Assembly: GCF_000685865.1 (NCBI RefSeq)
Contig: NZ_JMKS01000005.1
Location: 496,001-560,000, forward strand
From: Exiguobacterium antarcticum DSM 14480
GTDB lineage: Bacteria; Bacillota; Bacilli; Exiguobacteriales; Exiguobacteriaceae
Length of the DNA: 64,000 nt
Direction: 5' to 3'
In this document: one piece after another, positions 1-64,000 of the stretch
Position numbering within the stretch: position 1 is the stretch's first letter
Layout of the letters: each line of letters starts with the position of its first letter
Notes under the pieces: generated by a model
The model's database searches: none
Told to the model about the DNA's origin: nothing
What the model saw: the letters and a program-made list of their open reading frames with translations, nothing else
Position numbers and translations under genes: made by a program

Positions 1-1
1 A

Positions 2-553
2 ACGGGTCTTGATATCGGGTCTTCCACCGGTGGATTCACGGACTGTGCCTTGCAGAACGGAGCAGCCCATATGTATGCGCTCGATGTGGGATCGAACCAA
101 CTCGATTGGAAGTTGCGATCGGATGATCGTGTGACAGCGATGGAAAAAACGAATTTCCGCCATGCGACACCGGACATGTTCCCAGTTGAGCCGAGTTTTG
201 CGACGATTGATGTATCGTTCATTTCCTTACGATTGATTCTTCCGCCGTTAAAAGCCATTCTAGCTCAGGGTGGGGATGTCATTGCGCTCGTCAAACCACA
301 GTTTGAAGCGGGGCGTGACGATGTTGGTAAAAAAGGAATCGTTCGGGATGAACGGATTCATGGTCGGGTGCTCAAAGAGATGGTCGATTTCTTTGTTCGG
401 GAAGGTTTTTACGTCAAACAGCTCGATTTTTCACCGATTACCGGGGGCGAAGGGAACATTGAGTTTCTTTTGCATGCCCAACTCGATACGCCGGGAATGG
501 ATACGTCCGTTGATCCCGTCGAAACGGTTCGTTTGGCACATGCTGCGTTATAA
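2..553 (+). CDS. tlyA: TlyA-family rRNA 2'-O-methyltransferase (5' end outside window)
   Basis: The frame is open from base 2, so the N-terminus, where the family carries an S4 RNA-binding domain, lies outside the window; 183 residues are visible. The S-adenosylmethionine site DIGSSTGGFTD is encoded near bases 11-46, before the first start-like codon, showing that the true start is upstream. LVKPQFEAG further on is also typical of TlyA/FtsJ-like methyltransferases. Family members methylate ribose 2'-OH groups of rRNA and are often annotated as hemolysin A. It lies upstream of argR and recN, as in other Bacillales, and a hairpin follows it. Confidence 0.93.
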   Translation, partial: TGLDIGSSTGGFTDCALQNGAAHMYALDVGSNQLDWKLRSDDRVTAMEKTNFRHATPDMFPVEPSFATIDVSFISLRLILPPLKAILAQGGDVIALVKPQFEAGRDDVGKKGIVRDERIHGRVLKEMVDFFVREGFYVKQLDFSPITGGEGNIEFLLHAQLDTPGMDTSVDPVETVRLAHAAL

Positions 554-567
554 GTCGAACTAATTCA

Positions 568-603
568 AAGCAGACTTCGTCGTGATGATGGAGTCTGCTT
601 TTG
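568..603 (+). terminator. Rho-independent terminator after tlyA
   Basis: AAGCAGACT (568-576) pairs with AGTCTGCTT (592-600), followed by a short T-rich stretch. It separates tlyA from argR. Confidence 0.7.
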
Positions 604-694
604 ATTTTGGAGTGAATGCATAGGGCAAGCATGGACTTTTATCGAATTATTGGATTACAATAGTATCAGTGAAGAAAAACTGTGAGGTGCAAGG

Positions 695-1144
695 ATGACA
701 AAGGGGCAACGGTTAATCAAGATTCGGGAAATCATTACGCAGTCGGAAATCGAGACACAGGATGAGTTAGTCGAGGAACTTCGAAATGCAGGGTATAAAG
801 TAACGCAGGCGACCGTCTCGCGAGACATCAAGGAACTACACCTTGTAAAGGTACCGCTAAACGATGGGCGTTATAAATACAGCCTGCCTGCCGATCAGCG
901 ATTTAATCCGCTTGGGAAGTTACGGCGGTTACTTGGTGATAGCTTCATCTCGATTGATTCTGCTCAAAATTTGATCGTCATGCATGTCTTGCCGGGTAAC
1001 GCGAATGCATTAGGAGTCCTTCTGGATCATTTGAACTGGACGGAGCTGCTCGGTACGGTCTGTGGGGATGATACGATACTGATGATTACACGCAATGAAG
1101 AAGCAGCAAAAGAAGTGACGGAACGTATCTTAGGGATGCTTTAA
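695..1144 (+). CDS. argR: Arginine repressor ArgR
   Basis: A 149-residue protein of normal ArgR length. The N-terminal winged helix-turn-helix (about residues 1-70) contains [14 protein letters not shown] and TVSRDIKEL. The C-terminal oligomerisation and arginine-binding half ends with [13 protein letters not shown]. ArgR hexamers bind arginine and control arginine biosynthesis and catabolism genes. The ATG is preceded by GAGGTGCAAGG. A TACAAT at 656-661 is a plausible -10, so it may have its own promoter downstream of the tlyA terminator. recN starts 9 bases after its stop. Confidence 0.96.
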
Positions 1145-1153
1145 GGAGTTGAC

Positions 1154-2863
1154 ATGATGTTAGCTGAATTATCGATTAAACAATTTGCGATCATTGACCA
1201 GCTACAGATTGATTTCAAAAAAGGGATGACGGTCTTGACCGGAGAGACGGGCGCCGGGAAATCGATTGTCCTGGATGCGATTGGCTTATTGATTGGTGGG
1301 CGTGGATCTGCCGAGTTTGTCCGTTATGGCGAAGACAAGGCGGAGCTTGAAGGACTGTTCATGATCGAAGAGGGACATATGGCCTATACGTTAGCGGAAG
1401 AATACGGTATTGACATGGAAGATGGCATGATCATCTTGCGTCGTGATTTGTTTGCTTCTGGGAAAAGTGTCTGTCGCGTGAACCATAAATTAGTCACGTT
1501 GACGATCCTACGGGAATTCGGACGTGTCCTTGTTGACTTACATGGTCAGCATGAGCATCAACATTTGATGGAGAGTACGTATCATCAAACGATTTTAGAT
1601 GACTTTGGACATGAGACGATTGCTCCGATTCTTGAGAAATATCAGGCGCGTTTTCAACTGTACGAAGAAAAGCGTAACGCCTTGCAAGCACTCGCGCAGA
1701 GTGAACAGGCATTGGCACAGCGAATCGATTTACTATCCTTTCAAACGGAAGAAATTGATAGTGCTAAACTACGTAAGGGAGAGGAAGAAGAGCTTTTAAG
1801 CGAACGAAATCGTTTGGCGAACTTCGAAAAACTCCATGCGTCTCTGAGCGCTGCTTATGATGCCTTGCACGAAGAACGACGAGGTATCGATTCCGTAAGT
1901 GACGCGATGCGTGAGCTTCAGCAAGCGGCAAGCATCGATGATGAATTCTCCGGGCAAAGCGATACACTTGCCAATGCGTTTTACGCACTGGAAGAGGTTG
2001 GATATGCGATTCGTGATCAACTCGAGACGTTAGAGTTTGACTCGAACCGGTTGGATGATATCGAATTACGTTTGTCGGTCTTTCAACAATTAAAACGGAA
2101 ATACGGAGCGACGATTGAAGAAGTCATCGCATATGGCGAAAAAATCAGCATCGAGCTAGATACGATGACCAATCGAGACGAGCGAATCGAAAACTTGAAA
2201 GCGGAAGTCGAACAGTTAGAATCTGAGTTGTTTGAAATCGGCAGCGAGTTATCGCAAGTACGACGACAGTCGTCGCATCTTTTAGGTGAAGCGATTCATC
2301 TTGAATTACGTCAGCTCTACATGGAAAAAGCACGATTTGAAATTCGGTTCCTGCAGGATGGGAAAGCACCAGTCCTGCGGAAAAATGGAATTGATTTCGT
2401 TGAATTCTACATCATGACCAATGCAGGTGAACCGTTTAAATCGCTCGGAAAAGTAGCATCGGGTGGAGAATTGTCGCGGATCATGCTTGGTCTCAAATCG
2501 ATTTTCTCCCGTTCGGTTGGCGTCGCTTCGATCATCTTTGATGAAGTCGATACAGGTGTATCGGGACGTGTCGCCCAAGCAATGGCGGAGAAAATCTATC
2601 GTCTGTCAATCGATAGCCAGGTGTTATGTATCACCCACCTGCCTCAAGTCGCTTCGATTGCCGATCAACATCTGTATATTCGAAAAATCGAAGAGACGGA
2701 TCGGACGACGACACAAGTCAATGTCTTGACGGACGCAGAGCGTGGTAATGAACTAGGGCGGATGATTTCCGGGACACACATGACGGATTTGACGTTACGT
2801 CACGCAGAAGAATTAATGGAGCAAGCAATGAACACGAAGGAATCGCTTAAAAATGGGGTGTAA
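1154..2863 (+). CDS. recN: DNA repair ATPase RecN
   Basis: A 569-residue SMC-like protein. The Walker A motif GETGAGKS lies at residues 30-37, a long coiled-coil middle (about 150-370) follows, and the ABC signature SGGELSR and Walker B IIFDEVDTGVSG are near the C-terminus. RecN acts early in double-strand break repair by homologous recombination. AAGGAG sits just before the ATG codon pair. It follows argR closely and lies 3 bases before spo0A, so the three are probably cotranscribed. Confidence 0.96.
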   Translation: MMLAELSIKQFAIIDQLQIDFKKGMTVLTGETGAGKSIVLDAIGLLIGGRGSAEFVRYGEDKAELEGLFMIEEGHMAYTLAEEYGIDMEDGMIILRRDLFASGKSVCRVNHKLVTLTILREFGRVLVDLHGQHEHQHLMESTYHQTILDDFGHETIAPILEKYQARFQLYEEKRNALQALAQSEQALAQRIDLLSFQTEEIDSAKLRKGEEEELLSERNRLANFEKLHASLSAAYDALHEERRGIDSVSDAMRELQQAASIDDEFSGQSDTLANAFYALEEVGYAIRDQLETLEFDSNRLDDIELRLSVFQQLKRKYGATIEEVIAYGEKISIELDTMTNRDERIENLKAEVEQLESELFEIGSELSQVRRQSSHLLGEAIHLELRQLYMEKARFEIRFLQDGKAPVLRKNGIDFVEFYIMTNAGEPFKSLGKVASGGELSRIMLGLKSIFSRSVGVASIIFDEVDTGVSGRVAQAMAEKIYRLSIDSQVLCITHLPQVASIADQHLYIRKIEETDRTTTQVNVLTDAERGNELGRMISGTHMTDLTLRHAEELMEQAMNTKESLKNGV

Positions 2864-2866
2864 CGA

Positions 2867-3580
2867 TTGATTAGAGTCGGGATTGCGGATGACAACCAAG
2901 AAATGGTCGAATTGATTCGTCAACATCTAGCTGTCCAGGAAGACATGGAAGTGGTATGTGTCGCATACAATGGGGAGAGTTGTCTTGAAAAATTAGAACA
3001 GATAGAGACGGATGTCTTGTTATTAGACATCATCATGCCGCATCTAGATGGGCTTGGGGTTCTAGAGGCCTTGGCGAAACATAAAAACAGTCCGGCCGTG
3101 ATCATGTTGAGTGCGTTTGGTAAGGACGAAGTATCGCAACAGGCCGTCTCACTTGGGGCCGCTTACTTTTTATTAAAGCCGTTCAGTCTGGATCAACTCG
3201 TCAATAAAATCCGTCTTGTCGTACATGGCGTCCAGACAAACCAAGTGGAGCCGGTTGAATCGAAAGTCGGGACCACTTTACGAGAAATCGGAATTGCTCC
3301 GCATATCAAAGGCTTCACCTATCTAAAAGATGCCGTCCTGATGGTATTGGAACGAGAAGATTTATTGGGATTGATTACAAAGGAATTGTATCCGATGATC
3401 GCGAAGAAACATCAAACGACTTCGTCACGCGTGGAGCGGGCCATGCGCCATGCGATCAAATCAGCTTGGAAAGAAGGCATGAGCGAACATGTCTTGTTTA
3501 CGGGACGGATTGAACAACAAAAAGGTCCTAAAAATTCGGAGTTCATTTCCTATGTATCGAATCATATGAATGGATCTTGA
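2867..3580 (+). CDS. spo0A: Stage 0 sporulation response regulator Spo0A
   Basis: A 237-residue protein starting at TTG after AATGGGGTG; no better ATG is available. The receiver domain has acidic residues D8/D9, phosphoacceptor D54 in LLLDIIMPHLDG and the conserved K in FLLKPF. The Spo0A-specific DNA-binding domain is intact, with HIKGFTYLKDAV and the recognition helix TTSSRVERAMRHAI. It is about 30 residues shorter than B. subtilis Spo0A, mostly through a shorter linker. Spo0A is a global regulator and remains present in some Firmicutes that do not make endospores. Confidence 0.95.
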   Translation: MIRVGIADDNQEMVELIRQHLAVQEDMEVVCVAYNGESCLEKLEQIETDVLLLDIIMPHLDGLGVLEALAKHKNSPAVIMLSAFGKDEVSQQAVSLGAAYFLLKPFSLDQLVNKIRLVVHGVQTNQVEPVESKVGTTLREIGIAPHIKGFTYLKDAVLMVLEREDLLGLITKELYPMIAKKHQTTSSRVERAMRHAIKSAWKEGMSEHVLFTGRIEQQKGPKNSEFISYVSNHMNGS

Positions 3581-3599
3581 GCAAACAGATGAGAATAAA

Positions 3600-3650
3600 A
3601 AGAAGTGGCTGGACCTGAATTACTTCATCAGGTCCAGCCACTTCTTTTAC
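3600..3650 (+). terminator. Strong terminator after spo0A
   Basis: A 19-bp perfect stem, AAGAAGTGGCTGGACCTGA (3600-3618) with its complement at 3628-3646, followed by TTTT. It ends the tlyA-side cluster and isolates the RNA gene that follows. Confidence 0.9.
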
Positions 3651-3686
3651 ATTGAAAAATAAAAATAAATATTCATTAAATATATG

Positions 3687-3714
3687 TTGCAGAAACTAAA
3701 ATATTTGTTATAAT
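3687..3714 (+). promoter_or_regulatory. Sigma-A type promoter of the structured RNA
   Basis: TTGCAG (3687-3692), a 16-bp AT-rich spacer and a perfect TATAAT (3709-3714). Transcription would start near 3721, exactly where the first hairpin of the RNA begins. Confidence 0.75.
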
Positions 3715-3985
3715 AAAGATACCAAATGATTTGGAAAGACGTTAGATGAACGTCAAGTCGAATTGGTTCCCGGAAAACCATTCAACACACTTCATCTCAG
3801 AACGCCACCTGTAAACGGCTCAAGGATGATGGACGACATTCTCTTGGTAGTTTTTTAGACCAAGGCAATTCATATCTTTTTCAGATGAGACATCTCGAAA
3901 GGTATGAGACTCCACGATTTCGAAGCAAGGGAAAAGTGGAGGGTAACGTAAATTAAACGTCCAAAGCAACAAGAAGACCAAGCAA

Positions 3986-4075
3986 GACCAGCAAGACCAG
4001 CAAGACCAGCAAGACCAGCAAGACCAGCAAGACCAGCAAGACCAGCAAGACCAGCAAGACCAGCAAGACCAGCAA
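3986..4075. repeat. Ten exact 9-bp tandem repeats inside the RNA gene
   Basis: The unit GACCAGCAA is repeated ten times without error, preceded by one copy with an extra A (3976-3985). As RNA the array is purine/C-rich and cannot pair with itself, so it probably forms an unstructured linker between the 5' and 3' structured halves. Copy number is likely to vary between strains. Confidence 0.95.
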
Positions 4076-4342
4076 CAAGTACAGTTCGTGAAAAGGAGTG
4101 TTGTCTAGCAGTGAATGTTAGCAACCGAATGATCGACTGCTTCAAGCGGATGACATTACGCTTCACCTAGGTCCAAGTAAAGTCAGATAATGGAGTCGTT
4201 TTACCGTTCTATCGATCGCTCGATAGCCAGATCTGATTTCTTTCAACCTCTTCATTAAGAGGACAACCTATGGTTTTGAAGTACACGAATAGTTCTACTA
4301 TGAGAGGAGTTCATCCGTAAGTGAAACCAACTTTATACGAAT

Positions 4343-4387
4343 AAAAGGTCCCGCGCTTGAAATGAGTTCAAGAGATGGGGACCTTTT
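4343..4387 (+). terminator. Terminator of the structured RNA
   Basis: AAAAGGTCCC (4343-4352) pairs with GGGGACCTTTT (4377-4387), with an inner CTTGAA/TTCAAG helix and a T-tract. The A-run on the other side means it could also end the minus-strand DUF2627 gene. Confidence 0.85.
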
Positions 4388-4394
4388 TGTGTGT

Positions 4395-4649
4395 TTATTT
4401 TTTTCGATACCGCTCGGATACTTTCCCCCGTTTGCGGTCACGGTAAAAGACATAGCCGGCGACAAAACCAATCCCACCGATGGCTAAGACTAATCCAATA
4501 ACCCCTTGCAACACGTATACATAGGCAGATTCCCCCAGATAATGGAAGGGAAACTGGGCGATTAAGAAAACGCTATCCCGCATGAGTTTGATTCCGATGG
4601 CGCCAATGATTCCAGGAATGAGTAAAGATAATAAGCCGATGATTCGCAT
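4395..4649 (-). CDS. DUF2627 small membrane protein (YqzF-like)
   Basis: An 84-residue protein with two hydrophobic segments (about residues 3-25 and 45-70) and a basic tail ending RDRKRGKVSERYRKK. It resembles B. subtilis YqzF (DUF2627), which also lies next to bkdR; the context supports the match. AAAGGGG precedes the ATG. It is divergent from bkdR. The function is unknown. Confidence 0.75.
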   Translation of the reverse strand: MRIIGLLSLLIPGIIGAIGIKLMRDSVFLIAQFPFHYLGESAYVYVLQGVIGLVLAIGGIGFVAGYVFYRDRKRGKVSERYRKK

Positions 4650-4770
4650 GAGTGTGACCCCTTTCCAAGCGTATTGTATCAGAAAAGAAGCGAGACTGCG
4701 AATGGGATTTGCCCTCCTGTTTTAATACGAGTAGGATAAAGATGTAAGCAGTTTCAAAGGGGGAATCATA

Positions 4771-6426
4771 ATGCATCATCTCTTGATTGTTGGTGCTGGG
4801 CATGGTGGGACAGAAGTACTGCATGCTTTTCAACGCTCACCATTGTTGACGGTCATCGGGGTCGTCGATCCGAATGAACACGCAATCGGCGTCCAGCTCG
4901 CCAAACGAGGACAAATCCGTGTCGAGACGACATGGACGGCTTTTGAAGGAACAGCGATTGATTTTATCATTGACGCCACGGGAGAACACGGGGTGCTTGA
5001 ACAATTGATTCATTTTTTCCCGGAGGCCGCGGTTTTACCGGGCGAATTCGTCCGCGTTTTACTTGAGCGCCTGGCAGAAAAAGAACGTATGTTAGAAGCG
5101 ATCATTCATTGTACAAGTGAAGCGATTTCTGTAGCAGATCAAGCCGGTGAAACGATGTTAATCAATCCAGCGTATACCCGCATGACAGGGTATACCGAAC
5201 AGGATGTGATCGGTAAACCGGCGAGTGCCGATATCGGGATGCAGGAATCGGTTCATTTACGGGTGCTTGAAACTGGGGAGAGCGTACGCGATGCGCGGAT
5301 GAAGATTGGACAAGATCGGCGGGACATCATCGTCAATGCGGCTCCGGTCGTCGTTGATGGACAAGTCAGAGGATCGGTCGGAGTCATCCGGGATATCTCT
5401 GAAATGAAGGCGCTCACAAAGGAACTCAAGGCCGCGAAACAAAAAATTCGAACGTTAGAAGCGAAGTACACCTTCGATGACATCATTGCGGAAAGCGAAC
5501 CGATGCGTTTTGTCGTGGACCAAGCCAAACTGGCAGCAACTATGCCTGTTAACGTCTTGATTCGTGGAGAATCGGGGACGGGGAAGGAATTGTTTGCCCA
5601 TGCGATTCATGCGGCGAGCGACCGGAGATATGAACAATTTGTTCGAGTCAACTGTGCCGCCATTGCACCAAGTTTACTTGAAAGTGAATTATTTGGTTAC
5701 GAAGAAGGGGCATTTTCAGGAGCACGTCGTGGTGGTAAAAGAGGCTATTTTGAGGAAGCACATGGGGGATCGTTGTTTTTAGATGAAATCGGCGAATTGC
5801 CGCTTGACGTCCAAGCCAAATTATTACGGGTATTACAGGAAAATGAAGTCGTCCGGGTCGGAGGGACAAAAGCTGTTCCGGTCGATGTCCGGATTATTGC
5901 GGCAACGAATGCCAATCTCGAACAAAAAATCATTACCGGCGAATTCCGGGAAGACTTGTACTATCGGATCAATCGGTTGCCGATCCACATTCCTGCCTTA
6001 CGCGAACGGCCAGACGATCTGTCACCACTCGCCACCCACTTGCTTCGCAAACTCAATCAAAGTTACGGCCGATCCGTCGAGCGGATTTCGGAAGACGCAC
6101 TTGAAGCGATTCGAAAACAGACGTGGAAGGGGAATGTCCGTGAATTGGAAAACGTCATTGGACGTGCTTTAATTTTTACGGATAAAACAGAACAAGTCTT
6201 ACGAAAAGGGCACCTTCAACTGGTTGTCACCGTGACTCCGAAACGTTCCGAACGACCAAAAAAAGAAATTAAACATCTTTCAGATGAGATGTCTTATGTC
6301 GAAGAACAATTAATTCGTGAAGCCCTTGATGTCGTCAACGGCAATAAGACGGAAGCAGCCAAACAGTTAGGAATTTCTTTACGTGCGCTCTATTACAAAG
6401 TCGAACGGTTTAACATTCAATGTTGA
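4771..6426 (+). CDS. bkdR: Sigma-54-dependent activator of the bkd operon (BkdR)
   Basis: A 551-residue protein. Order: a Rossmann-like start (LLIVGAGHGGTEVL, about residues 1-80), a PAS domain (about 95-205), a sigma-54 AAA+ domain with Walker A GESGTGKE and Walker B GGSLFLDEIGELP, and a C-terminal Fis-type helix-turn-helix (NKTEAAKQLGISLRALYYKV). The sigma-54 contact loop reads GAFSGA instead of the usual GAFTGA, a conservative change. It sits directly before a -24/-12 promoter and the bkd operon, as bkdR does in B. subtilis. The PAS or Rossmann module probably senses a branched-chain metabolite. It is shorter than B. subtilis BkdR (about 690 residues). Confidence 0.92.
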   Translation: MHHLLIVGAGHGGTEVLHAFQRSPLLTVIGVVDPNEHAIGVQLAKRGQIRVETTWTAFEGTAIDFIIDATGEHGVLEQLIHFFPEAAVLPGEFVRVLLERLAEKERMLEAIIHCTSEAISVADQAGETMLINPAYTRMTGYTEQDVIGKPASADIGMQESVHLRVLETGESVRDARMKIGQDRRDIIVNAAPVVVDGQVRGSVGVIRDISEMKALTKELKAAKQKIRTLEAKYTFDDIIAESEPMRFVVDQAKLAATMPVNVLIRGESGTGKELFAHAIHAASDRRYEQFVRVNCAAIAPSLLESELFGYEEGAFSGARRGGKRGYFEEAHGGSLFLDEIGELPLDVQAKLLRVLQENEVVRVGGTKAVPVDVRIIAATNANLEQKIITGEFREDLYYRINRLPIHIPALRERPDDLSPLATHLLRKLNQSYGRSVERISEDALEAIRKQTWKGNVRELENVIGRALIFTDKTEQVLRKGHLQLVVTVTPKRSERPKKEIKHLSDEMSYVEEQLIREALDVVNGNKTEAAKQLGISLRALYYKVERFNIQC

Positions 6427-6427
6427 A

Positions 6428-6480
6428 TTGCAAAACTTTGCGTGCAACATATTGCAAAAAATGCAATTCCGTGCAAAATT
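6428..6480 (+). promoter_or_regulatory. Probable BkdR upstream activating sites
   Basis: A cluster of TGCAA/TTGCA half sites: ATTGCA (6428-6433) with TGCAAC (6443-6448), the palindrome ATTGCAAAAAATGCAAT (6451-6467), and GTGCAAAATT (6471-6480). It lies 40-90 bp upstream of the -24/-12 promoter, a typical place for activator dimers. Confidence 0.6.
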
Positions 6481-6516
6481 AAAAGAGAAGAAACCAAGTA
6501 GAACGTCGATTTAAGA

Positions 6517-6533
6517 TTGGCATGAAAATTGCT
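6517..6533 (+). promoter_or_regulatory. Sigma-54 (-24/-12) promoter of the bkd operon
   Basis: TTGGCATGAAAATTGCT: the invariant GG at 6519-6520 and GC at 6531-6532 are 10 bp apart, matching the TGGCAC-N5-TTGC consensus. It lies about 38 bp before the ptb start. Confidence 0.85.
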
Positions 6534-6570
6534 ATTAAATAAAGAGAATGACAGGTAAGGGGGTAATGAC

Positions 6571-7491
6571 TTGAGGTTTGATCAAATGGTACGACAAGCA
6601 GCACGTCTCGAAGATTCCGTTGTCGCAATCGCGTCAGCGGACGATGAGGAAGTCATGGATGCCGTGTCGCTAGCGATTGAAAATGAATTAGCTCGTTTTC
6701 ATTTGTTTGGGGATGCGACACGTATCCAAAAAATGATTCATGATCGAAAGTTAAGTGAGTCACAATTCGTCATCACACATACAGCTACTGCACAAGAAGC
6801 CGCAGAACGAGCAGCCTATGCCGTTCGTAAAGGGGATGCGGATGTCTTGATGAAGGGTCTTGTACCAACAGCGACGTTCATGAAAGCCGTATTGAACAAG
6901 GAAACCGGCTTACGTTCGGGAAACGTATTGTCCCACGTGGCACTATTTGAAGTACCTGGTCGGGAAACGGCTATCGGACTGACGGATGCCGCCATCCATA
7001 TCGCACCAACGCTTGAAGACAAAGTCCACATCATTGAAAACGGAGTGACGGCACTGCGGGCGATTGGCTATACGTTACCGAAAGTTGCTGTCTTAGCAGC
7101 GGTCGAAGTCGTCAACCCGACGATGCAGGCGACCATCGATGCGGCACTGCTCACACAGATGAATCGGCGCGGACAGATCAAGGATTGCCTTGTTGACGGT
7201 CCACTTGCCCTTGATAATGCGGTTAATTTAGAAGCGGCGAAACAAAAGGGATTGACGGGAGACGTTGCAGGGGCAGCTGATCTTCTTGTCGTCCCCCAAA
7301 TCGAGGTCGGAAACGTGATTTACAAATCGTTGATGTACTTTGCGCAGGCATCCGTCGCGGCAATTTTAGTCGGAGCGAAGGCACCTGTCGTTTTAACGAG
7401 TCGAGCGGATACAGCAGAAGCAAAACTGTATTCATTAGCCTTTGCCTTACTCAATGCCCAACCTACAAAAAAGCTCACACAGACAATCTAA
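6571..7491 (+). CDS. ptb: Phosphate butyryltransferase
   Basis: A 306-residue member of the phosphotransacetylase/phosphotransbutyrylase family, first gene of the bkd operon. It converts branched-chain acyl-CoA (or butyryl-CoA) and phosphate to acyl phosphate, which Buk then uses to make [22 protein letters not shown] and the C-terminal [17 protein letters not shown] are family blocks. The start is TTG with AAGGGGG at good spacing. bcd starts 13 bases after the stop. Confidence 0.93.
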
Positions 7492-7504
7492 GGGGGAACT
7501 CATA

Positions 7505-8629
7505 ATGGTAGAAACAAACGTAGAAGCACGATTCAGTATCTTTGAAACAATGGCTATGGAAGATTACGAACAGGTCGTCTTTTGTCACGATAAGGTCTCA
7601 GGTCTAAAAGCGATCATCGCGATTCATGATACGACACTTGGTCCAGCACTCGGTGGTCTCCGTATGTGGAATTATGCGTCGGATGAAGAAGCATTGATCG
7701 ATGCCCTCCGTTTAGCAAAAGGGATGACGTATAAAAACGCAGCAGCTGGATTAAACCTCGGTGGCGGAAAAGCTGTCATTATCGGCGATGCAAAAACACA
7801 AAAATCAGAAGCGTTGTTCCGGGCGTTTGGACGGTATGTCCAGTCGTTGAACGGACGTTACATCACAGCCGAAGACGTCAATACGACAGTTGCTGATATG
7901 GATTACATTCACATGGAAACAGACTTCGTAACAGGTGTCAGTCCGGCATTTGGATCAAGTGGTAACCCTTCACCGGTCACGGCATACGGTGTCTATCGCG
8001 GGATGAAGGCAGCAGCAAAAGAAGTGTACGGAACGGATTCGCTTGGTGGTAAAACGATCGCGATTCAAGGAGTCGGTAACGTCGCCTTTAACTTATGCCG
8101 TCACCTGCACGAAGAAGGAGCAAAACTGATTGTCACGGATATCAATCAAGATGCGTTACGTCGAGCGGAAGAAGCCTTTGGCGCCTTGGTCGTTGGCCCG
8201 GATGAAATCTACGGTGTCGAGGCCGATATTTTTGCACCGTGTGCACTCGGTGCGACACTCAACGATGAGACGATTCCGCAACTCAAAGTGAAAATCATCG
8301 CTGGTGCAGCGAACAACCAATTAAAAGAAGATCGTCACGGTGACATGTTACAAGAACGCGGTATTCTCTATGCACCAGACTTCGTCATCAACGCGGGCGG
8401 TGTCATCAACGTCGCCGATGAACTCGACGGATACAATCGTGAGCGGGCGATGAAAAAAGTCGAACTCGTCTACGATGCGGTCTCAAAAGTCATCGAAATC
8501 GCGAAACGCGATCATCTGCCGACATACCGGGCAGCAGAAAAGATGGCAGAAGAACGGATTGCAACGATGGGCAGTGCCCGGAGCCAATTTTTACGCCGTG
8601 ATAAAAATATCCTAGGATCACGCGGATAA
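7505..8629 (+). CDS. bcd: Leucine/branched-chain amino acid dehydrogenase
   Basis: A 374-residue Glu/Leu/Phe/Val dehydrogenase that oxidatively deaminates leucine, valine and isoleucine to 2-oxo acids with NAD, supplying the substrate for the oxo acid dehydrogenase encoded downstream. [11 protein letters not shown] and [20 protein letters not shown] contain the substrate and catalytic lysines, and [13 protein letters not shown] is the NAD fold. The ATG at 7505 has AAGGGGGAAC before it. An upstream in-frame codon at 7442 would overlap ptb and lacks a ribosome site. Confidence 0.96.
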
Positions 8630-8642
8630 GAGGAGGATTTCG

Positions 8643-9746
8643 ATGAGCGAACGTATTTTAACGATCAATCCGGGTTCGACGTCAACGAAAATCGGGATTT
8701 TTGATGGAACAAAACAAGTGTTGACGAAAACGTTGCGCCATTCAGCTGAAGCGGTCGGAGGACCGCTTTCAGATCAGCTGAACAGCAGACGGCAAATTGT
8801 GTTGGATGTTTTGGCACACGAACAGATTGAAATGAAAGCGCTTACGGCAATCGTCGGTCGAGGTGGTTTGCTCCGTCCTCTCGTCAGCGGAACATACCGG
8901 GTCAATCAAGAGATGCGTAATGACTTGTTGAACGGGACGTTTGGGGTCCATGCATCGAACCTAGGTGGATTATTGGCAGATGAGATCGGACAAACACTTG
9001 GCATTCCGGCTTTTATCGTGGATCCCGTCGTCGTGGATGAACTCGAACCAATCGCGCGACTTACGGGCTTACCTGAACTTGAACGAAAAAGTATTTTCCA
9101 TGCCTTGAACCAAAAAGCGGTCGCCAAGCGGTATGCAAAGGATCTCAAGACACCGTATGAAGAAATGCGGTTGATCGTGGCGCATATGGGCGGTGGAATT
9201 ACGGTCGGTGCCCATCTCAAAGGACGTGTGATTGATGTCAACAATGGCTTAGACGGAGAAGGATCATTTTCGCCAGAACGAAGCGGTTCCTTGCCTGTTG
9301 GTCAACTAGTAGAACTATGTTATAGTACCAAGTATAAACTTGAAGAAATGAAGCGTCTGATCGTCGGGTCAGGCGGACTTGTCGCGCATTTAGGCACATA
9401 CGATGCAATTGAAATCGAGCGACGGATTGATGCAGGAGACGAAAAGGCTGCTCTGCTCTATGAGGCGATGGCATATCGTGTCGCAAAAGAAATTGCCGGC
9501 CAAAGTGCCGTTTTATATGGTCAAGTCGACGCCATTCTCTTAACGGGTGGTTTGGCGTACAGTGACCGACTAACAGCGGCGATCGAGGAGCGGATTGCCC
9601 ACCTCGGACCGGTCGTTCGGATACCCGGGGAAGATGAATTACGTGCTCTTGCGGAAGGTGTCTTACGTGTCTTACGCAACGAAGAACAAGTCAAGGAATA
9701 TGGAGGCGAACCAACATGGCGAGAGAATATGACGTCGTTGTCCTAG
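8643..9746 (+). CDS. buk: Butyrate kinase
   Basis: A 367-residue acetokinase-family protein. The N-terminal phosphate-binding motif [16 protein letters not shown], the central [10 protein letters not shown] and [12 protein letters not shown] are characteristic. It transfers phosphate from branched-chain acyl phosphate to ADP, giving substrate-level ATP after the Ptb reaction. AGAGGAGG precedes the ATG. Its last 31 bases overlap the start of lpdV, so translation is probably coupled. Confidence 0.95.
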
Positions 9747-11137
9747 GTGGTGGTCCTGGTGGGTACGTGGCAGCGATTCGTGCTGCCCAAGCCGGGAAAA
9801 CGGTAGCAATCGTCGAACAAGGTAAGTTAGGTGGAACATGTCTGCATCGTGGCTGTATTCCGTCAAAAGCGTTCTTGAAATCGGCAGCGGTCTATCAGAC
9901 GGTTAAACACGCCGCTACATACGGCGTTGACGTACCAGAATCGTTTTTGCGATTCGAACAGGTCAAACAACGAAAACAAGACATCATCGATGGTCTCGAA
10001 TCAGGCATCCAGCATCTGATGAAAAAAGGGAAAATCGATGTTTTTCATGGGCGAGGTTCGATTCTTGGACCAAGTATCTTTTCACCGATGCCAGGTACGA
10101 TCAGTGTCGAACCGGAAGAAGGTGAAGGCGAATTGATTTTACCCCGGCAATTGATTGTGGCGACGGGTTCTCGTCCACGTCCGCTACAGGGGCTGGCCTT
10201 TGATTCAGAATACGTCCTCAGTTCAGACGAAGCACTCGACATGAACGCTTTACCCGAGTCGATCGTCATCATTGGTGGTGGGGTCATCGGAATCGAATGG
10301 GCATCGATGCTGACTGATTTTGATGTTGCCGTCACGGTCGTCGAATTCAGTGACCGGATTTTGCCGACGGAAGATCAAGCCGTCAGTCGAGAAGTTGCCC
10401 GTCAATTGAAAAAACGTGGTGTCAAAATCATAACGAGTGCCGCCGCACAGAGTGACAGCTTCCGACTGAAGGAGTCTGGCGTGACGATTGACGTCGACCG
10501 TAATGGAGAGAAGACGACACTTGCAGCCGATAAGCTGTTGGTCGCAATCGGCCGGATGGCGAACGTCGAAGGAATCGGGCTTGAAAATACGAATATCATC
10601 GTCGAGAACGGATTCATCCAGGTCGATGATGACTTCCGGACGAAAGACAATCATATCTTTGCCATTGGAGACGTCATCGGTCGTCTGCAACTGGCCCACG
10701 TCGCTTCAGCAGAAGGCACAAAAGCCGTCGAGACGATTGTGAATGGTTCGACGACCCCACTGAATTACGCATTTGTTCCGCGTTGTATCTATAGTGTGCC
10801 GGAAGCCGCTTCCGTCGGTTTGACAGAAGCCGAAGCAAAAGCGGCAGGACTCGATGTCAAGATAGGGATGTTTTCGTTTAATGGGCTTGGAAAAGCTCGA
10901 ATCGAAGGGGAAGCAGCAGGATTCATCAAGCTTGTATCGGATGCAAAGACAGATGATTTAGTTGGGGTTCATATCGTCGGACCGAAAGCGACGGAATTGA
11001 TCAGCGAAGGTGGTCTGGCGCTCGTCTTAAATGCGACAGCATGGGAAGTCGGACAGCTCGTTCATCCGCATCCTGCACTATCAGAAGCATTTGGCGAAGC
11101 AGCGTTAGCAGTCGATGGATTAGCGGTTCACGCCTAA
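9716..11137 (+). CDS. lpdV: Dihydrolipoamide dehydrogenase (E3)
   Basis: A 473-residue flavoprotein that reoxidises the lipoyl groups of the branched-chain oxo acid dehydrogenase, passing electrons to NAD. It shows the FAD motif [13 protein letters not shown], the redox disulfide [13 protein letters not shown], the NAD motif [21 protein letters not shown], and the C-terminal catalytic His-Glu in [12 protein letters not shown]. It starts inside the end of buk. The bkd-specific position distinguishes it from the pyruvate dehydrogenase E3. Confidence 0.96.
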
Positions 11138-11150
11138 GGAGGAAAAACAG

Positions 11151-12164
11151 ATGGAGAAAATAGAATTCAAAGAACTGGTCGAGTTAGGTTTGACGGAACA
11201 AGACGCGATTCAGATGTTCGAGACGATGGTCCGGGCGCGGAAGATTGACGAACGGATGTGGAAATTGAACCGGTCGGGTAAGATTCCGTTTCTTGTGTCA
11301 TGTCAAGGACAAGAAGCCGCCCAAGTCGGAGCGGCGTATGCCCTCGAAAAAGGAACGGACTATATTTTACCGTACTACCGGGATCTTGGCGTCGTCTTAC
11401 ACTTTGGACAGACGTCACGCGACATCATGTTATCAGCTTTTGCGAAAGCGGAAGATCCAAACTCAGGCGGACGCCAGATGCCCGGTCATTATGGGTCACG
11501 TGCCTTGAACATCGTGACAGGATCGAGTCCGGTGACGACACAAGTCCCGCATGCTGTCGGGATCGCCCTCGCTGCGAAGATGCGTCAAGAACCACTGGTC
11601 GCTTACGTCTCGTTTGGAGAAGGCTCTTCGAACCAAGGGGACTTCCATGAAGGGGCAAACTTTGCCGGGATTCATAAATTACCGGTCATTCTGTTCTGTG
11701 AAAACAATAAATATGCGATCTCAACACCACTTTCGAAACAATTGTCAGCCAAACATGTTGCGGACCGGGCGATCGGTTACGGAATGCCGGGTGTGACGAT
11801 TGACGGAATTGACCCGCTTGCTGTTTATAAAGCCGTCAAAGAAGCGCGTGAACGCGGGCTTCGTGGTGACGGTCCGACCTTGATTGAAGTCGAAGTCGAG
11901 CGTCTTGTTCCTCACTCATCAGATGATGATGATAAATCGTATCGCTCAGCAGAAGAACTCGCTGAACTGAAAACACGCGACGGGGTCAAACTGTTCCGTG
12001 AAAAGTTGATTCAAATGGGTGTCCTGACGGAAGAGACGGCGCAAGCCATCGAAGCAAAGCTCGAACAGGAAGTGGATGAAGCAACCGCTTATGCGGAAGC
12101 GGCTGCTTACGATACACCAGAAAACACACTCCGTTACGTGTACGATGAGGGGGAAACGAAATGA
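11151..12164 (+). CDS. bkdAA: Branched-chain 2-oxo acid dehydrogenase E1 alpha
   Basis: A 337-residue thiamine diphosphate-dependent E1 alpha subunit. The cofactor motif runs from FGEGSSNQGDFHEG to ENNKYAIS (the usual GDG is GEG here). GHYGSRALNI and PHSSDDDD are conserved loops. With E1 beta it decarboxylates the oxo acids of Leu, Ile and Val and acylates the E2 lipoyl group, which supplies branched fatty acid primers. AAGGAGG precedes the ATG. It overlaps bkdAB by 4 bases (ATGA). Confidence 0.96.
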   Translation: MEKIEFKELVELGLTEQDAIQMFETMVRARKIDERMWKLNRSGKIPFLVSCQGQEAAQVGAAYALEKGTDYILPYYRDLGVVLHFGQTSRDIMLSAFAKAEDPNSGGRQMPGHYGSRALNIVTGSSPVTTQVPHAVGIALAAKMRQEPLVAYVSFGEGSSNQGDFHEGANFAGIHKLPVILFCENNKYAISTPLSKQLSAKHVADRAIGYGMPGVTIDGIDPLAVYKAVKEARERGLRGDGPTLIEVEVERLVPHSSDDDDKSYRSAEELAELKTRDGVKLFREKLIQMGVLTEETAQAIEAKLEQEVDEATAYAEAAAYDTPENTLRYVYDEGETK

Positions 12165-13144
12165 CGACGTTGAGTCTAATCGAAGCAATCAATAGTGCGA
12201 TCAAGGAAGAAATGGAACGAGATGATTCTGTATTTATCTTAGGTGAAGATGTTGGTGTCCGTGGTGGTGTTTTCCGCGCGACACAAGGATTACTCGAACA
12301 ATTCGGGGAAGCACGTGTCATCGATGCCCCGCTTGCCGAAAGTGCGATTGCCGGAGTCGGAATCGGTGCCGCGATGTACGGCATGCGTCCGATTGCTGAA
12401 ATGCAGTTTGCTGATTTCATCATGCCTGCCGTCAATCAGATCGTCAGTGAAGCGGCTAAAATCCGCTATCGTTCAAACAACGACTGGTCGTGTCCGATCG
12501 TCATCCGGGCGCCGTTTGGTGGCGGGATCCATGGAGCCTTGTATCATTCCCAATCGGTCGAAGCGATGTTCAACTCGACACCCGGCTTAAAGATCGTCAT
12601 CCCATCGAATCCATATGATGCCAAAGGGTTACTGAAGGCGGCGATCCGCTCAAACGATCCTGTCTTGTTCTTTGAACATAAACGCGGGTACCGTCTGCTT
12701 AAGGGAGAAGTACCGGATGGCGATTATACGGTTGAAATCGGAAAAGCGGATGTCAAACGAGAAGGCGAAGATCTGACGGTCATCACCTATGGTCTTTGTG
12801 TCCAATTCGCACTTGAAGCGGCAACGCGTCTTGAAAAAGACGGCATCGATGTCCACATTCTGGATTTACGGACCGTCTATCCGATCGACCGGGAAGCAGT
12901 CGTCGCAGCAGCACGGAAAACGGGGAAAGTCCTGCTTGTAACGGAAGACAACAAAGAAGGCAGCGTCATGAGTGAAGTGTCGGCCATCATTGCCGAAGAA
13001 GCTTTGTTTGATCTCGATGCGCCAATCGAACGGCTCTGTGGTCCGGATGTGCCAGCGATGCCATACGCACCGACGATGGAAAAATTCTTTAATGTCTCCA
13101 GCGAAAAAATCGAAGATAAAATCCGGACGCTACACGCGTACTAA
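12161..13144 (+). CDS. bkdAB: Branched-chain 2-oxo acid dehydrogenase E1 beta
   Basis: A 327-residue transketolase-like E1 beta subunit. FILGEDVGVRGGVFRAT, PLAESAIAGVGIGAAM, RAPFGGGIHGALYHSQS and DLRTVYPID are the family blocks. It pairs with BkdAA as an alpha2-beta2 heterotetramer that binds E2. The ATG overlaps the bkdAA stop, indicating coupled translation. Confidence 0.96.
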   Translation: MTTLSLIEAINSAIKEEMERDDSVFILGEDVGVRGGVFRATQGLLEQFGEARVIDAPLAESAIAGVGIGAAMYGMRPIAEMQFADFIMPAVNQIVSEAAKIRYRSNNDWSCPIVIRAPFGGGIHGALYHSQSVEAMFNSTPGLKIVIPSNPYDAKGLLKAAIRSNDPVLFFEHKRGYRLLKGEVPDGDYTVEIGKADVKREGEDLTVITYGLCVQFALEAATRLEKDGIDVHILDLRTVYPIDREAVVAAARKTGKVLLVTEDNKEGSVMSEVSAIIAEEALFDLDAPIERLCGPDVPAMPYAPTMEKFFNVSSEKIEDKIRTLHAY

Positions 13145-13157
13145 GGGGGAAGCATCC

Positions 13158-14450
13158 ATGAAAACCGAAACCTTAACGATGCCACAACTCGGGGAGAGCG
13201 TAACCGAAGGAACGATTTCACTTTGGCTCGTCAAACCAGGTGACACTGTCAAAAAATATGATCCGATTGCCGAAGTCATCACGGATAAAGTCACAGCAGA
13301 AGTCCCGTCGTCGTTTGACGGTGTGATTGAAAAACTGTTGGCAGAAGAGGGCGACACGCTGCAAGTCGGCGAGGCCATCGTCACGTTACAAGTCAGTGGC
13401 GGTTCAACCGAAGTCGCAGCGACAGAAGAAGCGGTTCCGGCTGTCGAAGAAACAGTCGTCTCGAGTGACCAATCGATGAAAAAACGGTATTCACCAGCTG
13501 TTCTGAAACTGTCTTCCGAGCATGCGATCAATCTCGAACAGGTGACGGGTACAGGAGCAGGCGGACGGATTACCCGGAAAGATCTCTTAAAAGTCATCGA
13601 AACGGGTCAAATTCGTCAACCGGATACGGTCGAAGCACCGACGATTGAGTCTGTTCCGGCAGTAAAACCAGAAACACAACAAGAACGACAAGAACAGCCG
13701 CAAGTCGCGCGACCTCAAGCGGCTAAACCGATGACGAGCACGACAGAAGCCGGAGATATCGAAATTCCGACGGCGGGTGTCCGTCAGGCCATTGCGACGA
13801 ACATGGTCCGCTCGAAGCAGGAAGCGCCGCATGCCTGGTTGATGATTGAAGTCGACGTGACGAACTTGGTCGAAGCCCGGAATCGGCATAAAGATGCATT
13901 CTTTAAACAAGAAGGCGTTAAGTTGACGTTCCTTCCGTTCTTCATGAAAGCAACGGTCGAAGGTCTAAAAAAACACCCGATCATGAATTCAACATGGGCC
14001 GGCGAAAAGATCATTCAGAAAAAAGCGATCAACTTGTCACTAGCCGTCGCGACGCAAGAAGCGTTGTTCGTACCGGTTGTCAAGAATGCCGATGAACTGA
14101 GCATCAAAGGTCTTGCTCGGGCGATCGATGATTTTGGTAAACGGGCACAGGCTGGAAAATTGTCGTCAAGCGAGATGCAAGGTGGTACGTTTACGGTCAA
14201 TAACACCGGTTCATTTGGTTCGATTCAATCAGCACCAATCCTTAATTTCCCACAAGCGGCGATTTTGTCGGTCGAATCGATCGTCAAACGTCCGGTCTGG
14301 GTCAACGGGATGTTTGCGGCGCGTGATATGGTCAATCTCTGTATGTCGATTGATCACCGGGTACTTGACGGACTCGTTGCCGGTCAATTCCTCCAGACGG
14401 TCAAACAGTCACTGGAATCGATTGATCCAAATCAATTGTCTTTATATTGA
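13158..14450 (+). CDS. bkdB: Branched-chain 2-oxo acid dehydrogenase E2 (lipoamide acyltransferase)
   Basis: A 430-residue protein. The N-terminal lipoyl domain has the lipoylation site K44 in EVITDKVTAEV. A Pro/Glu/Gln-rich linker surrounds a peripheral subunit-binding domain (SPAVLKLSSEHAINLEQV..GAGGRITRKDLL), and the acyltransferase core carries the catalytic SIDHRVLDGLVAG. The ATG at 13158 follows AAGGGGGAAGC; in-frame codons further upstream lie inside bkdAB. It is the last gene of the bkd operon. No strong hairpin follows, and the trp promoter begins within 15 bases. Confidence 0.96.
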   Translation: MKTETLTMPQLGESVTEGTISLWLVKPGDTVKKYDPIAEVITDKVTAEVPSSFDGVIEKLLAEEGDTLQVGEAIVTLQVSGGSTEVAATEEAVPAVEETVVSSDQSMKKRYSPAVLKLSSEHAINLEQVTGTGAGGRITRKDLLKVIETGQIRQPDTVEAPTIESVPAVKPETQQERQEQPQVARPQAAKPMTSTTEAGDIEIPTAGVRQAIATNMVRSKQEAPHAWLMIEVDVTNLVEARNRHKDAFFKQEGVKLTFLPFFMKATVEGLKKHPIMNSTWAGEKIIQKKAINLSLAVATQEALFVPVVKNADELSIKGLARAIDDFGKRAQAGKLSSSEMQGGTFTVNNTGSFGSIQSAPILNFPQAAILSVESIVKRPVWVNGMFAARDMVNLCMSIDHRVLDGLVAGQFLQTVKQSLESIDPNQLSLY

Positions 14451-14464
14451 TTGGGACAAATGTA

Positions 14465-14493
14465 TTGACAGGAAACCGTTTCCCACGTAACAT
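14465..14493 (+). promoter_or_regulatory. Promoter of the trp operon
   Basis: A consensus TTGACA (14465-14470), a 17-bp spacer and TAACAT (14488-14493). It lies immediately after bkdB and upstream of the first T-box. Confidence 0.75.
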
Positions 14494-14539
14494 AAAAAAC
14501 AATTACACAACAACAGACGCAACGACGAAGAGAAGTAAC

Positions 14540-14790
14540 CTATGAAACGATTGAAGAGAGCTGATGGGTGGTGCGAATCAGTATCGGGAAACAGGTGAAT
14601 GGACTTCTGAGCATCAGACCGAACTTACAGTAGGCTCTGACGGTTACCTTCCGTTATCGAGGACGACGAATCAGGGCAACCGGTTCGTTCGAGGGGACTA
14701 GTAATAGTCAACGAAGGTGGTACCGCGGGTTTTCCCGTCCTTCATGTTTATCATGAATGGGCGAGAAGACCCTTTTCGTATTCAACTGAA
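14540..14790 (+). promoter_or_regulatory. Tryptophan T-box riboswitch 1
   Basis: Stem I is closed by CTGATG/CATCAG, with a TGG (Trp) specifier in GAATGGAC (14600-14602) on its 3' side. The T-box AAGGTGGTACCGCG is at 14714-14727. The following hairpin around CGTCCTTCATG..CATGAATGGGCG ends with only a short TTTT at 14772-14775, so its terminator is weaker than that of the second element. It senses uncharged tRNA-Trp and regulates trpEGDCFBA. Confidence 0.88.
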
Positions 14791-14824
14791 TAAAAAAATC
14801 GATGAATGAGTTAAGTAGTCAGAC

Positions 14825-15071
14825 GAATCATTGTTCCAGAGAGCGGAAGAGAGGTGGGACTTCCGTACAATGATGTCTGATGAATGGTCTCATGAGAGCA
14901 GGACTGAACGCTAAGTAGGTCATGACGGAAGCCCCCGTTATCGTAGGCTACGATGTCTCGTCAAGACGCATCGGAATCGAGTGGGAACAGTTATTGTTCC
15001 AATTGTGAGGTGGCACCGCGAGTCTATCGTCCTCCATACGGCATATTTTTGCTGTATGGAGGATTTTTTTA
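14825..15071 (+). promoter_or_regulatory. Tryptophan T-box riboswitch 2
   Basis: A second complete T-box in the same leader. It has AGAGAG near the base of stem I, a TGG specifier in GATGAATGGTC (14885-14887), the T-box AGGTGGCACCGCG (15008-15020), and a strong terminator TCCTCCATACGGC/GCTGTATGGAGGA (15030-15042/15051-15063) with seven T's. It lies directly before the trpE ribosome site. Confidence 0.92.
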
Positions 15072-15089
15072 TACCAGGAGGCGAACAGG

Positions 15090-16484
15090 ATGATTGAGAC
15101 AGATGAACTGATCATGGAGCAACTAGAGATGAACGGAGATGAGTTGACTCCGATTTCAATCTTTTTAAATATCGAAGGGGAACGGAAATGTTTGCTTGAA
15201 AGTTCGACGAACGTCGGGCACGCAAGATATTCGATCATCGGTGTCAATCCGGTTGAATTGCTTCGGGCGGAAGGGAATCACGTGACACGGCAAAATCTTC
15301 GGACTGAGGAAATAAGCACGCAGACAGGAAATCCAGTGCAACTGTTGCAACAAGCCGTCACGCGCCCTATCGCGAATACCGAGTTTCCGTTCCTGAGCGG
15401 TGCAATCGGCTACGTCGGGTACGATACGATTCGTTCGTATGAAAACATCGGAGCTGTCCCGGACAGCGACCGGCACTTACCAGACGCCTTGTTGGCTGTA
15501 TATGATGAAGTCATTTTATACGATCACCTGGAGCATCGGGTCCACTTGATCCATACGTCAATCGGTGGACTGACAGACCGGACAGAGATGAGACGTCGGC
15601 TCCAAGCACGCAAAAATCAGTTGGAACGGACGGGCGAACAGACACGGATTGAGCGTCCCCTTGAAAATATCGTCTATCAGCCGCAACTTGAAAAAGAAAC
15701 ATTTTTATCGCTTGTCGATCAAGCAAAAGAACATATTCGGAAAGGGGACGTGTTCCAACTGGTCTTGTCACAACGACTGGATGCTACATTTGCCGGTGAT
15801 CCGTTTCACTTTTACCGAAAACTTCGTCAGGACAATCCGAGTCCTTATCTGTTTTACATCGATCTCGGTGAAGTCATCGTGCTTGGAGCGTCACCGGAAA
15901 GTTTGATTCAAGTCAAAGGGCGGCGGGTTACGACGAATCCGATTGCCGGAACACGGCCAAGAGGGAAAACGAAACGGGACGACGAACGGCTTGCCGAGGA
16001 GTTGGCGCAAGATGAAAAGGAACAGGCGGAACATAAAATGCTCGTTGATTTAGGACGGAATGATCTGGGACAAGTCTGTCAGGTCGGAACGGTTCGAGTT
16101 TCACGGCAGATGGAGATTGAACGCTTCAAAAACGTCATGCACCTTGTTTCCGTGGTCGAAGGGACATTGACGGAAGGAAAGACAGGTGCCGATGCACTGG
16201 TCGCCTGTTTACCTGCAGGGACGGTCTCCGGCGCACCGAAGATTCGAGCGATGCAGCTGATCAATCAATATGAGACAAAAAAGCGAGAAGTGTATGCAGG
16301 GGCGGTCGGATATTTTGATGTCAGTGGTAATCTCGATTTTGCGCTTGCAATCCGGACGATGGTCATCCAAAACGGAAAAGCATATGTTCAGGCGGGAGCG
16401 GGAATAGTCTATGACTCTGATCCGACCCTGGAGTACGAAGAGACTTTGCATAAAGCGAAGTCCTTACTGGAGGTTTGGAAATGA
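15090..16484 (+). CDS. trpE: Anthranilate synthase component I
   Basis: A 464-residue chorismate-binding enzyme that converts chorismate and ammonia or glutamine to anthranilate. It shows an N-terminal feedback-site region LLESSTNVGHARYSIIG and the catalytic blocks SPYLFYIDLG, NPIAGTRPRGKTKRDDE, VDLGRNDLGQV and AGTVSGAPKIRAM. CAGGAGG precedes the ATG. The stop overlaps the trpG start (ATGA). Confidence 0.96.
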   Translation: MIETDELIMEQLEMNGDELTPISIFLNIEGERKCLLESSTNVGHARYSIIGVNPVELLRAEGNHVTRQNLRTEEISTQTGNPVQLLQQAVTRPIANTEFPFLSGAIGYVGYDTIRSYENIGAVPDSDRHLPDALLAVYDEVILYDHLEHRVHLIHTSIGGLTDRTEMRRRLQARKNQLERTGEQTRIERPLENIVYQPQLEKETFLSLVDQAKEHIRKGDVFQLVLSQRLDATFAGDPFHFYRKLRQDNPSPYLFYIDLGEVIVLGASPESLIQVKGRRVTTNPIAGTRPRGKTKRDDERLAEELAQDEKEQAEHKMLVDLGRNDLGQVCQVGTVRVSRQMEIERFKNVMHLVSVVEGTLTEGKTGADALVACLPAGTVSGAPKIRAMQLINQYETKKREVYAGAVGYFDVSGNLDFALAIRTMVIQNGKAYVQAGAGIVYDSDPTLEYEETLHKAKSLLEVWK

Positions 16485-17047
16485 TTGTACTGATTGATAA
16501 TTATGATTCCTTTACCTATAACTTATATCAATATGCGGCTGTATATGATGACATCGAAGTCATCCGAAATGATGCGATAAACGTACAGGCGATCGCCGAC
16601 TTACGTCCGTCAGGGATTATCTTATCACCGGGACCTGGGAATCCGACCGACGCTGGAATTTGTCTGGATGTTATTCATGCTTACTCCGGTAAGATTCCCA
16701 TACTAGGTGTCTGTCTCGGGCACCAAGCGATCGGACAGGCGTTTGGTGGTCAAGTCATCGAAGCACCAGAGATTCGGCACGGGAAAACCTCGACGATCCG
16801 TCAGTCGGGTCGATTGTTTACAGGTCTACCGGAACAGTTGGATGTGATGCGGTACCACTCGCTGATTGTCGAACGGACGACTTTACCGGATGTCTTGACG
16901 ATCACGGCTGAAACAGAAGATGGAACGATCATGGCACTCGAACATCGAGAACATCCGACCTATGGGATTCAGTTCCATCCCGAATCGATTGGGACACCAG
17001 ATGGGCAACAGATGATACAACGATTTATCGAACTGACGAAGGAGTGA
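16481..17047 (+). CDS. trpG: Anthranilate/aminodeoxychorismate synthase glutamine amidotransferase
   Basis: A 188-residue class I amidotransferase that feeds ammonia to TrpE. IDNYDSFTYN, LSPGPGNP, the nucleophile elbow GVCLGHQAIG and the C-terminal QFHPESI are diagnostic. The ATG at 16481 has GGAGG 7 bases upstream and overlaps trpE. It may also serve PabB in folate synthesis, as the single amidotransferase does in B. subtilis; here it is inside the trp operon. Confidence 0.94.
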   Translation: MIVLIDNYDSFTYNLYQYAAVYDDIEVIRNDAINVQAIADLRPSGIILSPGPGNPTDAGICLDVIHAYSGKIPILGVCLGHQAIGQAFGGQVIEAPEIRHGKTSTIRQSGRLFTGLPEQLDVMRYHSLIVERTTLPDVLTITAETEDGTIMALEHREHPTYGIQFHPESIGTPDGQQMIQRFIELTKE

Positions 17048-17052
17048 CAGGA

Positions 17053-18072
17053 ATGAAGGACGTATTGACGAAATTGACGAACGCACATCATCTCCGATAT
17101 GAAGAAATGCAACAAGCTGCCCGTCAGCTATTTGACACGGATGTGACGGACAGTGAAATCGCAGCGTTTCTGGTCGCATTAAAAGCCAAAGGTGAGACGG
17201 CAGAAGAGTTAGCGGGACTGGCCTCGATCATGCGCGAAGTTGCGCTTGCCATTCCGGTCACGAGCAGTGGATTCATCGACAACTGTGGCACGGGGGGAGA
17301 CGGATCCCAGTCGTTTAACATCAGCACGACGGCAGCATTTGTCTTAGCCGGTGCCGGAGCAAAGGTCGCAAAACATGGCAACCGGAGTGTTTCAAGCAAG
17401 ACCGGAAGTGCGGATGTGCTCGAGGCGTTAGGGGTTCCGCTTGATGTGACACCGGAAGAAATCGCGGACTTACTCGAAACGAATGGAATTGCCTTCTTGT
17501 TCGCCCAACGGATGCATCCCCGTGTCAAACAAATCATGAAGGTGCGACGTGACTTACGGATTCCGACGATTTTCAACTTGATTGGTCCTTTAACCAATCC
17601 GGTACCTTTACAAACGCAGTTGCTGGGGATTTACCGGGAAGATTTGCTTGAGACGATGGCCTTGACGTTACATCGGTTAGGACGAAAACGAGCCATCGTT
17701 CTCCATGGCGCCTGTGGGATGGATGAAGCGTCGTTAGCGGGTACAAATCAATTGGTTTTACTCGATCGAGGCGAATTGATCCGGTTCAGTTTACATCCGG
17801 AAGAAGTCGGTCTGCAGGTCGCACCGATTGAAGCCATCCGCGGTGGGACGGCAGCTGAAAATGCGGATATCTTATTACGGGTCTTACACGGAGAAGCGGG
17901 TCCATACCGGGATACCGTCCTGCTCAATGCCGGGATCGCCCTGTTTGCGGAAGGACGGGTCCAAACGATTCGTGAAGGGATTGAACACGCGGCAGACAGT
18001 ATCGATTCCGGTCGTGCCTTTGAAAAACTACAGTACTTGCAACGCATGAAACGACAGGAGGCAATCGGATGA
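17053..18072 (+). CDS. trpD: Anthranilate phosphoribosyltransferase
   Basis: A 339-residue enzyme that adds phosphoribosyl to anthranilate. The PRPP site DNCGTGGDGSQSFNIST and the KHGNRSVSSKTGSADVLEALG block are intact. The ATG at 17053 has AAGGAG upstream; the GTG at 17044 would sit inside the ribosome site. It overlaps trpC by 4 bases. Confidence 0.96.
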   Translation: MKDVLTKLTNAHHLRYEEMQQAARQLFDTDVTDSEIAAFLVALKAKGETAEELAGLASIMREVALAIPVTSSGFIDNCGTGGDGSQSFNISTTAAFVLAGAGAKVAKHGNRSVSSKTGSADVLEALGVPLDVTPEEIADLLETNGIAFLFAQRMHPRVKQIMKVRRDLRIPTIFNLIGPLTNPVPLQTQLLGIYREDLLETMALTLHRLGRKRAIVLHGACGMDEASLAGTNQLVLLDRGELIRFSLHPEEVGLQVAPIEAIRGGTAAENADILLRVLHGEAGPYRDTVLLNAGIALFAEGRVQTIREGIEHAADSIDSGRAFEKLQYLQRMKRQEAIG

Positions 18073-18845
18073 ATATTTTAGACCGAATCATCGACACGAA
18101 ACGACTTGAAGTGCAACAGTTGAAACTAGAGGGTCTTCCTTTGGTCGAGCGTCCCTCCCTTACGCCAACCATTCATCAATCGCTTGGTGGAACGGATCTA
18201 TCGGTCATCGCGGAAATCAAACGGGCTTCGCCGTCTAAAGGCGACATCTCACTAAATGTCGATCCGGTGGCACAAGCGAAACGGTATGCGGCGAGTGGAG
18301 CGACCGTCATCTCGGTCTTGACGGATGCAACGTATTTTAAAGGGAGCATGCAAGACCTGGCAGCTGTCGCCCAAGCAGTGGATGTCCCTGTTTTGTGTAA
18401 GGACTTCATGATTGACCGGATTCAAATCGATGTCGCCAAAGCACATGGTGCACGTTTGATTCTGTTGATCGTCGCTGCGCTCGACGATGAGACGTTACAC
18501 GATTTGTATGACTATGCGTATGCGAATGGACTCGAAGTGTTGGTTGAAGTCCATGATGCAACTGAACTGGAACGAGCAGAACGGTTACAAGCCAAAATCA
18601 TCGGCATCAACAATCGTAATTTAAAAAAATTCGAAGTGAACCTGGAAACATCACTCCAGTTGCTCAAGGCAAAATCAGAAAATGTCCGTTATATCAGCGA
18701 AAGTGGCATCAAGACGATAGAAGAAGCCAAAATGTTACATGCGGCCGGAGCAGATGGCATTTTGATCGGGGAAACGTTGATGCGGGCAGACGATCCGGCA
18801 GAGTTCATTCAAACTGTCAGTGGGGCGCATCATGACACGCATTAA
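18069..18845 (+). CDS. trpC: Indole-3-glycerol phosphate synthase
   Basis: A 258-residue TIM-barrel enzyme. VIAEIKRASPSKGDI, PVLCKDFMID, LEVLVEVHD, GINNRNLKKFEV and the ISESGI phosphate loop carry the catalytic Lys and Glu residues. It closes the indole ring from CdRP. It is not fused to TrpF. Its end overlaps trpF by 14 bases. Confidence 0.96.
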   Translation: MNILDRIIDTKRLEVQQLKLEGLPLVERPSLTPTIHQSLGGTDLSVIAEIKRASPSKGDISLNVDPVAQAKRYAASGATVISVLTDATYFKGSMQDLAAVAQAVDVPVLCKDFMIDRIQIDVAKAHGARLILLIVAALDDETLHDLYDYAYANGLEVLVEVHDATELERAERLQAKIIGINNRNLKKFEVNLETSLQLLKAKSENVRYISESGIKTIEEAKMLHAAGADGILIGETLMRADDPAEFIQTVSGAHHDTH

Positions 18846-19410
18846 GTTTTGTGGCTTAAAACGGATCGAAGAGGTGAAATATGCGGCTGAACGGGCAGAC
18901 TATATCGGATTTGTTTTTGCACCAAGCAAACGGCAAGTCACACGTTTAGAAGCCGCGGTTTTACGGAAACACATCCCGGTCGATGTAAAAGTCGTTGGCG
19001 TGTTCGTCTCACCGACACGAAAGGAAGTCGATGAAACGATTGAGCAGGTCGGATTGGACTTGATTCAACTGCATGGTCCAGTATCGGACGAGTTGTTCCG
19101 CGATCAACACGTCCCGATTATTCAAGCGCTCCCTGCAGATGCGGCCTCATCGATTCATCCCGATGCCGATTATGTCTTGTTCGATGCACCGGAAGCCGGT
19201 AGCGGACAGACGTTTGATTGGACGACGGATCTACAAGCGGATCAACCAATCTTTGTCGCAGGGGGGCTTCGGGCGGACAATGTCCAACACGTCATCGAAC
19301 GGTATCATCCGTTTGCAGTCGATGTCTCAAGTGGGATTGAAACAAATGGTCAAAAAGATCTGAAAAAAATGCAGGCATTCACGGATGCCGTAAAGGAGAC
19401 TTTCAAATGA
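18832..19410 (+). CDS. trpF: Phosphoribosylanthranilate isomerase
   Basis: A 192-residue TIM barrel. The catalytic Cys lies in [11 protein letters not shown] and the Asp in [21 protein letters not shown] and VDVSSGIE bind phosphate. The ATG at 18832 lies inside the end of trpC, with GTGGGG before it. It overlaps trpB by 4 bases. It is slightly shorter than many homologues. Confidence 0.95.
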
Positions 19411-20606
19411 CACGTTATTCACAACCGGATGCACTGGGACAATACGGAATCTACGGAGGACGTTATATTCCGGAAACCTTGATGCAAGCCGTTCTTGAAC
19501 TCGAACAAGCCTATGCGGAAGTGAAAGAAGACCCGACTTTTTATGAACGGATGAATGACTTGCTCGAAAACTATGTTGGTCGAAAAACACCACTTTATTA
19601 TGCCGAGCATTTAACACGAGCCATCGGTGGGGCAAAAATTTATTTGAAACGCGAAGATTTGAATCATACAGGTGCTCATAAAATCAATAATACGATTGGT
19701 CAAGCACTGCTCGCTGAACGAATGGGGAAACGAAAAATCGTAGCGGAGACGGGTGCCGGACAACATGGTGTCGCGACGGCGACCGTCTGTGCCCTGCTTG
19801 ATTTAGAATGTGTCATTTTCATGGGAGAAGAAGATATTCGCCGTCAGGAACTGAACGTTTTCCGGATGGAGTTACTGGGTGCGAAAGTCGTTTCCGTGAC
19901 ACAAGGGAGCCGGACGTTAAAAGATGCCGTCAATGAAGCGTTACGTTACTGGGTCAAACATGTCGATGATACGCATTACTTGATGGGCTCCGTCCTCGGA
20001 CCACACCCGTTCCCGGAAATCGTCCGTGATTTCCAAGCCATCATCGGTCAAGAGACGCGGGCACAAATCCTTGAAAAAGAGGGGAAATTACCGGAAGCGA
20101 TCGTCGCTTGTGTCGGCGGAGGAAGTAATGCAATCGGGATGTTCCATCCGTTCATCGAGGATGAAGACGTCGCGTTATACGGCATCGAAGCAGCGGGAAG
20201 TGGACTGGATACGGATAAACACGCAGCGACGATGTCAAAAGGGGAAGTCGGGGTCTTACATGGCTCAATGATGTATCTGTTGCAAGATGACCATGGTCAA
20301 GTGACGGAAGCCCATTCGATTTCAGCCGGACTGGATTATCCTGGTGTCGGTCCCGAACATAGTCTGTTAAAAGATATTGGCCGTGTCCAGTATGAGGCCG
20401 TCACGGATCAACAGGCACTGGATGCCCTGCAATTGTTGTGTCAAAAAGAAGGCATCATTCCAGCGCTTGAAACGGCGCATGCCATCGCTCATGCAACAGA
20501 ACTTGCCAAAGAGATGCAACCGGAAGAAGTCGTCGTCATCTGTCTGTCAGGACGCGGCGATAAAGATGTCATGACAGTCAGAAATGCTTTGAAGGGGGAA
20601 GCCTGA
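19407..20606 (+). CDS. trpB: Tryptophan synthase beta chain
   Basis: A 399-residue PLP enzyme that condenses indole and serine. The PLP lysine is in [25 protein letters not shown] follows, [10 protein letters not shown] binds the cofactor phosphate, and the C-terminal CLSGRGDKD is conserved. The stop shares one base with the trpA start. Confidence 0.97.
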
Positions 20607-21385
20607 TGCGTTTAGAACAAGCAATCCGCACTGTTAATCAACGTGGTGAAAAAGCATTTATTCCCTATGTGATGGGAGGGGATGGAGGAATCGAGCGGTT
20701 GCCCGCCATCTTGGCATTTCTTGAAAAATCAGGAGCGACGGCGATTGAGGTGGGTGTCCCGTTTTCTGATCCCGTCGCGGATGGTCCTGTCATTCAAGAA
20801 GCCGGATTACGTGCTTTGGCAAAACAGGTCAGTCTAAAAGATGTTTTAGAAGCGATTCGAGTGGCGAGACAGTCGACGACCGTTCCGATTGTCGTCATGA
20901 CGTATTTAAATCCGATTTTCCGGTATGGGATCGACAGCTTCCTTGCCACGTGTCGTGAAGTTGGAGTCGATGGTTTAATCATTCCGGATTTGCCACTTGA
21001 GCAAAGCAATCAGTTTTTTGCCGGACGCAACAAACAAGAGATCGCCCTTGTTCAACTCGTGTCCTTGACGAGTCCGATCGAACGGATTGAGAAACTGGCA
21101 ACCCATAGTGAAGGATTCCTGTACGCCGTCACGGTCAACGGGACAACAGGGGGGCAAACGCACTTCGGTGATGCATTAGAAGAGCATTTGGCGAAAGTCG
21201 CTCAATTGAGCCCGGTTCCTGTCTTAGCTGGTTTTGGGATCAGTACACCGGAACATGTCCGTCAACTCAGCACAAGTGTTGCCGGCGTCATCGTCGGGAG
21301 CAAAATCGTCGAGTTATTGCACCAAGGTGATGAAGTGGCCATCGAACAGTTGATGGCTGCCCGGTTACCGGATGTGACGGTGTAA
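20606..21385 (+). CDS. trpA: Tryptophan synthase alpha chain
   Basis: A 259-residue TIM barrel that releases indole from indoleglycerol phosphate. The catalytic Glu is in AIEVGVPFSDPVADGPVIQ, the Asp in GLIIPDLPLEQ, and GFGISTPEHV binds phosphate. It is the last trp gene and is followed by a strong terminator. Confidence 0.96.
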   Translation: MRLEQAIRTVNQRGEKAFIPYVMGGDGGIERLPAILAFLEKSGATAIEVGVPFSDPVADGPVIQEAGLRALAKQVSLKDVLEAIRVARQSTTVPIVVMTYLNPIFRYGIDSFLATCREVGVDGLIIPDLPLEQSNQFFAGRNKQEIALVQLVSLTSPIERIEKLATHSEGFLYAVTVNGTTGGQTHFGDALEEHLAKVAQLSPVPVLAGFGISTPEHVRQLSTSVAGVIVGSKIVELLHQGDEVAIEQLMAARLPDVTV

Positions 21386-21435
21386 GTTGATTTGAAAAGG
21401 GTGGACTGACAAGTCAGTCGTTGAAATTCAAAAAA

Positions 21436-21469
21436 GGGTGCCCGGATTTCAAATCCGGGCACCCTTTTT
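21436..21469. terminator. Bidirectional terminator between trpA and the PBP gene
   Basis: A 14-bp perfect stem GGGTGCCCGGATTT (21436-21449) with AAATCCGGGCACCC (21451-21464) around a one-base centre, with T's on the right and A's on the left. It serves the convergent trp operon and penicillin-binding protein gene. Confidence 0.92.
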
Positions 21470-21483
21470 GTAGTGAAATCATT

Positions 21484-23472
21484 TTATTTTTCAGCGTGAC
21501 TTTTCAAGACATCTGCGACAAGACCAGACACGTATGGACTCCCGCGGTCTTCTTGTTCGACGGACTCAATCATGATGGCGACGAGTAAGTCTTTTTTGTC
21601 ATCATCATAACCGACGAAAAAGCCGTTCTCTTGCCCGTTTTCTTCGCCTGCCTTTTTCAATTCGGCCGTCCCGGTCTTTCCGGCGACCTTGACTTCTGGA
21701 ATGTCTGCCGGAAGTGGATACCCGGCATGGACGACGTCATAGAGATCGTCCCGGATCATCGCGGCATCCTTGGCATCGAGGACGTCTTTTTTCCAAACCT
21801 GCTTGGTTGTTTCTTCCGTCAATAATGTCGGTCGATAAATGATACCGTCTGTCAGGAAAATTTCGTACATCGAAGCCAGATGGAGGATGTTCGTCAACAT
21901 TTGGCCTTGCCCATAAGACGTATCCATCAATTGACCATCAGACGCAATCGAACCATCGTTTGAGATTTGTGAAGCACGCATCGGATACGTGAAGGGAATC
22001 TTTTCTCCGTATCCTAACGCTTCAAGACCGGACGTAAAGGCTTCCGTTCCAATCTGTTCCAACGTTGATTTCGCAAAATAGATATTGTCCGAGTAGACCA
22101 AGGCATTATGCAGATTAACAGGATCCGGTGTCTCGTGAATCCGGGTGACGTTAAAACCATCGATCTTTGTTTTCAACCCGTCAATCGTGTAGTCTTTTTC
22201 GGGATCAAGCGTTTTACTCTTGAGGCCGACTGCTGCCGTCAAGGGTTTTTGGGTCGAGCCGGGTGCGAATGCACTCGTAAAACGATTGAGTAAGGGTTGA
22301 TCCGGATTTTTTGTCAACGCATCAAGGCGCGCTTGGGAAATCCCGGTCGTGAACTCGGCCGGATCGAACCCAGGTGAGCTGAGGAGCACACGGGTCTCAC
22401 CGGTCCGTGGATCGATTGCGGCTGCTGTTCCTGGATCGTCTTTCATCGTTTTGTACGTCTGTTGTTGTAATGTGCCGTCAATCGTCAGCTGGATGTCCTG
22501 TCCATCCTTTGCTTCAGTTTCAGCTACATCAATGGTTGTGTCATCTGGTTTAATGATCTCGATCCGGGCACCGGCCGTGCCGCGTAATGTCTCATCAAGT
22601 ACCTGTTCGAGTCCTCGTTTTCCGACTTGTTCCCCGGCCTGAATCGTTTGTTTTGATTGTTTGATCTCATCTGCTGTCGCGGAACCAGTATATCCGATCA
22701 AATGTGAAGTCGCCTTGCCGAATGGATACGTCCTCACTTCGGTTTCCTTGATACCGACACCATCGACTTGCTCGAGTCGTGTCAGTTGTGATTTGGCGTC
22801 AGCAGCATAGGTCTTCAGCGGAACGAATTGTCCGTCTTTGACCCAGCTTGCACCGAGTGCATCTTCGATCGAGGAAACGGGTCGATCGAGTAATTTCGCA
22901 AGTGTCGAAACATCTTTGAGTTGTCCTGCGATCGCCCCGACTTGAGCCCCTGTATCCGTCGTCGCGAGTGGTCGTTTTTCGGAATCGAGGAGGTCGCCTC
23001 GTTTCGCCTCAAGAGTCGTTAACTGCACACGATCGTCTTTCTTGAAACCCTTCAGGACAAAGGATGAATCCCAATCGATATACCAGTTTTCCGAGTCCCT
23101 CTGTTTTTCGAACGTCAATGGAACTTGTTTGTCATAGGAAACAGCTCCTGCTAACGTCTCAAACGAAATCTCGACGGGTAAGCTTGCTTTTTTGGAATCC
23201 TCATTTTCCGTCGATTTCAACCGTTTTACGGAAAGCTCCTCGATGTCCAATGAAGCGGCTAACTTTTTGGTCCGTTCAATGAATTCTTTTTTACCATAGG
23301 TACTTTTAGTCTGTTCGCTGGCATACTCAGCATACATCTTGTCGTAATCTTGTTTTTCCCATAACTTGATATAGGCATCTAATCGTTCCTCCGCTGTCGG
23401 TGCATCCTGGCAACCGGTCAGAACAACGAGACCGAGCGTAGTTGAAAGTAGGAGCGGGATTGTCGGCTTCAA
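21484..23472 (-). CDS. Penicillin-binding transpeptidase with MecA-type N-terminal domain
   Basis: A 662-residue lipoprotein-type class B PBP. Signal peptide with lipobox LTGC, then an NTF2-like MecA_N domain, a dimerisation domain, and a transpeptidase with the serine motif STQK, SDN and KTGTAEL. It crosslinks peptidoglycan outside the membrane. The start is TTG, with a perfect AAAGGAGG 7 bases upstream; the longer frame upstream (to 23697) runs into the neighbouring gene and is not used. Closest in layout to PbpC (PBP3) of B. subtilis and to MecA; resistance cannot be inferred from sequence. Confidence 0.9.
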   Translation of the reverse strand: MKPTIPLLLSTTLGLVVLTGCQDAPTAEERLDAYIKLWEKQDYDKMYAEYASEQTKSTYGKKEFIERTKKLAASLDIEELSVKRLKSTENEDSKKASLPVEISFETLAGAVSYDKQVPLTFEKQRDSENWYIDWDSSFVLKGFKKDDRVQLTTLEAKRGDLLDSEKRPLATTDTGAQVGAIAGQLKDVSTLAKLLDRPVSSIEDALGASWVKDGQFVPLKTYAADAKSQLTRLEQVDGVGIKETEVRTYPFGKATSHLIGYTGSATADEIKQSKQTIQAGEQVGKRGLEQVLDETLRGTAGARIEIIKPDDTTIDVAETEAKDGQDIQLTIDGTLQQQTYKTMKDDPGTAAAIDPRTGETRVLLSSPGFDPAEFTTGISQARLDALTKNPDQPLLNRFTSAFAPGSTQKPLTAAVGLKSKTLDPEKDYTIDGLKTKIDGFNVTRIHETPDPVNLHNALVYSDNIYFAKSTLEQIGTEAFTSGLEALGYGEKIPFTYPMRASQISNDGSIASDGQLMDTSYGQGQMLTNILHLASMYEIFLTDGIIYRPTLLTEETTKQVWKKDVLDAKDAAMIRDDLYDVVHAGYPLPADIPEVKVAGKTGTAELKKAGEENGQENGFFVGYDDDKKDLLVAIMIESVEQEDRGSPYVSGLVADVLKSHAEK

Positions 23473-23553
23473 GATGTTTCCTCCTTTGAACAACATAGTA
23501 TTTGTTACCACCGTACCATTCTTTCCCCGGGATTTCATCTCGAACGAAACACG

Positions 23554-23584
23554 AAAAAAACACGCGAATGAGGACATTCGCGTG
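23554..23584 (-). terminator. Terminator of the M23 peptidase gene
   Basis: CACGCGAATG/CATTCGCGTG stem with a four-base loop. On the minus strand it is followed by seven T's (23554-23560). Confidence 0.85.
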
Positions 23585-23599
23585 AGATCAACAAAACGA

Positions 23600-24316
23600 T
23601 TAGTTAAAGTAGTTGAGTGGATTGACACTGTTTGCAGCAGAAGAAGCGCTGTAAACGTAGTTTCCCCGGTGCATTTCAAAATGAAGGTGTGATCCAAAAG
23701 AGTTTCCGGTATTGCCGATATTCCCGATTCTTGAACCCTTGGCGATCTTTTGTCCGACGGAAACAGCTCGGCTACTCAAGTGAGCATATACCGTCGTATA
23801 AGATAACCCGTTGACTGTATGTTTCATCATGATGTGGTTGCCGTAAGCACCATAATACCGTGATGTGATGACCGTACCGGCAGCAGACGCATAAACAGGG
23901 GTACCGGTCGGAGCAGCGATGTCGATTCCATTATGGAATGTGTAACCATACGTGCCGCTAGCGGCACCGTATCCTTGTGCGATTCGTCCGCTAGCAGGGC
24001 GGGAAAAGCCGCTTGATGCTTTTGACGCAGTTGTGACACTGTATTTTTTAGCGTATGTAGAAGAGATGTAACGTGATGTACCACCGTAAGAAATTTTTGT
24101 CCATGAGCCGGAAACACCTAGATAATTGAAAGTTTGTCCTGAATTGACACTACCGACGACCTTGTAAGCGGTCGAAGGGCCCGTCCGAACGCGTAAGCCA
24201 TCTGCTGTTACTTTTACTTTGTACGTTGTCGCTGCGTCAACTTTTTGGGTAGTCGTTGTAGCGAAACCTGAAACCATCAGTGCTGTCATTGTCATAGTTG
24301 TAATCATGCGTTTCAT
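23600..24316 (-). CDS. Secreted SH3-domain M23 peptidase
   Basis: A 238-residue secreted protein. Signal peptide (about residues 1-29, ending VDA-A), a bacterial SH3 domain (about 32-90, VTADGLRVRTGPSTAYKVVG) that probably binds cell wall, and a LytM/M23 domain with zinc ligands in FHNGIDIA and SHLHFEMH. It should cleave peptidoglycan cross-bridges. It has its own terminator and a TATAAT-like hexamer at 24441-24446 on its strand. The PBP gene follows in the same direction. Confidence 0.92.
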   Translation of the reverse strand: MKRMITTMTMTALMVSGFATTTTQKVDAATTYKVKVTADGLRVRTGPSTAYKVVGSVNSGQTFNYLGVSGSWTKISYGGTSRYISSTYAKKYSVTTASKASSGFSRPASGRIAQGYGAASGTYGYTFHNGIDIAAPTGTPVYASAAGTVITSRYYGAYGNHIMMKHTVNGLSYTTVYAHLSSRAVSVGQKIAKGSRIGNIGNTGNSFGSHLHFEMHRGNYVYSASSAANSVNPLNYFN

Positions 24317-24643
24317 GTAGAAGTTCCTCCTAGAAGTGTGAAAGGCGACGGACGATTATGTAAGGGAACAAGCCCTTTCAAAGTTGTAAGATACAGAGCA
24401 TTATGTATTTAATATGTATAAATATTTTCTTGATAGAATGATTATAGCATCGCGAATAACACAGAAATATTTCAGTTTCATTGCAAGATTATAGTTGTAT
24501 AACATATATTGTAATGGTAAATATTTCATTTATAAACTAAATTTAATTTTAACAAAATAGAATCAATAAGATGTTTTTTGAATAAACATAAAAAAACGTG
24601 ACGATGCAAAAAAACGCATCCTCACGTATATAGGAAAAAAGAC
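24317..24643. other. AT-rich intergenic region before the M23 gene
   Basis: About 330 bases with no reading frame. It holds the ribosome site and likely promoter of the M23 gene (a minus-strand TATAAT at 24441-24446, with no clear -35) and, at the far end, the terminator of the lipid kinase gene. Nothing else was recognised. Confidence 0.5.
24590..24626 (-). terminator. Terminator of the lipid kinase gene
   Basis: CGTGACGATGC pairs with GCATCCTCACG across a short A-rich loop with one mismatch. The minus-strand T-run lies at 24590-24596. Confidence 0.75.
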
Positions 24644-25534
24644 TTAGTTGGAAACAGGTGCAAAAACGGTCAAATGTTGACTTAAGACCTGAACGGTAAT
24701 CGGAAGATGTCCTGCCGTATCGCCATCCGCGTTGATCGGGAGATGTTCTTTCGAATCGATACGGACTTCTTTTGTCGTAAAATAATCGACTTGATCGGCA
24801 TCTGCGATACCACCTGTCAATAGTTTCGGTAACGCTTGAAGAGCATCAAAGAAGCCAAGCTGCTTGATGATGAAGACATGTAATAGTCCATCATCGACAC
24901 GTGCTTCCTTAGCAAACGATTCGAAACCTCCAACTGAATTTGTCAGGGAAATGATTAAAAGCGGTGTTTCACCGTCAAATGATTTTTCGGTTGCCGTCAA
25001 TTGAATCGGATAGGGACTATGATCTTTAAACGCTTTTAATCCTTCGATGAAATAAGCGACAGAACCGAGTGACGTTTTTTGCTCGACACTGACTTCTTCG
25101 ACAGCTTCAGCGATCAATCCGACAGCGATGACGTTCATGAAATAATGATCATCATACTTTCCGATGTCCAGCGGACGAGAAGGGGCGTCTTCTAAAATAC
25201 TGATGGCTTCTTGTGGATCAGTCGGAATGTTCAAGGCACGTGCTAAGTCATTGACCGTGCCGAGTGGAACGATACCGAGCGTCGGGCGGTAGTCTTGTTC
25301 CGCGATCCCCGTGATGACTTCATTGACCGTTCCGTCTCCGCCCATGGCGACAACAGCATCGTATCGTTCCTGAGCGGCCTGTTTCGCGAACTGCGTCGCA
25401 TCCAGTTCTTTTTCTGTAAAGCGGACATCGACTTCCGTAAATCGTTGTGCTAACGTACCTTCAGCAAATTCCGCATGTTTTTTCCCGAGTTCTTTCCCAG
25501 ATGATGGATTGATGATCAGCATGACTTTTGACAA
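24644..25534 (-). CDS. Diacylglycerol kinase-family lipid kinase (BmrU/YegS-like)
   Basis: A 296-residue protein. INPSSGKELGKK at the start and the nucleotide motif AMGGDGTVNEVITGI define the DAGK catalytic domain, and the C-terminal INADGD motif is present. Such enzymes phosphorylate diacylglycerol or a related lipid at the membrane. B. subtilis has bmrU between bkdB and yqiW, so this is likely its counterpart. GGAGG precedes the ATG. The exact lipid cannot be read from sequence. Confidence 0.85.
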   Translation of the reverse strand: MSKVMLIINPSSGKELGKKHAEFAEGTLAQRFTEVDVRFTEKELDATQFAKQAAQERYDAVVAMGGDGTVNEVITGIAEQDYRPTLGIVPLGTVNDLARALNIPTDPQEAISILEDAPSRPLDIGKYDDHYFMNVIAVGLIAEAVEEVSVEQKTSLGSVAYFIEGLKAFKDHSPYPIQLTATEKSFDGETPLLIISLTNSVGGFESFAKEARVDDGLLHVFIIKQLGFFDALQALPKLLTGGIADADQVDYFTTKEVRIDSKEHLPINADGDTAGHLPITVQVLSQHLTVFAPVSN

Positions 25535-25602
25535 GTTCAGTTCCTCCTTTGAATCTAACTCTTTCTATTTTCCCAACATGACCTAAACATAATCCTAGAC
25601 AG

Positions 25603-25642
25603 AAAAAAACCTTGCACATCACTGGAATCGTGATGTGCAAGG
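25603..25642 (-). terminator. Terminator of the AGCS symporter gene
   Basis: A 13-bp perfect stem CCTTGCACATCAC (25610-25622) with GTGATGTGCAAGG (25630-25642). The minus-strand T-run is 25603-25609. Confidence 0.9.
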
Positions 25643-25654
25643 GGGGAGATCACA

Positions 25655-27130
25655 TTATCGACGCGCGATTGGTGGCGGTGAAGCTTCACCTGCTGCAGGA
25701 CGGACCACTTCTTCTTCGTCCCAACACTCTGTATTTTCAATGCCAAGTGCTTTTGCGGAGAAGACAGGGTCAAGTCCTTGTTTCCGTTGTTCTTGGTAAT
25801 CATTGATGACTTTAAGAGCGATTCCACCTAGAAGTGAGATGGCTGTCAAGTTGATCAATGTCATACCCGCCATGAAGAGATCGGCAAAGCTCCAAACCAT
25901 CCCGAGGCTGAGGACGGAACCGATGAAGACAAAGGCCATCGTGGCAATCCGGAAGCCAAAAATCGCAGCCGGACTCTTTTTGATGAATTCGATGTTCGTT
26001 TCACCGTAGTAGTAGCTGCCGACGATCGAACTGAAAGCAAACAGGAAAACACAGATGGCGATGAAAGCAGGTGCGATTGCACCAAGTTGTTCACCTAACG
26101 CATTTTGTAACATCTCGATGCCTTCGCCGTTACCAGACGCATAACTATCGCTGAGTAAGACGATGGCAGCAGTTGCCGTACAGACGATCAACGTATCGAG
26201 GAAAACACCAAGTGTCTGGAGGAATCCTTGTTTCGCAGGGTGTGAGACTTCAGCCGCAGCAGCTGCGTTTGGTGCTGATCCCATACCGGCTTCGTTTGAG
26301 AAGAGACCACGCTTGACGCCGAGTGAAATCGCAGCTCCGACCGATCCACCGAAAGCCTGTTCGATTCCGAAGGCACTCTTGAAGATCATCGCGAAGACAC
26401 CAGGAAGTTCTGTCAGGTTCGTAACGACGACGAAGAGAGCGGCGATGAGATAAAGTGACGCCATGACCGGAACGACGATCGCAGAGAACTTCGCGACACG
26501 GTGGACGCCTCCAAAGATGACGAGTCCTGTTAAGACGACGAGTACGCCGCCGACGACGGCTTTGTTGACTCCAAAGGCGTTATCAAATGCTGCTGCAATC
26601 GTGTTTGATTGAACCGAGTTGAAGATCAGACCAAATGTGACGGCGATCAAAATCGCAAAGACGATACCGAGCGCCCGGTTTTTCAAACCTTTTTCGATGT
26701 AGTAAGCAGGTCCGCCGCGGTAAGCATTTGTTTTTGTATCGCGGACTTTATAGACTTGAGCAAGTGTACTTTCAATCAGTGCTGTTGCTCCACCGAGTAA
26801 AGCGACCATCCACATCCAGAACACGGCACCCGGTCCACCGAGCGTGATGGCAATCGTCACACCGGCTAGGTTACCCGTACCGATTCGTGTCGCTGCCCCG
26901 ATGAAAAACGATTGGAGCGATGTGATGCTTTCTCCTTCGTCATCCGTCGTTTTTTCATTTTTATCGAGTGTCACCCGGAACATTTCTTTTAAGTACCGGA
27001 ACTGAATGAATTTTGTCCGAATCGTAAAATAGATGCCGACTCCGATCAGTGCCGCGATTAAGATATAAGACCATAATAAGTTGTTCGCGAAATCGACTCC
27101 TGATTGTATTGCTTGTTGAAAGGCATCCAT
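25655..27130 (-). CDS. Sodium:alanine/glycine symporter (AGCS family)
   Basis: A 491-residue membrane protein with about ten helices. GTGNLAGVTIAITLGGPGAVFWMW and the NEAGMGSAPNAAAAA segment are AGCS signatures. It imports alanine or glycine with sodium. The ATG at 27130 has AGGAGG at ideal spacing; longer in-frame sequence upstream belongs to the leader. It is monocistronic, with its own promoter and terminator. Confidence 0.93.
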   Translation of the reverse strand: MDAFQQAIQSGVDFANNLLWSYILIAALIGVGIYFTIRTKFIQFRYLKEMFRVTLDKNEKTTDDEGESITSLQSFFIGAATRIGTGNLAGVTIAITLGGPGAVFWMWMVALLGGATALIESTLAQVYKVRDTKTNAYRGGPAYYIEKGLKNRALGIVFAILIAVTFGLIFNSVQSNTIAAAFDNAFGVNKAVVGGVLVVLTGLVIFGGVHRVAKFSAIVVPVMASLYLIAALFVVVTNLTELPGVFAMIFKSAFGIEQAFGGSVGAAISLGVKRGLFSNEAGMGSAPNAAAAAEVSHPAKQGFLQTLGVFLDTLIVCTATAAIVLLSDSYASGNGEGIEMLQNALGEQLGAIAPAFIAICVFLFAFSSIVGSYYYGETNIEFIKKSPAAIFGFRIATMAFVFIGSVLSLGMVWSFADLFMAGMTLINLTAISLLGGIALKVINDYQEQRKQGLDPVFSAKALGIENTECWDEEEVVRPAAGEASPPPIARR

Positions 27131-27184
27131 GTGAAAAATTCCTCCTAAGATTTTTTTGGTGAAGATAAAAAAGCTATACGTTGA

Positions 27185-27212
27185 ATTATACAAATTTTCA
27201 GATAATTAGCAA
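27185..27212 (-). promoter_or_regulatory. Promoter of the AGCS symporter
   Basis: On the minus strand: TTGCTA (27212-27207), 16 bp, TATAAT (27190-27185), about 55 bases before the start codon. Confidence 0.7.
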
Positions 27213-27290
27213 GCTAAATTTGAAACTTTTTTTTGAAATCTAATTAGATTAATTATTCATTTTATAGAAGAGATGGTCATTTTAAGTGAT

Positions 27291-27324
27291 TAAAAAAGAC
27301 CTGTCATAATTAATATGACAGGTC
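27291..27324 (-). terminator. Terminator of the ABC-F gene
   Basis: GACCTGTCATA (27298-27308) with TATGACAGGTC (27314-27324). A T-run on the minus strand follows at 27297-27292. Confidence 0.88.
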
Positions 27325-27353
27325 GAAAATGGCGCTGCTAGAGGGTTAGAAGC

Positions 27354-29213
27354 TTACTCTGACAGGAGAAGTTGTTCATACAAAACATCAATCCGTGTCG
27401 ACAGCTGTTCACGTAACAAAAAGAGTTCTGAAACTTTAATCAAATCTTGGGTGATGTCTAATTGCTGAGCAAGTAGGGCGACTTCCGCTTCTAACCGTTG
27501 AATGGCCTCTTCAAGTTGTGGACTCGTCAACGGAGCCTGGATCAGATTTTTCTGCTGACGACCCGTGGACAATGGTTTATGCGTGTTGGTAGTCACAGAA
27601 CGTGCCTGCCGTTTAGAAGAAGCATATTCATAAGAACCGTGGAACACTTCGATCGTCTGATCGAGCCATAAGGTTTTCGAAAACAGGCGATTTAAAAAAT
27701 AACGATCGTGGGAAACGGCGATCAACGTTCCGTCAAAGGATTCCAGAGCCTCTTCTAAGGCGTCCCGCGAATCAATATCCAAATGATTCGTCGGTTCATC
27801 TAAGACGAGTACGTTCAGATCGGAATGGACTAAAATGGCTAGCATCAGACGCATGCGTTCACCACCACTTAATGCCGTGACGGGCAAGAAGACACGAGGT
27901 CCAAAAAAGAGAAACTGGGCGAGGCGTTGGCGAGCAGTTCCTTCATCAACGTGGATCTGTGAGCGGAATACATCAATCAAACGGTCCGTATCAGGAAACG
28001 TAATATGCTGGGACAAATAACCGATTTTGACAGAGGGACCACGTAAGATCAGACCTGTCGTCGGCTCGATCTTTCCGAGTAGCAGGTGCAGGAGAGTCGA
28101 TTTACCGCTTCCGTTTGCGCCGACGATGGCCAATCGATCTTTTGCCATCACTTCAAACGTGACGGACTGGAACAGTGTACGTTCGGAAAAGGAAACCCCG
28201 ACGTCCTCTAACCGATAGACGGTTTGGCTGGTCTTGCCGTGTGCCGAAAAAACGAGGTCCGGAGTCTCGGCTTCGAGCTGTGGACGTTTGATCCGTTCGA
28301 TCCGTTCAAGTGCCCGTTCCATTGACTTCGCTTTTCGAAACAGTTTTTCACTCGGCGGAGACGCTTCGTTCGCCCACTGCCGCAGGCGGCGAATAGCATC
28401 CTTCATTTGCTTGATTTTTTTTTGTTGTTCCTGATAAGCATGAAATTGTTCGAGCAAAAGACGTTCTTTCTCCGAAACGTAGAACGTATAGTTTCCCCGG
28501 TACAAATGAAGGTGTCCGTCCTCCAGTTCAACAACCCGTGTCACGACACGATCAAGGAACACCCGGTCGTGCGAGACAAGGAGGGCAGCGCCTGCATAAC
28601 TCGTTAAAAAGGATTCAAGCCATTCGACGGCAGCTAAATCAAGATGGTTGGTCGGCTCGTCCAGAATCAGAAGGTCCGGCTCCACAAGTAACATTCGTCC
28701 AAGACAAATCTTTGTCTGTTCACCACCACTCAGTTGATGAAACGGACGAGAGAGGAGCGATTGAAGGTGAAGCCCGTTGATCATCCGTTCGACTTTTGAA
28801 TCAAGTAAATAACCACCTTGACGTTCAAACCTTTCTGTCGCTAGCGTATAACGTTCGAGTAGCTGGTCCAACTGCTCGATTTCCGTCGCCATTTGTTGTT
28901 CGAGACGTTGTAGGGAATGGCGTAAATCAACTAATGAGGCAAATGCGGTCCATAAGACATCCAGACCTGTGAGCACGTGATCAAACTGCGGAAGCTGCTC
29001 GAGATACCCGATCGTCAAACCACTTTTTTGATACATCGCACCCGCATCGGGTGAATCGAGTGTGGCGATCAACCGTAAAAGTGTCGTTTTTCCACTTCCG
29101 TTTCGACCGATCAATCCGATACGGTCGTGTTGTTCGATAAAGAGGGACACATCCGTTAAGATGTCGTCACCTCCGAATTGTTTAGTAAGGTGTTGCAGGT
29201 CGCAAATCATCAT
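27354..29213 (-). CDS. ABC-F family ATPase, probably ribosome-protection type
   Basis: A 619-residue soluble protein with two ABC domains. First: Walker A GRNGSGKTT, LSGGEQTK, DEPTNHLD. Second: GANGSGKST, LSGGERMR, DEPTNHLD. Both have SHDR switch motifs. The charged alpha-helical linker between them (about residues 245-310) is the region that enters the ribosome in ABC-F proteins, and a C-terminal coiled coil (about 560-615) is present. No membrane segments. The preceding leader peptide and terminators suggest antibiotic-induced expression, as for the VmlR/Vga-type members. The drug class cannot be told from sequence; it could also be a housekeeping ABC-F. Confidence 0.88.
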   Translation of the reverse strand: MMICDLQHLTKQFGGDDILTDVSLFIEQHDRIGLIGRNGSGKTTLLRLIATLDSPDAGAMYQKSGLTIGYLEQLPQFDHVLTGLDVLWTAFASLVDLRHSLQRLEQQMATEIEQLDQLLERYTLATERFERQGGYLLDSKVERMINGLHLQSLLSRPFHQLSGGEQTKICLGRMLLVEPDLLILDEPTNHLDLAAVEWLESFLTSYAGAALLVSHDRVFLDRVVTRVVELEDGHLHLYRGNYTFYVSEKERLLLEQFHAYQEQQKKIKQMKDAIRRLRQWANEASPPSEKLFRKAKSMERALERIERIKRPQLEAETPDLVFSAHGKTSQTVYRLEDVGVSFSERTLFQSVTFEVMAKDRLAIVGANGSGKSTLLHLLLGKIEPTTGLILRGPSVKIGYLSQHITFPDTDRLIDVFRSQIHVDEGTARQRLAQFLFFGPRVFLPVTALSGGERMRLMLAILVHSDLNVLVLDEPTNHLDIDSRDALEEALESFDGTLIAVSHDRYFLNRLFSKTLWLDQTIEVFHGSYEYASSKRQARSVTTNTHKPLSTGRQQKNLIQAPLTSPQLEEAIQRLEAEVALLAQQLDITQDLIKVSELFLLREQLSTRIDVLYEQLLLSE

Positions 29214-29237
29214 CTAGAAATTCCTCTCTAGCGCATC

Positions 29238-29266
29238 AAAAAAGGAGAGCGCAAACAGCACTCTCC
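29238..29266 (-). terminator. Attenuator terminator before the ABC-F gene
   Basis: Minus strand: a 9-bp stem GGAGAGTGC/GCGCTCTCC followed by six T's, ending only about 25 bases before the ABC-F ATG. It would stop transcription into the gene unless prevented. Confidence 0.85.
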
Positions 29267-29319
29267 TACAGACGGTGGAAGATACGCTTTGCTTTATTTT
29301 TCAACTATGGAGTTCCTTT

Positions 29320-29341
29320 AAAAAGGGCAGACGTGTCCCTT
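29320..29341 (-). terminator. Short hairpin overlapping the leader-peptide stop codon
   Basis: AAGGG/CCCTT stem (29341-29337/29327-29323 on the minus strand) followed by TTTT. Its first arm covers the stop codon of the leader peptide, so a ribosome there would block it. Confidence 0.55.
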
Positions 29342-29420
29342 AGAACGCCATTCCATGAAAAATCGCGCGTAACAGATACAGTTGTTCGATCAGCCAATCT
29401 TTACACGCAGCAAAACCCAT
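29340..29420 (-). CDS. 26-residue leader peptide of the ABC-F attenuator
   Basis: A short open frame starting MGFAACKDW and ending FHGMAF. AGGTGG lies 9 bases before the ATG, with a second GGAGG closer. It lies between the DUF1002 gene and the ABC-F gene, with one hairpin at its stop codon and a strong terminator after it. This is the layout of ribosome-stalling attenuators before antibiotic-resistance ABC-F genes. The peptide sequence itself is not one I recognise. Confidence 0.6.
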   Translation of the reverse strand: MGFAACKDWLIEQLYLLRAIFHGMAF

Positions 29421-29493
29421 TCCTCCACACCACCTTTTCGTTTTCGATAGGTTCATTTTATCATGGACGCGCGAACAGAAGAAAGAGATATTT

Positions 29494-30381
29494 TTATTTG
29501 AACCAACCGGCAATCGAGTTAAAGAAACTGCTGAGGGCATCAAATAATTTAGCAAAAAAGCCTTTTGTTTCTTCCGAAGTGGCAAATGCCTGAATGTCCT
29601 GCCCCGCATCTTTTAGACCACTCTCGATTTGCCCCCAGTTCAGGTCGGCTTGCTCCATTTGATTGAATAATCCGGTCAGGCGATCCATCTGCGCATCTGA
29701 CAGATTGATGTTATTGTTTTGGATGACTTGGACGATGACGTTTTCAATCTCGACTTTTGTTTCCGGTTTTTGTTTTGCGATTTCGGCTTTGATTTCGTTC
29801 ATCAAATCGGCCACTTTATCGGTCCCGACCGTCTTTCCGACGTCTGAAGTCACGGAAAGTTCTTGTTGGGCAAGATCTTTTCGCTCATCCGTCAGTTTAA
29901 TGCCGGTCTCCGCCGATGTCTGATCGTATGCTTTCATGATACCGGTCAACGCGGACGTGCCGGTTACTTTATAAGGAGACGTGATGGTAATGTCGGCATC
30001 CGTCACGCCTGCCGTCACGAGGGCGTTCAAGTACATGTCTTTTGTCACCCAGGTGATGTTTTCAGTCGCGACCGACAGTCCGTCTCCCTTTTCAGCCAGT
30101 TCAATTTTGGCCGAAGAATACATTCCGCCACCACGTTGCGACTGGGGGATGTTTTTACCAAGGTATTTTTCTTCGTCCGCCGATGTCGCGATGATCGGCG
30201 TGATGCCTTCCGGTGCATTCAGGCGCGACAGGACCCATGCTTTGTCTTTGGCACCCAGTGATTCGCCGAGCGTAATAATCGTTTTGTCGACGATTTGCTC
30301 AGCCGAGGCAGCCGTCGGAAGCAGTAAAGTCGTAGCAAGCAATGCAGATGCCGTCCATGTCATTGTTTTATTCATCATCAT
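29494..30381 (-). CDS. Secreted DUF1002 protein (YpuA-like)
   Basis: A 295-residue protein with a signal peptide (about residues 1-27, cleaved after ASA). The first half (TIITLGESLGAKDKAW, RGGGMYSSAKIEL, ITSPYKVTGTSALTGIMKAY) matches DUF1002, the family of B. subtilis YpuA, of unknown function. The C-terminus is helical, with a Phe-rich amphipathic end (KLFDALSSFFNSIAGWF) that may touch the membrane. GGAGG precedes the ATG. It reads in the same direction as ABC-F, with about 280 bases of leader between them. Confidence 0.85.
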   Translation of the reverse strand: MMMNKTMTWTASALLATTLLLPTAASAEQIVDKTIITLGESLGAKDKAWVLSRLNAPEGITPIIATSADEEKYLGKNIPQSQRGGGMYSSAKIELAEKGDGLSVATENITWVTKDMYLNALVTAGVTDADITITSPYKVTGTSALTGIMKAYDQTSAETGIKLTDERKDLAQQELSVTSDVGKTVGTDKVADLMNEIKAEIAKQKPETKVEIENVIVQVIQNNNINLSDAQMDRLTGLFNQMEQADLNWGQIESGLKDAGQDIQAFATSEETKGFFAKLFDALSSFFNSIAGWFK

Positions 30382-30569
30382 AAATTCCTCCGTAAGTTAA
30401 GTATCAGGTACTAAGTTCAGTCTAATCGACCGTCTTCAGAAGAGAATCGGTCTCAAGGACGAGCGGACGTCCACCTTCCGCCATGTTCATTGTACAAAAA
30501 AGGGATGGAAATGACGAGAAAGGGTCAATTAAACGTTAAATCATGCTAAAATCAAAACAAATCAAATAG

Positions 30570-30665
30570 CGACCACTAGGGGAGTCAGTAGGCTGACTGA
30601 GACGACGAAGACGTTCGGACCCTTTGAACCTGATTAAGTTTGGACTTACGGAGGGAAGTGGCGTG
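30570..30665 (+). promoter_or_regulatory. TPP riboswitch (THI element)
   Basis: The conserved parts are in order: CTAGGGGAGTC, GGCTGACTGAGACGAC, GACCCTTTGAACCTGAT and CTTACGGAGGGAAGTGG. It lies upstream of tenA with an intrinsic terminator in between, indicating transcription control by thiamine diphosphate. Confidence 0.95.
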
Positions 30666-30692
30666 AACCCTTCTTTATATGAGGTCTTTTCA

Positions 30693-30724
30693 CGTCATAC
30701 CTGACATCGGGTGTGGCGTTTTTT
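30693..30724 (+). terminator. Riboswitch-controlled terminator
   Basis: CGTCATACC pairs with GGTGTGGCG (30710-30718), including G-U pairs, followed by six T's. It lies between the TPP aptamer and tenA. Confidence 0.8.
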
Positions 30725-30746
30725 GATTAAAGAAGGGGGAAACGAC

Positions 30747-31463
30747 ATGACATTCAGTGAAGAAATTCGACAAGCAGCAAGACGGTACTGGGACAGTAGT
30801 TTTACCCATCCGTTCGTGACGGGCATCGCGGACGGGACTTTACCGGAAGCGAAATTTCGCCATTACGTCTTACAGGACGCGTATTATTTAAAACATTTTG
30901 CGAAGATTCAAGCCCGCGCGGCTTCGAAAGCCCACGATTTTGCGACGATTGCTGAACTGGCCGAGCATGCGACATCGACTTACGCGGCAGAACTGAGTCT
31001 GCACCAATCGTTTTTTGAACTGCTTGAAATCTCGAACGATACGTTGGCTGAGTTCGAACCGGCACCGACAGCATATGCGTATATTTCGCATATGCACCAT
31101 GCAAGTGAAGGAACGCTCGGGGAGACCATCGCTGCTATTTTACCGTGTTATTGGCTTTACTATGAGATCGGACAACAATTACAAGCAGCGACACCGGCTT
31201 CACCGATTTATCAACAATGGATTGAGACATACAGTTCGGAATGGTTCGAGCGGGTCGTCTTTGAACAAATCGATCGTCTGAATGATTTGGCGGAGCGGGC
31301 AAGTGCCGAAGAACGGGAACGGATGAAACAACATTTCGTCAAAAGTTGTTATTACGAATTGATGTTTTGGCAGATGGGCTGGACGGAAGAGACGTTTGAG
31401 CAAACGTATCGTCAGACGATCGAGACCCCTTCGTCGACAGGAAAGAATAGGGAGCTAAACTAA
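30747..31463 (+). CDS. tenA: Aminopyrimidine aminohydrolase TenA (thiaminase II)
   Basis: A 238-residue all-helical protein of TenA type. The catalytic Cys134 lies in ILPCYWLYYEIG and Glu204 in CYYELMFW, at the positions of Cys135/Glu205 in B. subtilis TenA. It hydrolyses amino-pyrimidines from degraded thiamine for reuse. The ATG at 30747 follows AAGGGGGAAACG; an earlier in-frame codon lies in the terminator. It is the only gene of this riboswitch transcript. Confidence 0.94.
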   Translation: MTFSEEIRQAARRYWDSSFTHPFVTGIADGTLPEAKFRHYVLQDAYYLKHFAKIQARAASKAHDFATIAELAEHATSTYAAELSLHQSFFELLEISNDTLAEFEPAPTAYAYISHMHHASEGTLGETIAAILPCYWLYYEIGQQLQAATPASPIYQQWIETYSSEWFERVVFEQIDRLNDLAERASAEERERMKQHFVKSCYYELMFWQMGWTEETFEQTYRQTIETPSSTGKNRELN

Positions 31464-31474
31464 AGAAAAACATT

Positions 31475-31524
31475 AAAAAACTGAACGATCCCACCTTGGA
31501 AAAGGAGGATTCGTTCAGTTTTCT
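31475..31524. terminator. Terminator between tenA and spo0M
   Basis: CTGAACGA (31481-31488) with TCGTTCAG (31511-31518) and inner CC/GG pairs. T's on the right and A's on the left suit both convergent genes. Confidence 0.8.
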
Positions 31525-31550
31525 TTGTCTTGCCAGTCGGTAAATTATTT

Positions 31551-32324
31551 TTAGCTGTGGCGTTCGATCAAATCAGCAAGGCGCTGTTTGACGGTAGCAG
31601 CGTTACGTAACTCCTGATTCGATAGCGACAGCGTCGTCATCGTTTCGTCAGCTCCCGCCATCTCACTGAACAGTGAGCCTAAGCTATGGGCACGGCGATC
31701 GATTTGTAAGACGATCTCAATACCGGACCGGTCTTGCAGCATGATGACTTCGATTTCATCAAGCTTATGCGCATAATGTGTTCCACGCGCTGAATATTCG
31801 AGTTCTTGGGCAATCGGCAGATCTTTTCGGAAACGCCCCGGAAGTTTTTCTGTATCGGCTTTTTTTAAACGGAATCCGAGATCTTCCATCGCTTCCAAAA
31901 TGACCGATTGGAGGTCGTTGGCTTTGACGACGACGGCATCATGGTCGGATGGATCGACGGCTTGTGCGATATCGAGACCTGTCTCGATCCAGGATTTGGA
32001 CTGACTGACAGACAGAGGGGTATTAAAAGGGACTTGAAGCGTAAACGGAATTTCCCGTTCGACGCCAGCTTCGATCGTAAAGGCCGCTTCGTTTAAAGCG
32101 AACCGGTCGAGTGTGAAAGTCGTAAAGGCCGTGTTGTCACCGACTTCTTCTTTATATTGAGTGTTAAAGGCGAGGTAAATCCGGTCGATTTCCTGATCGA
32201 CGCTACCACCTTTGATGTGAACGACACCTTGAATCGTTCCACCGGGTTCACACTGGTCTTGTTCAAGTCGTGTATCGACCGTCGCGGCACCAATACCGAT
32301 TTGGGAAAGAATTTTTTTGAACAT
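31551..32324 (-). CDS. spo0M: Sporulation-control protein Spo0M
   Basis: A 257-residue protein with the arrestin-like beta-sandwich of Spo0M: the start MFKKILSQIGIGAATVDTRL, the GGTIQGVVHIKGG strand, and PFTLQVPFNTPLS in the middle. In B. subtilis Spo0M influences Spo0A-dependent sporulation and cell division; homologues exist in non-sporulating bacteria. GGAGGAAAAC precedes the ATG. It is monocistronic. Confidence 0.92.
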   Translation of the reverse strand: MFKKILSQIGIGAATVDTRLEQDQCEPGGTIQGVVHIKGGSVDQEIDRIYLAFNTQYKEEVGDNTAFTTFTLDRFALNEAAFTIEAGVEREIPFTLQVPFNTPLSVSQSKSWIETGLDIAQAVDPSDHDAVVVKANDLQSVILEAMEDLGFRLKKADTEKLPGRFRKDLPIAQELEYSARGTHYAHKLDEIEVIMLQDRSGIEIVLQIDRRAHSLGSLFSEMAGADETMTTLSLSNQELRNAATVKQRLADLIERHS

Positions 32325-32443
32325 GTTGTTTTCCTCCTTCAGGAATGAAGTAATCGTTTTTGAAATAAAGCTGACTTGCTTGTCGAACGGGAGTGAATTT
32401 GCTACAGTTTCGAAAGAACAAACAAAAAAGGACGGGACGATAC

Positions 32444-33628
32444 GTGGAATTACACCAACTAAAAGATTTGCTTACCGAAAAACTGCAAGCCACATCCCTC
32501 ATACACGCGACGATTAGCGGACCGCGTCTCAAATCGAATGATCTACGTCGAATCAAGTTAAAACCGATTCTATTAAGAGATACGTATGCGATCCAATTAG
32601 AGTTTCAACATGAACGGATCATTAAGCATGAGAATTTAAGTATAGAAGACTTTATTTTACGAATGGACGAATATTTTGATGAATTTCGTCAATTTTTATT
32701 TCGATTCGAGACGGAAGAACTGCAATTTCAATTGTCGAAGAAGATGAAAGTATCGCTTAAGACGACGGTCAAAGAACGTCTGCAAGCCGAACTATCGCAT
32801 AATCGGAAGAAAAGTCATTTGTTAGAAGACGGAATACCGGTCCCCTTTTTGATTCGTTTAGGAGTCATGACGGAAAATGGACAAGTCAAACGACAAAAAT
32901 ACGATAAGTTCAAACAGATCAACCGGTTCCTTGAATTCGTTGAAGACAGCATCACGGCATTACCGACAGGACGAACGATACGGATTTTAGACTTTGGATG
33001 CGGAAAATCGTATTTGACGTTTGCTTTGTATCATTATTTGAAGGTCGTCAAAGGATTTGATTTGAACATCACGGGTCTGGATCTCAAAAAAGAAGTCATC
33101 GAAGAATGTACAGAAATCGCGGGTGATCTTGGATATGATGATTTGACGTTCCGCGTCGGTGACGTCCACGACTACGATCAAGAAACGGAAGTGGACCTGA
33201 TGGTGACGCTACACGCATGTGACGTCGCGACGGACGTTGCCTTAGCCCGTGCCGTCGATTGGAATGCCTCCGTCATTCTCAGCGTACCGTGTTGTCAAAA
33301 GGAACTGAATCGGCAACTGGAATGTTCACCGCTTGATGTGATGCTTCAACACGGATTAATAAAAGAAAAATTTGCATCGCTTGCGACCGATTCAATTCGA
33401 GCGGAATTGTTGACGCTCGTTGGTTATGAGACTCAACTGTTAGAGTTCATCGATCTTGAGCACACACCGAAGAATATCTTGATCCGCGCCTATAAAAATC
33501 AGAAACGGCCATCAGAAGAAAAAATCGATCGGTATCTGGCTTTTCGGAACCTGCTTCAAGCACAACCTTACCTCGAACGTGAATTAAGCGACAGACTTGG
33601 ACAGATTTCATCGAAACTCGTACAATAA
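32444..33628 (+). CDS. SAM-dependent methyltransferase (METTL25/Methyltransf_32-like)
   Basis: A 394-residue protein. The N-terminal 170 residues have no clear domain. The Rossmann methyltransferase part begins with RILDFGCGKSYLTFALYHYL (motif I), then VTLHACDVATDVALARA and VPCCQKELN, a layout seen in a family of putative RNA methyltransferases. The start is uncertain: the GTG at 32444 has GGACGGG upstream and is preferred to an in-frame GTG at 32393. The substrate is unknown. Confidence 0.8.
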   Translation: MELHQLKDLLTEKLQATSLIHATISGPRLKSNDLRRIKLKPILLRDTYAIQLEFQHERIIKHENLSIEDFILRMDEYFDEFRQFLFRFETEELQFQLSKKMKVSLKTTVKERLQAELSHNRKKSHLLEDGIPVPFLIRLGVMTENGQVKRQKYDKFKQINRFLEFVEDSITALPTGRTIRILDFGCGKSYLTFALYHYLKVVKGFDLNITGLDLKKEVIEECTEIAGDLGYDDLTFRVGDVHDYDQETEVDLMVTLHACDVATDVALARAVDWNASVILSVPCCQKELNRQLECSPLDVMLQHGLIKEKFASLATDSIRAELLTLVGYETQLLEFIDLEHTPKNILIRAYKNQKRPSEEKIDRYLAFRNLLQAQPYLERELSDRLGQISSKLVQ

Positions 33629-33660
33629 AGAAGACAACGAAATAAGGGGGAAATAATACA

Positions 33661-34086
33661 ATGGATTTTCAAATGTATTTTGAAGATGTCGTTCAGACGG
33701 CACGTAAAGAAGCAGCAGCTGCAGGTTTTGAAGAACTGACGACTGCTGAAAGCGTCGAGGAGGCAATGAAACGTGAAGGACTGACACTTGTCCTCGTCAA
33801 TTCGGTTTGTGGATGTGCAGGGGGGATTGCTCGCCCTGCGGCAGCCTACATCAACCGGATGGAAGGTGTGAAACCGGATCATTTCGTGACCGTTTTTGCA
33901 GGACAAGACCGGGAAGCAACGGATCGTGCACGTGAATACTTCGAAGGATATCCACCATCATCACCATCATTCGCCTTGATGCAAGATGGAAATATTCTTT
34001 CAATGGTCGAACGGTTTGATATTGAATCCTTTACGGCAGAAGAAGTCGTCGAGAAGTTAGAATCATTGATTGAAATTTACGCGTAA
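33661..34086 (+). CDS. brxB: Bacilliredoxin BrxB (YqiW/YphP family)
   Basis: A 141-residue protein with the bacilliredoxin Cys-Gly-Cys motif in [17 protein letters not shown]. It removes bacillithiol from mixed disulfides on proteins after oxidative stress, implying a bacillithiol-using Bacillales host. AAGGGGG precedes the ATG. B. subtilis yqiW also sits just before artPQR (yqiXYZ), which supports BrxB over its paralogue BrxA. Confidence 0.9.
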
Positions 34087-34092
34087 TCCATT

Positions 34093-34130
34093 AAAAGCGC
34101 TGTTTCTGCATCTGGAAACAGCGCTTTTTT
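34093..34130 (+). terminator. Terminator after brxB
   Basis: AAAGCGCTGTTTC with GAAACAGCGC (34115-34124) and TTTTTT. Confidence 0.9.
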
Positions 34131-34261
34131 GTATGAAGTCGCTACCCTACTCATTCAAAAAGACACCAAACGAAAATAATTGAAAGCGTTATCAAAAAAA
34201 TATTTACCGGAAGATAACAAAGAAAATACAAGTTTTATGCATTATTTATATATAATTATGC

Positions 34262-34290
34262 TTTACAATGAATAAATATTCGTATATTCT
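34262..34290 (+). promoter_or_regulatory. Promoter of artPQR
   Basis: TTTACA (34262-34267), a 17-bp spacer, TATTCT (34285-34290), about 106 bases before the start. Confidence 0.6.
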
Positions 34291-34396
34291 AAAAGCAATA
34301 AATCAGGTCGAACTTTTTAGTATTGAATTAGAAAAAAACATAAGTCATACTATTGTTAAAGTTCTGACAATTGAGCGTTGGAAGGGGAATTTATTG

Positions 34397-35173
34397 ATGA
34401 AAAAATTAGTAGCAACGGCAATGGCAGGCATTCTCGCCGTCACGATGGCAGCATGTGGCGCATCAGAAGAATCAACAGGCGGTACGACAAAGACGAGTGA
34501 CAAAGTATTGACGATGGGAACGTCGGCAGATTACTTCCCATTTGAATACATCGATACAGCAAAAGGTGATGACATCGTTGGTTTTGATGTCGCAATCGCC
34601 AAGGAAGTCACAAAAAATCTCGGGTATGACCTGAAAATCGAAGACATGGAGTTCGGAAGTCTGCTCGGAGCACTCAGTGCCGGTCGTGTCGACTTCGTCA
34701 TGGCCGGTATGACACCGACGGATGAACGAAAAAAGAATGCGGACTTTACGGATATTTACTTTGAATCGAAAAACCTTATCATGACAAAAGATAAAGCGAT
34801 CAGTGCAGATGACGAACTAAAAGGGAAAAAAATCGGGGTTCAACTCGGATCGATCCAGGAAGCATTAGCGAAAGATCGTTACAAGGACAGCGAAGCCGTT
34901 TCGTTAAACAAAATTCCGGAAATTATTCAAGAATTGAACACAGGACGGATCGATGCCTTGATCATCGAGGATGCGGTTGCCGTCAAATATATGGATCAAG
35001 ATGATTCGTTGAAAACATACCAAATCAAGGAAGATGGTCCAACGGGTTCTGCTGTTGCCTTCAAAAAAGGGGACAAGATGCGTGACGAGTTCAATACGGA
35101 GTTGAAAAAGATGATCGACAACGGGGATATCGATAAACTCGCAGAAGAATGGTTCCAAAAAGAAGCAAAATAA
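34397..35173 (+). CDS. artP: Amino acid (arginine-type) ABC transporter substrate-binding lipoprotein
   Basis: A 258-residue lipoprotein. Signal peptide with lipobox TMAAC, then a family 3 solute-binding fold (GTSADYFPFEYIDTAKGDDI, FVMAGMTPTDERKKNADFTD, GVQLGSIQEAL). It captures a polar amino acid outside the membrane. Synteny with B. subtilis yqiW-yqiXYZ suggests ArtP and arginine, but specificity is not proven by sequence. The ATG at 34397 follows GGAAGGGG; the longer frame upstream lacks a ribosome site. Confidence 0.85.
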   Translation: MKKLVATAMAGILAVTMAACGASEESTGGTTKTSDKVLTMGTSADYFPFEYIDTAKGDDIVGFDVAIAKEVTKNLGYDLKIEDMEFGSLLGALSAGRVDFVMAGMTPTDERKKNADFTDIYFESKNLIMTKDKAISADDELKGKKIGVQLGSIQEALAKDRYKDSEAVSLNKIPEIIQELNTGRIDALIIEDAVAVKYMDQDDSLKTYQIKEDGPTGSAVAFKKGDKMRDEFNTELKKMIDNGDIDKLAEEWFQKEAK

Positions 35174-35185
35174 GAGTAGTGCATA

Positions 35186-35211
35186 GGGGTGGGGGTAACC
35201 CCATCCCTTTT
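35186..35211 (+). terminator. Intercistronic hairpin between artP and artQ
   Basis: GGGGTGGGG (35186-35194) pairs with CCCCATCCC (35199-35207) over a four-base loop, followed by TTTT. It probably lets artP be made in excess over the membrane and ATPase subunits. Confidence 0.75.
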
Positions 35212-35233
35212 GTGCGACGTTAGGAGATTGGTT

Positions 35234-35890
35234 ATGATAGACTTTACAAAGATTCAAGATTCAATCCCATATATTCTGCAAGGAATTCCGGTTCTGTTTC
35301 AAGTTGTCGTCGTCGCGGCCATCGCTGGGATGATCATCGGTATCGTCGTCGCGGCTCTCAAAATTACGAAAAGTAAGCTTCTTCGATTCGTCGGTCACGC
35401 CTATACGGCCGTGTTTCGTGGGACACCGCTCATCTTACAGCTGGCCATCATTCATTTTGGATTGCCGCAATTGACCGGGTACGTCACGACCGGGTATCAA
35501 TCGGCGATCATCGCCTTCTCCTTGAACTCAGGCGCCTATATCTCGGAAATCATTCGGGCCGGGATTCAAGCGGTCGACCGCGGACAATGGGAAGCAGCGG
35601 ATGCCCTTGGTATTCCTTACATGAAACAGTTACGGTCCATCATCCTGCCGCAAGCCTTTAAAAACATCTTGCCGGCCATCATGAATGAATTGATCACATT
35701 GACGAAGGAGTCGGCGCTGATCTCGACGGTTGGTGTACTTGACGTCATGCGCCGGGCACAAGTCGTCGGTGGAGAAAAAGCATTATACTTTGAACCGTTG
35801 TTATTTGCAGGATTCGTCTATTTCGTGCTTGTCATGGGATTGTCCTTGATTGGTCAACAAGTCGAAAAAGCTATGAGAAAGAGTGGGTAA
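35234..35890 (+). CDS. artQ: Amino acid ABC transporter permease
   Basis: A 218-residue HisM-type permease with about five helices. The [12 protein letters not shown] segment and the EAA loop [23 protein letters not shown] contact the ATPase. It forms the channel of the ArtPQR importer. The ATG at 35234 follows TAGGAGATTGG. It ends 4 bases before artR. Confidence 0.9.
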
Positions 35891-35894
35891 TCAG

Positions 35895-36626
35895 ATGGAA
35901 CCTATGATTCAAGTTACCGATCTATATAAACAGTTCGGAAAATTAGAAGTATTAAAAGGCATTACGACAACGGTCGGACGGGGAGAAGTCGTTGCCGTCA
36001 TCGGACCGTCCGGGTCAGGGAAATCAACCTTTTTACGATGCATCAATCTGTTAGAGAAACCAACCGGAGGTACGGTAAACGTCGCTGGTTTTGAACTGAC
36101 GAAACCAAAGGCAAATATCGCGAAAGCCCGTCAAAATATCGGAATGGTGTTTCAACAGTTTAATCTCTTCCCGCATAAATCGGTGCTCGATAACTTGATT
36201 TATGCACCGATCAACGTGTTGGGGTTATCGAAGGAAGATGCCGTCAAACGGGCAGAGGTGTTACTCGAACGCGTCGGCTTGTCAGAAAAACGGGATAATT
36301 TTCCGAATCAGCTGTCCGGTGGACAAAAACAACGGGTTGCGATCGCCCGTGCGCTTGCGATGGAGCCCAATGTCATGTTGTTTGATGAACCGACGTCAGC
36401 GCTCGATCCGGAGATGGTCAATGAAGTGCTCGACGTCATGAAACAGCTGGCCGAAAGTGGGATGACGATGGTCATCGTCACGCACGAGATGGGTTTCGCA
36501 AAAGAAGTTGCCGACCGTGTTTTATTCCTCGATGAAGGGATCTTGATGGAAGAAGGCAGTCCCATCGAATTGTTTGATCATCCGAAGACCGATCGGGCAA
36601 AAAAATTCTTAGAAAAAGTATTATGA
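35895..36626 (+). CDS. artR: Amino acid ABC transporter ATP-binding protein
   Basis: A 243-residue ATPase of the GlnQ/HisP class: Walker [11 protein letters not shown]-loop [17 protein letters not shown], signature [15 protein letters not shown], Walker [13 protein letters not shown] and the switch VTHEM. It energises the ArtPQR importer. The start at 35895 is supported by GAGTGGG upstream; a second ATG follows three codons later. Confidence 0.92.
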
Positions 36627-36630
36627 TGCA

Positions 36631-36662
36631 AAAGGGGCTGACTCAAAAGTCAGCCCCTTTTT
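36631..36662. terminator. Terminator after artR containing the GGGGCTGACTCA motif
   Basis: AAAGGGGCTGACT (36631-36643) with AGTCAGCCCCTTT (36648-36660). The same half, GGGGCTGACTCA, occurs at the ends of the intergenic repeats at 48646 and 55005. Confidence 0.88.
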
Positions 36663-36677
36663 AAAAGAGGAGGACGT

Positions 36678-37283
36678 ATGTTGATCAAGGAAACGGAACA
36701 GTTTGTCAAAACATTTCATGCGAATGATTTTTCAGGACATGATTATGCCCATATCGAGCGTGTCCGGAAGATGGCGTTACGGATTGCAGCCCGTGAAGGG
36801 GGAGACGTCCGAATCATCGAACTCGCGGCACTACTACATGATGTAGCAGACAGCAAGATCGGTGGAACGAGTTCACGGGTCGATTCGTATCTGACACCCC
36901 GTGTATCGACGACCGACCGTCACCATATCCTTGACATCATCAACAGCATGTCCTTTAAAGGGGGAGACCGGCCGCCGATGCAAACGCTCGAAGGAAAAAT
37001 CGTCCAGGACGCGGATCGGTTGGATGCGATTGGGGCGATTGGTATCGCCCGGACGTTTCAGTTCGCTGGACAATTCAAGGAACCGATGTATAGACCTGAA
37101 TTAACCGCTCGACAAGCGGGAGACCGGACGAGTCCGACAAGTGCCTTGCATCATTTTGAGGAGAAGTTGTTACGGTTAAAAGATTTGATGAACACGCAAA
37201 CGGCCAAAACGATGGCGGAAGACCGCCACGAATATATGGTGAAGTTTGTGGAACGTTTTAAAGAGGAGTGGAGCGGCGATTGA
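36678..37283 (+). CDS. HD-domain phosphohydrolase (YpgQ/YedJ-like)
   Basis: A 201-residue HD-superfamily protein. The metal ligands are in GHDYAHIERVRKMA, LAALLHDVADSK and IVQDADRLDAIGAIGIARTF, the last being typical of the YedJ/YpgQ subgroup. YpgQ hydrolyses nucleoside triphosphates in vitro; the true substrate here is unknown. GAGGAGG precedes the ATG. Confidence 0.85.
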   Translation: MLIKETEQFVKTFHANDFSGHDYAHIERVRKMALRIAAREGGDVRIIELAALLHDVADSKIGGTSSRVDSYLTPRVSTTDRHHILDIINSMSFKGGDRPPMQTLEGKIVQDADRLDAIGAIGIARTFQFAGQFKEPMYRPELTARQAGDRTSPTSALHHFEEKLLRLKDLMNTQTAKTMAEDRHEYMVKFVERFKEEWSGD

Positions 37284-37293
37284 TGGCAACAAA

Positions 37294-37333
37294 ACAGAGC
37301 TCCATTCCATTGTTGGAACGGAGCTCTGTTACT
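37294..37333. terminator. Terminator after the HD gene
   Basis: ACAGAGCTCC (37294-37303) with GGAGCTCTGT (37320-37329) and inner TTCC/GGAA pairs. It lies between convergent genes and probably serves both. Confidence 0.75.
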
Positions 37334-38046
37334 TAACTTAAGATGACGGCGGTAATCAAACCGAGTGAAGCGAACAGACCGACGATGGCGCCACCTTCCT
37401 CGTGAGCTTCCGGCATCATCGTCGAGGCAAGCATCGCGATGATCCCTCCACTCGCAAAAGCGCCGATCATCGCAAATTGCATGTCAGGCAACTCAGCTAG
37501 GATCGAGTAACCGGCAAGCGAAGCAAGAGCGGAAATCAACCAGACGAGTCCCCACATCACAAGTATTTTTTTCTTGGAAAAACCATCTTTTTGTAAGCCG
37601 GTCGTACTCGATAGTCCTTCCGGAATATTGCTGACGAAAATCGCGGCGACGAGAGCCGCACTGACGTTTCCGGACAGTAGACTTGCCCCGATCATGATCG
37701 ATTCCGGAATCGCGTCCAGAATCGTCCCGAAGAAGATCGCCGTTCCGGTGCCTTCATTCCCGCCGGATGACCGTTTTCGTTTACTCGCTCCACGCGAAGA
37801 GACGAACATGTCAAACGCCGTAAAGACTAATGAGCCGACGATGAAGGAGATTCCGACGACCATCGTCGTTGACTTATTTAAAGCCTCATCGAGCAATTCA
37901 AACGTCGCGGCCCCAATCAGAATGCCTGTTCCAAACGACATGACATAACCGATCAACCGTTGTTTCAGCGGGACGAATAAACCAATCAAGGCCCCAATGA
38001 CGACGGCGCCACCGGCAATCGCCCCCCACATGAATGCTATTCCCAT
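37333..38046 (-). CDS. ZIP-family metal transporter
   Basis: A 237-residue membrane protein with about eight helices. FFGTILDAIPESIMIGASLL and VSNIPEGLSSTTGL are the paired metal-binding helices of ZIP transporters. It probably imports zinc or another divalent cation. AAGGAG lies 9 bases before the ATG at 38046; in-frame codons at 38055 and 38067 fit the ribosome site worse. Confidence 0.82.
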   Translation of the reverse strand: MGIAFMWGAIAGGAVVIGALIGLFVPLKQRLIGYVMSFGTGILIGAATFELLDEALNKSTTMVVGISFIVGSLVFTAFDMFVSSRGASKRKRSSGGNEGTGTAIFFGTILDAIPESIMIGASLLSGNVSAALVAAIFVSNIPEGLSSTTGLQKDGFSKKKILVMWGLVWLISALASLAGYSILAELPDMQFAMIGAFASGGIIAMLASTMMPEAHEEGGAIVGLFASLGLITAVILS

Positions 38047-38145
38047 CCAATCCATCTCCTTGTCCAATCGATTACCTGTATTACTATTTTCCTAAAAAAA
38101 TGATTGATAAACATAGCTAGTTAAAAAAGAATAAACGAGCCTGGA

Positions 38146-38179
38146 ACCAAAAAAGTCTCCCGTCGACGAGACGAGAGAC
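38146..38179 (-). terminator. Terminator of the SDR reductase gene
   Basis: AGTCTC/GAGACT plus CGTC/GACG pairs. The minus-strand T-run is at 38146-38151. Confidence 0.75.
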
Positions 38180-38190
38180 TGACTGGCTCC

Positions 38191-38955
38191 TTAAAACGGT
38201 TGTTTATTTAACCAATGTCCACCATCGAGGGCGATACATTCCCCATTTAAGTACCGTGCTTGATCGGACAGCATCCACGTCGCCAGGTCGGCAATTTCTT
38301 CCGGGGTCCCGAAGCGTCCGAGGGGGACGTTCCGACGGATCCGTTCCGCATGTTCCGGGGACATGGCGAGTTTGTCGGCACCGCCAGTCCGTTCGATCGG
38401 TCCCGGGCTGATGGCATTGATGCGCGCTTGATATTTGTATCCCCATTCAACAGCCAAGGTTCGCGTCAGATTCAAGACGCCTGCTTTTGCTGCTGCGCTG
38501 GGGGCGACCCCGGGACCTGCCTGCCAGGCGTAGGAAGCGACGATGTTCAGAATCTGTCCACCCGAGACCCCATCTTCTTGCCAGCCTTTGACGAGGGCAT
38601 GGGAACAGTTAAACGTCCCGTTCAGGACGATATCGATGACCGTTTTCCAGCCGTTTGGCGATAATTCATCCGTCGGGCAGATGAAATTACCCGCAGCGTT
38701 GTTGATCAGCGCTTCGAGTCGACCAAATCGATGCCGTGTTTGATTGACGGCTGCCATGCACGCTTCCGGATCACGCACATCCATCTGGATGACGGCATGT
38801 TCTCCTTGGATTTCCTGCAACGCGATGTCCATTTGGTGTAATCGGTCTGCATCCCGACCGGTCACGACGACATTCCAACCGGCTTTTTTTAAAGTAAGAG
38901 CCATCGCTTTGCCCATTCCGCTCGTGCCACCCGTTACGAGTACTGTTTTTGTCAT
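38191..38955 (-). CDS. SDR-family 2,4-dienoyl-CoA reductase-like protein
   Basis: A 254-residue short-chain dehydrogenase. Cofactor site TGGTSGMGKAMA, then NNAAGNFICPTDELSPNGWKTV, which is characteristic of dienoyl-CoA reductases (the usual Tyr-x-x-x-Lys is SAAAK). It probably reduces 2,4-dienoyl-CoA during breakdown of unsaturated fatty acids, like YkuF (FadH) of B. subtilis. AAAGGGGG precedes the ATG, and a FadR-like operator lies just upstream, which fits a fatty-acid role. Confidence 0.83.
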   Translation of the reverse strand: MTKTVLVTGGTSGMGKAMALTLKKAGWNVVVTGRDADRLHQMDIALQEIQGEHAVIQMDVRDPEACMAAVNQTRHRFGRLEALINNAAGNFICPTDELSPNGWKTVIDIVLNGTFNCSHALVKGWQEDGVSGGQILNIVASYAWQAGPGVAPSAAAKAGVLNLTRTLAVEWGYKYQARINAISPGPIERTGGADKLAMSPEHAERIRRNVPLGRFGTPEEIADLATWMLSDQARYLNGECIALDGGHWLNKQPF

Positions 38956-38977
38956 ACATAAAACCCCCTTTATGAAC

Positions 38978-38995
38978 TGAATGAATAGCCATTCA
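38978..38995 (-). promoter_or_regulatory. FadR-like (TetR family) operator
   Basis: TGAATGAATAGCCATTCA, an 18-bp near-palindrome agreeing with the B. subtilis FadR (YsiA) box TGAATGAnTAnTCATTCA. It lies 23-40 bases before the dienoyl-CoA reductase start, where a bound repressor would block transcription. Confidence 0.75.
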
Positions 38996-39004
38996 ATTTA
39001 TGTA

Positions 39005-39031
39005 TTCAAAAAAGAAGGAGCAAACTCCTTC
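39005..39031 (-). terminator. Terminator of ppaC
   Basis: GAAGGAG/CTCCTTC hairpin. The minus-strand T-run comes from the A's at 39007-39013. Confidence 0.75.
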
Positions 39032-39043
39032 TTTTGTCGTGAA

Positions 39044-39979
39044 TTATTCTACTGCTAACGCCGTGTTCGTCAAGACAGGAACCACTTGTTTCTTACGTGA
39101 AACGACACCTTCTAGATAGAGAAGGTGATTTGTCGCATCGATTCCGAAGGCACGTTCGACAAGTGAAGCTTCCGGTCCGAGGACAAGAGCAACGGAGTTG
39201 TTCGTCAAGATGTCCGTCACGAGTAACATGTACAAATCAAGGTCTTTTTCAGCGATCAATGATTCGATCCGTGCTTCGAGTTCTTCTTGACGCAATAGGA
39301 CTTCTGCCGTATCGACCGTGTTCGCCTGTGCGATCTCGACTTTGAAAGGTCCCATCGTAAATTCTTTTGCATCAAGCGCAATCAATTCATCGATTGATTT
39401 TTTCGACAAGTCCGCACCGGCCTTGAGCATATCGAGACCGTAGACGTTGGCATCGACACCTGCAATCATTGCGAGTTCACGTGCTGCGATGACGTCTTGT
39501 TCCGTGCATGTCGGTGATTTAAATAATAAGGAGTCCGAGACGATGGCAGACAACATCAAGCCGGCAATTTCGGGTTTGATGGCGACACCGTGTTCTTTAT
39601 ACATCTTGTTTAAAATCGTTGTCGTACAGCCGACAGGTTCAGCGCGATAATAGAGGGGATCAGACGTCTCGAAATTGGCGATCCGGTGATGATCGATGAC
39701 TTCTGTCACCGTGACGGCATCGATGTCATCGGCACTTTGTTGACGTTCGTTGTGATCGACGAGAATGACGTGTTGCGCTTCTTTTGATACTTCTGTCACA
39801 AGGCGAGGGCGTGCCACTTTGAAGTAGTCGAGTGCAAATTGTGTTTCACCGTTGATGTCACCAAGGCGAATCGCTTCCGCGTGAACACCGAGTTCTTTTT
39901 TTAATTCGGCATAGGCGATCGCTGATGCAATCGTATCCGTGTCCGGATTTTTATGACCAAATACTAAAACTTTTTCCAT
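39044..39979 (-). CDS. ppaC: Manganese-dependent inorganic pyrophosphatase
   Basis: A 311-residue DHH-family (family II) pyrophosphatase. Metal ligands are in [23 protein letters not shown] and [20 protein letters not shown] and the C-terminal SRKKQVVP substrate site are present. It drives biosynthesis by removing pyrophosphate. It is monocistronic with its own terminator. Confidence 0.96.
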
Positions 39980-40035
39980 GTGTATTCACTCCTAAATGAT
40001 TGATGTCTCGCCCATTAGTGTACCATAAGTCCGAT

Positions 40036-41121
40036 TTAGACGGCGTCCATTTTGACGAGGATCCCAGCGATTTTTTCGCTCCAATAGGGATCAGAGGCAT
40101 AAAAGACGTTCATCCCGCCTGCCTTGTTCCCAAGAAAAGCACCTCGGTAATACTTCCCGTCTTCAGCCAAATAATCCCGGGCGATGAAACGGCCGGTCTT
40201 CCGGATTGAATCTTCAAAAGACGTATAGGCAGTCGCATTTTTGCCTGGAGCGATATCGGTCGCATTGACGCCAAACAGATTAAATTTATCCTGCGCAATT
40301 TCCGAGCGTCCATAATTGGATTCATGAATCGCATGGGCGAGCAGATAGGCGGCATTGATCTTAAAATCACGTTCCACTTGCTTGAATGTTTTGCCGGTGC
40401 CGATCAGCGGGCTGTCCGGTGCATTTTTCCGAATGTACGCATCAAGTTGTTTAGCGGTCAGGTCAGTCGCTTGACGTAAGTCTTTTGTCAGTGTTTTTGA
40501 TTCCACGTACTTCGTCGTTCGTTCCGGTAACGAGGCAGGTGCTTGACCGGCTGTGATCAGTCCGCCGAGTCCCGCATCCGCGACGATGTAATGTAAGAGA
40601 CGGTCGCCTTGTTTTTCATAGTAGGACTGATGACTGGATTGTTCAATCGGATAAAGCGTCAAGCGATCCGACGCGACGTAACCGGTCAGACCGGCAATCT
40701 CGATTCGACTGACCGAGTCCGTATACGCCAGCAGGGACAACCGGCTACCGGGCGCGACATAGGTTTGACGTTTTTTTAGCGAACGATCGGCATAGATGTT
40801 TAACGTTTGACCGGCATCGACAATCCCGATCCCACTTCCGGTCAAGTAGAGGTAACGATCATCGGATGTTCGTTTGACCGCACCACGTCGTTCGTTGAGG
40901 AATGTTTTCGCTTCGTCAAAGGAATCAAATTCTTCTTCTTGGATGACCTTTCCGTCACGGTAGAGTTCAGCGATATAAGGGGAGGCCGGAGAAAGAATCG
41001 TCTGGGGTTTGTCCCGCAGCAGCACAAATAACAAGATGCCGAGCAAAAAGAAAAAGAGTAGTCCTTTCAGAGAGCCTGTTCGACGGACGGGGCGAGTCGG
41101 GCGGATGATACGTTTAGTCAA
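40036..41121 (-). CDS. Membrane-anchored N-acetylglucosaminidase (GH73-type)
   Basis: A 361-residue protein. Basic N-terminus, one membrane helix (about residues 17-35, LLFFFLLGILLFVLL), an SH3-like region with YVAPGSRLSLL, and a C-terminal glucosaminidase domain (AAYLLAHAIHESNYGRSEIA, FNLFGVNATD, GMNVFYASDPYWSEKIA) with the putative catalytic Glu in HESNYG. It should cut the glycan backbone of peptidoglycan. The start TTG at 41121 has GAAGGA upstream; a frame 11 codons longer covers this ribosome site. Confidence 0.85.
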   Translation of the reverse strand: MTKRIIRPTRPVRRTGSLKGLLFFFLLGILLFVLLRDKPQTILSPASPYIAELYRDGKVIQEEEFDSFDEAKTFLNERRGAVKRTSDDRYLYLTGSGIGIVDAGQTLNIYADRSLKKRQTYVAPGSRLSLLAYTDSVSRIEIAGLTGYVASDRLTLYPIEQSSHQSYYEKQGDRLLHYIVADAGLGGLITAGQAPASLPERTTKYVESKTLTKDLRQATDLTAKQLDAYIRKNAPDSPLIGTGKTFKQVERDFKINAAYLLAHAIHESNYGRSEIAQDKFNLFGVNATDIAPGKNATAYTSFEDSIRKTGRFIARDYLAEDGKYYRGAFLGNKAGGMNVFYASDPYWSEKIAGILVKMDAV

Positions 41122-41199
41122 AAAATCACGTCCTTCAAAAAAATCAATCGACAATCTGGGTAAAGAATAGGTAATCTAACAAAGAATGGAGGGGAATCT

Positions 41200-42153
41200 G
41201 TGGTTATTGGATATCGAACATTAAAGACCGCCGTCGCAGCGGCACTCGCCATGTGGATTGCGGAGAGGATGCAGCTGGATTATCATGTGTTTGCCGCCAT
41301 CATCGCCATCCTGAGCATTCAAGCGACGCGGAAAAAATCATTCCGTGCCTCGTATGAACGGATCATGGCCTCACTGTTGGCAATCGGGATTGGGTTTGTC
41401 ATCTTCGAAATCATCGGTTATCGACCGATCGCGCTTGCACTTTATTTCATTTTATTTCTTCCGCTCACCCAACGCCTCCGTCTTCAGGACGGTTTTATTA
41501 CCAGTGTCGTCATTCTGACCCATCTCTACACGGCCCGTCAACTGAACCTTGCCATCTTCTTGAATGAGATTTATTTGTTACTGATCGGGGTTGGCGTCGG
41601 ACTACTCGTCAACATGTATATGCCGAGTCTCGACCGGACGATCTCAGACCGCCGTCGCCAAATCGACCAACGGATTGCCGCCTTGTTTTTCGAAGTAGCG
41701 GCCGCAATCGAGACGGGACGGATCAATCAACATTCGTTGACGTTACACGAAACGGAACGGTTATTGAAAGAAGGGAAAGAGGCATCCTTAAAACGGATGG
41801 GGAATGCAATCGGCAGACGAAATGACGACGAAGACTATTCCTACTTCCGGATGCGGGAACAACAATTTGAACTGTTGAACGGGATTGTCCGGAACGTCGA
41901 TGACCTTGTCCTTGTCGTCGAAGAAGGAAAAAAAGTCGCCGACCTGTTTCGGACGATTGGTGACAATGTCCGACCAGATGCCGACGCAACGTTATTTTTG
42001 ACAGAATTAGAACGATTACTCGAAGAATTCCGGGCATCGCCGTTACCGACGACGCGGGACGAGTTCGAAGTCCGATCCGCGCTGCTCCACATGTTGCAGG
42101 AAACAGAACAATACTTACAATTGAAACAACGATTTGTCGATCAGAAGAGATAA
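41200..42153 (+). CDS. Aromatic acid exporter-family membrane protein (YqjA-like)
   Basis: A 317-residue protein. The N-terminal half has four to six hydrophobic segments (residues 8-145) of the ArAE/FUSC type, and the C-terminal half is a cytoplasmic helical domain (about 150-317). It matches the layout of B. subtilis YqjA (DUF939), whose gene follows artPQR there as well. The start is GTG with GGAGGGG upstream. Its 3' end overlaps a small minus-strand gene by 13 bases. Confidence 0.8.
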   Translation: MVIGYRTLKTAVAAALAMWIAERMQLDYHVFAAIIAILSIQATRKKSFRASYERIMASLLAIGIGFVIFEIIGYRPIALALYFILFLPLTQRLRLQDGFITSVVILTHLYTARQLNLAIFLNEIYLLLIGVGVGLLVNMYMPSLDRTISDRRRQIDQRIAALFFEVAAAIETGRINQHSLTLHETERLLKEGKEASLKRMGNAIGRRNDDEDYSYFRMREQQFELLNGIVRNVDDLVLVVEEGKKVADLFRTIGDNVRPDADATLFLTELERLLEEFRASPLPTTRDEFEVRSALLHMLQETEQYLQLKQRFVDQKR

Positions 42154-42248
42154 AACATCGTCGATGCAAAGGTTCCAATCAGGAAAATCGCTAAAATCGT
42201 AATCGTCGTCCATTTGATGATCCGTTGTTGTTTTGATGGTTTTGACAT
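42141..42248 (-). CDS. 35-residue single-helix membrane protein (Prli42-like)
   Basis: An open frame of 35 codons: basic start MSKPSKQQRIIKW, one membrane helix (about residues 14-34, TITILAIFLIGTFAST), and a short end MFYLF. AAAGGAG lies 10 bases before the ATG. Length, basic head and helix resemble Prli42, the Listeria membrane anchor of the stressosome, which is conserved in Firmicutes. I call it Prli42-like by shape and start sequence only. It converges with and overlaps the end of the YqjA-like gene. Confidence 0.65.
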   Translation of the reverse strand: MSKPSKQQRIIKWTTITILAIFLIGTFASTMFYLF

Positions 42249-42381
42249 ACAAAAACCACTCCTTTCGAATGAAATGTGATTATAGCCATTGTACAAACAA
42301 CGCTTCTGAAGTGCAAATCGACCTTAAAATGGTATACTAACAAAGCGCTAGATGAACTGATAAATCGAGGAGGAATGCAAC

Positions 42382-43506
42382 ATGGTCAATGAGCAACGTG
42401 TGCTCGACACATTTTTAGAATTGGTCCAGATTGATTCGGAATCAAAAGAAGAGGCCCGCATCTGTGCCCACTTGAAAGACACATTCACGGCACTTGGATG
42501 TGACGTGTTTGAGGATGATGCCTCAACGAAAACCGAACATAAAGGAAATAATTTGATCGTCACGCTTCCGGCAACAAAAGAAGGTGTCGATAAAATTTAT
42601 TTCACTTCCCATATGGATACGGTTTTTCCAGGTCAGGGAATCAAACCAATCATCGAGGATGGATACGTCAAGACGGACGGTTCAACGATTCTTGGAGCCG
42701 ATGATAAAGCCGGACTGGCTTCATTAATCGAATTGGTTCATGTCTTGAACGAAACGAAACAACCGCACGGCAAGATTCAATTCGTCATCACGGTCGGCGA
42801 AGAATCTGGGTTAGTCGGTGCGATGGTCTTGGACCCGTCTAAAATTGATGCCGATTATGGGTTCGCCTTAGATTCAGATGGAAAAGTTGGAGACATCATC
42901 ACGGCTGCCCCGACACAAGCCAAAGTGAATGCCAAAATCTATGGTAAAACAGCGCATGCCGGTGTTGCTCCAGAAAAAGGGATTTCAGCGATTACGATTG
43001 CAGCCAAAGCAATCGCTAGAATGCCGCTTGGTCGAATCGATGAAGAGACGACGGCCAACATCGGACGTTTCAGCGGTGGGGGACCATCAACAAACATCGT
43101 CTGTGATTATGTCGAAATCTTTGCGGAGGCCCGTTCGCTTGTCGCTCCGAAAATGGAGGCGCAGACAGCGAAGATGAAAGCGGCGTTTGAAGACGTGGCA
43201 GCTGAGTTTGGTGGACGTGCGGAAGTCGAAGTCAAAGTCATGTATCCTGGTTTTAAATTCGAAGCAGGGGATCAAGTGGTCGAAGTCGCGAAGGCGGCAA
43301 TCACACAACTTGGACGGACTCCACGTCTTTTACAGTCTGGTGGCGGATCAGATGCTAACGTCATCGCAGGATTCGGTATCCCGACGGTTAACCTGGCAGT
43401 TGGTTATGAAGATATTCACACGACGAACGAAAAAATGCCGATTGAAGAACTCGTCAAAACGGCAGAACTATGTGTGACATTGGTCGATTACATCACAAAT
43501 AAATGA
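42382..43506 (+). CDS. M20-family peptidase (YqjE/PepT-like)
   Basis: A 374-residue zinc peptidase. Metal ligands are in YFTSHMDTV, ILGADDKAG, VGEESGL and the C-terminal HTTNEKM; the inserted dimerisation domain (about residues 175-285) includes GKTAHAGVAPEKGISA. It resembles B. subtilis YqjE and tripeptidase T. GAGGAGG precedes the ATG. It is followed by its own terminator. Confidence 0.9.
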   Translation: MVNEQRVLDTFLELVQIDSESKEEARICAHLKDTFTALGCDVFEDDASTKTEHKGNNLIVTLPATKEGVDKIYFTSHMDTVFPGQGIKPIIEDGYVKTDGSTILGADDKAGLASLIELVHVLNETKQPHGKIQFVITVGEESGLVGAMVLDPSKIDADYGFALDSDGKVGDIITAAPTQAKVNAKIYGKTAHAGVAPEKGISAITIAAKAIARMPLGRIDEETTANIGRFSGGGPSTNIVCDYVEIFAEARSLVAPKMEAQTAKMKAAFEDVAAEFGGRAEVEVKVMYPGFKFEAGDQVVEVAKAAITQLGRTPRLLQSGGGSDANVIAGFGIPTVNLAVGYEDIHTTNEKMPIEELVKTAELCVTLVDYITNK

Positions 43507-43517
43507 TGGAACACTAA

Positions 43518-43553
43518 AAAGAGTGTACCGCGACATTGCGGTACACTCTTTGT
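43518..43553. terminator. Terminator after the M20 peptidase
   Basis: AAAGAGTGTACCGC with GCGGTACACTCTTT around a six-base loop. Bidirectional, between convergent genes. Confidence 0.9.
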
Positions 43554-43563
43554 TCGTTTACGA

Positions 43564-43743
43564 TTAAGTTAATTGAGGACGTTCGAAATATTCCATTGAC
43601 TCAAGAATTAGTTCTTCCGTACATAGTAAGACCGTTGCGATTTCTTGAAGTTGAATCGATTTTCCGTATTGTTGCCGATAGTTCTCGTTCAATAAACGAG
43701 CAGCCTGTACGACACGTGCATAAGTCCGTTCGATTTTGGTCAT
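43564..43743 (-). CDS. 59-residue helical protein (YqzH-like position)
   Basis: An open frame starting MTKIERTYARVV and ending FERPQLT, with AAAGGTGG 7 bases before the ATG. The predicted protein is all-helical and charged, with no membrane segment. Residues 20-53 (YGKSIQLQEIATVL, then a second helix) recall the helix pair of sigma-70 region 3. B. subtilis has the small gene yqzH close to rnz, so it may be that family; I cannot confirm either. It is divergent from rnz, about 107 bases apart. Confidence 0.65.
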   Translation of the reverse strand: MTKIERTYARVVQAARLLNENYRQQYGKSIQLQEIATVLLCTEELILESMEYFERPQLT

Positions 43744-43850
43744 GGAAAAACCACCTTTCGAATCAGTATAGGTTCATTTTAACATGCTTTTGTCTGAGAA
43801 AGGTGTATTTTGTGTATAAAAAATGCTAATTTTGTGAAAAGGGGAAAAAG

Positions 43851-44756
43851 ATGGAATTTTATTTTTTAGGGACAGGTGCAGGGATGCCGTCAAAACAACG
43901 GAATGTCTCATCAATCGCACTCCTGCATCCGAAAATGACATGGTTGTTTGATTGTGGAGAAGCGACACAACATCAGATGTTGCATAGCCCGATCAAGCCG
44001 CGGAAGGTCAGTACGATTTTTATCACCCATCTGCATGGGGATCATATTTTTGGACTGCCTGGTTTTATCAGTACACGAGCAGCACTTGAAGGAACGACAC
44101 GATTGACGATCTATGGTCCAAAAGGGTTGCGAGAATGGTTGGAAGCGACCTTACGCGTGACAGGAACGTACTTACGTTATCCGCTCGACATCATTGAAGT
44201 CGAAGCAGGGCAAACGTACCAACAAGAAGGATTTCGAGTGACGGTCGAAGCACTGGAACATCGCTTTTTGGCGTATGGCTACCGTATTGAAGGGGAGGAA
44301 GAAAAAGGAGCATTGCTTGTCGAGGCGTTACAAGAGTTAGGGATTCCGTCTGGTCCACTCTATCGACGAATCAAGCAAGATTCGATGTTTGTCTTTGACG
44401 GGGTCGAGTATCAGTCAGCTGACTTTTTAGGAACGCCCAAACCGGGTGTGAAATTAGCTATTTTAGGAGATACAATACCTTGTGCCGGAAGTATCCGCTT
44501 GGCGCAAGAGGTCGATGTCCTCGTGCATGAGGCGACATTTGCTGATTCGGAAGAGGATCACGCCGGACGGTTCGGCCATTCGACGGCGCGGCAAGCAGCA
44601 GAGATTGCAAGGCAGGCACAAGCAAAAAAATTACTGTTGACGCATATTTCTGCTCGATACGTCGATCAGGAACAACGATTGGAAGCGGAGGCACGGGAAG
44701 TATTTCAAGAGTCATACCTCATGATGGATCACCAATCTGTCGTGATTAAGGGGTAA
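43851..44756 (+). CDS. rnz: Ribonuclease Z
   Basis: A 301-residue metallo-beta-lactamase-fold nuclease. GTGAGMPSKQRNVSS, the zinc motif FITHLHGDHIFGLPGF, EALEHR, ILGDT and LVHEATF are diagnostic. It matures the 3' ends of tRNA precursors lacking encoded CCA. AAGGGGAAAAAG precedes the ATG. The next gene starts 5 bases after its stop, so the whole ECF-like cluster may be read from the rnz promoter. Confidence 0.96.
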   Translation: MEFYFLGTGAGMPSKQRNVSSIALLHPKMTWLFDCGEATQHQMLHSPIKPRKVSTIFITHLHGDHIFGLPGFISTRAALEGTTRLTIYGPKGLREWLEATLRVTGTYLRYPLDIIEVEAGQTYQQEGFRVTVEALEHRFLAYGYRIEGEEEKGALLVEALQELGIPSGPLYRRIKQDSMFVFDGVEYQSADFLGTPKPGVKLAILGDTIPCAGSIRLAQEVDVLVHEATFADSEEDHAGRFGHSTARQAAEIARQAQAKKLLLTHISARYVDQEQRLEAEAREVFQESYLMMDHQSVVIKG

Positions 44757-44761
44757 ACAAC

Positions 44762-45658
44762 ATGGACTTTCTCATCCAATGGTCACTCTTTTTGTTGGCA
44801 AGCATCATTCTTGGTTTCTTTTTAGAAAAACGAACGGAAAAAGAACAGTATTTGTATTTGAAGTTTGTTTTTTATGCCTGTTTGGGAGCGGTTTCGTTTC
44901 CGGTATACGACATCCAGCTTCCGCTTGGCATCATCATATTTTTGATTGTCTTGCACCCGAAGAAAAATTCGCGTTATAAACGGTATATGGCCTTATTCGG
45001 ATTTCTTTTTTTCCTGCTCCAATTAATTCTAGGACCGTTCGATACGTTTACACTTCGAGAAGAAACCCAGCAAATGGGTCAGGTCACGATCACGGACGAA
45101 TCGTTTGATACTTTGATGGATCATATCGATCGGCGGATCGGGGATGATTCGTTACGACTGGAGCAAAGTCAATTGTTGTTTGATCAAGGTGGTAATCTGC
45201 GAAATGCAACGTTTGAATTGATCGCGAAAAGTCCCAAACGATTCATCCGGTACGAGGTGTCGTATCAAGAAGTCACGGGGACCTTAACGTATCGGCCGCG
45301 GGAAGAAGTATTGACACGTTCCTTGGAATCGTATTATCAAAAGTTGATCGATGCGTCGGCCTCGTTTCAGACGTTACAGACGTTGTCGATCAAACAGATT
45401 CTACACGAATCAAAAACGCCCTACGTCGAAATGGACCTCGATGGTCTGTACGAAACGTTCAGCTTACAGGATGCGACGGTATTGTTGATCAATGACAAAG
45501 GAGAATTGACTCCTTACGTCAACACAGGAGAAGATGTCCTCGCGAACGCTATTCGCCTGACCTATCTACGTTCTGACGGGCAATCGTTACAAGATAAAAA
45601 AATTCTTTTATATAATTATAGTTTTGAGACATCCAGACGAAAGGGAGTCGTACGATGA
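44762..45658 (+). CDS. Unknown membrane protein with large C-terminal domain, in ECF-like operon
   Basis: A 298-residue protein that I do not recognise. About four membrane helices lie in the first 97 residues, then a roughly 200-residue soluble domain rich in strands and charged residues, probably outside the cell if the even number of helices starts inside. No motifs of known enzymes are seen. AAGGGG overlaps the rnz stop, and its stop overlaps the next start, so it is tightly bound to the DUF4430 and ECF genes. Confidence 0.75.
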   Translation: MDFLIQWSLFLLASIILGFFLEKRTEKEQYLYLKFVFYACLGAVSFPVYDIQLPLGIIIFLIVLHPKKNSRYKRYMALFGFLFFLLQLILGPFDTFTLREETQQMGQVTITDESFDTLMDHIDRRIGDDSLRLEQSQLLFDQGGNLRNATFELIAKSPKRFIRYEVSYQEVTGTLTYRPREEVLTRSLESYYQKLIDASASFQTLQTLSIKQILHESKTPYVEMDLDGLYETFSLQDATVLLINDKGELTPYVNTGEDVLANAIRLTYLRSDGQSLQDKKILLYNYSFETSRRKGVVR

Positions 45659-46065
45659 AAAGATGGATCCTTATCAGCGGTATCGTCCTGCTTGCAGGAT
45701 GTGCGGACCAATCAGCAGATCAAGCAGCTGAACCAAAGACGTGTGAACGGTCGGTCGAAGTATCGGTAATCGATCATGCGCATGATAAGACGCTATATGA
45801 AAAAGACATGTGTCTCAAGGCATCCGAGACGGCGCTTGATGCGTTAGAAGAAACGAATCTTCCGGTCGTCAAAACCGGTAAGGGTGAGATGACTTATGTG
45901 ACGGCAGTCGACGGCATTCGAGAAAAATCTGCCGGAGCGGGTAGTGGCTGGGTATTTGGTGTCAACGAAAAACCGGGACAAGTCGGTGCAGGAGCGTATG
46001 AACTAAAAGACGGTGACCGACTGGAATGGCGATTTGAAAAAGATGCAATGGCTTATTTTCAGTAA
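45655..46065 (+). CDS. DUF4430 lipoprotein (transcobalamin-like fold)
   Basis: A 136-residue lipoprotein: signal peptide with lipobox LLAGC (residues 15-19), then one DUF4430 domain ending GSGWVFGVNEKPGQVGAGAYEL and GDRLEWRFE, which are the typical blocks. The family is named for similarity to the C-terminal domain of transcobalamin and often accompanies ECF transporters. It probably catches a ligand at the membrane surface. Its last 23 bases overlap the EcfT-like gene. Confidence 0.82.
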   Translation: MKRWILISGIVLLAGCADQSADQAAEPKTCERSVEVSVIDHAHDKTLYEKDMCLKASETALDALEETNLPVVKTGKGEMTYVTAVDGIREKSAGAGSGWVFGVNEKPGQVGAGAYELKDGDRLEWRFEKDAMAYFQ

Positions 46066-46741
46066 GGCAGAACGGGAGCGACTTCATCCGCTGAATGTCG
46101 CTCTTTTCGTAGTGGCGATGTTATCGGTCCCGTTCTTTCTACACACACATCTTAGTATGTTATTGCTACTAGTAGGACATGTGTTATTTTTCATCTGGCT
46201 TCGTCAGTGGGGAATCTTTCGTTATTTGTGGTTGCCGCTGATTTATATCGGGATGATGTACTTCCCACTTCTCGGTGGAGGTGCAGTTGACTCATATGGA
46301 ATCTGGCTGACCGGTTTGAAGGTTGCCGTGTTCGTGACATCGAGTCAGCTCACCTTTACGTTGGTTCGGTTGGAACAGATGGGTCCTTTGTTTCGGATTT
46401 TGCCGCGTCTGACCCGTTTGACCGGGATGGTTTTAGCCATCTTACCGTCGTTACTACGGACTTGGCCGGAAGTGAAGATGAGCCATCCGAATCAGCCGTT
46501 AGCAGTCAAGATGGAACGGGTCGCACTCTATCATCTTTTACCGATTGAAGCGGTCCCAAGTGGATTACGACACTTTAATCGGGCTGATTTTTTCATGGGC
46601 CTACTAATCGGGATCCTGTTTTTATTGATGAGGACGCCCCTTGCACCCGGAGCCGCTGCTTTTTTGCCCGTACTGCTGATTTTCTCAAAAGGAGGGATGC
46701 GTGATGCCTACTATCATTACAAACGAAAGCGGCTCGCTTGA
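46043..46741 (+). CDS. Divergent ECF transporter T component
   Basis: A 232-residue protein with about six hydrophobic segments. HPLNVALFVVAMLSVPFFLHTH at the start and the general profile resemble EcfT/CbiQ. The usual Ala-Arg-Gly coupling motifs in the cytoplasmic helices are not visible (the region reads RTWPEVKMSHPNQP), so it is divergent. The ATG at 46043 lies inside the preceding gene; a weak purine stretch precedes it. It overlaps the ATPase gene by 38 bases. Confidence 0.7.
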   Translation: MQWLIFSKAERERLHPLNVALFVVAMLSVPFFLHTHLSMLLLLVGHVLFFIWLRQWGIFRYLWLPLIYIGMMYFPLLGGGAVDSYGIWLTGLKVAVFVTSSQLTFTLVRLEQMGPLFRILPRLTRLTGMVLAILPSLLRTWPEVKMSHPNQPLAVKMERVALYHLLPIEAVPSGLRHFNRADFFMGLLIGILFLLMRTPLAPGAAAFLPVLLIFSKGGMRDAYYHYKRKRLA

Positions 46742-47669
46742 GTTACTTGAACAATTAGCCGGTGCCGCTGGGGCACAGGTCCTGTATCCTGACCGTTTGT
46801 TACATGGTCGCGTCCGGGACGTACTGGCGACGAATAGTTTGTTTGTCGCGGGAGAACTGGCGACGTTACTTGGGTTAGAAGCTTTTTTTGATCGGGAGAC
46901 AAGTGAACTGTCTTCCGGAGAACAGCAACTGGTGTCCCTTGGACATAGCTTGTCTTTTTTGCCCAAGGTGATTTTTTTAGCAGAACCCTTTTTATTTTTG
47001 GACCAGGTCCGCAAAGCCCGTTTGATGGCTTTGTTTAAAGACATCGAACAGCGATTTTCGTGTCACATCACCTACTCGGTGACACGGCAACAACCGTTGA
47101 TCCGGAACCCTGTGCCGGAGCCTGTCATCGGGCCGGTCATCGACGAGATGTTTCGGATTCAACACCGGTATCCGTTACAGACCAAATATGCGTTATCGAT
47201 CGAACGGTTATCCTTCCACTCAGGCGAGCGGGTCGCCTTGATTGGTGCCAACGGAAGCGGGAAATCAACGCTGCTGCGTCTGCTGCTAGGGGTCGATCGT
47301 CCTCTTTACGGTAAAGTGAAGCGGACCGGTGACAAACGCTACCTACCTGCACACCCGGCACTTGCACCTGCCGTGAGCGAACGAACACTTCCGTTCACCG
47401 AACAGAAACACCGGTTGTTGGAACAAATCACTTGGACGGAAGCAGCCTATTACTTTGATGAACCGACAGCTGGTTTGACGGATTCACAACGGATGCTCTT
47501 TATTCAAAAAATGTCTGAACATCCGCAGGCATTAATCGTCTTGGCGACACATGATCCGGATGTGATCATTCATGCCACTCGAATCGTCTATCTTGTACAA
47601 GGTGAGATTGCATTTGACGGTCCGACGTCGGTGTTCACCCAGCAGAGCAGGTTATACGCATGGGATTGA
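46704..47669 (+). CDS. Fused, reciprocally degenerate ECF-type double ABC ATPase
   Basis: A 321-residue protein holding parts of two ABC domains. The N-half (residues 1-140) lacks a Walker A motif and starts near the Q-loop (VLYPDRLLHGRVRDVL), but has a signature LSSGEQQLVSLG and a Walker B with Asp lost (VIFLAEP). The C-half (about 150-321) has Walker A GANGSGKST, Walker B AYYFDEPTAGL and switch LATHDPD, but no signature; its helical domain is reduced to about 30 residues. The C-half P-loop with the N-half signature could make one composite ATP site. GGAGG lies 8 bases before the ATG at 46704. Normal EcfA and EcfA' together are about 550 residues. Confidence 0.85.
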   Translation: MPTIITNESGSLELLEQLAGAAGAQVLYPDRLLHGRVRDVLATNSLFVAGELATLLGLEAFFDRETSELSSGEQQLVSLGHSLSFLPKVIFLAEPFLFLDQVRKARLMALFKDIEQRFSCHITYSVTRQQPLIRNPVPEPVIGPVIDEMFRIQHRYPLQTKYALSIERLSFHSGERVALIGANGSGKSTLLRLLLGVDRPLYGKVKRTGDKRYLPAHPALAPAVSERTLPFTEQKHRLLEQITWTEAAYYFDEPTAGLTDSQRMLFIQKMSEHPQALIVLATHDPDVIIHATRIVYLVQGEIAFDGPTSVFTQQSRLYAWD

Positions 47670-48226
47670 TCCTATCCGCAGTCGTCGCCATCAGTGTACT
47701 TATCCTTCGTTTTGAGTCCCGTCCGGTTTCTGAACCGATGCTTCGTTTCGTAGCGCTCGTCACGGCGGCCGCAATCGCAGGACGGCTTGTGTTTTCCGGT
47801 ATCCCGAATGTGCAGCCGGCAACAGCATTAGTCCTCTTAGTAGCGGCTTGTGTCAGTCCGGTGGTCGGAACGATCGTCGGCCTGCTTGTCGTCGTGTTGA
47901 CGAGTCTGTTTTTAGGGAGCGGTCCGTTTGTATTGTTTCAAATCATGGCTTACGCAGCGATTTGTCTTGCTTGTCTCCTGCCGGGCATGCAACTCAGGTG
48001 GATGTTGTCGTTGTATGGTCTAGTCGCCGGCTTTTTGTATGGATGGATCAGTAATTTAGGTTTTTTGATTTTTACGGATTTTTCGCGAGAGGCGTTTTGG
48101 ACGTTACTGCTGTCAGGGGGTGTGTTTGACCTGATGCATGGCGTCTCGAATCTGATTTTCATCTGGTTGTTACACCCGATTTTTTTACGGATTTTGCATT
48201 CGTTTGACGGAAATCAGGGTACATAA
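47660..48226 (+). CDS. ECF transporter S component-like membrane protein
   Basis: A 188-residue protein with about six helices. The GIPNVQPATALVLLVAACVSPVVG segment and the FLYGWISNLGFL / GVFDLMHGVSNLIF helices are typical of ECF S components. It should bind the substrate in the membrane. The DUF4430 partner hints at a corrinoid or similar ligand, but no B12 riboswitch is visible, so the substrate is open. It starts 10 bases before the end of the ATPase gene. Confidence 0.8.
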   Translation: MGLILSAVVAISVLILRFESRPVSEPMLRFVALVTAAAIAGRLVFSGIPNVQPATALVLLVAACVSPVVGTIVGLLVVVLTSLFLGSGPFVLFQIMAYAAICLACLLPGMQLRWMLSLYGLVAGFLYGWISNLGFLIFTDFSREAFWTLLLSGGVFDLMHGVSNLIFIWLLHPIFLRILHSFDGNQGT

Positions 48227-48258
48227 TAAGTAATCCCATTAGATCGGAGTGAAGCGTG

Positions 48259-48633
48259 ATGATCGGTTCGGCGCTGTCCATAACTTATCTCGTGTTGTTG
48301 TTACTTATTGCGGGTTTCGGTCTGTTATTTGGAAGTATTCTGTTGCTGAAACAAACAATTCGGGGACGCTATGCGGGGTTTTACCTGATTGCAGCCGCGA
48401 TTTTTCCGGCGGCGATGCTCATCACTTCGGTCGAAGGAGGACTGGTCGGGCATCTGTTTTTTGAAACCAACCTCTTTTTATCGATTGTCGCCTGGCTGTT
48501 AGTACTCTCGAGCGGTTACATGGTCATGGTGACAGCAGCTGTCACGCTTCGGTATGTCTACCGCTATACGTCGATTCTGAAAATACTTCAAAAATGGTGG
48601 ACCCATCGTTTTCATCGTCCGAAACCGAACTGA
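48259..48633 (+). CDS. Small membrane protein at the end of the ECF-like operon
   Basis: A 124-residue protein with three to four hydrophobic helices (about residues 8-30, 38-58, 68-98) and a basic tail WWTHRFHRPKPN. I do not recognise a family. GGAG lies 9 bases before the ATG at 48259 (a GTG one codon earlier is possible). It lies 32 bases after the S component and may belong to the operon. Confidence 0.65.
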   Translation: MIGSALSITYLVLLLLIAGFGLLFGSILLLKQTIRGRYAGFYLIAAAIFPAAMLITSVEGGLVGHLFFETNLFLSIVAWLLVLSSGYMVMVTAAVTLRYVYRYTSILKILQKWWTHRFHRPKPN

Positions 48634-48645
48634 TCCAACAGCAAA

Positions 48646-49020
48646 CGGGACTGACTCATAAGTCAGGCCAAAATCAATCCTTGTGACGGACGGTTCGACA
48701 TCCTCACTTTCCATACTTTCCATGGGCGGAAGGTAAGCCGCGGCAGCCCACATTCCATGCGGTCATGCCGGGTCTTACCTATTCCTGCCGGAAGCGCCAA
48801 TCACGCTTCCTTTCCCCATAGGAGTCGAGGATGAACGTTTCCGTCCTCTATCAATCAAATGGCCGATGATTCCATCTTTCGCGGAATCATCGGCCATTTC
48901 TATGCAAATTCTTATTGTTCACGAAGGAAAAGGGAGGTGGATTTCCGGTGTTTGATCCGGAAATCCACCTCCCTTCATTCATTTTAATCGAGAGACGTCC
49001 TTATTTTTGAGTCAGCCCCG
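48646..49020. repeat. Intergenic repeat, long copy (A)
   Basis: A 375-bp non-coding element with ends CGGGACTGACTCA and TGAGTCAGCCCCG, inverted with one mismatch. Inside are the perfect hairpins GGCCGATGATTCC/GGAATCATCGGCC (about 48860-48895) and a 17-bp stem at 48932-48948/48957-48973. Bases 48646-48691 and about 48838-48941 recur at 55005-55150. It lies between convergent genes, where it may also stop transcription. No target duplication flanks it. Confidence 0.85.
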
Positions 49021-49035
49021 TTTTTTGAGTAGGTG

Positions 49036-49848
49036 TCAGCTCGAAAAAGCGGCTTCTTCTTCCGGCGTTTCTTGTTGTTGTTGATCCGGATTTTGAATTC
49101 GTCCGGTCACTTCCGTCAATAGGCGACGGGGGAGGAATTTAGCGAATGTGACCATCGCCCGGTTGCTCGCTCCAGGTACGACGACACGTTTCCCTTTGAG
49201 GGTCCCACGGTAGCCGGCGAAGGCAACGAGATGCGACGGCATACTTTTGAACGGTAACGTGATTTGGGCACGATCAAAAAAGTTCGTATCGGTTGGTCCA
49301 GGGCAGAGGCATGTGACCGTGACACCAGAACCATCCAGTTCCGAGGCAAGCGCTTCTGAAAACGACAAGACATAGGCTTTTGTCGCGTAGTAGACACTCA
49401 TGTAAGGACCAGGCATGAAGGCAGCGACAGAAGCGACGTTCAAGATGCGACCAAACCCGCGATCAATCATGCCCGGTACTAAGCGCTTCGTCAGTTCCGT
49501 CAAGGCGACGACGTTGACGTGAATCGAATTGATGTCTTCCGATGGATCAATTTCCGCAAAACGGCCTGACGTCGCAAATCCCGCATTGTTGAATAATAAA
49601 TCAATCGTCAGTTCATGTTCTTCCAGGTAACTGAGGACATGGGAGACACTGTCCGGTTGTGAGAGATCTGCCGCAAACGTATACGCTTTGATTTGATAGC
49701 GTTTTTCAAGGACATGTTTTAATTCTGTTAATTTTTTTTCGTTTCGGGCGATCAAGACACAATCAAAACCGTCGCGTGCCGCCAATACCGCCAGATCAAG
49801 ACCGATTCCACCTGAAGCACCTGTAATCAAAGCTGTTTTTCGTAACAT
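49036..49848 (-). CDS. Short-chain dehydrogenase (YqjQ-like)
   Basis: A 270-residue classical SDR: cofactor site TGASGGIGLDLA, NNAGF, and catalytic Ser and Tyr-x-x-x-Lys in NVASVAAFMPGPYMSVYYATKAYV. B. subtilis yqjQ lies in the same neighbourhood. The substrate is unknown. The Gln/Glu-rich C-terminal tail (QQQQETPEEEAAF) is extra to the fold. Confidence 0.87.
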   Translation of the reverse strand: MLRKTALITGASGGIGLDLAVLAARDGFDCVLIARNEKKLTELKHVLEKRYQIKAYTFAADLSQPDSVSHVLSYLEEHELTIDLLFNNAGFATSGRFAEIDPSEDINSIHVNVVALTELTKRLVPGMIDRGFGRILNVASVAAFMPGPYMSVYYATKAYVLSFSEALASELDGSGVTVTCLCPGPTDTNFFDRAQITLPFKSMPSHLVAFAGYRGTLKGKRVVVPGASNRAMVTFAKFLPRRLLTEVTGRIQNPDQQQQETPEEEAAFSS

Positions 49849-50004
49849 ATTAAATCCTCCATTCGATTGATAACTGATTCTCTAATCTGTATCTTTCCCT
49901 ATTGTTCCCTTGATTCCTGCTCGATAAGCATCTCCTTTTGGAAGTCATGCCATTCGCTGTATGATAAGGTCAGTGAAACAATCACAGAAAGTGAGTGGAG
50001 CAGC

Positions 50005-51465
50005 TTGAGAAAAAATGTCACGATTGCCTTATTGTTAGCTACGTTTTTAGCAGCCATTGAAGGAACGATTGTCGCGACGGCGACACCTGTCATGGCGAGT
50101 GAACTAAATGGAGCAAAACTCGTCAGTTGGATTTTTGCCGGATTTTTACTATTCATGGCGGTCTCGACCCCGATTTATGGGAAGATGGCCGACTTATACG
50201 GCAGAAAACGTGTCTTGCTGTTTGGAATCGGCGTTTTTACAGTCGCATCGCTCGCGTGTGGTCTGGCCCAGACGATGGAAACCTTGATTCTATTCCGCGC
50301 CGCGCAAGGGATCGGAGCCGGTGCTGTCTTGCCGATTGCGATGACGATCATCGGGGATTTGTATACATACGAAGAACGGGGGAAAATTCAAGGGATCTTA
50401 AGTGCGGTTTGGGGAATTTCCGGTGTCGCAGGTCCACTGGTCGGTGGGTTTTTAGTCGAGACATTGTCCTGGCGCTACATTTTCTTACTGAACGTGCCGT
50501 TCGCCCTGATTTCATTTGTCATGATTGTGGTCTTTTATAAAGAAACGGTCACGGAAACGTCGCGTAAGATCGATTATCGGGGCGCCGTCTTGTTTGCGAC
50601 CGGCATGAGTGCCCTATTGTATGGATTATTATCCGGTAGTGAATCGGAAAACTTTTTCCGTCCCCTCATATTAATCAGTTTTGCCGTAAGTGCCGGACTT
50701 TTATTTTGGTTTTACCGGGTTGAAAAAAAGGCGACGGATCCCTTGTTGCCACCAGCCGTCATTCGCCATCCGGTGATTCTGGTCATCAATTTGGCTGTGT
50801 TCTTTTCGGCTTGGGTTCTCGTATCGATGTCAGCGTACATTCCGATTTTTGCTCAAGGTGTGTTAGGGAAAAGTCCAACCGAAGCAGGATTCATGTTGAT
50901 GCCGTTATCCTTATTTTGGACGATTACGGCCATCATCGGCGGACGGACGATTGGGATTGCCTCACCACGTTACCGGACGATGACCGGAATGGGCCTGTTG
51001 GTCATCGGGATGCTGATTCTAATCTCGATCAGTCGAGAGTCGAGTGATGTGTTCATTTATCTGGCGGTTTCCCTGATTGGCATTGGATTTGGTCTGGCAC
51101 AACCGGTCTTCATGGTCGTCTTGCAGACATCTGTCGATTGGTCACTTCGTGGGTCAGCGACTGCCGTCAACTCCTTTTTGAGTACGACGGGTCAAACCCT
51201 TGGCGTTGCCTTGTTTGGTACGTTGTTTAACCTCTCGATCATCCAGGCTTTTTCCGATTCACCACTCTTGACAGGGTACGCGATCGATCCTTTTTTCCAG
51301 TCTGGAACAGCAAGTAAGTACGGAACAGATGTTCAGGTGGCAGCAGAACAAGCGTTAGCAAACGGGTTACACCTCGTGTTCATCGGAGGACTCGTCTGTG
51401 CGGTTCTTGCCTTTTTGATGACGTTCCGTCTGCCGAAAGTGCGTCCGGAAGATCCGACTAATTAA
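50005..51465 (+). CDS. DHA2-family multidrug MFS transporter
   Basis: A 486-residue protein with about 14 membrane helices. It shows motif A GKMADLYGRKRVLLFG, the motif C-like segment GISGVAGPLVGGFL, and FRAAQGIGAGAVLPIAMT, as in the EmrB/QacA group of proton-driven exporters. The start TTG at 50005 has GTGGAG upstream; a longer in-frame stretch back to 49867 has no ribosome site. It is monocistronic, followed by a terminator. The substrate is unknown. Confidence 0.88.
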   Translation: MRKNVTIALLLATFLAAIEGTIVATATPVMASELNGAKLVSWIFAGFLLFMAVSTPIYGKMADLYGRKRVLLFGIGVFTVASLACGLAQTMETLILFRAAQGIGAGAVLPIAMTIIGDLYTYEERGKIQGILSAVWGISGVAGPLVGGFLVETLSWRYIFLLNVPFALISFVMIVVFYKETVTETSRKIDYRGAVLFATGMSALLYGLLSGSESENFFRPLILISFAVSAGLLFWFYRVEKKATDPLLPPAVIRHPVILVINLAVFFSAWVLVSMSAYIPIFAQGVLGKSPTEAGFMLMPLSLFWTITAIIGGRTIGIASPRYRTMTGMGLLVIGMLILISISRESSDVFIYLAVSLIGIGFGLAQPVFMVVLQTSVDWSLRGSATAVNSFLSTTGQTLGVALFGTLFNLSIIQAFSDSPLLTGYAIDPFFQSGTASKYGTDVQVAAEQALANGLHLVFIGGLVCAVLAFLMTFRLPKVRPEDPTN

Positions 51466-51474
51466 AAACACCAA

Positions 51475-51504
51475 CGAGATGTCCTTTTTTAAAAGGGCGT
51501 CTCG
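51475..51504. terminator. Terminator between the DHA2 and DMT genes
   Basis: A 14-bp stem CGAGATGTCCTTTT with AAAAGGGCGTCTCG, allowing G-U pairs. The T-tract is part of the stem. Confidence 0.65.
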
Positions 51505-51519
51505 CTAGCGTGAGTCTGT

Positions 51520-52413
51520 TCATTCAGAAGTCGTGGCAGCCTTTTGGTTGGCAAATTGTTCGCGGATGTCTTGTTCATTTCGACGGAGGAATAACCCGAT
51601 TCCAATCAGTAATAAAGAAGCACCGGTGATTTGGATCCAGGTCAACGACTCTTGGAACAGGAAATACCCGAAAATCATCCCCCAGACGGCTTCACCGAGA
51701 ATCGTGATGCTGACGATGCTGGCACTGACCCGTGACAAGGCCCAGTTGAATAGGTTATGGCCAAGTAACGTTGGAAAGACGGCCAGCAAAATATAAATGC
51801 GCCAATCGATTTGGAACGCAGCAACTAAGTTGACGGATTGAATGAGCGAAAAAAGTAACAGGACGATGGAAGCGACGGCATAGACACCAAACGAATATGT
51901 ATTGGTCGAGACACTTGTCCGGACGTGTTGTCCAAGCAACCAGTAACCGGCGACAAGGATTGTCGCAAGTAACGCCAGTCCATCTCCAATCAAGGCCCGA
52001 GGACCAACTGCGATATCACCATAGGCGACAAGTCCACCCCCTAGTAGGGCGATACCTACAAAAAATAAGGCCTTCCGCGAAGGATGTTGTTTAAAGAAAA
52101 TCGCGTTGCCGATTAAAACAAAAATCGGGCTGGCGGTCACGAAGAGCGTCGAGCTGGCAACTGTCGTATAATCAAGGGAAAGAAACCAGAGCCAAAAGTG
52201 ACCCGCTAAGAGAATACCACTCAAGATCATATGCCGGATCGTCGTTGAGCTGAGGCTCAGCAATTCTTTTAAGTGGATCAACGGCAACAGCAATAATGTT
52301 GAAAACAACATCCGGAAAAAAGCGACGGCTTCAATCGGCGTTTCGGCCCACTTGACGAAAATGGCCGATGTTGAGATGAAAAAGAGTGCCATGAATAAAG
52401 TGAAATAGGGCAT
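51520..52413 (-). CDS. EamA-family (DMT) transporter
   Basis: A 297-residue protein with ten membrane helices in two EamA repeats, e.g. FISTSAIFVKWAETPIEAVAFFRM in the first and SIVSITILGEAVWGMIFGYFLF in the second. Members export amino acids or other metabolites; the substrate is unknown. The ATG at 52413 follows GGAGG; the frame extends upstream into topB sequence, which is not used. Confidence 0.88.
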   Translation of the reverse strand: MPYFTLFMALFFISTSAIFVKWAETPIEAVAFFRMLFSTLLLLPLIHLKELLSLSSTTIRHMILSGILLAGHFWLWFLSLDYTTVASSTLFVTASPIFVLIGNAIFFKQHPSRKALFFVGIALLGGGLVAYGDIAVGPRALIGDGLALLATILVAGYWLLGQHVRTSVSTNTYSFGVYAVASIVLLLFSLIQSVNLVAAFQIDWRIYILLAVFPTLLGHNLFNWALSRVSASIVSITILGEAVWGMIFGYFLFQESLTWIQITGASLLLIGIGLFLRRNEQDIREQFANQKAATTSE

Positions 52414-52456
52414 GAGAACCTCCGCGTGTCTGAAGTAAGGGAATGAGGGTGAATCA

Positions 52457-54574
52457 ATGCAATTAATCATTGCGGAAAAACCAAAACAAGCTGAAAAACT
52501 TGCAGTACCATATCCATCGGTCAAACGAGACGGATACATTGAGATCAAGCCGTGCGAACGTTTTCCCGCGGGCGCGAAACTTGCGTATGCCGTCGGACAT
52601 TTGTGCGAATTGCAAGAGCCGGCGCATTATGACGCCAAATGGAAACGATGGAATTATGATCATCTTCCGATCATTCCGGAACGGTTTGATTACCGGTTGT
52701 CCCGTGGAAAAAGCAAAGCGTTTCAAGTCATCAAAAAATTACTGAATGAACGAACGACAACTTCCATCATTATAGCATCGGATGCCGAGCGAGAGGGAGA
52801 GGCAATTGTCCGATTGATTCTCCGGCTTGCGAATAACGCCAAACCGATCCAACGCCTTTGGATTTCCAGTCTGACACCACAAGCCGTCGATCATGGGTTT
52901 GCGAATTTATTAGACGGGAAGGAAACAGAAAACTTATTCCATGAAGCGATGAGCCGTGCCTGTGCTGACTGGTTGATCGGGATGAATGCGTCCCGCGCCT
53001 ATACGACGCTCCTGAAGAAAAAAGGAATTGCCGATGTTTTTTCATTGGGACGGGTCCAGACGCCGACCTTATCGTTGATCGTCGAGCGGGAAAAACAGAT
53101 TGAAACGTTCCGACCGGAAACCTTTTTTGAGGTCGAAGCGGATTTCGCGCGTTACAAAGGGAAGTACATCAATGCGAAAAAACAGACAAAGATTACAGAC
53201 CGCGAGTTGGCAGAGAACATCGTAGCGCGGACGAAGGGAACGGCCGTCGTCGCGACGATTGATAAAACGGAACAAGTGGAAAAACCGCCGTTTTGGTTCA
53301 GCTTATCGCTGCTGCAAACGGAAGCCAGCCGGCGTTTTGGCTTAGGAGCAAAAGAGACGCTCGATATCGCCCAAAAACTCTATATCCGGGGCTGGATCAG
53401 TTATCCGCGGACCGATTCATCGTTTGTCTCAAAAGACGAAGCGAGTCAATTTCCGGTGATTTTAAAGCGACTGCTCAAGCAACCGGAATATACGGAATTG
53501 ACGGATATTGTGACACAAAACATCACGAACAATAAACGCTATGTCAATTCAGCAAAGGTCAGTGATCACTACGCGATCATCCCAACGGAAGAGGCGGGCG
53601 CAGTTGCCAAGTTATCTGGACGTGATGCACAAGTCTATGACTTGATCGTCCGGCGATTTTTAGCAGCATTTGCACCAGATGCCCGGTCTGAGAAAACGGA
53701 GATCATCACGGAACGTGAGCAGGACCGGTTCATCACAAAAGGAAGCCGATCGCTTGAGCTCGGATTCAAACAAGTCTTGAAAATCGAAGCAAAAGAGCTG
53801 GATTTACCGGCAGTCGAAATCGGACAACAGATGCCGATCAAAAGTGCCAAACTGTTAGAAAAACAAACGGAACCACCCAAACGGTATACGGAAGGAACGT
53901 TGATTCTTGGCATGAAGACGGCCGGGAAAGTTCTCGAAAACGAACTCCAAGCCATCATGAAGGAGATTGAGGGACTCGGAACAGAAGCGACACGAGCCGG
54001 CATCATTGACGGGCTGAAGCGCCGCGACTATATTCAGGTCAAGAAAAAAGAAATCCATCCGACGGCAAAAGGACGGATTTTGATCGAAGCCGTCAGCGGA
54101 AGTATCCTTGCCTCACCGGAGATGACGGCGAAGTGGGAAAGTCGTCTGGATCAGATTGGCAAAGGGGAAGCATCAGCCGCCCAGTTCGTGGAACAAGCGA
54201 AAAAATTATCGCAACACCTGGTCGAAGACGCGAAAACACGTGTCGAGCAGCTGGACGTCGACCCGAGTCAAGTCCCGGCCAAACGGGCACGGGGCGCGAC
54301 GAACCGTCCGGTCGGTATCTGTCCCGTCTGTCAGGCGGAACTGCTTGATCGTGGAAAATTTTACGGTTGTAGTGCCTATCAGAAAAACAACTGTGGATTT
54401 ACGTTGCCGAAAACGATTCTTGGCGCCCGTCTGACACAAACAGAATTAAAAAAGGTATTGGCTAATGAGAAAACAAAACCACTTGAGATGAAGAAGAACG
54501 GACGGACGTTCCGGGCGATGTTATATCTGGAACAGAATCAGCTGAAGTTCGAGTTCGTGAAGGGAGAATCTTGA
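52457..54574 (+). CDS. topB: DNA topoisomerase III
   Basis: A 705-residue type IA topoisomerase. The Toprim domain (LIIAEKPKQAEKLA, ASDAEREGE) is followed by the active tyrosine in GWISYPRTDSSFVS and a C-terminal zinc finger CPVCQAELLDRGKFYGCSAY. It relaxes and decatenates DNA by passing single strands. ATG with GAGGGTG upstream. The next gene overlaps by one base. Confidence 0.95.
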   Translation: MQLIIAEKPKQAEKLAVPYPSVKRDGYIEIKPCERFPAGAKLAYAVGHLCELQEPAHYDAKWKRWNYDHLPIIPERFDYRLSRGKSKAFQVIKKLLNERTTTSIIIASDAEREGEAIVRLILRLANNAKPIQRLWISSLTPQAVDHGFANLLDGKETENLFHEAMSRACADWLIGMNASRAYTTLLKKKGIADVFSLGRVQTPTLSLIVEREKQIETFRPETFFEVEADFARYKGKYINAKKQTKITDRELAENIVARTKGTAVVATIDKTEQVEKPPFWFSLSLLQTEASRRFGLGAKETLDIAQKLYIRGWISYPRTDSSFVSKDEASQFPVILKRLLKQPEYTELTDIVTQNITNNKRYVNSAKVSDHYAIIPTEEAGAVAKLSGRDAQVYDLIVRRFLAAFAPDARSEKTEIITEREQDRFITKGSRSLELGFKQVLKIEAKELDLPAVEIGQQMPIKSAKLLEKQTEPPKRYTEGTLILGMKTAGKVLENELQAIMKEIEGLGTEATRAGIIDGLKRRDYIQVKKKEIHPTAKGRILIEAVSGSILASPEMTAKWESRLDQIGKGEASAAQFVEQAKKLSQHLVEDAKTRVEQLDVDPSQVPAKRARGATNRPVGICPVCQAELLDRGKFYGCSAYQKNNCGFTLPKTILGARLTQTELKKVLANEKTKPLEMKKNGRTFRAMLYLEQNQLKFEFVKGES

Positions 54575-54990
54575 TGTATTACGATTTGATGGAAAATAAA
54601 ACGTTTATCCCAACGTTTGAACGCTTTTTGAAGGAAGGGACGAAACTGACCGTCTGGTTTCCGAACGACGTGACGGTCGGACCGGCGGATGAGTTGATCG
54701 GAGAAGCCGAAGAGTTATTCGGGGTGACGGCGGAAGTCATCGATGATCCGCAATCTTATGGAAAAACATTGTTGTTGCCGTACTTGACGGAACGCGAGAC
54801 ACGAGATGATGATTTTGTGCGTTATGAAACAGTCATGACGGAAGAAGTCAAAGCGATTTTACGGGAACTGACGTTACCGATGATGACAGACGGTGACTTC
54901 GCCGTCCTCTATTCCTATCAGATTGATCTACCGGATGGATTTTTATTCGTCGAGGATTGGTTTAATGCGGAAGTTTCGTTAAAAAACTGA
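54574..54990 (+). CDS. Unknown 138-residue protein coupled to topB
   Basis: I do not recognise a family. The protein is acidic (many Asp and Glu), without signal peptide or membrane helices, and probably a compact alpha/beta fold (TFERFLKEGTKLTVWFPNDV, LLLPYLTERETRDDDF, FLFVEDWFNAE). AGGGAG precedes the ATG, which overlaps the topB stop, so it is translated with topB and may work with it or simply share its transcript. Confidence 0.75.
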   Translation: MYYDLMENKTFIPTFERFLKEGTKLTVWFPNDVTVGPADELIGEAEELFGVTAEVIDDPQSYGKTLLLPYLTERETRDDDFVRYETVMTEEVKAILRELTLPMMTDGDFAVLYSYQIDLPDGFLFVEDWFNAEVSLKN

Positions 54991-55335
54991 TAAAAAATAA
55001 ACGTGGGGCTGACTCATAAGTCAGGTCAAAATCAATCCTTGTAACGGACGTTTCCACCCTCCATCAATCAAATGGCCGATGATCCTATCTTTTAAGGGGT
55101 CATCGGCCATTTCTATGCAAATTCGTATTGTTCACGAAGGAAAAGTGAGGTGGATTTTTCCAAAAAGGAAGCAAATACGCCAGTTTTTTGACATCTGTTT
55201 GTAACATACAACCGTTTAGATTAAAGTTGGATGAAAAGTAATGTTTTTTGAGCATATTTAGTGGAATTCAGTTCAAAAGCTTTAAAATGGAGTGTAGAAT
55301 CGAACACATGTTACATCAGAGAAGGAGGAAAATGA
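54991..55335. other. Intergenic region before the sensor kinase
   Basis: About 345 bases. The first half is repeat copy B. The second half is AT-rich with a TTGACA at 55188-55193 lacking a well-spaced -10, so the kinase promoter was not located. No reading frame seen. Confidence 0.5.
55003..55160. repeat. Intergenic repeat, short copy (B)
   Basis: Matches copy A at the GGGGCTGACTCATAAGTCAGG end and in the block from ATCAATCAAATGGCCGATGA to AAGTGAGGTGGATTT, but lacks the roughly 146-bp middle of A, the 3' hairpin and the inverted right end. The inner GGCCGATGA/TCATCGGCC hairpin is kept, although its top differs from A. Confidence 0.85.
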
Positions 55336-57921
55336 ATGAAGTCATGGCTTAATCGAACGATCGGACGGCAAATCATGTCTGCTTTCTATATGATTATCTT
55401 GACGCTCGTGTTGACCTCCGGTGGCGTTTATTTTTATACGAAAAACCAAGTCCAGGATTCGCGTCAGGAATTATTGAGCTTAAACGACCACCGGACACGA
55501 GCGACGAACCTATATGAATCGTGGCAAAGTCTTCAATACGAAATGCGTGGATTCGTCCTGTTAGGGGATGAGGCGATGCTCGAAGAAATCGAGCGGAAAA
55601 AAGACGCGATTAATCAACAAACAACGTGGTTCGAAAAAAATGCGCGTTTTAAAGAAGAAAAGCAATATGCAACGGATGCACGATCGTTATACAGTGCTTA
55701 CACGCAACGCGTCATGCCTAGCCTGACGAACTATGTCGTGGCTAAAAAAGACGGTGACGTGACAGAGCCGTTTTTGCAGATGGCGACGCTCGGCAAAGTC
55801 ACACAAGCCAAAACGCTTGATCCGGACCGGAAGTTCAACATCCAAACAAAAAGTGCAGCGGATATGAGCTCGAGCATCGTTGATATGGAAACGGTCTTTA
55901 CGGAGTATCGCAACTCGCTGAACCAGCAAGAGTTGGCGGCACAAGAAAAGCTGGGGAAACAAGTAAATGCTTCACAAATTCTTGGATTCATCAATTTAGC
56001 TGTTCTTGTCCTCATCATTGCGTTACTAGTTCGTCCGTTTGTTGCGAGACTGACCCGTCAATTACGTCAGTTGAATCGAGAGAGCAGCCGCTTGGCACAA
56101 GGCGAAGATGCGACGCCGATCGAAGTCTTGAATGCAGAAGATGAGATTGGTGAACTGACGACGACCTTTAATCAAATGGCCGCATCGATTTCCGCTCAAA
56201 GGATGCAACTGGTCTCAAATAACGATGAACTGCAAAGCCAGCAAGAAGAACTCGTCGCACAACAAGAAGAATTGCAGACACAACAGGAAGAACTCGAAGA
56301 AGCACTTGATCTCACGTTACGTAACGAAACCCATCTTCGTTATCGCAACGAATTGACGGAAACCCTTGCTTCCCGTGAAACCTTGACGGCGTATCCAGCT
56401 ATCATTGAGAAACTGATTACGATCACCGATGCGGAACTGGGGGCAATCGTCTTCCTCGAAGAAGACGAGTATACGGATATCGTGTCGTACGGAATGACGG
56501 TTGATCAGGAACGGAAACTCGTGACGTCCTCAATGTCGTTACTCGAGCGGGCACGGATGCATAAGCGGGCGGTTCGGTCGACGAAACAGGTCACAAGTAA
56601 TCATCCGCTTCCGTATCCATACAGCATGTACGAAACCGTTGTACCGGTGATGGATCCGTCAACGAATACGATGATCGCGAGCATCTATCTCGTTCGTTAT
56701 CGTGATCAATTTAATGATGACCAGACCGAAGAAATCTGGTCGTTCTCGCGTCAATTGGCATTATCCTTATTACGGATGCGTGTCTTTGACGAAATCGAAC
56801 GTGAACGTGAGAAAACCTCGAAGCTGTTGCACTCGATCCGTGAAGCCGTCATCTACATCGAAGGCGGAAAAATCTTTGCCAATAAACCGTTGTTGGCGTT
56901 GTTCCACCACCCGGCACATGATCAGTTCAACGACGACGGTTTGATGACGCTTGATGTCAAAATCGAAGAGTTGGCCGTCCAAGTCGACCAACATGAAGCG
57001 TTTTTGGATTATATGGATCGTGTGTGCAGTCATGAGATACCGACTGAAGGATTGTCGTTATCACTCAATAAAGAAGAACGGTTCGTCCAGGTCTATGCGG
57101 AAGGGATTCATTACGGTGGTCGATTCCGCGGAACGATGCTCGTCTTACGTGATGTGACGATAGAGACGGGAATCGATCGGATGAAGTCAGAATTCGTATC
57201 GACGGTCTCCCATGAACTCCGGACACCACTCGCCTCGATCTTTGGCTACACGGAATTGATGCTTGCGAAAGATTTGCCGGAAAATCGACAACAACGCTAC
57301 TTGACGACGATTCATACCGAGACACAACGTCTGACGAGTCTCGTTAATGATTTCCTCGACGTTCAGCGGATGGAATCGAGCCAACAGCAGTATCATTTCA
57401 AGGAGCTTGACCTTGCGAACTTGATTCAGGAAGTGGCAGAATTCCAAGCGGGTTCAGCGACACATCATGAGTTGAGTCTCGAGACGGGGGATGAACCGGT
57501 GCGACGGGTCGAAGCGGATGAAGCGAAGATGCGACAACTGTTTGGAAATCTGATCAACAACGCCATCAAGTATTCACCGGATGGCGGACAAGTTGAGTTA
57601 AGACTTGAAGAATTAGACGATCGGTTACGCGTCACGATTACGGACGAAGGTATCGGCATTCCGCGTCAAGCGTTACCGGAGTTGTTTGGTAAGTTTTACC
57701 GGGTTGATAATTCCGACAGCCGGAAAATCGGCGGGACTGGTCTTGGTTTGGCGATTTGTCAAGAAATCGTCCGGGCACATGAAGGGTTGATTCATGTGGA
57801 ATCGACGGAAGGGAAAGGTTCGGTCTTTACAGTCGAACTGCCATTCGTTCAAGCAGATGTATTGCTTGAAGAAATCATTGAGGCACCAACATTTTCAAAC
57901 AGCCAGCTTCGTAAACGATAA
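55336..57921 (+). CDS. Large sensor histidine kinase
   Basis: An 861-residue membrane kinase. Helix 1 at about residues 13-33, an extracytoplasmic helical sensor (35-212), helix 2 at about 214-235, HAMP (236-290), a Gln/Glu-rich coiled coil of repeated QQEEL heptads (292-325), a GAF-like domain (about 335-490), a PAS-like region (about 500-610), the phosphoacceptor His626 in STVSHELRTPLAS, and an ATPase domain with NLINNAIKYSP, DEGIGIP and GGTGLGLAIC. GAAGGAGG precedes the ATG. No response regulator gene is adjacent, so its partner is elsewhere. The signal is unknown. Confidence 0.9.
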   Translation: MKSWLNRTIGRQIMSAFYMIILTLVLTSGGVYFYTKNQVQDSRQELLSLNDHRTRATNLYESWQSLQYEMRGFVLLGDEAMLEEIERKKDAINQQTTWFEKNARFKEEKQYATDARSLYSAYTQRVMPSLTNYVVAKKDGDVTEPFLQMATLGKVTQAKTLDPDRKFNIQTKSAADMSSSIVDMETVFTEYRNSLNQQELAAQEKLGKQVNASQILGFINLAVLVLIIALLVRPFVARLTRQLRQLNRESSRLAQGEDATPIEVLNAEDEIGELTTTFNQMAASISAQRMQLVSNNDELQSQQEELVAQQEELQTQQEELEEALDLTLRNETHLRYRNELTETLASRETLTAYPAIIEKLITITDAELGAIVFLEEDEYTDIVSYGMTVDQERKLVTSSMSLLERARMHKRAVRSTKQVTSNHPLPYPYSMYETVVPVMDPSTNTMIASIYLVRYRDQFNDDQTEEIWSFSRQLALSLLRMRVFDEIEREREKTSKLLHSIREAVIYIEGGKIFANKPLLALFHHPAHDQFNDDGLMTLDVKIEELAVQVDQHEAFLDYMDRVCSHEIPTEGLSLSLNKEERFVQVYAEGIHYGGRFRGTMLVLRDVTIETGIDRMKSEFVSTVSHELRTPLASIFGYTELMLAKDLPENRQQRYLTTIHTETQRLTSLVNDFLDVQRMESSQQQYHFKELDLANLIQEVAEFQAGSATHHELSLETGDEPVRRVEADEAKMRQLFGNLINNAIKYSPDGGQVELRLEELDDRLRVTITDEGIGIPRQALPELFGKFYRVDNSDSRKIGGTGLGLAICQEIVRAHEGLIHVESTEGKGSVFTVELPFVQADVLLEEIIEAPTFSNSQLRKR

Positions 57922-57953
57922 GTGGCGTTCCAAGTGTTGATGAGTACAGCAAA

Positions 57954-57987
57954 GACAGCAAGTTCTTCGGAACAAGCTGTCTTTTGT
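57954..57987 (+). terminator. Terminator after the sensor kinase
   Basis: AAGACAGC and GTTC pair with GAAC and GCTGTCTT around a TTCG tetraloop, followed by TTTG. Confidence 0.75.
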
Positions 57988-58080
57988 TTTGGGGAACGAA
58001 AGTGGATTGCAACTCAAGCGAAACGGGAAAATGATTTGTAAGAAACTACTCATTCTAATCAGAAAAGGAGTTGTTTTTAG

Positions 58081-58107
58081 ATGAATCCTGTCCGTCCTCC
58101 TTGTTAA
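58081..58107 (+). CDS. 8-codon leader frame before the MFS gene
   Basis: ATG-AAT-CCT-GTC-CGT-CCT-CCT-TGT-TAA, encoding MNPVRPPC, with AAAAGGAG 11 bases upstream, the best ribosome site in the region. It is in frame with the MFS gene that begins at 58111, separated by the TAA and one codon. It is either a regulatory leader peptide coupled to the MFS gene or the original N-terminus broken by a nonsense change. Confidence 0.5.
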   Translation: MNPVRPPC

Positions 58108-58110
58108 GTC

Positions 58111-59253
58111 GTGTTGCGTCGAAATATCCGGATTCTTTACCTGATTCGCTTTGCGACAGCTTGTATTCCGGCCTATGTCATCGAGCGGTTGTTCTGGGAG
58201 CAACGCGGGATGACGATTCAAGATGTCATCTATGCGGAAATCGTCTTCGCGTTGACGCTGGTCGTGTTGGAAATTCCGTTTGGTCTGATGGTCGACCGGT
58301 TTGGTCGTAAGATGGGTATGATCATCGGTACGTTGTTTGAGTGCCTCTCATTTATTGTTCTGCTTCATGCCTTCAGTCTGTCGTCCTTTTTAATCGCGAT
58401 GGTACTTGCGGGAATCGGAACAGCTGCCATCAGCGGGACGGAAGACGCGTTGTTGTACGAGTCGATGCAACAGACCGGAGCAGGTGATCGGTTCGAGCAG
58501 ACGGTCGGGCGAATGAACGCGGTTGGTCTTGGGACGGCAGGCGGGGCCGCTCTGATGGGGGCGTGGCTCGCGCAATCGTTTGATTTGATTACCCATTATT
58601 ATATGTCCTTCTGTTTTTTAGTCTGTGCGGTGTTGGCGAGTTGTCTTTTGTCGGACACACACAGTGCACCGCAGTCGACCGAACGAACGAATGACAGTGG
58701 ATGGTATCGTTTGGTGAAAAATCCGTCGTTTCTCCGCATCGTCTCGTTCACCGTCATGTTTGGTACGACGATCACCTTTTTGGATGAGTTTTGGCAACTG
58801 TATGTCCGGGATCAGGGGATTGCAGTTTCATGGTTTGGTATCATTCTGATCAGCTTAATGATGGCTCAGGGTATCGGTAATCTGTTGCCGAAACCAACAG
58901 GTCCGTGTACGGTTCTTTGTTATCTGTTGCTGCTGTATATGAGTGGAATTCTTCTGCTCGCCGTAATGGACGGCAGCTGGTCGCTGTTGGTGCTAATCGG
59001 TATTTTTTTGATCTATGGGTGGTCGGAACCTGTTTTGACGACGTTGTTGCAAGACTGTTTGCCGGACGAACGTCGGGCGACAGGCAGTTCGACGGTCTCG
59101 TTCGTCGAGAGTCTCGCGACGATGGCGGTGGGACTCGGTTTCGGACACATCAGCCAGGCGATCGGTTTAAACGGGGCGTACTTTTACCTCGGTCTGACCG
59201 GTCTGTTGCTGGGACTCGGAATGATGTTTGTCTTGCGGATAAGGGGAAAATAA
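58111..59253 (+). CDS. MFS transporter
   Basis: A 380-residue protein with about 12 membrane helices. LIRFATACIPAYVIERLFWEQRGM starts helix 1, and motif A is LMVDRFGRKMGM. The GTG at 58111 has no ribosome site of its own; translation probably depends on the 8-codon frame just upstream. The substrate is unknown; drug or metabolite export is most likely. It is followed by repeat copy C. Confidence 0.82.
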   Translation: MLRRNIRILYLIRFATACIPAYVIERLFWEQRGMTIQDVIYAEIVFALTLVVLEIPFGLMVDRFGRKMGMIIGTLFECLSFIVLLHAFSLSSFLIAMVLAGIGTAAISGTEDALLYESMQQTGAGDRFEQTVGRMNAVGLGTAGGAALMGAWLAQSFDLITHYYMSFCFLVCAVLASCLLSDTHSAPQSTERTNDSGWYRLVKNPSFLRIVSFTVMFGTTITFLDEFWQLYVRDQGIAVSWFGIILISLMMAQGIGNLLPKPTGPCTVLCYLLLLYMSGILLLAVMDGSWSLLVLIGIFLIYGWSEPVLTTLLQDCLPDERRATGSSTVSFVESLATMAVGLGFGHISQAIGLNGAYFYLGLTGLLLGLGMMFVLRIRGK

Positions 59254-59325
59254 GCCAATTCGGATTTTAGAAGGCTTACTTTTTCCTGTAGGAGTTGCGT
59301 GAAGAGAGTAATTCTTTTTTTACGA

Positions 59326-59393
59326 GATGAGGGTGGCAGACTTGTAATCTGCCACCCTCATCTGTGTCGAGATTGACTTTTTAGTCAGCCCCG
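59326..59393. repeat. Intergenic repeat, 3' module only (C)
   Basis: A 15-bp hairpin GATGAGGGTGGCAGA (59326-59340) with its complement at 59348-59362, then about 15 bases and TTTTTAGTCAGCCCCGG (59377-59393). The same order (strong hairpin, spacer with TCGAGA, T-run, GTCAGCCCCG) ends copy A. It lies between convergent MFS genes and probably terminates both. Confidence 0.65.
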
Positions 59394-59417
59394 GATTGTA
59401 TTCAAAACATGGATCGA

Positions 59418-60596
59418 TTACGAAACGTGGCGTTCCGCGGATGCGGAGACGGACTGTTGAAGCCGCCGTGCCGCAGGAAGCATTAACAGCGCGATGACAG
59501 CGGCAATCCAGTACACGATTTCGATGTTCAAGCGGTCCGCAAGCAGACCAAACAGTAAACTGCCAAGACAAAAACTGAGGGTGTAGACGGTTTGCTGCAT
59601 GCTGTACACATAAGGTAAGCGGGCGATGGGTGTAGCTTCCTGCAACCGGGTGTTCATGTCAATGGCCCGTAATTGACTGGCTGCGCCTTGTACGATACAG
59701 GCAACGATGGCAAACACGACATGCGGTGCCGAGGCGAAGAGGACCGTCGCACCAATCGATAATACGACGCTGCTCAGCAACAAGGGCGTCCGCTTCGTGC
59801 GACGGAGCATATAGTAACTGCCGCCGATCATGCTGAGCAGGTAAAAGGCATTGAGAATGCCCCACCAGCTGCCGGATAATGCGAGATGCGTATCGATATA
59901 AACAAGAAACAACGCTGAGATCCAGGCGGTGCTCGCAAACGCATCGATGCCAAGTAACGTCGTATTGAGACGGGCAGCCGGATGCGTGCGGGTATATCGA
60001 AAACTGGATTGAAATGTTGGCGATTCGTCCGAATCTTCGACCGGATCAGCCAGTTGACGCACTTGACGATGAAACAACGTTGTCCAAAGGGTCGCTCCGA
60101 TAAACAAGCCGAAGGAAATCATCAAAACAAGATGCGGCGAACCAACACTGACGAAAATGGCTCCAAGCGGCCACATCACGAGTTGGACGACTTGATTGGT
60201 TCCTTGGACCAAACTGTTTGCTTTTTGTAAATCATCGGTGATCCGAGGCAGGAAGGCACTCTCGATGGGACGTGCAAAACCATCGAGGAACGCAATCCAA
60301 ACGACGCACACGAGAAGAGAAGCAAGGGGAAGATCGAGAAAAACGATCAGTCCCAGTGTGACGGTTTTAATAAGTTGGCTAAACAACAGCAAGGATGCAT
60401 GTCGAAAACGTCGTGCAAGAGAAGCAAAGAAAAATCCGCTCATGGTCATGCCTGCTGTCACGGCAATCGGAAACAAGGCAGCTGTACTGGCTTGACCCGT
60501 TTGTTGGTAAAGGGTAGCGATGAGCGCGACGATGTAGAGCGCATCTCCCGCATTCGCTACCCACTGGCTGACCAGTAAAGTTGTAAATCGGTTCAT
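59418..60596 (-). CDS. MFS transporter
   Basis: A 392-residue protein with about 12 membrane helices. The start LLVSQWVANAGDALYIVALIATLY and the DGFARPIESAFLPRITDD loop are typical of the MFS group related to macrolide exporters such as MefA. The substrate cannot be inferred. GGAGG precedes the ATG. Confidence 0.85.
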   Translation of the reverse strand: MNRFTTLLVSQWVANAGDALYIVALIATLYQQTGQASTAALFPIAVTAGMTMSGFFFASLARRFRHASLLLFSQLIKTVTLGLIVFLDLPLASLLVCVVWIAFLDGFARPIESAFLPRITDDLQKANSLVQGTNQVVQLVMWPLGAIFVSVGSPHLVLMISFGLFIGATLWTTLFHRQVRQLADPVEDSDESPTFQSSFRYTRTHPAARLNTTLLGIDAFASTAWISALFLVYIDTHLALSGSWWGILNAFYLLSMIGGSYYMLRRTKRTPLLLSSVVLSIGATVLFASAPHVVFAIVACIVQGAASQLRAIDMNTRLQEATPIARLPYVYSMQQTVYTLSFCLGSLLFGLLADRLNIEIVYWIAAVIALLMLPAARRLQQSVSASAERHVS

Positions 60597-60737
60597 CTAA
60601 AAAACCTCCACATCGTTCGTATTTAGTTGGTGGATGGATCAATAGATGGATTTACATCGGTCGCCCTCATTTCGTATTTTTTGATTGTATAAGGAAGATA
60701 ATGGATTGTCAACGTTATCATTGATGTTATCGGGGTT

Positions 60738-61871
60738 TTAGACCGGTCGTTGTTTTTTCAACGCCCGCATATTGAGCAAAACGAACAAAGTCATGAAACC
60801 AGTCAAAACGATTAAATCAATCCAAATATCCGTGAAACCAGCGCCTCGGATCATGATGTTTTGCAAGGCGTCTGCGGCGTAGGTCAACGGCATCAAACGA
60901 TTGATGACTTCCACCCAAGTCGGAGCATCGGTCAAATCAAAAAGTCCACTGAAAAAAATCTGCGGAACGATGGCGAGCGGGATGAACTGAATCAGTTGAA
61001 ATTCCGTCCGGGAAAAACTCGACAACAGTAAACCGAGTGATAAGGCAACGCTGGCCGTCAAAAGATTTACGAACAAGAGCAGGAAATAGTTTCCTTCCTG
61101 CGTCACGTTCAGAACGTTGACGATAAACAATTGAATGAGGATCGTCTGAATGGTCACGAACAAGAAAAATCCGACGAAATAACCGAAGACGATGCTCGAC
61201 CGTTTAAGGGGAGTCGCAAGCGTTCGTTCAAGTGTTCCGCTGGAGCGTTCCCGCAAAAAGCTGACACCGGCAATGATAAAGACAAACAAGAAGATGAAGA
61301 ATCCCATCAAGGCGGGCGCGATTTGATCAAACAATTCCGCATCCGGACTACCGTACAAAAACTGGATGTCCGGTTTAGCGGTCGGAGGCACGACAGGGGA
61401 CGGAGCGTCGAACGTCTGGTTCGTCAACTCGGTGAGTCGCTGTTGCAACTGCTTGACGGTCTCCGAAAGTTTTGTGTTCGTCGCGGTTGCCTGTTGTCCC
61501 TGAATCGTGATCAACGTCTCTTGAATGACTTGGAGTGCCGCGGCATTTTTCGAGACATCGCCACCTTCTATCAAAATCTCCGGTTGACCATTCTGATAGG
61601 TGATCAAGGCTTCAATCCGTTGATCATTGATCGCGTCCATGCCTTCGGCTTCCGTTTTAAAAGACTGTGTCTCGGTTTTGGAAGCTAATGTGTCTGCAAA
61701 GGCAGACGGTACATCAACCGTTCCGATTGTCACGTCGTCGGAACTCGACCCGAGAATCGTCGACAGTAAAAAGAGGACGAACAACGGAGCAAGGAACATC
61801 ATCGCAATCGTTCGTTTGTCCCGGAAAATTTGGGAGATGAGACGTTCAGCTACCGTCAGAATTTGCATCAT
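60738..61871 (-). CDS. ABC-2 type exporter permease
   Basis: A 377-residue protein: helix 1 (residues 22-42), a large extracytoplasmic loop (about 43-175, coiled in the middle), then five helices with SFLRERSSGTLERTLATPLKRSSIVFGY, the classic ABC-2 coupling segment. It forms an exporter with the ATPase encoded just before it. Its first ATG overlaps the ATPase stop (ATGA); a second ATG follows directly. Confidence 0.88.
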   Translation of the reverse strand: MMQILTVAERLISQIFRDKRTIAMMFLAPLFVLFLLSTILGSSSDDVTIGTVDVPSAFADTLASKTETQSFKTEAEGMDAINDQRIEALITYQNGQPEILIEGGDVSKNAAALQVIQETLITIQGQQATATNTKLSETVKQLQQRLTELTNQTFDAPSPVVPPTAKPDIQFLYGSPDAELFDQIAPALMGFFIFLFVFIIAGVSFLRERSSGTLERTLATPLKRSSIVFGYFVGFFLFVTIQTILIQLFIVNVLNVTQEGNYFLLLFVNLLTASVALSLGLLLSSFSRTEFQLIQFIPLAIVPQIFFSGLFDLTDAPTWVEVINRLMPLTYAADALQNIMIRGAGFTDIWIDLIVLTGFMTLFVLLNMRALKKQRPV

Positions 61872-62569
61872 ACTCGCTCCTTTTGAATGAAAGCTTCATC
61901 GATGGAACCAAAACGTTTAATCAAATCATCGGGGGTACCGGCTTCGATTAGACGACCATGTTGGATCAATAATAACCGATCGCAACGCTCCGCTTCATCC
62001 ATGACATGTGTCGTGACGAGTACCGTTACACCGGACTGGCGCAGTTGTTCAAACTCATGCCAAAATGTTTTCTTAAGCGCGGGATCAATCCCGACCGTCG
62101 GTTCATCGAGCAACAGAAGACTCGGTTCGTGGATCAAGGCGATGGCCAGACTGAGCCGCCGTTTCATTCCACCGGAAAATTGATGGATCGGACGATCGGC
62201 ATCTTTCTTCAAATCGACGAATTCAAGGACGGTTTCGATGCGCGCTCGAAGACGTGCTTTTTTTAAACCGTATAGTTTTCCGAAATACCGCAGATTTCCG
62301 CGCGCCGTTAAGTCTTCGTAAAGCGCATCCGACTGCGCCATGTAGCCGATGTTCTCCGCTTGGGCGAGCGAGGGTTGTTTTGTGCCGAGAACCATGATCG
62401 TTCCGGTCGTTGGTTGTTGCAGACCAATTAACGACTTAATTAAAGTCGTTTTTCCGGAACCACTCGGACCAATTAAACCGACAATTTCACCTTGACCAAT
62501 CGAAAACTGGACATCGCTCAAGACCGTGCGTTTCCCGAACGTTTGGGAGTAATGGGTTACGTCAATCAT
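61868..62569 (-). CDS. ABC transporter ATP-binding protein
   Basis: A 233-residue ATPase: Walker A GPSGSGKTT, Q-loop YMAQSDALYEDLTARGNL, signature FSGGMKRRLSLAIALIH, Walker B LLLLDEPTVGIDP and switch THVMDEA, as in DrrA/CcmA-type exporters. It is partner of the ABC-2 permease downstream. AAGGGATGTG precedes the ATG. Confidence 0.92.
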   Translation of the reverse strand: MIDVTHYSQTFGKRTVLSDVQFSIGQGEIVGLIGPSGSGKTTLIKSLIGLQQPTTGTIMVLGTKQPSLAQAENIGYMAQSDALYEDLTARGNLRYFGKLYGLKKARLRARIETVLEFVDLKKDADRPIHQFSGGMKRRLSLAIALIHEPSLLLLDEPTVGIDPALKKTFWHEFEQLRQSGVTVLVTTHVMDEAERCDRLLLIQHGRLIEAGTPDDLIKRFGSIDEAFIQKERV

Positions 62570-62584
62570 ACGATCACATCCCTT

Positions 62585-63181
62585 CTACTTCTTTATACCC
62601 GCTTCGACACCCGATGATGAATCTTCCGCATGTTTTTTTCCTGAACGTGGACGGTCCCACAGTAAACGCACCGTTACATAAAAATAGACGGCAGAGATGA
62701 TGTAAAACAGACTGCCGATCGTTAAAAAATCAATCAGATAACCGGCAGCGATGATTCCAAGTGCCGACCATAAGGATGTCTTGAAATGATAGCGTCCGAT
62801 TGTCCGGCCAATCGTCGTCAAGGCAAGTTCCTGCCGGGCCAGGATTGTTTTTTCCGTGTTCTTTTGCAACGCACCAAGTATCCCCATGATGATTTGAATC
62901 AGGTAGACGTGGCTGATGGACGTCACAATCGGTACGCACAATAAAACCAGTGCCATGCCAAACGTGTGGGTGACAAGCAACGACCGGTCGCCGAACCAGT
63001 CACTCAGACGACCGATTCCGAGGTAAGCGAACGCTGAAGTCAGCGTGAAGAGACCGTAGGCCAGACCAAACTGAGCATAGGAATCGCCAATTTGCCGGAC
63101 AAGCAATAAATAAAACGGAAAAATGATACTGCTGCTCATTAAAATCATGCTTTGAATACGAACAAAAAGTGAATAGTTCAT
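62585..63181 (-). CDS. Half-size MFS-like membrane protein
   Basis: A 198-residue protein with about six membrane helices, corresponding to the N-terminal half of an MFS transporter; motif A is present as IGRLSDWFGDRSLLV. The C-terminal tail is charged (SGKKHAEDSSSGVEAGIKK) and no second half follows, since the ATPase gene starts 15 bases later. AAGGAG precedes the ATG pair. It is either a dimerising half transporter or a stably truncated one. It lies 10 bases after the oxidoreductase gene. Confidence 0.75.
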   Translation of the reverse strand: MNYSLFVRIQSMILMSSSIIFPFYLLLVRQIGDSYAQFGLAYGLFTLTSAFAYLGIGRLSDWFGDRSLLVTHTFGMALVLLCVPIVTSISHVYLIQIIMGILGALQKNTEKTILARQELALTTIGRTIGRYHFKTSLWSALGIIAAGYLIDFLTIGSLFYIISAVYFYVTVRLLWDRPRSGKKHAEDSSSGVEAGIKK

Positions 63182-63191
63182 CATCGTCTCC

Positions 63192-64000
63192 TTACTTAAA
63201 ATAGTCGAGATAAAATTGATTCATGAAAAGTCCATCGGGATCCTGCTGTTGTTTGGCTTCTTTGAAAGAAGCAGCATTCGGATACGCGTCATGGAACTGC
63301 TTGCGTGTTGCGAACGGATAGTACGGCAGGTAGTAACTGCCCTGATGTGCGAGTGTCGCATCAATCAACTTTTGGACAATCCGTTTCGTTTCGTTGATCG
63401 ATACCGGATCCGTTTCCGTATTGATCAGCCAGACGAGGGCAAACATATCCTGTTTCGCATAGGACAAGGCAGCTGTTTCATCCTGCTCGACATACCGGAT
63501 CGTGATATTCAAGACATTCAGTTCCTCGGCTGTCAAAATCGACCGCAATTGATCGATGTACGAGACAAACGAATCAACCGGCACGAAGTATTCCTGGAGT
63601 AATTCGGTTCGACCCGGACTCGTATATTCCATAAACGCACTGTCGGAACGCATGACATTGTTACGGGATTCGAACGTTCCACTCTGCTTCAGGAAATACG
63701 ATTTCTGAAATGACCAAAGCTGATTTTTTCCGAAGTCGCTGTACCGGGAGATGCCGAGTAATGCTTTCGGCAAAGCGATGATGGTTTCTTGCTTGAGCGG
63801 TTCCTCTTCAATCGGAGTTGTCCGCTCTGTTTTACGATAGTTCGTGACATACATGTCTTTGAAAAATCCGTCCGGCGCGACAGAAATACGTCCGATGTGC
63901 ATACGGACGTCATCGTCACCGAGGACATGTTGCCGGAAATAAGCCGGATAATCCTGATAATTCAAGGCAACAGTTTGCTCGGCGTACCATTCATCGTTTG
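63192..64000 (-). CDS. FAD-dependent oxidoreductase, C-terminal part (cut by window end)
   Basis: The frame is open to the last base of the window, so the N-terminus, with the expected FAD-binding domain, is outside. The visible 269 residues resemble the cap and C-terminal part of FAD-linked oxidases of the vanillyl-alcohol/aldonolactone oxidase type: YYLPYYPFATRKQFHDAYP, FKEAKQQQDPDGLFMNQF. The start-like TTG at 63965 is internal. It is upstream of, and probably cotranscribed with, the half-MFS and ABC exporter genes. Confidence 0.75.
   Translation of the reverse strand, partial: NDEWYAEQTVALNYQDYPAYFRQHVLGDDDVRMHIGRISVAPDGFFKDMYVTNYRKTERTTPIEEEPLKQETIIALPKALLGISRYSDFGKNQLWSFQKSYFLKQSGTFESRNNVMRSDSAFMEYTSPGRTELLQEYFVPVDSFVSYIDQLRSILTAEELNVLNITIRYVEQDETAALSYAKQDMFALVWLINTETDPVSINETKRIVQKLIDATLAHQGSYYLPYYPFATRKQFHDAYPNAASFKEAKQQQDPDGLFMNQFYLDYFK

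Follow-up and report, generated by a model that had tools for sequence, protein, structure and literature searches.

A reduced EcfA-EcfA' fusion conserved in the Exiguobacteriaceae as a probable one-site ECF transporter motor

ABC motors have a paired design, and the number of ATPs and of sites that each cycle needs is a long-standing question. It is raised again by a gene in a stretch of 64,000 nucleotides from Exiguobacterium antarcticum DSM 14480 (contig NZ_JMKS01000005.1; the whole stretch is referred to here as the window), which encodes a shortened EcfA-EcfA' ATPase in which the parts of only one ATP site appear to survive: could such a chain still drive an ECF transporter? The explanation favoured here, with good if incomplete confidence, is that it is a functional one-site motor, derived from a full tandem EcfA-EcfA' and probably serving cobalamin uptake. 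The motifs, their conservation, the gene block, the full-length relatives, the matched reduction of EcfT and the purifying selection are all observed; catalysis, the pairing of the halves, the coupling route and the substrate are inferences. A one-site ECF motor is unexpected because, in the ECF module of Lactobacillus delbrueckii, exchanging one Glu for Gln in either of the ATPases causes severe growth defects and leaves ATPase activity no higher than background, according to the available part of that report (PMC10368641).

The ATPase open reading frame overlaps both of its neighbours, with EcfT ending at 46741 and EcfS starting at 47660 (Table 1). The ATG at 46704 is preceded by AAAGGAGG and agrees with the starts found in relatives; an alternative GTG at 46701 would give 322 rather than 321 aa. 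The chain scores 59 bits with Pfam ABC_tran (PF00005), above the cut-off of 25, the best-matching stretch being the C-half, and the P-loop, Walker B and signature expected of an ABC ATPase are each complete once, divided between the halves. It does not constitute a canonical EcfA-EcfA' pair, i.e. two complete NBDs with two composite sites, nor does it reach the NCBIfam equivalogs for ECF ATPases, TIGR04520 and TIGR04521, which match piecewise (84.1 against 315 bits and 81.3 against 330 bits, respectively). Of the six proteins that the block encodes in the window, all scanned with Pfam and NCBIfam, only the 321 aa protein matched an ABC model, which gives no support to a second complete NBD within the gene block.

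Table 1. Features of the gene block and of the ATPase chain, in window coordinates
Feature	Position	Strand	Basis
298 aa protein, first gene of block	44762..45658	+	no Pfam/NCBIfam match; 38/38
DUF4430 protein, lipoprotein-like signal	45655..46065	+	PF14478, 60.7 bits vs cut-off 23.8; same place in 38/38
Reduced EcfT, 232 aa, without second coupling helix	46043..46741	+	alignment; no PF02361 match
Reduced fused EcfA-EcfA' ATPase	46704..47669	+	321 aa; ABC_tran match
Possible N-half remnant of P-loop strand-loop-helix region, motif absent	46704..46790	+	alignment with tandem orthologues; low-confidence model
N-half signature LSSGE, residues 69-73	46908..46922	+	Ser/Gly/Glu 38/38
N-half pseudo Walker B FLAEP (91-95) and D-loop FLFLD (96-100)	46974..47003	+	38-row alignment
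C-half A-loop region HRYP	47163..47174	+	Tyr 19/38, His 19/38
C-half P-loop GANGSGKST, residues 181-189	47244..47270	+	Lys 38/38
C-half Q-loop position YLPAHP, Gln replaced	47340..47357	+	Gln 0/38
Short linker where C-half helical subdomain and signature are deleted	47358..47447	+	alignment vs tandem orthologues
C-half Walker B with catalytic Glu, and D-loop without its Asp in the window, YYFDEPTAGLT 249-259	47448..47480	+	
C-half switch His in ATHD, residues 281-284	47544..47555	+	His 38/38
EcfS (S-component), CbrT-like	47660..48226	+	family profile vs PDB 6fnp_A, 9.6e-23; 38/38 order genomes
125 aa protein, last gene of block	48256..48633	+	no Pfam/NCBIfam match; 38/38

A preliminary description of the window, made from its letters alone, held that the N-half has no P-loop and carries Ala for the Walker B Asp while keeping the signature LSSGE, and that the C-half keeps its P-loop, Walker B, catalytic Glu and switch His while having lost its signature and most of its helical domain. 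All of this is borne out, both in the window, where the sequence FLAEP has Ala in place of the Walker B Asp and retains the Glu, and among relatives. The search found the reduced ATPase in every one of 19 genomes from the genus, the window's own among them, and in every one of 38 from the order, which represent one family and two genera, with an identity of 30-32% between the genera. The counts that follow come from alignments; motif regular expressions miss some variants. In the N-half, no row of the 38 has G....GK[ST], the Walker B Asp or a His at the aligned switch column (L088 has one a single residue ahead), and the Q-loop column is deleted throughout; the signature Ser, Gly and Glu (S.GE) and the D-loop Asp are each found in 38/38, and the catalytic Glu in 36/38. 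In the C-half, the P-loop Lys, Walker B Asp, catalytic Glu and switch His are invariant (38/38 each), and none of the 38 rows has a signature at the aligned place, stray S.G-like strings occurring elsewhere in this half in three of them (L062, L065 and L086). The C-half A-loop is divided evenly between Tyr and His (19/38 each). Its Q-loop column, which holds Gln in all 56 tandem orthologues described below, holds Ala in 35 rows, Pro in three and Gln in none, and its D-loop column holds Thr in 27, Asp in seven, Ser in two and Glu in two, the Asp thus having been lost in 31/38. The columns that are invariant among 21 aligned rows include the functional residues of one site.

The pattern becomes simpler once the residues are grouped by site rather than by half. 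In an ABC dimer, each site comprises the P-loop, Walker B and the A-, Q- and H-loops of one half and the signature of the other, with the D-loops sitting at the interface, as set out in the part of the source available (PMC7756269). The site built on the C-half core therefore has its Lys, Asp, Glu and His from that half, and its Ser and D-loop Asp from the N-half, conserved in every genome, the exceptions being the universally lost Q-loop Gln and the A-loop Tyr, present in only half of the rows. From the other site the Lys, Asp, His, signature and most of the D-loop Asp have gone, and only the Glu remains. The asymmetry between the D-loops matches what is predicted if the halves pair, and, together with the loss of both Q-loop Gln and the matched reduction of EcfT, it adds to what had been observed previously. 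The proposal that only one composite site could be complete is supported at the level of sequence, and at that level the chain has the pattern of an asymmetric ABC motor, one consensus and one degenerate site conserved among orthologues, in 38/38 genomes, save for the missing Gln of the consensus site; hydrolysis confined to the consensus site, the other mark of such motors, would follow by inference alone. Purely as an illustration, were five losses to fall at random among twelve elements (Lys, Asp, Glu, His, Ser and D-loop Asp, each twice), the probability of all falling in one given site would be 6/792; this is not a test, because the losses are not independent, one deletion removing several elements.

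The reduced form is maintained by selection. Across 60 pairs, restricted to those with dS between 0.05 and 1.2, the median dN/dS (NG86) is 0.11, with a range of 0.07-0.26, and the values for the N-half (0.10) and C-half (0.115) are alike, implying that the N-half is about as constrained as the C-half. Sequence error or local decay can thus be ruled out, given the presence of this form in 38/38 genomes and the constraint upon it. Outside the order the form was not detected: a scan of genome contigs returned 12 ATPase loci, nine from Exiguobacterium and three, from bacteria not related to it, that match an ABC protein only weakly and in part (L040-L042), and a search of the class, which is taken here to be the Bacilli, found the ATPase profile at E up to 1e-24 in 38 of 398 genomes, all within the order, only five candidates being scored per genome. 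The preliminary description had considered that orthologues with full motifs in both halves would indicate decay or error; such orthologues do exist and have been seen only outside the order, within which the same reduced pattern recurs in all 38 genomes searched.

The partner EcfT is reduced in a corresponding manner. The window EcfT has no PF02361 (CbiQ) match, and none is found at its position in the genome; likewise, the two coupling helices expected of an EcfT, each ending in an X-Arg-X anchor, are not both present, the second being absent by alignment. Such reduced proteins, with a median length of 242 aa, were found by BLAST at 29 of the 38 loci and by profile at all 38, as against a median of 296 aa for the full-type EcfT of 55 loci. 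The motif RG[YF][GRT], which marks the end of the second coupling helix in the aligned full rows, occurs in 54/55 full-type proteins, the remaining one having RGYS; none of the 38 reduced rows has RG in the coupling region, and just two have it at all, at the extreme C-terminus. The segment that begins with the first coupling helix and runs up to the following membrane helix is 74-76 residues long in 18/18 full rows aligned and 46 in 10/10 reduced rows. The first coupling helix of the reduced proteins ends in Ser-His in 38/38, where full EcfT often has Arg-Gly or Lys-Gly. Judged from the alignment, this first anchor seems to be changed rather than clearly lost, because some rows from the second genus have an Arg directly ahead of the Ser-His. 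One of the 38 was read past an in-frame stop (L077, genome G007, at about 5283-5980), which follows LEQMGP and beyond which the frame resumes; this is either a sequence error or a decaying copy. In the L. delbrueckii module, X-Arg-X motifs anchor coupling helix 2 in the groove of EcfA and coupling helix 3 in that of EcfA' (PMC10368641, available in part). The disappearance of a helical subdomain and of a coupling helix within one operon would, by inference, fit a single remaining groove.

The origin of the reduced chain can be approached through its full-length relatives. Profile homologues of EcfS are present in 136 of the 398 class genomes, 38 in the order and 98 outside it. The surroundings of 58 of these 98 outside loci, mostly those with a long EcfS frame, were read, the other 40 not being included. 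In 56 of the 58, a tandem EcfA-EcfA' open reading frame of 535-775 aa lies near the EcfS gene, the two without one (L182 and L201) both having a short EcfS frame; a full-type EcfT was found in 55/58, and of the 56 stretches that have a tandem, 46 also have a DUF4430 gene. These tandems have nearly complete motifs in both halves. In their N-halves the Q-loop Gln, signature Ser, Walker B Asp and Glu and D-loop Asp are each found in 56/56, and the P-loop Lys in 55/56, the exception (L212) being at a contig end; in their C-halves the Lys, Gln, signature Ser, Asp, Glu, D-loop Asp and His are each found in 56/56. The N-half switch column has His in 49/56 and Gln in the remaining seven (L193, L204, L205, L209, L212, L213 and L218), perhaps an early asymmetry.

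When the halves were scored separately, the reduced C-half scored highest against tandem C-halves in 38/38 (mean of 79 bits, compared with 54 for tandem N-halves, 44 for EcfA1 and 51 for EcfA2), and for the reduced N-half the best score came from tandem N-halves in 33/38 and from tandem C-halves in the other five (means of 36 for tandem N, 31 for tandem C, 16 for EcfA1 and 14 for EcfA2). The canonical EcfA1 model was built from only five sequences and that of EcfA2 from 28. This half-by-half correspondence, and the tandems themselves, lend support to the earlier suggestion that the chain arose from EcfA-EcfA' by reduction. Alignment points to three losses: the first sheet, P-loop and Q-loop of the N-half, of which a short strand-loop-helix may remain; the end of the N-half past the switch region, together with the linker that joined the two halves; and the stretch of the C-half from the Q-loop to Walker B, which comprises the helical subdomain and the signature. 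No intermediate between the two forms was found among the 56 tandem loci. In a tree of EcfS, which included 10 of the 38 reduced rows, the 56 tandem rows and two solitary ones, and which had only a midpoint root and some long branches, the reduced rows cluster in a single clade next to the tandem rows and not among them. A nested origin within the tandem clade is not seen, and the case for the tandem as the earlier form comes from architecture, deletions being hard to reverse, and not from the tree. As for which partner was affected, tandem N-halves favour the NCBIfam model ECF_ATPase_1 by 16-24 bits in 3/3 cases and tandem C-halves are undecided, with 3-4 bits either way, so that loss of the EcfA' side may be entertained but is only weakly consistent with these scores.

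Structure prediction of the monomer, suggested at the outset as a check, was only partly informative. An AlphaFold2 model of the ATPase based on ten sequences (mean pLDDT 67.9, pTM 0.62, residues 29-81 below 50) supports, as far as so weak a model can, an ABC core in the C-half. It lacks the arrangement of a tandem dimer, leaving the placement of the halves undecided and saying nothing firm on their pairing. VIA-align coverage falls mainly on residues 143-321; one row (46, to 8gmj), which spans 34-320 of the model and might point to an arrangement of two NBDs, was not used. Foldseek retrieved tandem ABC proteins at an rmsd of about 10 A or more, meaning that the placement of their halves was not reproduced. 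The EcfT model is likewise weak, with a mean pLDDT of 53.5.

At all 38 loci the ATPase gene stands together with those for the 298 aa protein, the DUF4430 protein, EcfT, EcfS and a small protein. The two genes without a family assignment (44762-45658 and 48256-48633) frame the transporter genes in 38/38 and are possible accessory parts. Both QueG, which is cobalamin-dependent, and a protein with a B12-binding domain are present in 38/38 genomes of the order, whereas CobS was found in none of the 38. The EcfS profile is homologous to CbrT, matching 6fnp_A at an E value of 9.6e-23, this entry being the ECF-CbrT complex, a cobalamin ECF transporter of L. delbrueckii (PMC5997447, consulted as a partial text). 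Cobalamin uptake is likely because the S-component is CbrT-like, QueG is present and CobS is absent, although the evidence is indirect, and without binding or transport data the substrate is no more than inferred. The riboswitch searches point both ways: a cobalamin riboswitch lies just upstream of DUF4430 in one tandem-type operon (L187:9089-9288, minus strand), the only upstream case among 28 tandem loci searched, and another lies downstream of EcfS in a second such operon (L206:3937-4121, minus strand). None reached threshold in 11 reduced-type loci, and the window between 38000 and 52000 yielded no riboswitch, just five weak matches to miRNA families, all under their gathering scores. Weak matches of this kind on both strands at 48914-48992, downstream of the block, probably represent an inverted repeat or a two-way terminator. 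Haem or another ligand is not excluded; LhaSTA of S. lugdunensis is a haem ECF transporter (PMC7299338, seen in part).

A possible cycle can be outlined on the inferred premise that the two halves of the chain face each other head-to-tail, as in ABC dimers. The P-loop, Walker B Asp and Glu and switch His of the C-half, with the signature and D-loop of the N-half, would then form one composite site, and a single ATP bound between the halves would close the pair. Closure would move the one EcfT coupling helix, presumed to be seated on the N-half helical subdomain, the sole one left; this movement would release or turn the S-component, and hydrolysis would reopen the pair. Slightly better than an even chance is given to the fuller statement that this is a naturally minimised importer motor that still works: a chain of ~320 residues with a single ATP site and a single helical subdomain, acting on an EcfT with a single coupling helix. 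In that case the two-fold construction that is considered essential for ECF (and ABC) engines would have been lost from the ATPase as well as from its membrane partner. Counting against the one-site cobalamin motor are the lack of activity or structural data, the loss of the Q-loop Gln in all 38 rows and of the A-loop Tyr in 19, the weak model, the absence of nesting in the EcfS tree, the scarcity of riboswitches and the stop in one EcfT.

Two sites might instead be assembled from two chains, either as a swapped dimer, in which the N-half of each chain meets the C-half of the other, or through the N-half helical part folding back onto its own C-half, such that a single NBD dimerises. This would make use of the complementarity of the halves in their subdomains, the N-half having a helical part with little core and the C-half a core only, and the AlphaFold2 model does not exclude it. 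However, the fold-back form would not predict that the D-loop Asp is invariant in the N-half and mostly lost from the C-half, a result that is not against the swapped form, and an EcfT deprived of one coupling helix fits one groove rather than two; an assembly of this kind is regarded as improbable, though not negligible. The lost Gln, the disappearance of a whole site and the solitary EcfT stop (1/38) could also be taken to mean that the chain is no longer an ATPase, being either a structural or regulatory remnant or the product of a gene in the course of being lost. A remnant of this sort seems very unlikely: against it stand the invariance of the C-half Lys (P-loop), Asp and Glu (Walker B) and His (switch) and of the Ser (signature) and Asp (D-loop) of the N-half, the low dN/dS and the retention of the block in all 38 genomes. 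Least credible of all is that the missing parts are supplied in trans by one of the cell's housekeeping ATPases, EcfA or EcfA'. The genome does hold a canonical ECF module, a PF02361 EcfT preceded by ECF ATPase genes (locus L089), but the losses in the two halves of the chain complement each other, its own EcfT is reduced to match them, and that EcfT and EcfS lie beside it in 38/38. The one-site motor remains the preferred reading.

Among known systems, the closest are the tandem EcfA-EcfA' operons (such as L186, L188 and L199), which are alike in S-component family, gene block and half-by-half match, and differ in their length, in having a P-loop, Q-loop, signature and Walker B motif in each half, and in an EcfT with two coupling helices. 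In asymmetric exporters both NBDs are present and the degenerate site is changed at individual residues, and in TAP (ABCB2/B3) it is ABCB2 that supplies the signature of the consensus site. Exporters of this type, TM287/288, TmrAB, TAP and Pdr5, likewise have unequal sites, the degenerate one being conserved among orthologues, and in TAP the D-loop of ABCB2 alone is essential, in the accessible portion of the source (PMC7756269); its location in the signature-giving subunit parallels the conserved N-half D-loop of the reduced chain. By contrast with those exporters, whole subdomains have been deleted here, from a motor of importer type. ECF-CbrT of L. delbrueckii (6FNP) shares the S-component family, by profile, and differs in having separate EcfA and EcfA' and two ATP-binding sites, on the evidence of the partial text (PMC5997447). 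The reduced ATPase is hence an extreme variant of asymmetric ABC motors and not a new kind; none of the papers listed by searches of the open-licence literature describes such a chain, as far as titles and the openings of abstracts show.

Asymmetric exporters leave the question of site number unsettled, because their degenerate site may still hold ATP (PMC7756269, same portion). In the reduced system the second site has lost both its P-loop and its signature and a coupling helix has gone, so that, if the transporter works, one site and one lever suffice. This contrasts with the L. delbrueckii ECF module, in which single catalytic mutants are inactive in the part of the report seen (PMC10368641): that motor needs both catalytic Glu, and the reduced family, if active, has escaped the need. 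For structural studies of ECF coupling, the system also provides a natural scaffold of small size. The presence of the reduced form in every genome searched in the family suggests that a motor of this kind may run on one site.
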